This document shows positions 1 to 16,612 of a stretch of DNA of 16,612 nucleotides, in pieces; the stretch's first letter is position 1, and each line of letters starts with the position of its first letter. Position numbers and translations under genes: made by a program. The notes beneath the pieces were generated by a model. It saw only the letters and a program-made list of their open reading frames with translations. It did not search any database and was not told where the DNA came from. Origin of the DNA: Actinomycetota bacterium (GTDB lineage: Bacteria > Actinomycetota > Actinomycetes > Nanopelagicales > Nanopelagicaceae); the NCBI GenBank assembly GCA_009698975.1, contig WLPB01000003.1, positions 1 through 16,612 of the forward strand, read 5' to 3'.

Positions 1-25
1 CACTATTCCCAGCGCTGAAGCAACT

Positions 26-37
26 ATGACTAGTCAT
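26..37. promoter_or_regulatory. Perfect 12-bp palindrome upstream of the five-gene operon
   Basis: ATGACTAGTCAT is identical to its own reverse complement. It lies about 110 bp before the first start codon of the operon and upstream of its candidate promoter. It could be an operator for a dimeric regulator. It could also be chance, or part of the end of an upstream gene: two reading frames enter from the left edge and stop at 27-29 and 38-40. Nothing else in bases 1-25 can be identified. Confidence 0.3.
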
Positions 38-61
38 TGACTTATCTGACGCCTAGCCCAC

Positions 62-91
62 TTGTCGCGCTCAGGAAGCTCTCAGTACCCT
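62..91 (+). promoter_or_regulatory. Candidate promoter of the tubulin-like/VWA operon
   Basis: A -35-like TTGTCG at 62-67 is followed after 18 bp by a TANNNT -10 box, TACCCT, at 86-91. This would start transcription near base 98, leaving a leader of about 50 nt before the SD-preceded ATG at 149. The -35 match is weak. An alternative -35-like TTGACT at 37-42 has no good -10 partner. Confidence 0.35.
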
Positions 92-130
92 TGCAAAACG
101 CACGAAGGTCACAAATGCGACTTTGTTGAA

Positions 131-140
131 AGGGGAGGAG
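131..140 (+). promoter_or_regulatory. Strong ribosome binding site that fixes the start of the first gene
   Basis: AGGGGAGGAG is a near-ideal purine-rich Shine-Dalgarno sequence ending 8 bases before the ATG at 149. It argues against the upstream in-frame TTG at 62, which would add 29 residues of no recognisable character. Confidence 0.75.
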
Positions 141-148
141 AGCGCCAC

Positions 149-586
149 ATGAGCACCCTTCCTCCGCCTATTCCAGGCACGCCAAAGAGTGGCGGAGTAA
201 TGAAACCCCCACCGATTCCGAGTGGTTTCGGTGGAACAACAGCGACAACGAAGATACACGCAGAAGATTATGTGCGAGCTTCGATTCTTCCGCTCATCAT
301 CGCGCTCGTTGCAACAGTCGCAAGCTTATTTTTAACGCTGTTTTTCCGAAATATTTCTACCTGGGTTAACTTACTCGGATACCTACTTACTCCATTTCTC
401 GTCATAATTTGTGCGGGTCTAGATTCAGTTCAGCAACGACGTAAGGCGACCACGGATCTCTATTTCTTGGAAAACCGGAAGTATTCATTATTTTTGCGCG
501 CACTCTCTGCGCTCGCTCTACTGATTTCGATTCCTCACATTAATGGAATTGCAACAACTATTGCCGCATGGGTGGCGGATCTCTGA
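149..586 (+). CDS. Small three-TM membrane protein with PPPIP motifs
   Basis: Encodes 145 residues of a family I do not recognise. The N-terminal 40 residues are hydrophilic and proline-rich, with two PPPIP motifs (residues 5-9 and 20-24), each followed by a Gly-containing stretch. Three hydrophobic segments follow at about 44-66, 71-90 and 113-142. The loop at 91-112 carries QRRK and NRK positive clusters, which would place it in the cytoplasm. The start is set by the strong SD at 131-140. The stop overlaps the next ATG by one base (TGATG), so translation is probably coupled to the VWA gene. As first gene of the operon it is likely a membrane component of the tubulin-like system. The proline motifs resemble the polyproline tail of its neighbour, hinting at a shared binding partner; that is inference. 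Confidence 0.8.
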   Translation: MSTLPPPIPGTPKSGGVMKPPPIPSGFGGTTATTKIHAEDYVRASILPLIIALVATVASLFLTLFFRNISTWVNLLGYLLTPFLVIICAGLDSVQQRRKATTDLYFLENRKYSLFLRALSALALLISIPHINGIATTIAAWVADL

Positions 587-3216
587 TGAGTAAGCGTCTT
601 GCGGTTTACGCTTTCCTGGTTGCAATTTTTCTTTCAATATTTCCGTCTGTGAGCTCAGCCAGCAACCACGATGAATTATCAGATACCGGAAATCGCGCAT
701 TTGAAGATTTGACTCGATGCATCAGCACAAAGAAAGTGCTTGATGTTTACTACCTCATTGATCAATCTGGATCTCTCAAGCTTACGGATAAGAACGATGA
801 CCGCGCGGGGATTCTTGCTGGCAGCCTCAGCGCTCTAGGAGATTTCGAGAGTGATGTCACGGTTAACTATGCAGTGACATTCTTCGGTGATGGCGTCGAT
901 AACTGGGCCAAGTGGAGCGAAGTAAATCCCTCAACAATCGATTCAAAAGCTAACGCGCTCAGCGCAGAGATTAAGAAACCATCCCGCAAGAGCGATTTCA
1001 ACACGGATTGGCTGGCAGGACTAGAAAGAGCTCGGAGTGATCTTGAGGGCCAGAAGCGAATCTCAAATGGCTGTCAGGCTTTGATTTGGCTGACTGATGG
1101 CGGGATATGGCTACAGAACGGAAGCGGTTATTCAGCCCCCCATAACTTCAGTCAGGATCGTACTGATAATGCAGTGAATGAACTCTGTAACGATGTGATG
1201 CCTGCACTTCGACAGAACCAGGTTTCAGTTTTCGGTGTTCTGCTAAAAAATGATGCTCAGCTCGATCAGATGGATAGCACCAAGCGAGAAGAGACCGTCA
1301 ATGGAATGTCGCATATGTTCCCCTTGGTTGAAGGTTCTTTGGATAACGCATCAATAGATGGCATCCCACAAGATAATCGGACCTGCGGCGTCGTGCCAAT
1401 TCCAGCAAACCAATCTGCCGGCGCAGTGCTTATCGCAACAGATCCAGTATCACTTGCTCTGCAATTTATGGTTTTGACCGCTGCAACACAAGGTGGAAAT
1501 GAAGGCGCTCTTTCACCAGGTAATCCAACTCGCTTTACTATCGATAAAGGCGTTCGCAAGTTTCAATTGGTGAGTACAACACGCGAATGGACGCTAATTG
1601 GCCCAAGTGGTGAGAGCTATTCAGAAGGTTCTGCTGGTGTTGATGTTAGACGCGCTGGCCTAATTACCACAATTAAAGTTGAAGTTGGCGCACTAGAATT
1701 CGGCAAGTGGGAATTTGCTTTTGATAAGAACTCTAGGAATAAACTCTTTCTTTTCAGTGGATTAGATGTGCGCATCAATAGAAGTGGTTTTGTTGCTGGT
1801 GAAAATGGAACACTCTCAGGAAATATCATCACATCAAGTAAGATTCAAAAAGTGGATTTGTCTGCCTACAACCAAGCTCCTGTCACTATAAAAATCATTA
1901 AGAGTGATGGAAAACCTGAATCACTTGCTGAAGTTACTCCAACCAATGGCGGCAGATTTACTCTTGATAATTTCCGTCCGCTGCCAGGTGAAACGCAACT
2001 TGAGTTACGACTGACAATGCCGCTAACCACTACTGGCGGCACAGTGCTTAAGCCAATAAGCGTTACCGTGGTAATCGATATTCCCGATCGCAGTAATTAC
2101 CCAACCCTTGAGCAAGTCCCAGTAAAAATTGGTGATTTGGTTGAACTTAAAAGCGGTCAGGGAGAAATCAAAATAATTGGTCCATCTCAAGGAAGTGGTC
2201 GGGTTTGTTTTGAAACCGGCAACAACAATGGTGTGGAAACAACTTCTGACGAACTTAAAGATGATCGTAGATTTACCTACACAATCAAGGATCTTCCAGC
2301 AGATGGCTGTGTGGCAGTCGGTGAGAACGAACCGAAGTCACTGATAATTGAAGCCACCACAACTAAAACAGGGGAAGGCTCAGTCGAAGCAAATCTTCCG
2401 ATGACTTCGTACTCAGATTCCGACAACAATGCTTTCATCAAAGACGATGTCCCCGTTGAATTCAATACAACCGTGGAGAAAAAGCTAGAGTGGCTGATTA
2501 AGATTTTGCTTTACTTACTTGGTATTGCGCTTCCTTGGGCATTTAGCTACATCCAAAATCGAATCACTACAAAGATTGCCTTTGGTCCTAAGATCCAGCG
2601 AGCCACTTTGCCTGTTTTGATTCACTCGACCAAAGGCGTCACCGCTCCAGATGGCTCACCAATGTTGGTAAAGGGTGAGGACTTTAGGTTCATTCCTGAA
2701 CAAAGTGATACGAATTTCTATAAAGATCCAATTGGCGAAATGCGCGCGAAGACATCAATTAACGTACTTCGTGCGCCATGGTTTGAGGTTGCTGCAACGC
2801 CAGGACATCGCTTGGTAACCATGGTGCCTTCGACTTCAATGTTGCGTAAGCGTTTTGCAACCGGGCAGGTTGCGCCAATGAAGGGCAATATTGATACATT
2901 CTGGGCAATTCAGATTAAAGACGGAGATCTTCTCAACACCGCCTACGCAACTGCCATCCCAGGAACTCTCTTAATCTTTAAGCGAAATAAATTGTCGCAA
3001 CCTAATCAACATGTTGATGTTGTGATGAAAGCAGTTCAAACACCTGGAATTTGGGGAGCAATCTCAGCACTGCCAAAGTCTGTGACAGCGATTGTGTCAG
3101 GTGAAAAGCCACAGAAGAAAGGCGTAACACCGCCACCACCGCCACCGATTTCGGGAACTATCCCGCCACCGCCACCCCCGCCATCTGGGATGGTTCCACC
3201 ACCGCCCAAGTTTTAA
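586..3216 (+). CDS. Exported VWA-domain membrane protein with cytosolic polyproline tail
   Basis: Encodes 876 residues. Residues 1-25 form a signal peptide (KR, hydrophobic core, then a VSSA-type cleavage region). A VWA domain spans about 50-255 with a complete MIDAS metal site: D59-x-S61-x-S63 (DQSGS), T140 in FNTDW, and D171 in LTDG. A long beta-rich, Ig-like region follows to about 625. One TM helix lies at about 636-656, then a basic stop (QNR), a cytosolic domain of about 190 residues, and a tail of proline runs of 6, 7 and 4 separated by ISGTI and SGMV. The start was taken at the ATG overlapping the previous stop because the signal peptide begins there; an ATG at 568 would add six residues. 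The topology suggests an outside ligand- or surface-binding module linked to a cytosolic partner, plausibly the tubulin-like protein. VWA proteins are known neighbours of FtsZ-like membrane-remodelling genes. Confidence 0.88.
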   Translation: MSKRLAVYAFLVAIFLSIFPSVSSASNHDELSDTGNRAFEDLTRCISTKKVLDVYYLIDQSGSLKLTDKNDDRAGILAGSLSALGDFESDVTVNYAVTFFGDGVDNWAKWSEVNPSTIDSKANALSAEIKKPSRKSDFNTDWLAGLERARSDLEGQKRISNGCQALIWLTDGGIWLQNGSGYSAPHNFSQDRTDNAVNELCNDVMPALRQNQVSVFGVLLKNDAQLDQMDSTKREETVNGMSHMFPLVEGSLDNASIDGIPQDNRTCGVVPIPANQSAGAVLIATDPVSLALQFMVLTAATQGGNEGALSPGNPTRFTIDKGVRKFQLVSTTREWTLIGPSGESYSEGSAGVDVRRAGLITTIKVEVGALEFGKWEFAFDKNSRNKLFLFSGLDVRINRSGFVAGENGTLSGNIITSSKIQKVDLSAYNQAPVTIKIIKSDGKPESLAEVTPTNGGRFTLDNFRPLPGETQLELRLTMPLTTTGGTVLKPISVTVVIDIPDRSNYPTLEQVPVKIGDLVELKSGQGEIKIIGPSQGSGRVCFETGNNNGVETTSDELKDDRRFTYTIKDLPADGCVAVGENEPKSLIIEATTTKTGEGSVEANLPMTSYSDSDNNAFIKDDVPVEFNTTVEKKLEWLIKILLYLLGIALPWAFSYIQNRITTKIAFGPKIQRATLPVLIHSTKGVTAPDGSPMLVKGEDFRFIPEQSDTNFYKDPIGEMRAKTSINVLRAPWFEVAATPGHRLVTMVPSTSMLRKRFATGQVAPMKGNIDTFWAIQIKDGDLLNTAYATAIPGTLLIFKRNKLSQPNQHVDVVMKAVQTPGIWGAISALPKSVTAIVSGEKPQKKGVTPPPPPPISGTIPPPPPPPSGMVPPPPKF

Positions 3217-3263
3217 ATAATTGAATAGAAGTCAAATAAAGAAGTGAAAAAGCATCAAACTAC

Positions 3264-3270
3264 GAAGGAG
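3264..3270 (+). promoter_or_regulatory. Ribosome binding site for the tubulin-like gene
   Basis: GAAGGAG ends 5 bases before the ATG at 3276. The preceding 59-bp gap is AT-rich and holds no convincing promoter or terminator, so read-through from the VWA gene is likely. Confidence 0.65.
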
Positions 3271-3275
3271 AAGAA

Positions 3276-6200
3276 ATGTTACGTCCAGTGCTATTGGTAG
3301 GAGTCGGCGGTTCAGGTGGAAAGACCCTGCGCGCAGTACGACAAGCTCTCGATCTTCGCCTTCAGCAAGCAGGGTGGAAAGAAGAATGGCCGGCAGCGTG
3401 GCAATTTCTGCATGTTGATAGCCCGGTGACCCAGGATGGTGTGGAATTCCCTGCGCCATTTCTGCCGACCGAAGATTATGTCAACTTGGTTGCAACCGGA
3501 ACTTCATACACCGTGGCATATGGTGCTGCCATCAAGAATGTTAAAGACAAATTTTTAACAGAGACTGAGGCCTCACTTCCATCAAAATTCGAAGTGACTG
3601 TTCCGGTAGAGCTCGGTGCTGGCAAATATCGCGGCGTGGGTCGCACACTGATAGTGGCAAAAATGGCAGATGTAAAATTAGCCGCTTCGACAGCGATTGG
3701 CCGATTAACTTCTGACGGTGCTCTGTCGCAGTTAGCTGCAATCAATAGCTTGTTAGGCAATAAGGCGGGACAAACCTCTAAAGACCCTATTGTCATTGTT
3801 GTTTCATCAATCGCGGGCGGATCTGGTGCTGGACAGTACGTTGAGGTTACTGAAGCAATCAAAAATGCTGCCCCGACAGCTCAATGGGTGCATAGTATTT
3901 TTTCACTTCTTTACGCACCGGATGTCTTCAAGTCCGTCGGAGATCCTGATCTAATCGCGCCAAACTCACTTGGTGCGATGGCAGAAGCAATGTCAGGAAT
4001 GTGGTCAACTGATCTTGAAGACAGCACAAAAGATCTATATCAGGCTAAAGGAATCAATATTCCAGGGATAGGTGAAGATCCAAAGATTCATATTGGTCCT
4101 CGCTTCAACTTTGTAATTGGCCGTGAAAATAACACAATCGACTTTAAGGATCAGCCCGATGTGTACAAGGCGGTAGCGGCTAGTCTTTCAACTTGGATTA
4201 CCGACGATAGAGTTCAAGATAAGTTAATGGCATACAACGTGGCTAATTTCTCCGCCGGAGTTGGCGCCATGGTCCTACCTGATGCAACTGGGATTAAAGA
4301 TGAAGACCAAGCGCCACCGTTTGCATCTATGGGATTCGGACGAGTTTCTTTAGGTCGTGACAAATTTCTACAATACGCCGGTGAGCGCATTGCACGTTCG
4401 TCAATTGATCAAATGCTTTATGCCCACTCTGTTGGAGCTGACCACGATAAATTCCATATAGATGAGATTATCGATGCAAAGGCGAAGCAGAATTTTCCTG
4501 ATTTCCTTAGCGACATCCATCTTTCGCATAACAGTGACGAAACAAATGAGATTTTAATTGCAGTACGCCCTGCGCGTGAAGCAATTTTAGGTCGCTTTTA
4601 TAGTGAAATTTTCTCTGAAGCTCAAGAAGGAGTTTCTGCCCGAACTGGCGGTCAATCAGTGAATGCTTGGGGTGAAGCAATCACTGCTAAGTATCAAGTG
4701 AAAAGCGCACAAAATCCAAAGTCTTCTTTGATTCGTGAAGAGGAGATTGCTCGCTCGGCAAAGATGAAGGAATTTGTCGCTACCCAGAAGCAGAATATTC
4801 TGGCTGAAACCTCACGAGCTATTTCGCAGCTCGGTATAAAAGTTGCAGTCGAGATGCTCAAAATGCTTGAAGAGGACCTCACGACACATAGAGGCGAACT
4901 GTCGAAAAAGAGGAATCAATACCAAGGTTGGGCAAATAGCCACGCTGGCTCGATTGCGACGGCGCTTCAAGCAGTCCAAGGCCAAGAATCAGTAAGGGTG
5001 GATAACCCTGCAGTTTCCTCAGCAATTGAAATCGCTCGAAACTGCTTTTACTATCTCTTAGAGGCCGAGTTGCTAGCCACTACAGAGTCTCTCTTGGAAG
5101 ATATGGTGGCTAATTTCATTAGACCGCTTCGTGAACATCTATTCTCATCCGAGTCTGCACTCTTGAAAGTGATTGAAGTTTCATCGAGCGACAGTTCAAA
5201 GCAAAATCTATATGAGACTTGGCCGAAGATGGATCAAGATACGGTTCCGCTAAAGTTCAAAGCTGCGCCGAACGAATTCCTTCTGATAGAGACAAGTACT
5301 TATCCTGAAGAATTCGACACTCTAATTGCGCAATCGGTCGCCTTCAAAAGCCGCGATTATGCTTTTCGTGTAGTAATTGACGAAGTGCTGATGGGTAAAT
5401 TAGCCCTGGATGACTTGGAACCAGAATCTGCATGGCAACTCATCGATACAGCAAAGGAATGGATTCCACTCGATCGTGCTGCACGTATTGACGAGAGTCA
5501 ATCAAACCAACCAGCAAGATTCGAGTTCAGTGCATATCCGCAGGACTACCTCACTCGAGCAATGGCGTGGATGCAACGAAAAGGCTCTCAATTTTATAGA
5601 TATCTACATGAAGATATCGCTGGCTTCCTAGATGAAAAAATGGAAGACCGCGCGTTGTTGATTGAACGTCAACAAATTTTCAAGCGCCAGTTTAAAGATT
5701 CACTTCTAGCATCCGAACCTTTAGTGAAATTGAACTCTGCTCTCCTAATGCAGGTTCATAATCGCCAATTAGGTCAAGTCGACTCGGTTATGAGTACAGT
5801 TCCATTTGATAAAGGTTCTCAAGCATATGCAATCACTGAGGGAGTACTCAATGATCAAAAAATGTGGAATGGAGCAGCATCAGAAGGTCTTTTCAACTCT
5901 GCGGCAAAAGGAATCCAGAATATCGATGTATTCTCGGTGCAATCACCTTTCCAGCCAGTGGTTATGAATTCGATAGTTCAACCGATTTCAGAAGCTTGGT
6001 TAAAGCATCGTGCAGATTTAGAAACACGTAGAGATTTCATGAAGTGGCGTCGTGCGCGCCCACTCTTTGAAGCTGTTCCCGCCTCGCCTGCTAAAAAACG
6101 GGCAATGTTACGCGGATGGTATGTGGCTCGAATTCTTGGACAGCTTGATAACGAAAGCAATGAGCAGGATCTTGGTCCACACCTAAAAATATGGAATCCA

Positions 6201-6695
6201 CGGGAATCTTCCTATGATTCATTTCCTTATCCTCTGATGCACGGCGACGTGGTTGAGGCGGATAATTATCCAGGTGCAATCCTGCAATCTCTAAGCATCG
6301 CGCTTGTTATGTGTAACTCTGAAGGGTCTCTGGCACCGCTGGATGCTTATAAGCGACTCATGTACTTGGGAGATATAAAGAGTGGACAAAACTCAGAACT
6401 TCTTAGATGGATCATCGATGGAAAATTATCCGGTGGAACCCCTAAGACTCCTAATGAAGAACGTGCTGGAAGTGCTGGAACAGGCAAAGAATCACTTGAC
6501 GAAAGAAGAGAGAAAGTCCTTGCCCACATTGAAGAGCTCTCAAACGAGCTTCGCGATGAGGTTGAGAATCTTGACCATAAGAGAGATTCTCGAAATACGA
6601 CAGTCACATGGGAAATCAAGCATGAACTTCGTAGTGCTCTCTCTGAAATTCTAGAGGCAGCAACTAAGGCAGTCGCTAAGAAGAGCGGAATCTAA
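3276..6695 (+). CDS. Tubulin/FtsZ-like cytomotive protein (Tubulin_2-type)
   Basis: Encodes 1139 residues. The N-terminal third carries the loop order of a tubulin/FtsZ nucleotide-binding domain: T1 GVGGSGG (9-15); T2-like LHVDS (45-49); T3-like GAGKYRGVGR (114-123), very close to the FtsZ GAGANPEVGR loop; and the T4 signature AGGSGAGQ (180-187). A helix at about 293-310 (PDVYKAVAASLSTWIT) resembles FtsZ helix H7. SMGFGRVSLGRDK (351-363) resembles the start of the FtsZ second domain (MGxGxxxGxxR). The remaining roughly 750 residues are helical, with charged heptad-like stretches near 495-560 and 1075-1139. The length is about three times that of FtsZ, typical of the large tubulin-like family seen with VWA proteins. 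It is presumed to bind GTP and polymerise at the membrane; both are inferred. The next gene begins one base after its stop. Confidence 0.82.
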   Translation: MLRPVLLVGVGGSGGKTLRAVRQALDLRLQQAGWKEEWPAAWQFLHVDSPVTQDGVEFPAPFLPTEDYVNLVATGTSYTVAYGAAIKNVKDKFLTETEASLPSKFEVTVPVELGAGKYRGVGRTLIVAKMADVKLAASTAIGRLTSDGALSQLAAINSLLGNKAGQTSKDPIVIVVSSIAGGSGAGQYVEVTEAIKNAAPTAQWVHSIFSLLYAPDVFKSVGDPDLIAPNSLGAMAEAMSGMWSTDLEDSTKDLYQAKGINIPGIGEDPKIHIGPRFNFVIGRENNTIDFKDQPDVYKAVAASLSTWITDDRVQDKLMAYNVANFSAGVGAMVLPDATGIKDEDQAPPFASMGFGRVSLGRDKFLQYAGERIARSSIDQMLYAHSVGADHDKFHIDEIIDAKAKQNFPDFLSDIHLSHNSDETNEILIAVRPAREAILGRFYSEIFSEAQEGVSARTGGQSVNAWGEAITAKYQVKSAQNPKSSLIREEEIARSAKMKEFVATQKQNILAETSRAISQLGIKVAVEMLKMLEEDLTTHRGELSKKRNQYQGWANSHAGSIATALQAVQGQESVRVDNPAVSSAIEIARNCFYYLLEAELLATTESLLEDMVANFIRPLREHLFSSESALLKVIEVSSSDSSKQNLYETWPKMDQDTVPLKFKAAPNEFLLIETSTYPEEFDTLIAQSVAFKSRDYAFRVVIDEVLMGKLALDDLEPESAWQLIDTAKEWIPLDRAARIDESQSNQPARFEFSAYPQDYLTRAMAWMQRKGSQFYRYLHEDIAGFLDEKMEDRALLIERQQIFKRQFKDSLLASEPLVKLNSALLMQVHNRQLGQVDSVMSTVPFDKGSQAYAITEGVLNDQKMWNGAASEGLFNSAAKGIQNIDVFSVQSPFQPVVMNSIVQPISEAWLKHRADLETRRDFMKWRRARPLFEAVPASPAKKRAMLRGWYVARILGQLDNESNEQDLGPHLKIWNPRESSYDSFPYPLMHGDVVEADNYPGAILQSLSIALVMCNSEGSLAPLDAYKRLMYLGDIKSGQNSELLRWIIDGKLSGGTPKTPNEERAGSAGTGKESLDERREKVLAHIEELSNELRDEVENLDHKRDSRNTTVTWEIKHELRSALSEILEAATKAVAKKSGI

Positions 6696-6696
6696 A

Positions 6697-8244
6697 ATGG
6701 CGAATGAGAGTAAGCGCGACTCAATATCGGTCGTGCTCTTTCCCTCCGATGCACTTTATAAGGAATTCGCGCCTCTTATTCTCGAGTGGACCAAAGAGGG
6801 ATTATTGGGATCTTTTCTAGCAGTGACACCTTCAATGGTCGTACAAAAAGTTGACGAACCTCTTTCAATTTTTGTCGAGAAACTAGGTCTCAATGCAGAT
6901 GAAGATTTTGTGCCCTATTCTCTAGATGCATTTGACGAGCTCGCGCAACGTGAATACAGCGTTGTTCGTATCGTTGGTTTTCATATGCTTCGCACAGGTC
7001 ACAAAGTTGATGTGAAGCAGGGCAAGCTGTACGAGGAAGTGATGGATTACCTTGTTAAATCACTACCGATGGTTTCGGCAGGAACGGTTGAGGGACAAGA
7101 GGGAACTCGAGTACTGCGAATCAATCTTGTTGTCGCACCAACAAAACTCCACTCTGGCGGATTTGAGCCAGCATTTAATGGTCCATGGAACATGCATGTG
7201 ATTGCATCACCCGAAGATCGCCGAACACCATGGACGGCGGATAGCCTTGTAAGAGATGACGAAAAGTTCACTCGCTTTGGACTGATGCATTTGGCCACAA
7301 CTGCTGGCATTTGGAATGGCTTAAAAGTAAGCCCATTTGAATTAGTTAATTTTGAGGATGCCAAAAAGGGAAACTTCTGGCTCTCTCGCATATTTGTTAA
7401 TGCAATTCTCACTGATGGGCTCTCACGCCGTGTTGCAGCTAAGGTCGTTGATGGAATTTCAAGTTCGTCTACCGATATTTATGACTCAAAACTTGGCATT
7501 GCAATTCCAGGCACTGAACTTATTTCCGATGATTTAGTAGATCAATTCATCGAGGGAATGGTTGCCCAAGTGTTCAGTATTGAAGGCGGAGTCCTTGGCT
7601 TTTCTCGGCCCGCCCCAGATGCTCCACCGCCACAAGAGAGCTGGTATGAGTGGACTCAGATTAAATCTTTCTTGATATTCTCATGGGATAAACTCAAGGT
7701 GATTCCATGGTGGATGTGGGTTTTCATCCGTCGAGGAATCGGCCGAAAGATGACAGCAACTTTCCAAGGAAATGAAGGTTTGGCTCAAGTCGGAATCAAT
7801 CAAAATGATCCAATGGATTCCCGGGATCGAATTCTGGCTAATAAACTCGTTGATATTTTGAGCGTTCAATCTGCCGCTCGTAACTCATTGAGCGCACCGC
7901 TTCGCGGTAATTCAGCAAAGACAACGCCAAAGTTATGGGCAAGTATTCGCAGATTAGTCTTTGGAATGCTTGATGGCTCTGACCTTAATGAGTTTGGAAT
8001 CGAACCCAAGGAAGGCCGAGTTCCGGTCTTCGCTCGAACTGGTCAGATTATCGCAAACCCTGCTGAGACTGTTTCGGTCCCAGAAATTCTCCATGCACGG
8101 TTAGGAGCGAGTGAAATTAGATTGGCAGAGGCCAGTGGTTCAGGTGCAATGGCGCGCAAATTGAGTGAAGGTGTCACCGCAACAAGAAGACGTATTGAAA
8201 CAATCGAAAATGAATTAGCGCAGATGCAGGGGGGAAATTTCTGA
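6697..8244 (+). CDS. Conserved-operon protein of unknown function
   Basis: Encodes 515 residues with no family I recognise. There is no signal peptide and no P-loop, so it is not a GTPase of the classical kind. The N-terminus (about 10-160) looks like an alpha/beta domain with strands such as ISVVLFP, YSVVRIVGF and RVLRINLVVAP. A proline-rich linker (RPAPDAPPPQES) near 303-314 leads into an aromatic stretch of about 316-346 ending KVIPWWMWVFIRR, which could be an amphipathic membrane-associating helix or a marginal TM segment. The last 50 residues are charged and probably helical or coiled-coil. It starts one base after the tubulin-like stop and shares one base with the next gene, so it is almost certainly co-expressed and probably part of the same complex. 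A cytosolic adaptor or filament regulator is possible, but that is inference from position only. Confidence 0.72.
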   Translation: MANESKRDSISVVLFPSDALYKEFAPLILEWTKEGLLGSFLAVTPSMVVQKVDEPLSIFVEKLGLNADEDFVPYSLDAFDELAQREYSVVRIVGFHMLRTGHKVDVKQGKLYEEVMDYLVKSLPMVSAGTVEGQEGTRVLRINLVVAPTKLHSGGFEPAFNGPWNMHVIASPEDRRTPWTADSLVRDDEKFTRFGLMHLATTAGIWNGLKVSPFELVNFEDAKKGNFWLSRIFVNAILTDGLSRRVAAKVVDGISSSSTDIYDSKLGIAIPGTELISDDLVDQFIEGMVAQVFSIEGGVLGFSRPAPDAPPPQESWYEWTQIKSFLIFSWDKLKVIPWWMWVFIRRGIGRKMTATFQGNEGLAQVGINQNDPMDSRDRILANKLVDILSVQSAARNSLSAPLRGNSAKTTPKLWASIRRLVFGMLDGSDLNEFGIEPKEGRVPVFARTGQIIANPAETVSVPEILHARLGASEIRLAEASGSGAMARKLSEGVTATRRRIETIENELAQMQGGNF

Positions 8245-9911
8245 TGTCTAGCGGATTTTGTATCAACGGTCACGAAATTGGTGCCGAGTTTAAATACTGT
8301 GTTATTTGTGGTCAAGAGCGACCTGGCGCAACAGAAGCGGCGGCTGCGGCTCCATCCGATCATCTGGTGATTACAGTCGATGAAATTGAAGCACTAGGAA
8401 ACCTAGAGACTGTCACAAGCTCTATTGGTTATCTTGAGCCTCCAACCGAGGTGGCGCCAGAGGCCAACTCGCAATCTAGTTACGAGAGGCGCATGCAGCT
8501 AGATAAAGCGCGCGATGAAGCCTACGAGGAAGTTGCAGCGCTAGAGAATCTGCAGCAAAGCGTGGCTGAGTGGGAGCAGAGAAACAATCATTCATTCCTT
8601 GCGAAGACTTCTGCGGTGATGCAAAGAAATATTGCAGAAGCAGATGGATTGCTCACGCAATACAACAGAACTGTTGAGTCTCTTACTATTCCTCTGGCTG
8701 GCACTATGGGGAAGCTTCGTAAGAGTTTTCACCGCAAACTGACATGGCAGACATTCCTTATTCCACTGATTTCCTTCCTGATTTATAAGATTCCACGAAT
8801 TCCTAATCGAAATGTTCAGAGATTCTTTGGCAATGTCCAACCATCGATGAAGGTGATTTTGATATATGCGATTGTCATCTACTCAGTCTTGCTAGTAGGC
8901 GCACTTATCGCCTACTACAGGGGATGGAGCACTTATCAAAGAAAAGTTATAACGACTTTATGGCAACTTCAAGTTGTTTCGCGAAACGTGGAGCAGGTAC
9001 GAAGCGAGCAGAGTCGACTGAAAAGTCTCTACCCTCAGGTCAACGAATGGCTTGTGATTCTCGGACACTCACTGACAAATCCATGGCGCATTCGAAAAGA
9101 ATGGTTTGAATCTTCTATTGGCGACCTCAATGAAGCATCGCTGCCTAACTCACTTCGAATTTCGCAAGCGCATGAGGGTGATGGGCCTGCCATGATAGGA
9201 ATGCAACGCTATGCTGCCGAGAGATTTATGTCGCGCGGTTGGCGTGCAAAGGTCTTTGCAGATCAAGTTGATGTCATTCGAGAATCTCTGGGTTTCCCTA
9301 AGGATCGACTCAATGTGGAAACGCTGGATAAAGATATCTTGTACTCACCAAATGGCCCCCGTGCTTTGATTCGTACAAACATTGAAGAACAATCAATTCT
9401 CGAAAGCATCGGTCGGCGCCAGCTTCTACCGCTGATAAAAGAGGTTCAGAGAGAGGCGATTACGAAGTCTCGCCCTCCAGTAAATGAAATTCGAAAAAAG
9501 GAAATTTTGACCGATCGACCCGAGGCAGGGGATGACGAAGATACAGATATGACGCCTTGGGATGAATTCCTTTCCTTTGCAGTTCCTATTCAAGGAAAAC
9601 CGAAAACACCACTGAGCGTCTTCTCGCTCTCTGATTCAGGCAAAATGGCTGACCATCAATCTCGTTATAAGACTTTTATGATTGTTCCAGAGCGTTTTAA
9701 AGAGAAGGTGCACGGCGTTGACGACCGCCAACTCCATACCTATGCAGAGACATCCAAACTTCCAATGGATGTCGTCGTGAGAGCTGACTTCACCGGGCCA
9801 ATCCCCGCACAAGACTTACTCTTTTTGGAAAAAATTGTTTCCAAAGCACCTGCAAGTGAAGATGAGCCAGGTCCAAGCCCCAAGAAGTTCGATAAAGGCA
9901 AGGGAATCTAG
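8244..9911 (+). CDS. Zinc-ribbon, coiled-coil, two-TM protein
   Basis: Encodes 555 residues. The N-terminus carries a putative zinc ribbon with C6, H10, C19 and C22 (CxxGH ... YCxxCG), similar to small ribbons found with signalling or scaffold domains. An Ala-rich acidic linker follows, then a charged coiled-coil stretch at about 78-147. Two hydrophobic segments at about 168-183 and 202-225, separated by a short basic loop, form a TM hairpin that leaves both ends on the same, probably cytosolic, side. The C-terminal 325 residues are soluble and of unknown fold, with an acidic DDEDTD patch near residues 426-431. The ATG shares one base with the preceding stop (TGATG) and follows a GGGGGG run acting as SD. 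It is the last gene of the operon; the stop lies 2 bp from the convergent hydrolase stop. A membrane scaffold for the tubulin-like system is a plausible role. Confidence 0.75.
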   Translation: MSSGFCINGHEIGAEFKYCVICGQERPGATEAAAAAPSDHLVITVDEIEALGNLETVTSSIGYLEPPTEVAPEANSQSSYERRMQLDKARDEAYEEVAALENLQQSVAEWEQRNNHSFLAKTSAVMQRNIAEADGLLTQYNRTVESLTIPLAGTMGKLRKSFHRKLTWQTFLIPLISFLIYKIPRIPNRNVQRFFGNVQPSMKVILIYAIVIYSVLLVGALIAYYRGWSTYQRKVITTLWQLQVVSRNVEQVRSEQSRLKSLYPQVNEWLVILGHSLTNPWRIRKEWFESSIGDLNEASLPNSLRISQAHEGDGPAMIGMQRYAAERFMSRGWRAKVFADQVDVIRESLGFPKDRLNVETLDKDILYSPNGPRALIRTNIEEQSILESIGRRQLLPLIKEVQREAITKSRPPVNEIRKKEILTDRPEAGDDEDTDMTPWDEFLSFAVPIQGKPKTPLSVFSLSDSGKMADHQSRYKTFMIVPERFKEKVHGVDDRQLHTYAETSKLPMDVVVRADFTGPIPAQDLLFLEKIVSKAPASEDEPGPSPKKFDKGKGI

Positions 9912-9921
9912 TCTTAGATTC
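9904..9921. terminator. Small inverted repeat spanning both convergent stop codons
   Basis: GAATCTA, GTCT, TAGATTC forms a perfect 7-bp inverted repeat with a 4-base loop exactly across the two facing stop codons (9909-9911 plus, 9914-9916 minus). It could act as a weak bidirectional transcript end, but it is AT-rich and lacks a U-tract. It may only reflect that both genes end in Ile-stop codons. Confidence 0.25.
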
Positions 9922-10711
9922 GGGCGGTCTTCTTAATAAAGTTCACGGTTAAGTCGGGGTAGTTCCACATGATTACGTGTGCGCAATTATCAACGACAAT
10001 CCAATCTGAGTGATCGGGTGCAACGTTTCTGTGCTGCGCGATTTCCTCTGGCAGGGTCAAGTCGTAATCTCCGAAAACTATTGAGACATTTACATTTTCA
10101 GGGATTGTTGAATCGAATTTGCGTCCGCGTAGCCCATTCCATAACGGCATATATCCCTTTGAATTAGCCATTGCCATGACAGAGTCGCGGCAGGATTCAA
10201 AGCTGAGCTCGCGCCAGAGGTGAGTAATTTTCTTGTAACCAATCGCCTTGAGTGGAGGCAGGTGATAGGCAATACGCATAAAGTATTGAGTAACTTTTGC
10301 CAATAGCCGAGCATCAAAGAAACTTGGCGGAAGTTTCGACACTGGGCCTTCATGCCATAGCCCAGCAGGCGCCAGAGCTGTAACGCTCTTTACTTTATCC
10401 GGTGCGATTGCTCCCATTTCGAGAGCAATCCAACCGCCAAGAGAATTTCCCGCCACATGCATCTCTGTTACATCATGGGTGGTCGAAACTTCTTCGACAA
10501 TTGCCCGCGCAAGTGATTCTGGATCGACCGCTTCATTTTCGTGCAGCCCTGCAAGGCCATGTCCCGGAAGGTCAACGGCGAAGACTGAGAAATCTTTTGT
10601 GAGTTGAGGAATAAGACTCTTCCAAATACTGCCTGCCGAACCTAGGCCATGAACCAAGACCAGGGCAGGGCGCTTGATATCTTCGGTAAAAAGGTGCGCA
10701 GAAATCGGCAT
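9914..10711 (-). CDS. Alpha/beta-hydrolase fold protein
   Basis: Encodes 265 residues from the ATG at 10711 (MPISAHLF). The fold is clear: oxyanion region VHGLGSAG (20-27), DLPGHG (47-52), nucleophile elbow GNSLGG with Ser90, acid loop FGDYD (probable Asp217) and a C-terminal catalytic His245 in CAHVIMW. The length is normal for a single-domain hydrolase of the MhpC/esterase type. The substrate cannot be told. I chose 10711 because a TAGGGT -10 box lies five bases upstream, giving a leaderless start, and because the family normally begins near here. An ATG at 10729 (271 residues) or 10861 (315 residues) is possible, but the latter would overlap msrB by over 130 bp. Convergent with the zinc-ribbon gene, 2 bp apart. 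Confidence 0.85.
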   Translation of the reverse strand: MPISAHLFTEDIKRPALVLVHGLGSAGSIWKSLIPQLTKDFSVFAVDLPGHGLAGLHENEAVDPESLARAIVEEVSTTHDVTEMHVAGNSLGGWIALEMGAIAPDKVKSVTALAPAGLWHEGPVSKLPPSFFDARLLAKVTQYFMRIAYHLPPLKAIGYKKITHLWRELSFESCRDSVMAMANSKGYMPLWNGLRGRKFDSTIPENVNVSIVFGDYDLTLPEEIAQHRNVAPDHSDWIVVDNCAHVIMWNYPDLTVNFIKKTARI

Positions 10712-10727
10712 GCGATACCCTAGCGCC
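10712..10727. promoter_or_regulatory. Bidirectional leaderless promoter between the hydrolase and msrB
   Basis: The 16 bp between the two start codons read GCGATACCCTAGCGCC. On the plus strand TACCCT (10716-10721) lies 6 bp before the msrB ATG. On the minus strand TAGGGT (10722-10717) lies 5 bp before the hydrolase ATG. Each matches the actinobacterial TANNNT -10 at the distance expected if transcription begins at the start codon, and no SD is visible for either gene. Confidence 0.55.
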
Positions 10728-11141
10728 ATGTCAGAGATTTCGAACCCTGCAAACCTAGATGAGGCTGCTCTCAAGTCCTCCCTTGATTCACTTTCATACG
10801 AAGTCCTTCGCAACGGTGCTACCGAGCGTCCCTTTACCGGTGAATACACCGATAGCGACAAGGTTGGCTCTTATCGCTGCAAGGCCTGCGGAAATGAGCT
10901 CTTTAAATCTGAGACAAAGTTTCACTCAGGATGCGGATGGCCATCTTTCTATGCCCCGACTGCCGATGATTCAGTTACGTTGATTGAAGATCGCTCACTG
11001 GCACCACGCATCCGCACTGAGGTGCGATGCGGCAAGTGCGATTCCCACCTAGGCCATGTATTCGAGGGCGAGGGCTACGACGTTCCTACGGACCAGCGCT
11101 GGTGCATCAACTCAGTCTCACTCATTCTCGAAGAGAAGTAA
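10728..11141 (+). CDS. msrB: Peptide-methionine (R)-S-oxide reductase
   Basis: Encodes 137 residues, a full-length MsrB that reduces the R-epimer of methionine sulfoxide in proteins in the cytosol, normally using thioredoxin. Structural zinc cysteines are C51/C54 (CKAC) and C101/C104 (CGKC). The SGCGWPSFY motif at 68-75 contains C69, the likely resolving cysteine. HLGHVF lies at 108-113, and RWCINS contains the catalytic C126. The start at 10728 fits the usual MsrB length and the TACCCT box six bases upstream; there is no SD, suggesting a leaderless mRNA. An in-frame ATG at 10674 would lie inside the hydrolase and add 18 residues. It sits directly before a reactive-sulfur operon, a redox-repair neighbourhood, but is separated from it by a promoter and operator. 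Confidence 0.95.
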   Translation: MSEISNPANLDEAALKSSLDSLSYEVLRNGATERPFTGEYTDSDKVGSYRCKACGNELFKSETKFHSGCGWPSFYAPTADDSVTLIEDRSLAPRIRTEVRCGKCDSHLGHVFEGEGYDVPTDQRWCINSVSLILEEK

Positions 11142-11177
11142 TCGGGTAAGAACAACTCCTCTCACTCTACTATCTTC

Positions 11178-11208
11178 TGCTATGATTCTTGCATACCCCC
11201 TAGGGTAT
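11178..11208 (+). promoter_or_regulatory. Extended -10 promoter with CsoR/CstR-type operator
   Basis: TGCTATGAT at 11178-11186 is an extended -10 element (TGn plus TATGAT); no good -35 is seen. The predicted start site near 11193 falls on ATACCCCCTAGGGTAT (11193-11208), an inverted repeat of ATACCC and GGGTAT around CCTA. GC-tract palindromes flanked by TA are the known operator type of CsoR/CstR repressors. The downstream gene at 11359 encodes such a repressor, so autoregulation is likely. Confidence 0.75.
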
Positions 11209-11238
11209 ATGGAAATCTAGTGAAGAAGAGGATTAAAA

Positions 11239-11352
11239 ATGTGTTCAAGAGTTACTTGTGATCGTTGCAAGAAGTACACCTGGTCAGGTTGTGGCGAGCA
11301 TGTCACTGAAGCTCTCCAAGGCTTATCTGACGATCAGATTTGTAAGTGCTAG
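11239..11352 (+). CDS. 37-residue Cys-rich probable metal-binding protein
   Basis: Encodes MCSRVTCDRC... with cysteines at 2, 7, 10, 18, 35 and 37 and a histidine at 21. The core is CxxC-x3-TWSGCGxH, which looks like a tiny zinc or thiol domain. It is preceded by GAAGAGG as SD and lies 30 bp after the predicted operator, so it is the first product of the sulfur-stress operon. It aligns without gaps to the 55-residue protein at 13703, with 18 of 37 positions identical. I recall similar short TWSGCG proteins annotated only as hypothetical. Its role is unknown; a thiol or persulfide carrier, or a metal site serving the rhodanese/CoADR pathway, is inferred from context. Confidence 0.8.
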   Translation: MCSRVTCDRCKKYTWSGCGEHVTEALQGLSDDQICKC

Positions 11353-11358
11353 ATAACA

Positions 11359-11643
11359 ATGGCTAAGTCACCCACACATGTGTTGCAAGATGAAGCACAG
11401 GTAGAAGCAATCACTAAACGATTGAAGCGAGCCCATGGCCAAATGGGCGCGATTGTCCGCATGATCGAAGAAGGCCGGAATTGCGAAGAGATTGTGACGC
11501 AGATGGCGGCAGTAAATAAGGCGGTCACCACAGCCGCTTTCACCTTGATCTCTTCCAGTTTGAAGGAATGTATTGAGGAAAACAGAAATAACAGCGAAGA
11601 AGTACAAGAGAAGCTTCAGAAGCTGTTCTTGAGCCTTGCCTAA
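11359..11643 (+). CDS. CsoR-family repressor, CstR-like persulfide sensor
   Basis: Encodes 94 residues of the DUF156 (CsoR/RcnR/CstR) all-helical repressor family. Helix 1 carries the typical RLKRAHGQMGAIVRMIEEG. The sensing cysteines are C42 and C71, 29 apart, as in both CsoR and CstR. The residue aligned to the copper-ligand His of CsoR (the H in DEHLSHC) is Ser (SSSLKEC), as in CstR, where the two cysteines form di- or polysulfide crosslinks rather than bind Cu(I). Neighbouring rhodanese and CoA-disulfide reductase genes support persulfide sensing. The operator at 11193-11208 is its likely target. No clear SD precedes the ATG, which lies 6 bases after the previous stop, so expression may depend on coupling to the 37-residue gene. 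Confidence 0.9.
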   Translation: MAKSPTHVLQDEAQVEAITKRLKRAHGQMGAIVRMIEEGRNCEEIVTQMAAVNKAVTTAAFTLISSSLKECIEENRNNSEEVQEKLQKLFLSLA

Positions 11644-11657
11644 CAAAGGAAACGAAA

Positions 11658-12041
11658 ATGAAGAAACTAATTGCCATCTTGCTAGCTACAACTTTTGCCC
11701 TTACGGCATGCGGAGGTTCAGCTTCAGCTGACCTGAGCGCGACAGACTTCCAAGCTAAGTCACAAGAGCCAGGCGTAATTCTTCTGGACGTGCGTACAGC
11801 AGGGGAATTCGCTGCCGGTCATATTGAAGGCGCAATCAACATTGATGTCGAGGGCATGACTTTTGAAAATGAAATTAAGTCACTTGATCCGTCGAAAGCT
11901 TATGCAATTTATTGCCAGAGCGGACGCCGATCTCGTATTGCCGTCGAAACCATGACCGAGGGTGGCTTCACAAAGCTCTTTAATCTCGATCAGGGAATCG
12001 CTAGTTGGACAAATGCTGGTCTGCCAGTGGTGACTCTGTAA
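11658..12041 (+). CDS. Rhodanese-domain lipoprotein
   Basis: Encodes 127 residues. The N-terminus is a lipoprotein signal peptide (MKKL, hydrophobic core, lipobox LTAC) with the lipidated cysteine at 18. The mature protein is a single rhodanese domain: ILLDVRTAGEF at 41-51, GHIEGAINI at 54-62, and active-site loop CQSGRRS with catalytic C86. It would sit on the outer face of the cytoplasmic membrane and accept or transfer sulfane sulfur there. AAAGGAAA upstream serves as SD. Its stop shares one base with the next ATG (TAATG), so it is translationally coupled to the CoA-disulfide reductase-like enzyme. Together they resemble the rhodanese and reductase parts of CstR-controlled sulfide-detoxification operons. 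Confidence 0.9.
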   Translation: MKKLIAILLATTFALTACGGSASADLSATDFQAKSQEPGVILLDVRTAGEFAAGHIEGAINIDVEGMTFENEIKSLDPSKAYAIYCQSGRRSRIAVETMTEGGFTKLFNLDQGIASWTNAGLPVVTL

Positions 12042-13669
12042 TGCGAATAGTTATTATCGGGGGAGTCGCTGGCGGCATGTCAGCGGCAACCCGCATGCGT
12101 CGCCTTGATGCCGACGCTGAGATTATCGTCTTTGAAAAGAGCGGGCATGTGAGTTATGCCAATTGCGGCCTTCCATACTTTGTTGGGGGAATCATTGAAG
12201 AAGAGGATGCACTCTTGTTGCAGACTCCTGATTCACTGCATGCACGTTTTCGCCTAGATGTTCGCATCTCTTCTGAGGTCCTATCGATTGATCCGCTCGC
12301 AAAGTCAATCAAGGTAAAGAATTGGGCAGATAACACTGAGAGTGAGCTCACCTATGACAAGCTAATTCTTAGTCCAGGTGCTTCACCAATCGTCCCGCCG
12401 ATTCCTGGAATCGAACGGGCGATGACTCTGCGCACCGTTGAAGATGTTGAGCAGATCGCATTTGCGGTAAATAAGACTCCCGAAAGCGCTGTTGTAATCG
12501 GCGGTGGCTTTATCGGTGTAGAGATTGCGGAAAATCTCATTCATAAGGGCATCCCAACAACTGTTGTAGAAGCTGCGCCACAGGTACTTGCTCCACTAGA
12601 TCCCGAGATGGCAACTTTCGTTGCTCGAGAGATGCGCACACACGGAGTGAACTTGCACCTGGGTGTAAGTGCAACCGAAGTTACAGCCGATAGCGTAATT
12701 CTCTCCGATGGAACTGTTCTAGACGCAGAGATTGTCATCATGGCAATCGGTGTCAGGCCAGATACATCACTCGCAAAAGCTGCAGGCCTATCAATAGGTT
12801 CGCGCGGTGGAATTGAAGTAGATGATTTCAATCGCACGAGCAATCTCGATATCTATGCAGTGGGCGATGCGGCCGAGAAGACTGATGCACTTGATGGTTC
12901 AGCAACTCTTGTTCCGCTAGCTAATTTAGCAAACCGTCATGGACGAGTTGTAGCTGACCATATTGCTGGCAGAGAAGTTCGCCCCATGAAAACAATTGGA
13001 ACAGCAATTGTGAAGGTCTTTGATTTGATGATTGCAGCGACTGGATGGAATGAAAAGAGACTTATCGCAGCCGGTCGCCCCCATATGGTCATTCATACCC
13101 ATCCGAATAATCATGCTGGCTACTATCCAGATGCAAAACAGATTGCCCTTAAATTGATCTTTGATCCAACAACTGGCGAGATTCTGGGCGCACAAGGTGT
13201 GGGTCTTGATGGAGTCGATAAACGCATCGATGTCGTTGCAACTGCAATTCGTGGCGGAATCACCGCTCCTGAACTTGCAGATCTCGAACTCGCATATGCA
13301 CCACCATTTGGATCAGCAAAGGATCCGGTCAATATGCTCGGCTATATCGCCGAAAATATGATGAGCGGACTTCTAAAGACAGCGCAATGGAATCAAACTC
13401 AGCAACTTCGAGAAGCTGGCTACCAGTTAATCGATGTTCGTTCTCCAAGTGAATACAGCCGAGGAACAATTCCGGGAGCTATCAATATTCCGGTCGATGA
13501 AATTCGAGATCGGACCTCAGAAATTACCGCTTCACCAATTCTTGTTAATTGCCAGGTCGGACAACGCGGACACACAGCAACCATGTTGCTCACAGAGCTT
13601 GGATTTAACGCAACAAATCTCGATGGTGGATATCTGACGTATTCAAATTCACCAGCAGCAGTTCACTGA
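12041..13669 (+). CDS. CoA-disulfide (persulfide) reductase with C-terminal rhodanese domain
   Basis: Encodes 542 residues from the ATG overlapping the rhodanese stop. FAD-binding GGVAGG lies at 7-12. The SYANCGLPYF motif carries the redox cysteine C42 typical of CoA-disulfide reductase, NADH oxidase and Npsr enzymes. The NAD(P)-binding VVIGGGFIGVE lies at about 151-161, the second FAD motif IYAVGDAAE near 280, and the dimerisation domain follows. From about residue 454 a complete rhodanese domain is fused (LIDVRSPSEY; active-site NCQVGQRG with C504). Such CoADR-RHD proteins reduce CoA persulfide, CoA disulfide or polysulfide with NAD(P)H, the rhodanese cysteine presenting sulfane sulfur to the reductase site. 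An earlier ATG at 12005 lies inside the upstream gene and would add 12 residues before the nucleotide-binding strand, so it is unlikely. Confidence 0.93.
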   Translation: MRIVIIGGVAGGMSAATRMRRLDADAEIIVFEKSGHVSYANCGLPYFVGGIIEEEDALLLQTPDSLHARFRLDVRISSEVLSIDPLAKSIKVKNWADNTESELTYDKLILSPGASPIVPPIPGIERAMTLRTVEDVEQIAFAVNKTPESAVVIGGGFIGVEIAENLIHKGIPTTVVEAAPQVLAPLDPEMATFVAREMRTHGVNLHLGVSATEVTADSVILSDGTVLDAEIVIMAIGVRPDTSLAKAAGLSIGSRGGIEVDDFNRTSNLDIYAVGDAAEKTDALDGSATLVPLANLANRHGRVVADHIAGREVRPMKTIGTAIVKVFDLMIAATGWNEKRLIAAGRPHMVIHTHPNNHAGYYPDAKQIALKLIFDPTTGEILGAQGVGLDGVDKRIDVVATAIRGGITAPELADLELAYAPPFGSAKDPVNMLGYIAENMMSGLLKTAQWNQTQQLREAGYQLIDVRSPSEYSRGTIPGAINIPVDEIRDRTSEITASPILVNCQVGQRGHTATMLLTELGFNATNLDGGYLTYSNSPAAVH

Positions 13670-13702
13670 TTACGATCTATAGAGATAAGAAAAGAGAAGA
13701 AA

Positions 13703-13870
13703 ATGTGCCACAAGACAACATGTCGGAAGTGCAATAAGCCAACCTGGTCAGGATGCGGAAACCATATTGAGATTGCTCTCAAAGGTGTTCCAAAATCACA
13801 GCGCTGCCAAGGTCATCAGAACGAACCTAAAGAACCAGGTCTGCTTTCTCGTCTATTTGGCAAGAAATAA
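13703..13870 (+). CDS. 55-residue Cys-rich protein, paralogue of the 37-residue protein
   Basis: Encodes MCHKTTCRKC... with cysteines at 2, 7, 10, 18 and 35 and a histidine at 21, the same positions as in the 37-residue protein at 11239. The shared core is CxxC-x3-TWSGCGxH followed by AL-x-G. A 20-residue tail (NEPKEP then GLLSRLFGKK) ends in an amphipathic basic stretch that could touch membrane or nucleic acid. AAGAGAAG serves as SD, 33 bp after the reductase stop, and there is no terminator between, so it is probably the last gene of the sulfur operon. Function unknown; a zinc or thiol site is inferred from the Cys/His pattern. Confidence 0.82.
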   Translation: MCHKTTCRKCNKPTWSGCGNHIEIALKGVPKSQRCQGHQNEPKEPGLLSRLFGKK

Positions 13871-13900
13871 CCCTGCCAAGAGCCTCTCGCCTCATCAATT

Positions 13901-13928
13901 TTTACTTTCAGGGTCTGCCCTTTAGACT
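13901..13928 (+). promoter_or_regulatory. Probable tRNA promoter
   Basis: TTTACT (13901-13906), a 16-bp spacer and TAGACT (13923-13928) form a -35/-10 pair whose start site near 13935 lies about 8 bases before tRNA-Thr. It probably drives both tRNAs and may feed rpmG. Confidence 0.5.
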
Positions 13929-13942
13929 GCATCCTCTACCAC

Positions 13943-14015
13943 GCCCCCCTAGCTCAGTCGGTAGAGTGTTTCCATGGTAAGGAAAAGGTCACCGGTTCGA
14001 TTCCGGTGGGGGGCT
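13943..14015 (+). tRNA. tRNA-Thr (anticodon GGT)
   Basis: The full cloverleaf is visible: acceptor GCCCCCC/GGGGGGC (13943-13949 with 14008-14014), D arm GCTC/GAGT, anticodon stem TTTCC/GGAAA with loop ATGGTAA (anticodon GGT), T arm ACCGG/CCGGT with loop TTCGATT, and discriminator T at 14015. CCA is not encoded. Confidence 0.95.
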
Positions 14016-14051
14016 CGCAAGTCGTAAGTGAACAATTAAATAAGTAAGTAA

Positions 14052-14125
14052 GGCGGGGTAGCTCAGCTTGGTAGAGCAAGCGGCTCATAATCGCTGTGTC
14101 GTGGGTTCAAATCCCGCCTCCGCTA
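14052..14125 (+). tRNA. tRNA-Met (anticodon CAT), elongator type
   Basis: Acceptor GGCGGGG pairs with CTCCGCT (two G-T wobbles), D arm GCTC/GAGC, anticodon stem AGCGG/TCGCT (one wobble) with loop CTCATAA (anticodon CAT), T arm GTGGG/CCCGC with loop TTCAAAT, and discriminator A at 14125. A near-paired first base and a stem without three G-C pairs next to the loop point to elongator rather than initiator Met. CCA is not encoded. Confidence 0.95.
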
Positions 14126-14180
14126 CGAGTAAGTCGAAAAGATCAAGCGTGAATTGCGCTCGATTTCACCAAAAGAGTGA

Positions 14181-14197
14181 GCTCAGGTAATCTGAGC
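14181..14197 (+). promoter_or_regulatory. Hairpin in the rpmG leader
   Basis: GCTCAG, GTAAT, CTGAGC forms a perfect 6-bp stem with a 5-base loop, 12 bases before the rpmG SD (GAAGGAG, 14209-14215). There is no U-tract, so it is not a classical terminator. It could be a tRNA-processing boundary or a leader structure. Confidence 0.35.
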
Positions 14198-14222
14198 CCA
14201 CCAATTACGAAGGAGTCACACC

Positions 14223-14393
14223 ATGGCAAGTAAGAGCGCGGACGTACGTCCAAAGATCACCATGGCATGCGTGGATTGCAAAGAGCGTAACTACATCACC
14301 AAGAAGAACCGCCGCAACGATCCAGACCGTATGGAACTCAAGAAGTTCTGTCCTCGTTGCAAGTCTTCAACTCTTCACCGCGAAACTCGCTAA
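14223..14393 (+). CDS. rpmG: 50S ribosomal protein L33
   Basis: Encodes 56 residues, the usual length for bL33. It begins [11 protein letters not shown] and keeps the zinc-binding cysteines C16/C19 and C43/C46, the zinc-containing (C+) form. It is a structural protein of the large ribosomal subunit near the E site. The SD GAAGGAG lies 7 bases before the ATG. Its stop shares one base with the next ATG (TAATG), coupling it to the hotdog dehydratase pair, as expected in Actinobacteria. Confidence 0.97.
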
Positions 14394-14782
14394 TGATCAG
14401 CCCGGATTCAATCGGGCGTACCTTCGTTGGTACAAAATCAATTACCGTTTCTCAATCTGAGATAGATGCCTTCTGCGCGGTTATTGGCGAAAACGATACA
14501 ACGGTTGCACCCCCAACTTTTTCAATACGAATTTCCCTGGATCAATCTGAAGAAATTCTGACCAGCCCAGAAGTCGGTATCAAGTGGGATCGCCTTGTAC
14601 ACGGGGATCAGAAATTTAATATTAAGCGCCCTCTTAAAGCTGGCGATGTAGTCCGATGCGATTCGACTATCGAAAGCGCTCGCGAAGTAGCGGGAAATGA
14701 AATCATCACAGTTCGCTCCGATATTTCTAGCGAACAAGAGCTTCTTGTCTCGTCGTGGTCAACGCTGGTGATTCGCGCATGA
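14393..14782 (+). CDS. MaoC/FAS1-like dehydratase subunit, HadA-like
   Basis: Encodes 129 residues with the N-terminal MaoC-like hotdog fold seen in HadA and FAS1 dehydratase domains. Recognisable parts are VAPPTFSI at 38-45 and LVHGDQKFNIKRPLKAGD at 68-85. It lacks the GDxNPxH catalytic signature, matching HadA, which serves as the substrate-binding, non-catalytic partner of HadB in (3R)-hydroxyacyl-ACP dehydration during fatty-acid elongation. It overlaps rpmG by one base and the next gene by four (ATGA), so the two hotdog subunits are made together. An upstream in-frame ATG at 14357 lies inside rpmG and is unlikely. Confidence 0.85.
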   Translation: MISPDSIGRTFVGTKSITVSQSEIDAFCAVIGENDTTVAPPTFSIRISLDQSEEILTSPEVGIKWDRLVHGDQKFNIKRPLKAGDVVRCDSTIESAREVAGNEIITVRSDISSEQELLVSSWSTLVIRA

Positions 14783-15171
14783 TTAAAGACCAAGTATTAG
14801 AAGAGAAAGTATTCTTCGTAAATCGTGTTCTGCTCAAGCAGTATGCAGATGCCAGCGGAGATCAAAACCCGATCCACCAAGATGAAGCCTTTGCAAAGTC
14901 CGTTGGCCTACCTGATGTGATTGCACATGGCATGCTTACGATGGCACTTGTTGGAAAGTACGTCACCGAGGTTGCTGGCGGTTCTGCCAATGTGCTCGAA
15001 CTCGGTGGGCGATTTACTAAGCCGGTCATCGTTCCCGCAGGTACTGATGTCGATATCACCGTCTCTGCAACAGTGACCGATGTAGAAGATGGCAGAGCAT
15101 CTCTTTCACTTGTCGCTACATCTGCGGGGGTAAAAGTCTTAGGAATGGCAAAGGCCGTAATCACACTGTGA
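14779..15171 (+). CDS. MaoC-type (R)-hydratase/dehydratase, HadB-like catalytic subunit
   Basis: Encodes 130 residues, a single hotdog domain with the hydratase-2 signature ASGDQNPIHQDEAFA at 25-39, including catalytic D28 and H33, followed by GLPDVIAHGM. It should dehydrate (3R)-hydroxyacyl thioesters as a heterodimer with the HadA-like protein. In Mycobacterium the equivalent pair serves fatty or mycolic acid elongation; in this presumably non-mycolate organism it is more likely the general FAS-II dehydratase. The ATGA overlap with the upstream gene and the GTGA overlap with the downstream gene show tight coupling. Confidence 0.9.
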   Translation: MIKDQVLEEKVFFVNRVLLKQYADASGDQNPIHQDEAFAKSVGLPDVIAHGMLTMALVGKYVTEVAGGSANVLELGGRFTKPVIVPAGTDVDITVSATVTDVEDGRASLSLVATSAGVKVLGMAKAVITL

Positions 15172-16058
15172 GTGCACCAGAGTCAGTCCACGAACTTGCC
15201 CGCGCGCGCCAAGAAGCCCGCGCCGCAAGAGACTTTGCCTTATCTGACACATTGCGTGCAGATATTGCCGCCCAAGGTTATGAAGTAGTCGATGTTGCTG
15301 GGGGATACGAACTTCGCCCTAAGAAGCGGTTCCCAACATATGAATCAACCCGAGATATCAAAGCAATTAACTCAGGCAAGTACGAGATTACTGTCGCAAT
15401 GATTATTGATGGCTTCCACCAAGATGCCATCGAGACTATTAAAAGCGTTAAAGAGCACAGCGATTGCGCAATTGCGTTATTGGTCTTAGGCGATGCTGGA
15501 GCACTGGCAGATCAGCTCGATGCCCGCACTTCCCTGGTCGTACTTACTGAGAACTTTGGTTGGGGCGAGAGCGCAAATGCTCTGCTTCGTAACGTTACAA
15601 GTGATTACATAGTGATTATGGATCCATCTACTCGATTTACCGGAGATGCCATCACGCCCGTTCTTGCAGAGCTAAAGAAGCGTGAATATGTAGCGGTCGG
15701 TTGGCGCGGAGGCCTCATCAATCTTGACGATGAATGGCGTAGCGTTGACGATAAGGGAATCGGCGAAGTCGATGTTCTCTTTAGCTACTTTATTGCCATG
15801 CATCGTGAAGATGCCCTGGCAGCACGCGGATTTAACAACCGCGCACTCTTCTATCGCAACGCCGATATCGAATTCTCATTAGCTCTTCGCCATGCGAATG
15901 GGCGATTGCTGCAAATGGAACTGCCTCTGGTTCAAGAGCGCCATCATGGCTATCACGATAGCGAACCCGAATATCGCGACCTGCAATCTAAGAAGAATTA
16001 CGACCGCATTCTCGAGCGCTTCCGCGGTAAGACTGCAATTCTCTCGCCACGCAGGTAA
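15168..16058 (+). CDS. GT2-like glycosyltransferase with CysRS-tail-like N-terminus
   Basis: Encodes 296 residues starting at a GTG that overlaps the previous stop by four bases (GTGA). Residues 6-53 (ARxxRxARDFALSDTLR, GYEVVD, then GGYELR) closely resemble the C-terminal tail of cysteinyl-tRNA synthetase. From about 72 a GT2-like Rossmann domain follows: VAMIIDGF; NFGWGESAN at 129-137, matching the NxGxxxxxN pattern of family-2 transferases; IVIMDPSTRF at 148-157 in place of the usual DxD; and a late YRNADIEFSLALR that matches the acceptor/base region. The donor sugar is unknown. Its position directly before murB suggests a cell-envelope role. The MDPS in place of DxD leaves catalytic activity uncertain. 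Confidence 0.78.
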   Translation: MSAPESVHELARARQEARAARDFALSDTLRADIAAQGYEVVDVAGGYELRPKKRFPTYESTRDIKAINSGKYEITVAMIIDGFHQDAIETIKSVKEHSDCAIALLVLGDAGALADQLDARTSLVVLTENFGWGESANALLRNVTSDYIVIMDPSTRFTGDAITPVLAELKKREYVAVGWRGGLINLDDEWRSVDDKGIGEVDVLFSYFIAMHREDALAARGFNNRALFYRNADIEFSLALRHANGRLLQMELPLVQERHHGYHDSEPEYRDLQSKKNYDRILERFRGKTAILSPRR

Positions 16059-16061
16059 CCT
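16056..16061 (+). promoter_or_regulatory. -10 box for a leaderless murB transcript
   Basis: TAACCT lies exactly 6 bases before the murB ATG at 16068 and matches TANNNT. Its first three bases are the stop codon of the upstream glycosyltransferase. No SD is present. The geometry equals that of the msrB promoter at 10716. Confidence 0.5.
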
Positions 16062-16067
16062 GTATCC

Positions 16068-16612
16068 ATGGCCGACCTTCGCGATTACACATCTCTGCGC
16101 GTCGGTGGCCCAGCGGGTAAATTTGTAGAGGTTTCTACCGAAGCCGAAGTTATTGCAGCGATTGAAGCTGCTGGAAATTCACCGATTCTCGTAATTGGTG
16201 GTGGAACTAATGTATTGATTGCAGATTCTGGCTTCGACGGCACAGTCATTCACATCTCTAATCATGCTGTCACTTCTGAAGTTGATGCCTGCAGCGGGGC
16301 AACTCTGACTATTGGAGCAGGCGAAAACTGGGATGAATTCGTTCAGACAACAATCAATCGTGGATTTGCAGGGCTCGAAACTCTCAGCGGCATTCCCGGA
16401 ACTGTAGGAGCCGCCCCAATTCAAAATATTGGTGCTTATGGCCACGAAGTCTCAGAGTTCATCACACAGGTCCGCACATATGATCGCCAGGCAAAGGCTA
16501 TAAAGACTTTTACAAATAGCGAATGCGAATTTGAATATCGAAACTCAATATTCAAGAAAACTCCTGGGCGCTACATAGTGATTTCAGTTCAATTTCAATT
16601 ACGTATCGGCGA
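16068..16612 (+). CDS. murB: UDP-N-acetylenolpyruvoylglucosamine reductase (5' part, cut by window end)
   Basis: The first 181 codons are present and the gene continues past the window. MurB is a cytosolic FAD enzyme that uses NADPH to reduce UDP-GlcNAc-enolpyruvate to UDP-MurNAc in peptidoglycan synthesis. The N-terminus SLRVGGPA is typical. FAD-binding VIGGGTNVL lies at 43-50, SGIPGTVGAAPIQNIGAYG at 107-125, and the active-site region YRNSIFK at 157-163 supplies R158 and S160. The ATG at 16068 gives the usual N-terminus. No SD precedes it; a TAACCT -10 box six bases upstream suggests leaderless initiation. Confidence 0.95.
   Translation, partial: MADLRDYTSLRVGGPAGKFVEVSTEAEVIAAIEAAGNSPILVIGGGTNVLIADSGFDGTVIHISNHAVTSEVDACSGATLTIGAGENWDEFVQTTINRGFAGLETLSGIPGTVGAAPIQNIGAYGHEVSEFITQVRTYDRQAKAIKTFTNSECEFEYRNSIFKKTPGRYIVISVQFQLRIG

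What the first reader, a model, noticed from the sequence alone, without database searches (positions are those of the whole stretch)
149..9911. Five-gene operon: a membrane-anchored tubulin-like system with VWA, zinc-ribbon and two unrecognised partners
Five co-directional genes with junctions of 1-bp overlap, 59 bp, 1 bp and 1-bp overlap encode a large tubulin/FtsZ-like protein, an exported VWA protein, a 3-TM protein, an unknown soluble protein and a zinc-ribbon two-TM protein. A comparative-genomics study by Makarova and Koonin (recalled, not checked) described FtsZ-like families linked to VWA proteins in a predicted membrane-remodelling system, with a GTPase and OmpA-family proteins as partners. 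Here those last two are absent and other membrane partners take their place, fitting a single-membrane actinobacterial version. Function is inferred.
Basis: partly seen in the sequence, partly recalled or inferred. Interest (0 to 1): 0.85.

Follow-up and report, generated by a model that had tools for sequence, protein, structure and literature searches.

The report
Membrane-linked tubulin-like operon with matching tails
A five-gene cluster in a probable freshwater actinobacterium encodes a known but little-studied kind of tubulin-like system, and comparing its relatives shows that the tubulin-like protein and its unrelated membrane partner often end in the same few amino acids, which change together between lineages, so they are probably read by one common docking site.

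Summary
The operon is real; coordinates and junctions are right. Its centre is a Tubulin_2 protein (PF13809, E 8.5e-32), the FtsZ-like 1 family of Makarova and Koonin 2010. In 39 of 41 relatives with enough flank the same partners lie in the same order, and orf4 and orf5 are one ORF in 34. The nearest sampled sister clade adds GAP1-N2, of the conflict systems of Kaur et al. 2020; the window's branch lacks it. So this is a GAP1-free branch of a described kind.

New, as far as my searches go: the last four residues of the tubulin-like protein and of orf5, not detectably homologous, resemble each other within a locus and co-vary between lineages (39 clusters, z 11.6, 0 of 10,000 permutations). 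Codons agree no more than codon usage predicts, so the likeness is at protein level. Other protein pairs are null at these residues. Eleven further loci replicate it only weakly (45 of 10,000). The tails are predicted cytosolic. Best reading: both dock into one receptor, tethering the tubulin-like assembly to the membrane, as CLIP-170 reads -EEY of alpha-tubulin and EB1.

The parts
149..586 (+). orf1: small 3-TM protein with Pro-rich N-terminus, predicted N-in/C-out
   Evidence: three hydrophobic segments; charge pattern over 63 proteins
586..3216 (+). exported VWA protein: signal peptide, extracellular VWA, TM, cytosolic part and Pro-rich tail
   Evidence: weak PF00092 in the window protein (E 0.053); PF13519 above its cut-off in homologues L028, L049, L051, below it in L034; topology
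760..774 (+). MIDAS metal-site motif DQSGS (DxSxS)
   Evidence: DxSxS in 50 of 50 aligned sequences, with invariant T146 and D177 (residues counted from the ATG at 568)
2485..2541 (+). transmembrane segment of the VWA protein
   Evidence: hydropathy, residues 640-658 counted from 568
3124..3213 (+). Pro-rich tail of the VWA protein, predicted cytosolic
   Evidence: last 80 residues: proline fraction 0.24 against 0.06 elsewhere, mean of 50 sequences
3276..6695 (+). tubulin-like protein (Tubulin_2 / FtsZ-like 1), 1139 aa
   Evidence: PF13809 E 8.5e-32, 111 bits against a cut-off of 27
3300..3326 (+). T1-like glycine loop GVGGSGGKT
   Evidence: invariant in the 32 aligned sequences; the loop name is from general knowledge of FtsZ
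3813..3833 (+). T4-like glycine loop AGGSGAG
   Evidence: invariant or nearly so; paired with FtsZ GGGTGTG by a non-significant profile comparison
6681..6692 (+). C-terminal tetrapeptide KSGI of the tubulin-like protein
   Evidence: co-varies with the orf5 C-terminus
6697..8244 (+). orf4: soluble protein without known domain, fused to orf5 in most relatives
   Evidence: no hit in Pfam, NCBIfam, PHROGs or PADLOC; one ORF with orf5 in 34 of 40 loci
8244..9911 (+). orf5: zinc-ribbon-like N-terminus, TM hairpin, C-terminal domain predicted cytosolic
   Evidence: homologues with PF13240; hairpin charge pattern in 68 of 78 partners with a TM pair
8259..8309 (+). zinc-ribbon-like Cys/His cluster (C6, H10, C19, C22)
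   Evidence: sequence; CxxC...CxxC in homologues P0228, P0230
8853..8909 (+). main transmembrane segment of orf5
   Evidence: hydropathy, residues 204-222
9897..9908 (+). C-terminal tetrapeptide GKGI of orf5
   Evidence: shares the last two residues GI with the tubulin-like protein; score 8 against at most 2 for nine other window genes

Best explanation
A membrane-tethered assembly of an FtsZ-like 1 tubulin homologue. Read from sequence: a soluble tubulin-like protein; an exported VWA protein with an intact metal-site motif outside the cell and a tail inside; a 3-TM protein; and a two-part membrane protein (orf4/orf5) whose C-terminus is predicted to lie in the cytosol. Shown by comparison: the tubulin-like protein and orf5, not detectably homologous, tend to share their last residues, and these change together between lineages. 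Inferred: both C-termini are ligands of one receptor site inside the system, so that orf4/orf5 docks where the tubulin-like protein docks (most simply onto the tubulin-like protein itself or onto the cytosolic part of the VWA protein), tying the GTP-binding assembly to the membrane. Inferred further: metal-dependent ligand binding by the VWA domain outside is coupled through its tail to assembly or release inside, as an accessory envelope stress or conflict response.
For: Last-4 similarity of tubulin-like protein and partner over 39 clusters of 80 loci: mean 8.59 against 0.83 (sd 0.67) when permuted, z 11.6, 0 of 10,000; it fades at -5 to -8 (z 3.2) and is absent at -9 to -12 (z 0.4). The five other protein pairs at the last 4 residues: z from -1.3 to 1.8. 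Present in the GAP1-free (26) and the GAP1-bearing (13) clusters, 0 of 10,000 each; same residue at the last position in 62% within loci against 9.6% between. Strict register: z 12.8, 22 of 39 clusters exceed the 95th percentile of mismatched pairs; among 58 identical residues, codons agree in 28 against 25.5 expected, so it is not copied DNA. Within a locus the partner beats every other gene in 15 of 24 GAP1-free clusters (2.0 expected) and 8 of 11 GAP1-bearing ones (1.2 expected). Further 11 loci: 1.64 against -1.76 (sd 1.25), 45 of 10,000. No detectable homology between orf5 and the tubulin-like protein (pairwise E 0.32). Charge pattern puts these tails in the cytosol. Gene order in 39 of 41. 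MIDAS motif in 50 of 50.
Against: 17 of 39 clusters do not exceed the mismatched 95th percentile in strict register; some may be miscalled genes, but L111, L123, L018 and L033 look like plain mismatches. In the further set only 2 of 11 exceed it, two Rhodococcus loci disagree outright, and five of the 11 come from one subclade (65-81% identical to L135), so that permutation is not over independent loci. In the window itself only the last two residues agree in register. The controls are not perfectly flat: tubulin-like against orf1 at -5 to -8 gave z 2.0, and orf5 against VWA at -11 to -15 gave 146 of 5000. No receptor was found: column covariation reached the threshold only, with 100 permutations and crude phylogenetic control. 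GTP binding, polymerisation and complex formation are not shown. The tubulin assignment rests on PF13809; profile comparison with FtsZ was not significant (probability 2%, pairwise E 0.021), and no structure could be predicted.
Confidence: 0.55

Rival explanations
1. Conflict (defence-like) system: the operon is a GAP1-free relative of the GAP1-N2 tubulin systems of Kaur et al., in which the assembly is triggered by an invader or envelope signal. This concerns physiology and is compatible with the tethering mechanism.
For: Sister clade carries GAP1-N2 and in part GAP1-M (Pfam hits in four loci), one state change on the tree (whether gain or loss is not settled). Patchy distribution, the centre genome chosen as a carrier being included each time: 4 of 201 genomes, 21 of 396, 17 of 296, five of them weak partial hits, 23 of 293. 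Kaur et al. class such neighbourhoods as conflict systems.
Against: No GAP1 or DO-GTPase in the window; no PADLOC hit; no relative in phage records or confirmed in viral contigs. In the passages read Kaur's proposal rests on genome comparison.
Confidence: 0.3
2. Membrane-remodelling machine as proposed by Makarova and Koonin: filaments of the tubulin-like protein deform the membrane.
For: Family membership, membrane-linked partners, the 2010 proposal.
Against: Elements T6-H7, linked to filament formation, could not be identified with confidence in the family; a reviewer offered transport or signalling instead; nothing here tests remodelling.
Confidence: 0.15
3. The matching C-termini are degradation tags or modification sites read by an enzyme outside the operon, not an assembly signal.
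For: C-terminal peptides are common degrons (general knowledge); the effect is strongest at the last residue.
Against: Tags differ widely between lineages (SGI, EPLL, EDRLS, REFL, EDDD), which a housekeeping protease would hardly follow, and the VWA and orf1 ends do not share them.
Confidence: 0.12
4. Statistical artefact of related genomes or of composition.
For: The pattern was first seen by eye and then tested partly on the same loci; clusters at 50% identity still share history; the later replication is weaker.
Against: Controls with other proteins and positions are null or nearly so; the GAP1-bearing clusters were all fetched after the idea was noted and give 0 of 10,000; the within-locus control holds.
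Confidence: 0.05

Closest known systems
FtsZ-like 1 (FtsZl1, Pfam Tubulin_2) with vWA operons, Makarova and Koonin 2010, PMC2875224 (parts 1-4 of 5 read, supplements not)
   Same: Same protein family (PMC9871819, passages seen, equates Tubulin_2 with it), vWA partner, membrane-linked lineage-specific partners, actinobacterial clade
   Different: No GTPase, kinase or OmpA gene among the window proteins scanned. Whether its supplements list orf1, orf4 and orf5 could not be checked. C-terminal matching is not mentioned in the parts read
GAP1-N2 / DO-GTPase systems with tubulin, Kaur et al. 2020, PMC7159879 (sections 27 and 29 and passages read)
   Same: Tubulin with a C-terminal extension, membrane vWA protein; GAP1-N2-bearing sister operons keep VWA, tubulin-like and orf4/5-type genes
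   Different: GAP1, DO-GTPase and the extra protein are not found beside the tubulin-like gene in the window's clade; no C-terminal code is described in the passages read
Eukaryotic -EEY tails read by CAP-Gly proteins (PMC3303835, abstract and passages read)
   Same: Tubulin and an associated protein (EB1) end alike, and one receptor (CLIP-170) reads both
   Different: No CAP-Gly match turned up in the Pfam scan of the window proteins; the bacterial tails vary by lineage. An analogy, not homology

Membership tests
FtsZ-like 1 / Tubulin_2 | match to PF13809 above the curated cut-off | tested here: met
   111.2 bits against 27, E 8.5e-32, profile positions 1-355 of 356
FtsZ-like 1 / Tubulin_2 | glycine-rich GTP-binding loop GGGTG(S/T)G | tested here: inconclusive
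   variant AGGSGAG, invariant or nearly so among 32 aligned sequences; exact motif not present
FtsZ-like 1 / Tubulin_2 | long C-terminal region after the FtsZ-like domain | tested here: met
   about 760 residues follow the PF13809 match; coiled coil not tested
FtsZ-like 1 / Tubulin_2 | vWA gene in the same operon | tested here: met
FtsZ-like 1 / Tubulin_2 | frequent P-loop GTPase, kinase or OmpA partner (common, not obligatory) | tested here: not met
   none among the 12 window proteins scanned
canonical FtsZ/tubulin | match to PF00091 | tested here: not met
   no PF00091 hit at E up to 1
canonical FtsZ/tubulin | tubulin fold with catalytic T7 loop | not testable with these tools
   structure prediction not accepted
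GAP1-N2 / DO-GTPase system | GAP1 protein | tested here: not met
   no hit in the window; found in 23 other loci
GAP1-N2 / DO-GTPase system | DO-GTPase | tested here: not met
   a profile grown from one weak Pfam match in L074 (E 0.02) hits only L074; a poor probe
GAP1-N2 / DO-GTPase system | tubulin plus membrane vWA components related to those of GAP1-bearing operons | tested here: met
-EEY/CAP-Gly type code | shared C-terminal peptide on tubulin and partner | tested here: met
   weaker
-EEY/CAP-Gly type code | identified receptor that reads both tails | tested here: inconclusive
   column covariation at threshold only

The most novel reading that the evidence does not exclude
Bacterial tubulin-like systems use a private, lineage-specific C-terminal address: the tubulin-like protein and its membrane anchor end in the same short peptide, read by one receptor of the system, an independent bacterial counterpart of the -EEY tails shared by alpha-tubulin and EB1. 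The address drifts as a unit, keeping systems insulated from one another.
Probability: 0.4. Interest if true: 0.88.

Novelty: new variant of a known kind. Interest (0 to 1): 0.7.

Why it matters
This family has been known since 2010, yet in the papers and passages I read it is described from genome comparison only. A short tail that co-varies between two unrelated proteins gives a cheap, specific test of who binds whom: four residues can be removed or swapped. If it holds, marking a tubulin homologue and its partner with one common C-terminal peptide arose more than once, and the tails offer a way to find the receptor and partners of this family from sequence alone.

Tried and rejected
Similarity of the orf1 N-terminus and the VWA tail: suggestive by eye but not above composition (mean z 0.17 over 59 loci, 7 above 1.64), so not claimed. 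Profile comparison of the tubulin-like protein with FtsZ: not significant, though the second one pairs the glycine loops. orf4 or orf5 as hidden tubulin, VWA or GAP1: no match. Solved-structure searches with the tubulin-like sequence and with tubulin-like, orf4 and orf5 profiles: nothing credible. Receptor by column covariation: six tubulin-like columns and one partner column at or just above the permutation threshold, a hint only. Phage, plasmid or virus origin: no phage match, two distant Rhodococcus megaplasmid matches, nothing confirmed in viral contigs. Empty-site comparison: in L096 other genes lie beside msrB, but whether that genome lacks the operon elsewhere was not tested, and the window starts too near orf1 for more.

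Rows dropped: one search left out L009, L014, L015, L016, L025 (split or frameshifted calls). One search took only loci whose tubulin-like ORF exceeds 900 aa with E below 1e-100; of these it left out 16 with a cut gene or no partner and 5 identical ones, and kept the doubtful calls. One search left out L009, L015, L016, L108, L113, L115. One search left out L173 (no partner by the fixed rule) and L181 (cut).

Full report
1. Observation. Five genes on the plus strand, 149-9911, with junctions exactly as reported. The VWA gene most likely starts at 586, where ATG overlaps the orf1 stop by one base. Downstream lie, convergently, an alpha/beta-hydrolase gene (9914-10861) and then MsrB, rhodanese, redox-enzyme, tRNA, MaoC-like, glycosyltransferase and MurB genes (the MsrB and MurB names are my reading of the sequences). 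The tubulin-like protein falls on a supported branch with L050, titled Candidatus Planktophila (Nanopelagicales), and L049, at 37-38% identity; flanking DNA is up to 78% identical to genomes of the family of L050's genome, and one orf5 homologue is named from a freshwater metagenome. So the window probably comes from a freshwater actinobacterium of that kind; no whole genome is held for it.

2. The proteins. The tubulin-like protein matches PF13809 over nearly the whole profile (E 8.5e-32) and not PF00091. Its glycine loops GVGGSGGKT and AGGSGAG are invariant or nearly so in 32 aligned sequences, the others 36-82% identical to it (chosen from the 120 listed of 211 hits). A profile comparison with 35 FtsZ sequences was not significant but paired AGGSGAG with GGGTGTG and an upstream LGAGxxRxVGR stretch with FtsZ LGAGADPEVGR; these are the T4 and T3 loops in FtsZ terms (general knowledge). 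The VWA protein has a signal-peptide-like start, a MIDAS motif (DxSxS in 50 of 50, T146 and D177 invariant), cysteines C51, C169 and C207 in 50 of 50 and C273 and C581 in 98%, a TM segment at 640-658 and a Pro-rich tail. Charges around TM segments support a cytosolic VWA tail (more positive after than before the TM in 53, fewer in 6, of 74), a hairpin with both ends inside for the orf5-type protein (68 of 78 with a TM pair; 2 more had no pair; the window shows one clear segment), and N-in for orf1 (63 proteins).

3. Neighbourhood. A scan of one genome per species with the 32-sequence alignment gave 56 loci; a first scan with the single sequence gave none. Of 41 of these loci with at least 4.2 kb on both sides of the tubulin-like gene, 39 carry all four partners in order; the exceptions are L037 (two tubulin-like genes flank orf1-VWA) and L044 (orf1 not recognised by the profile). 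orf4 and orf5 are one ORF in 34 and two in six (profiles iterated on the same loci). One relative, L076, carries a trypsin-like domain behind its orf4-type part. Tree distances of VWA, tubulin-like and orf4 proteins correlate at 0.89-0.93, as expected of a unit inherited together, though species history contributes. Distribution is patchy: PF13809 in 10 of 296 genomes, the A1 profile in 4 of 201, 21 of 396, 17 of 296, 23 of 293 and 13 of 92; some matches are partial, the sets overlap in part, and each includes a centre genome chosen as a carrier. A PF00091 protein, that is an FtsZ, was found in 5 of 6 carrier genomes.

4. Relation to known systems. Makarova and Koonin (PMC2875224; parts 1-4 of 5 read) described this family, its vWA partner and an actinobacterial clade, and proposed membrane remodelling; a reviewer preferred transport or signalling. 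Kaur et al. (PMC7159879; sections 27 and 29 and passages) described GAP1-N2/DO-GTPase conflict systems, about 52% of the GAP1-N2 neighbourhoods centred on tubulin, and in actinobacteria with a membrane vWA protein. In fetched relatives, a VWA-tubulin-orf4/5-type run (orf1 recognised in some) is followed by an unnamed protein and by GAP1-N2 (Pfam hits in the four loci scanned; 23 loci by a local profile). GAP1-bearing and GAP1-free members are each one side of a branch with support 100 in a FastTree tree; its root is not known, so gain and loss cannot be told apart. The window's operon is thus a GAP1-free branch of a described kind. The paper library was searched; several listings were cut (for example 40 of 255 papers), and none of the titles and abstracts seen pointed to an experiment on this family or to shared C-termini in it.

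5. The new point. While listing C-termini I saw that the tubulin-like protein and orf5 (or the orf4-5 fusion) often end alike within a locus: SGI/SGI (L001), EREFL/DREFL (L022), DDGD/DEGD (L028), EPLL/EPLL (L034), TGIL/TGIL (L038), EDRLS/EDRLS (L043), EDDD/EDDD (L050), and KSGI/GKGI in the window. Test 1: 44 loci, 16 clusters, last five residues 13.06 against 1.36, 0 of 5000 permutations. Test 2, after fetching 39 more regions (a few repeat earlier loci): 80 loci, 39 clusters, last four residues with a shift of one allowed, 8.59 against 0.83 (sd 0.67), z 11.6, 0 of 10,000; -5 to -8 z 3.2 (11 of 10,000); -9 to -12 z 0.4. The other five protein pairs give z -1.3 to 1.8 at the last four; the largest control value elsewhere was z 2.0 (tubulin-like against orf1, -5 to -8). 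Both halves of the family show it, including 13 GAP1-bearing clusters fetched only after the idea was written down (6.65 against 1.16, 0 of 10,000). Strict register: z 12.8, 22 of 39 clusters above the mismatched 95th percentile; the 17 that are not include doubtful gene calls and plain mismatches. Codons at identical residues agree no more than codon usage predicts (28 of 58 against 25.5, one locus per cluster), so the match is at the protein level. Against the other genes of the same locus the partner wins outright in 15 of 24 and 8 of 11 clusters (2.0 and 1.2 expected). Replication in 11 more loci (ten GAP1-bearing, one Nonomuraea): 1.64 against -1.76 (sd 1.25), 45 of 10,000, but only 2 of 11 above the 95th percentile; two Rhodococcus loci disagree, and five loci are from one subclade. 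orf5 and the tubulin-like protein show no homology.

6. Mechanism. Two unrelated tails, both predicted cytosolic, that drift together are most simply read by something that drifts with them, a component of the same system. I therefore propose that orf4/orf5 and the tubulin-like protein dock into one receptor site, which couples the GTP-binding assembly to the membrane and, through the VWA protein, to an outside ligand. The known parallel is CLIP-170, a CAP-Gly protein that reads the -EEY end of both alpha-tubulin and EB1 (PMC3303835, abstract and passages). Which site reads the bacterial tails is open: the strongest covarying columns lay in the tubulin-like protein but only at the permutation threshold and with crude phylogenetic control. 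The VWA tails also carry Pro runs or [DN]P[FW] motifs (the latter 35 against 2.5 expected in 78 tails, phylogeny not corrected), a possible second docking set.

7. Verdict. Observation confirmed; interpretation partly right; the operon is a variant of a known kind with no experiment in what I read, and the co-varying tails are what deserves follow-up.

Noticed in passing
L076:3590-6838 (-): The orf4-type protein of this relative carries a trypsin-like domain at residues 799-936 behind the TM region and still ends like its tubulin-like protein (NDLI / DPLI).
   Followed up: no
L037:4945-12822: Two tubulin-like genes flank orf1 and VWA on one strand.
   Followed up: no
VWA tails, e.g. L036, L038, L043, L081, L106, L124, L125: Repeated [DN]P[FW] motifs: 35 against 2.5 expected over 78 tails; also 8 against 2.0 in partner C-termini and 6 against 0.9 in orf1 N-termini (phylogeny not corrected). 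They look like endocytic NPF/DPF motifs of eukaryotes (recalled).
   Followed up: partly
L134, L138: A small 5-TM protein in these operons ends like the VWA protein (DDW/DDW, DFW/DSW), perhaps a second tail pair.
   Followed up: no
L051:7226-9994: The VWA tail ends LPDFLRDED, which resembles the C-terminal peptide of FtsZ (DIPDFLK in L059).
   Followed up: no
L049:16671-17942 and L050:9960-11219: A convergent AAA+ gene with AAA_lid_6 follows the operon in the two nearest relatives on the tree, not in the window.
   Followed up: partly
L018 and L026: Contigs of one metagenome-assembled genome (accession prefix CANBWO) hold two separate copies of the system with different tails.
   Followed up: no
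L012 and L034: Records titled Planococcus and Luminiphilus hold actinobacterial-type copies, probably misassigned contigs.
   Followed up: no
window 9914-11141: The stretch beside msrB differs between relatives: in L096 transporter- and dehydrogenase-like genes lie there (names are my reading). Whether that genome has the operon elsewhere was not tested.
   Followed up: partly
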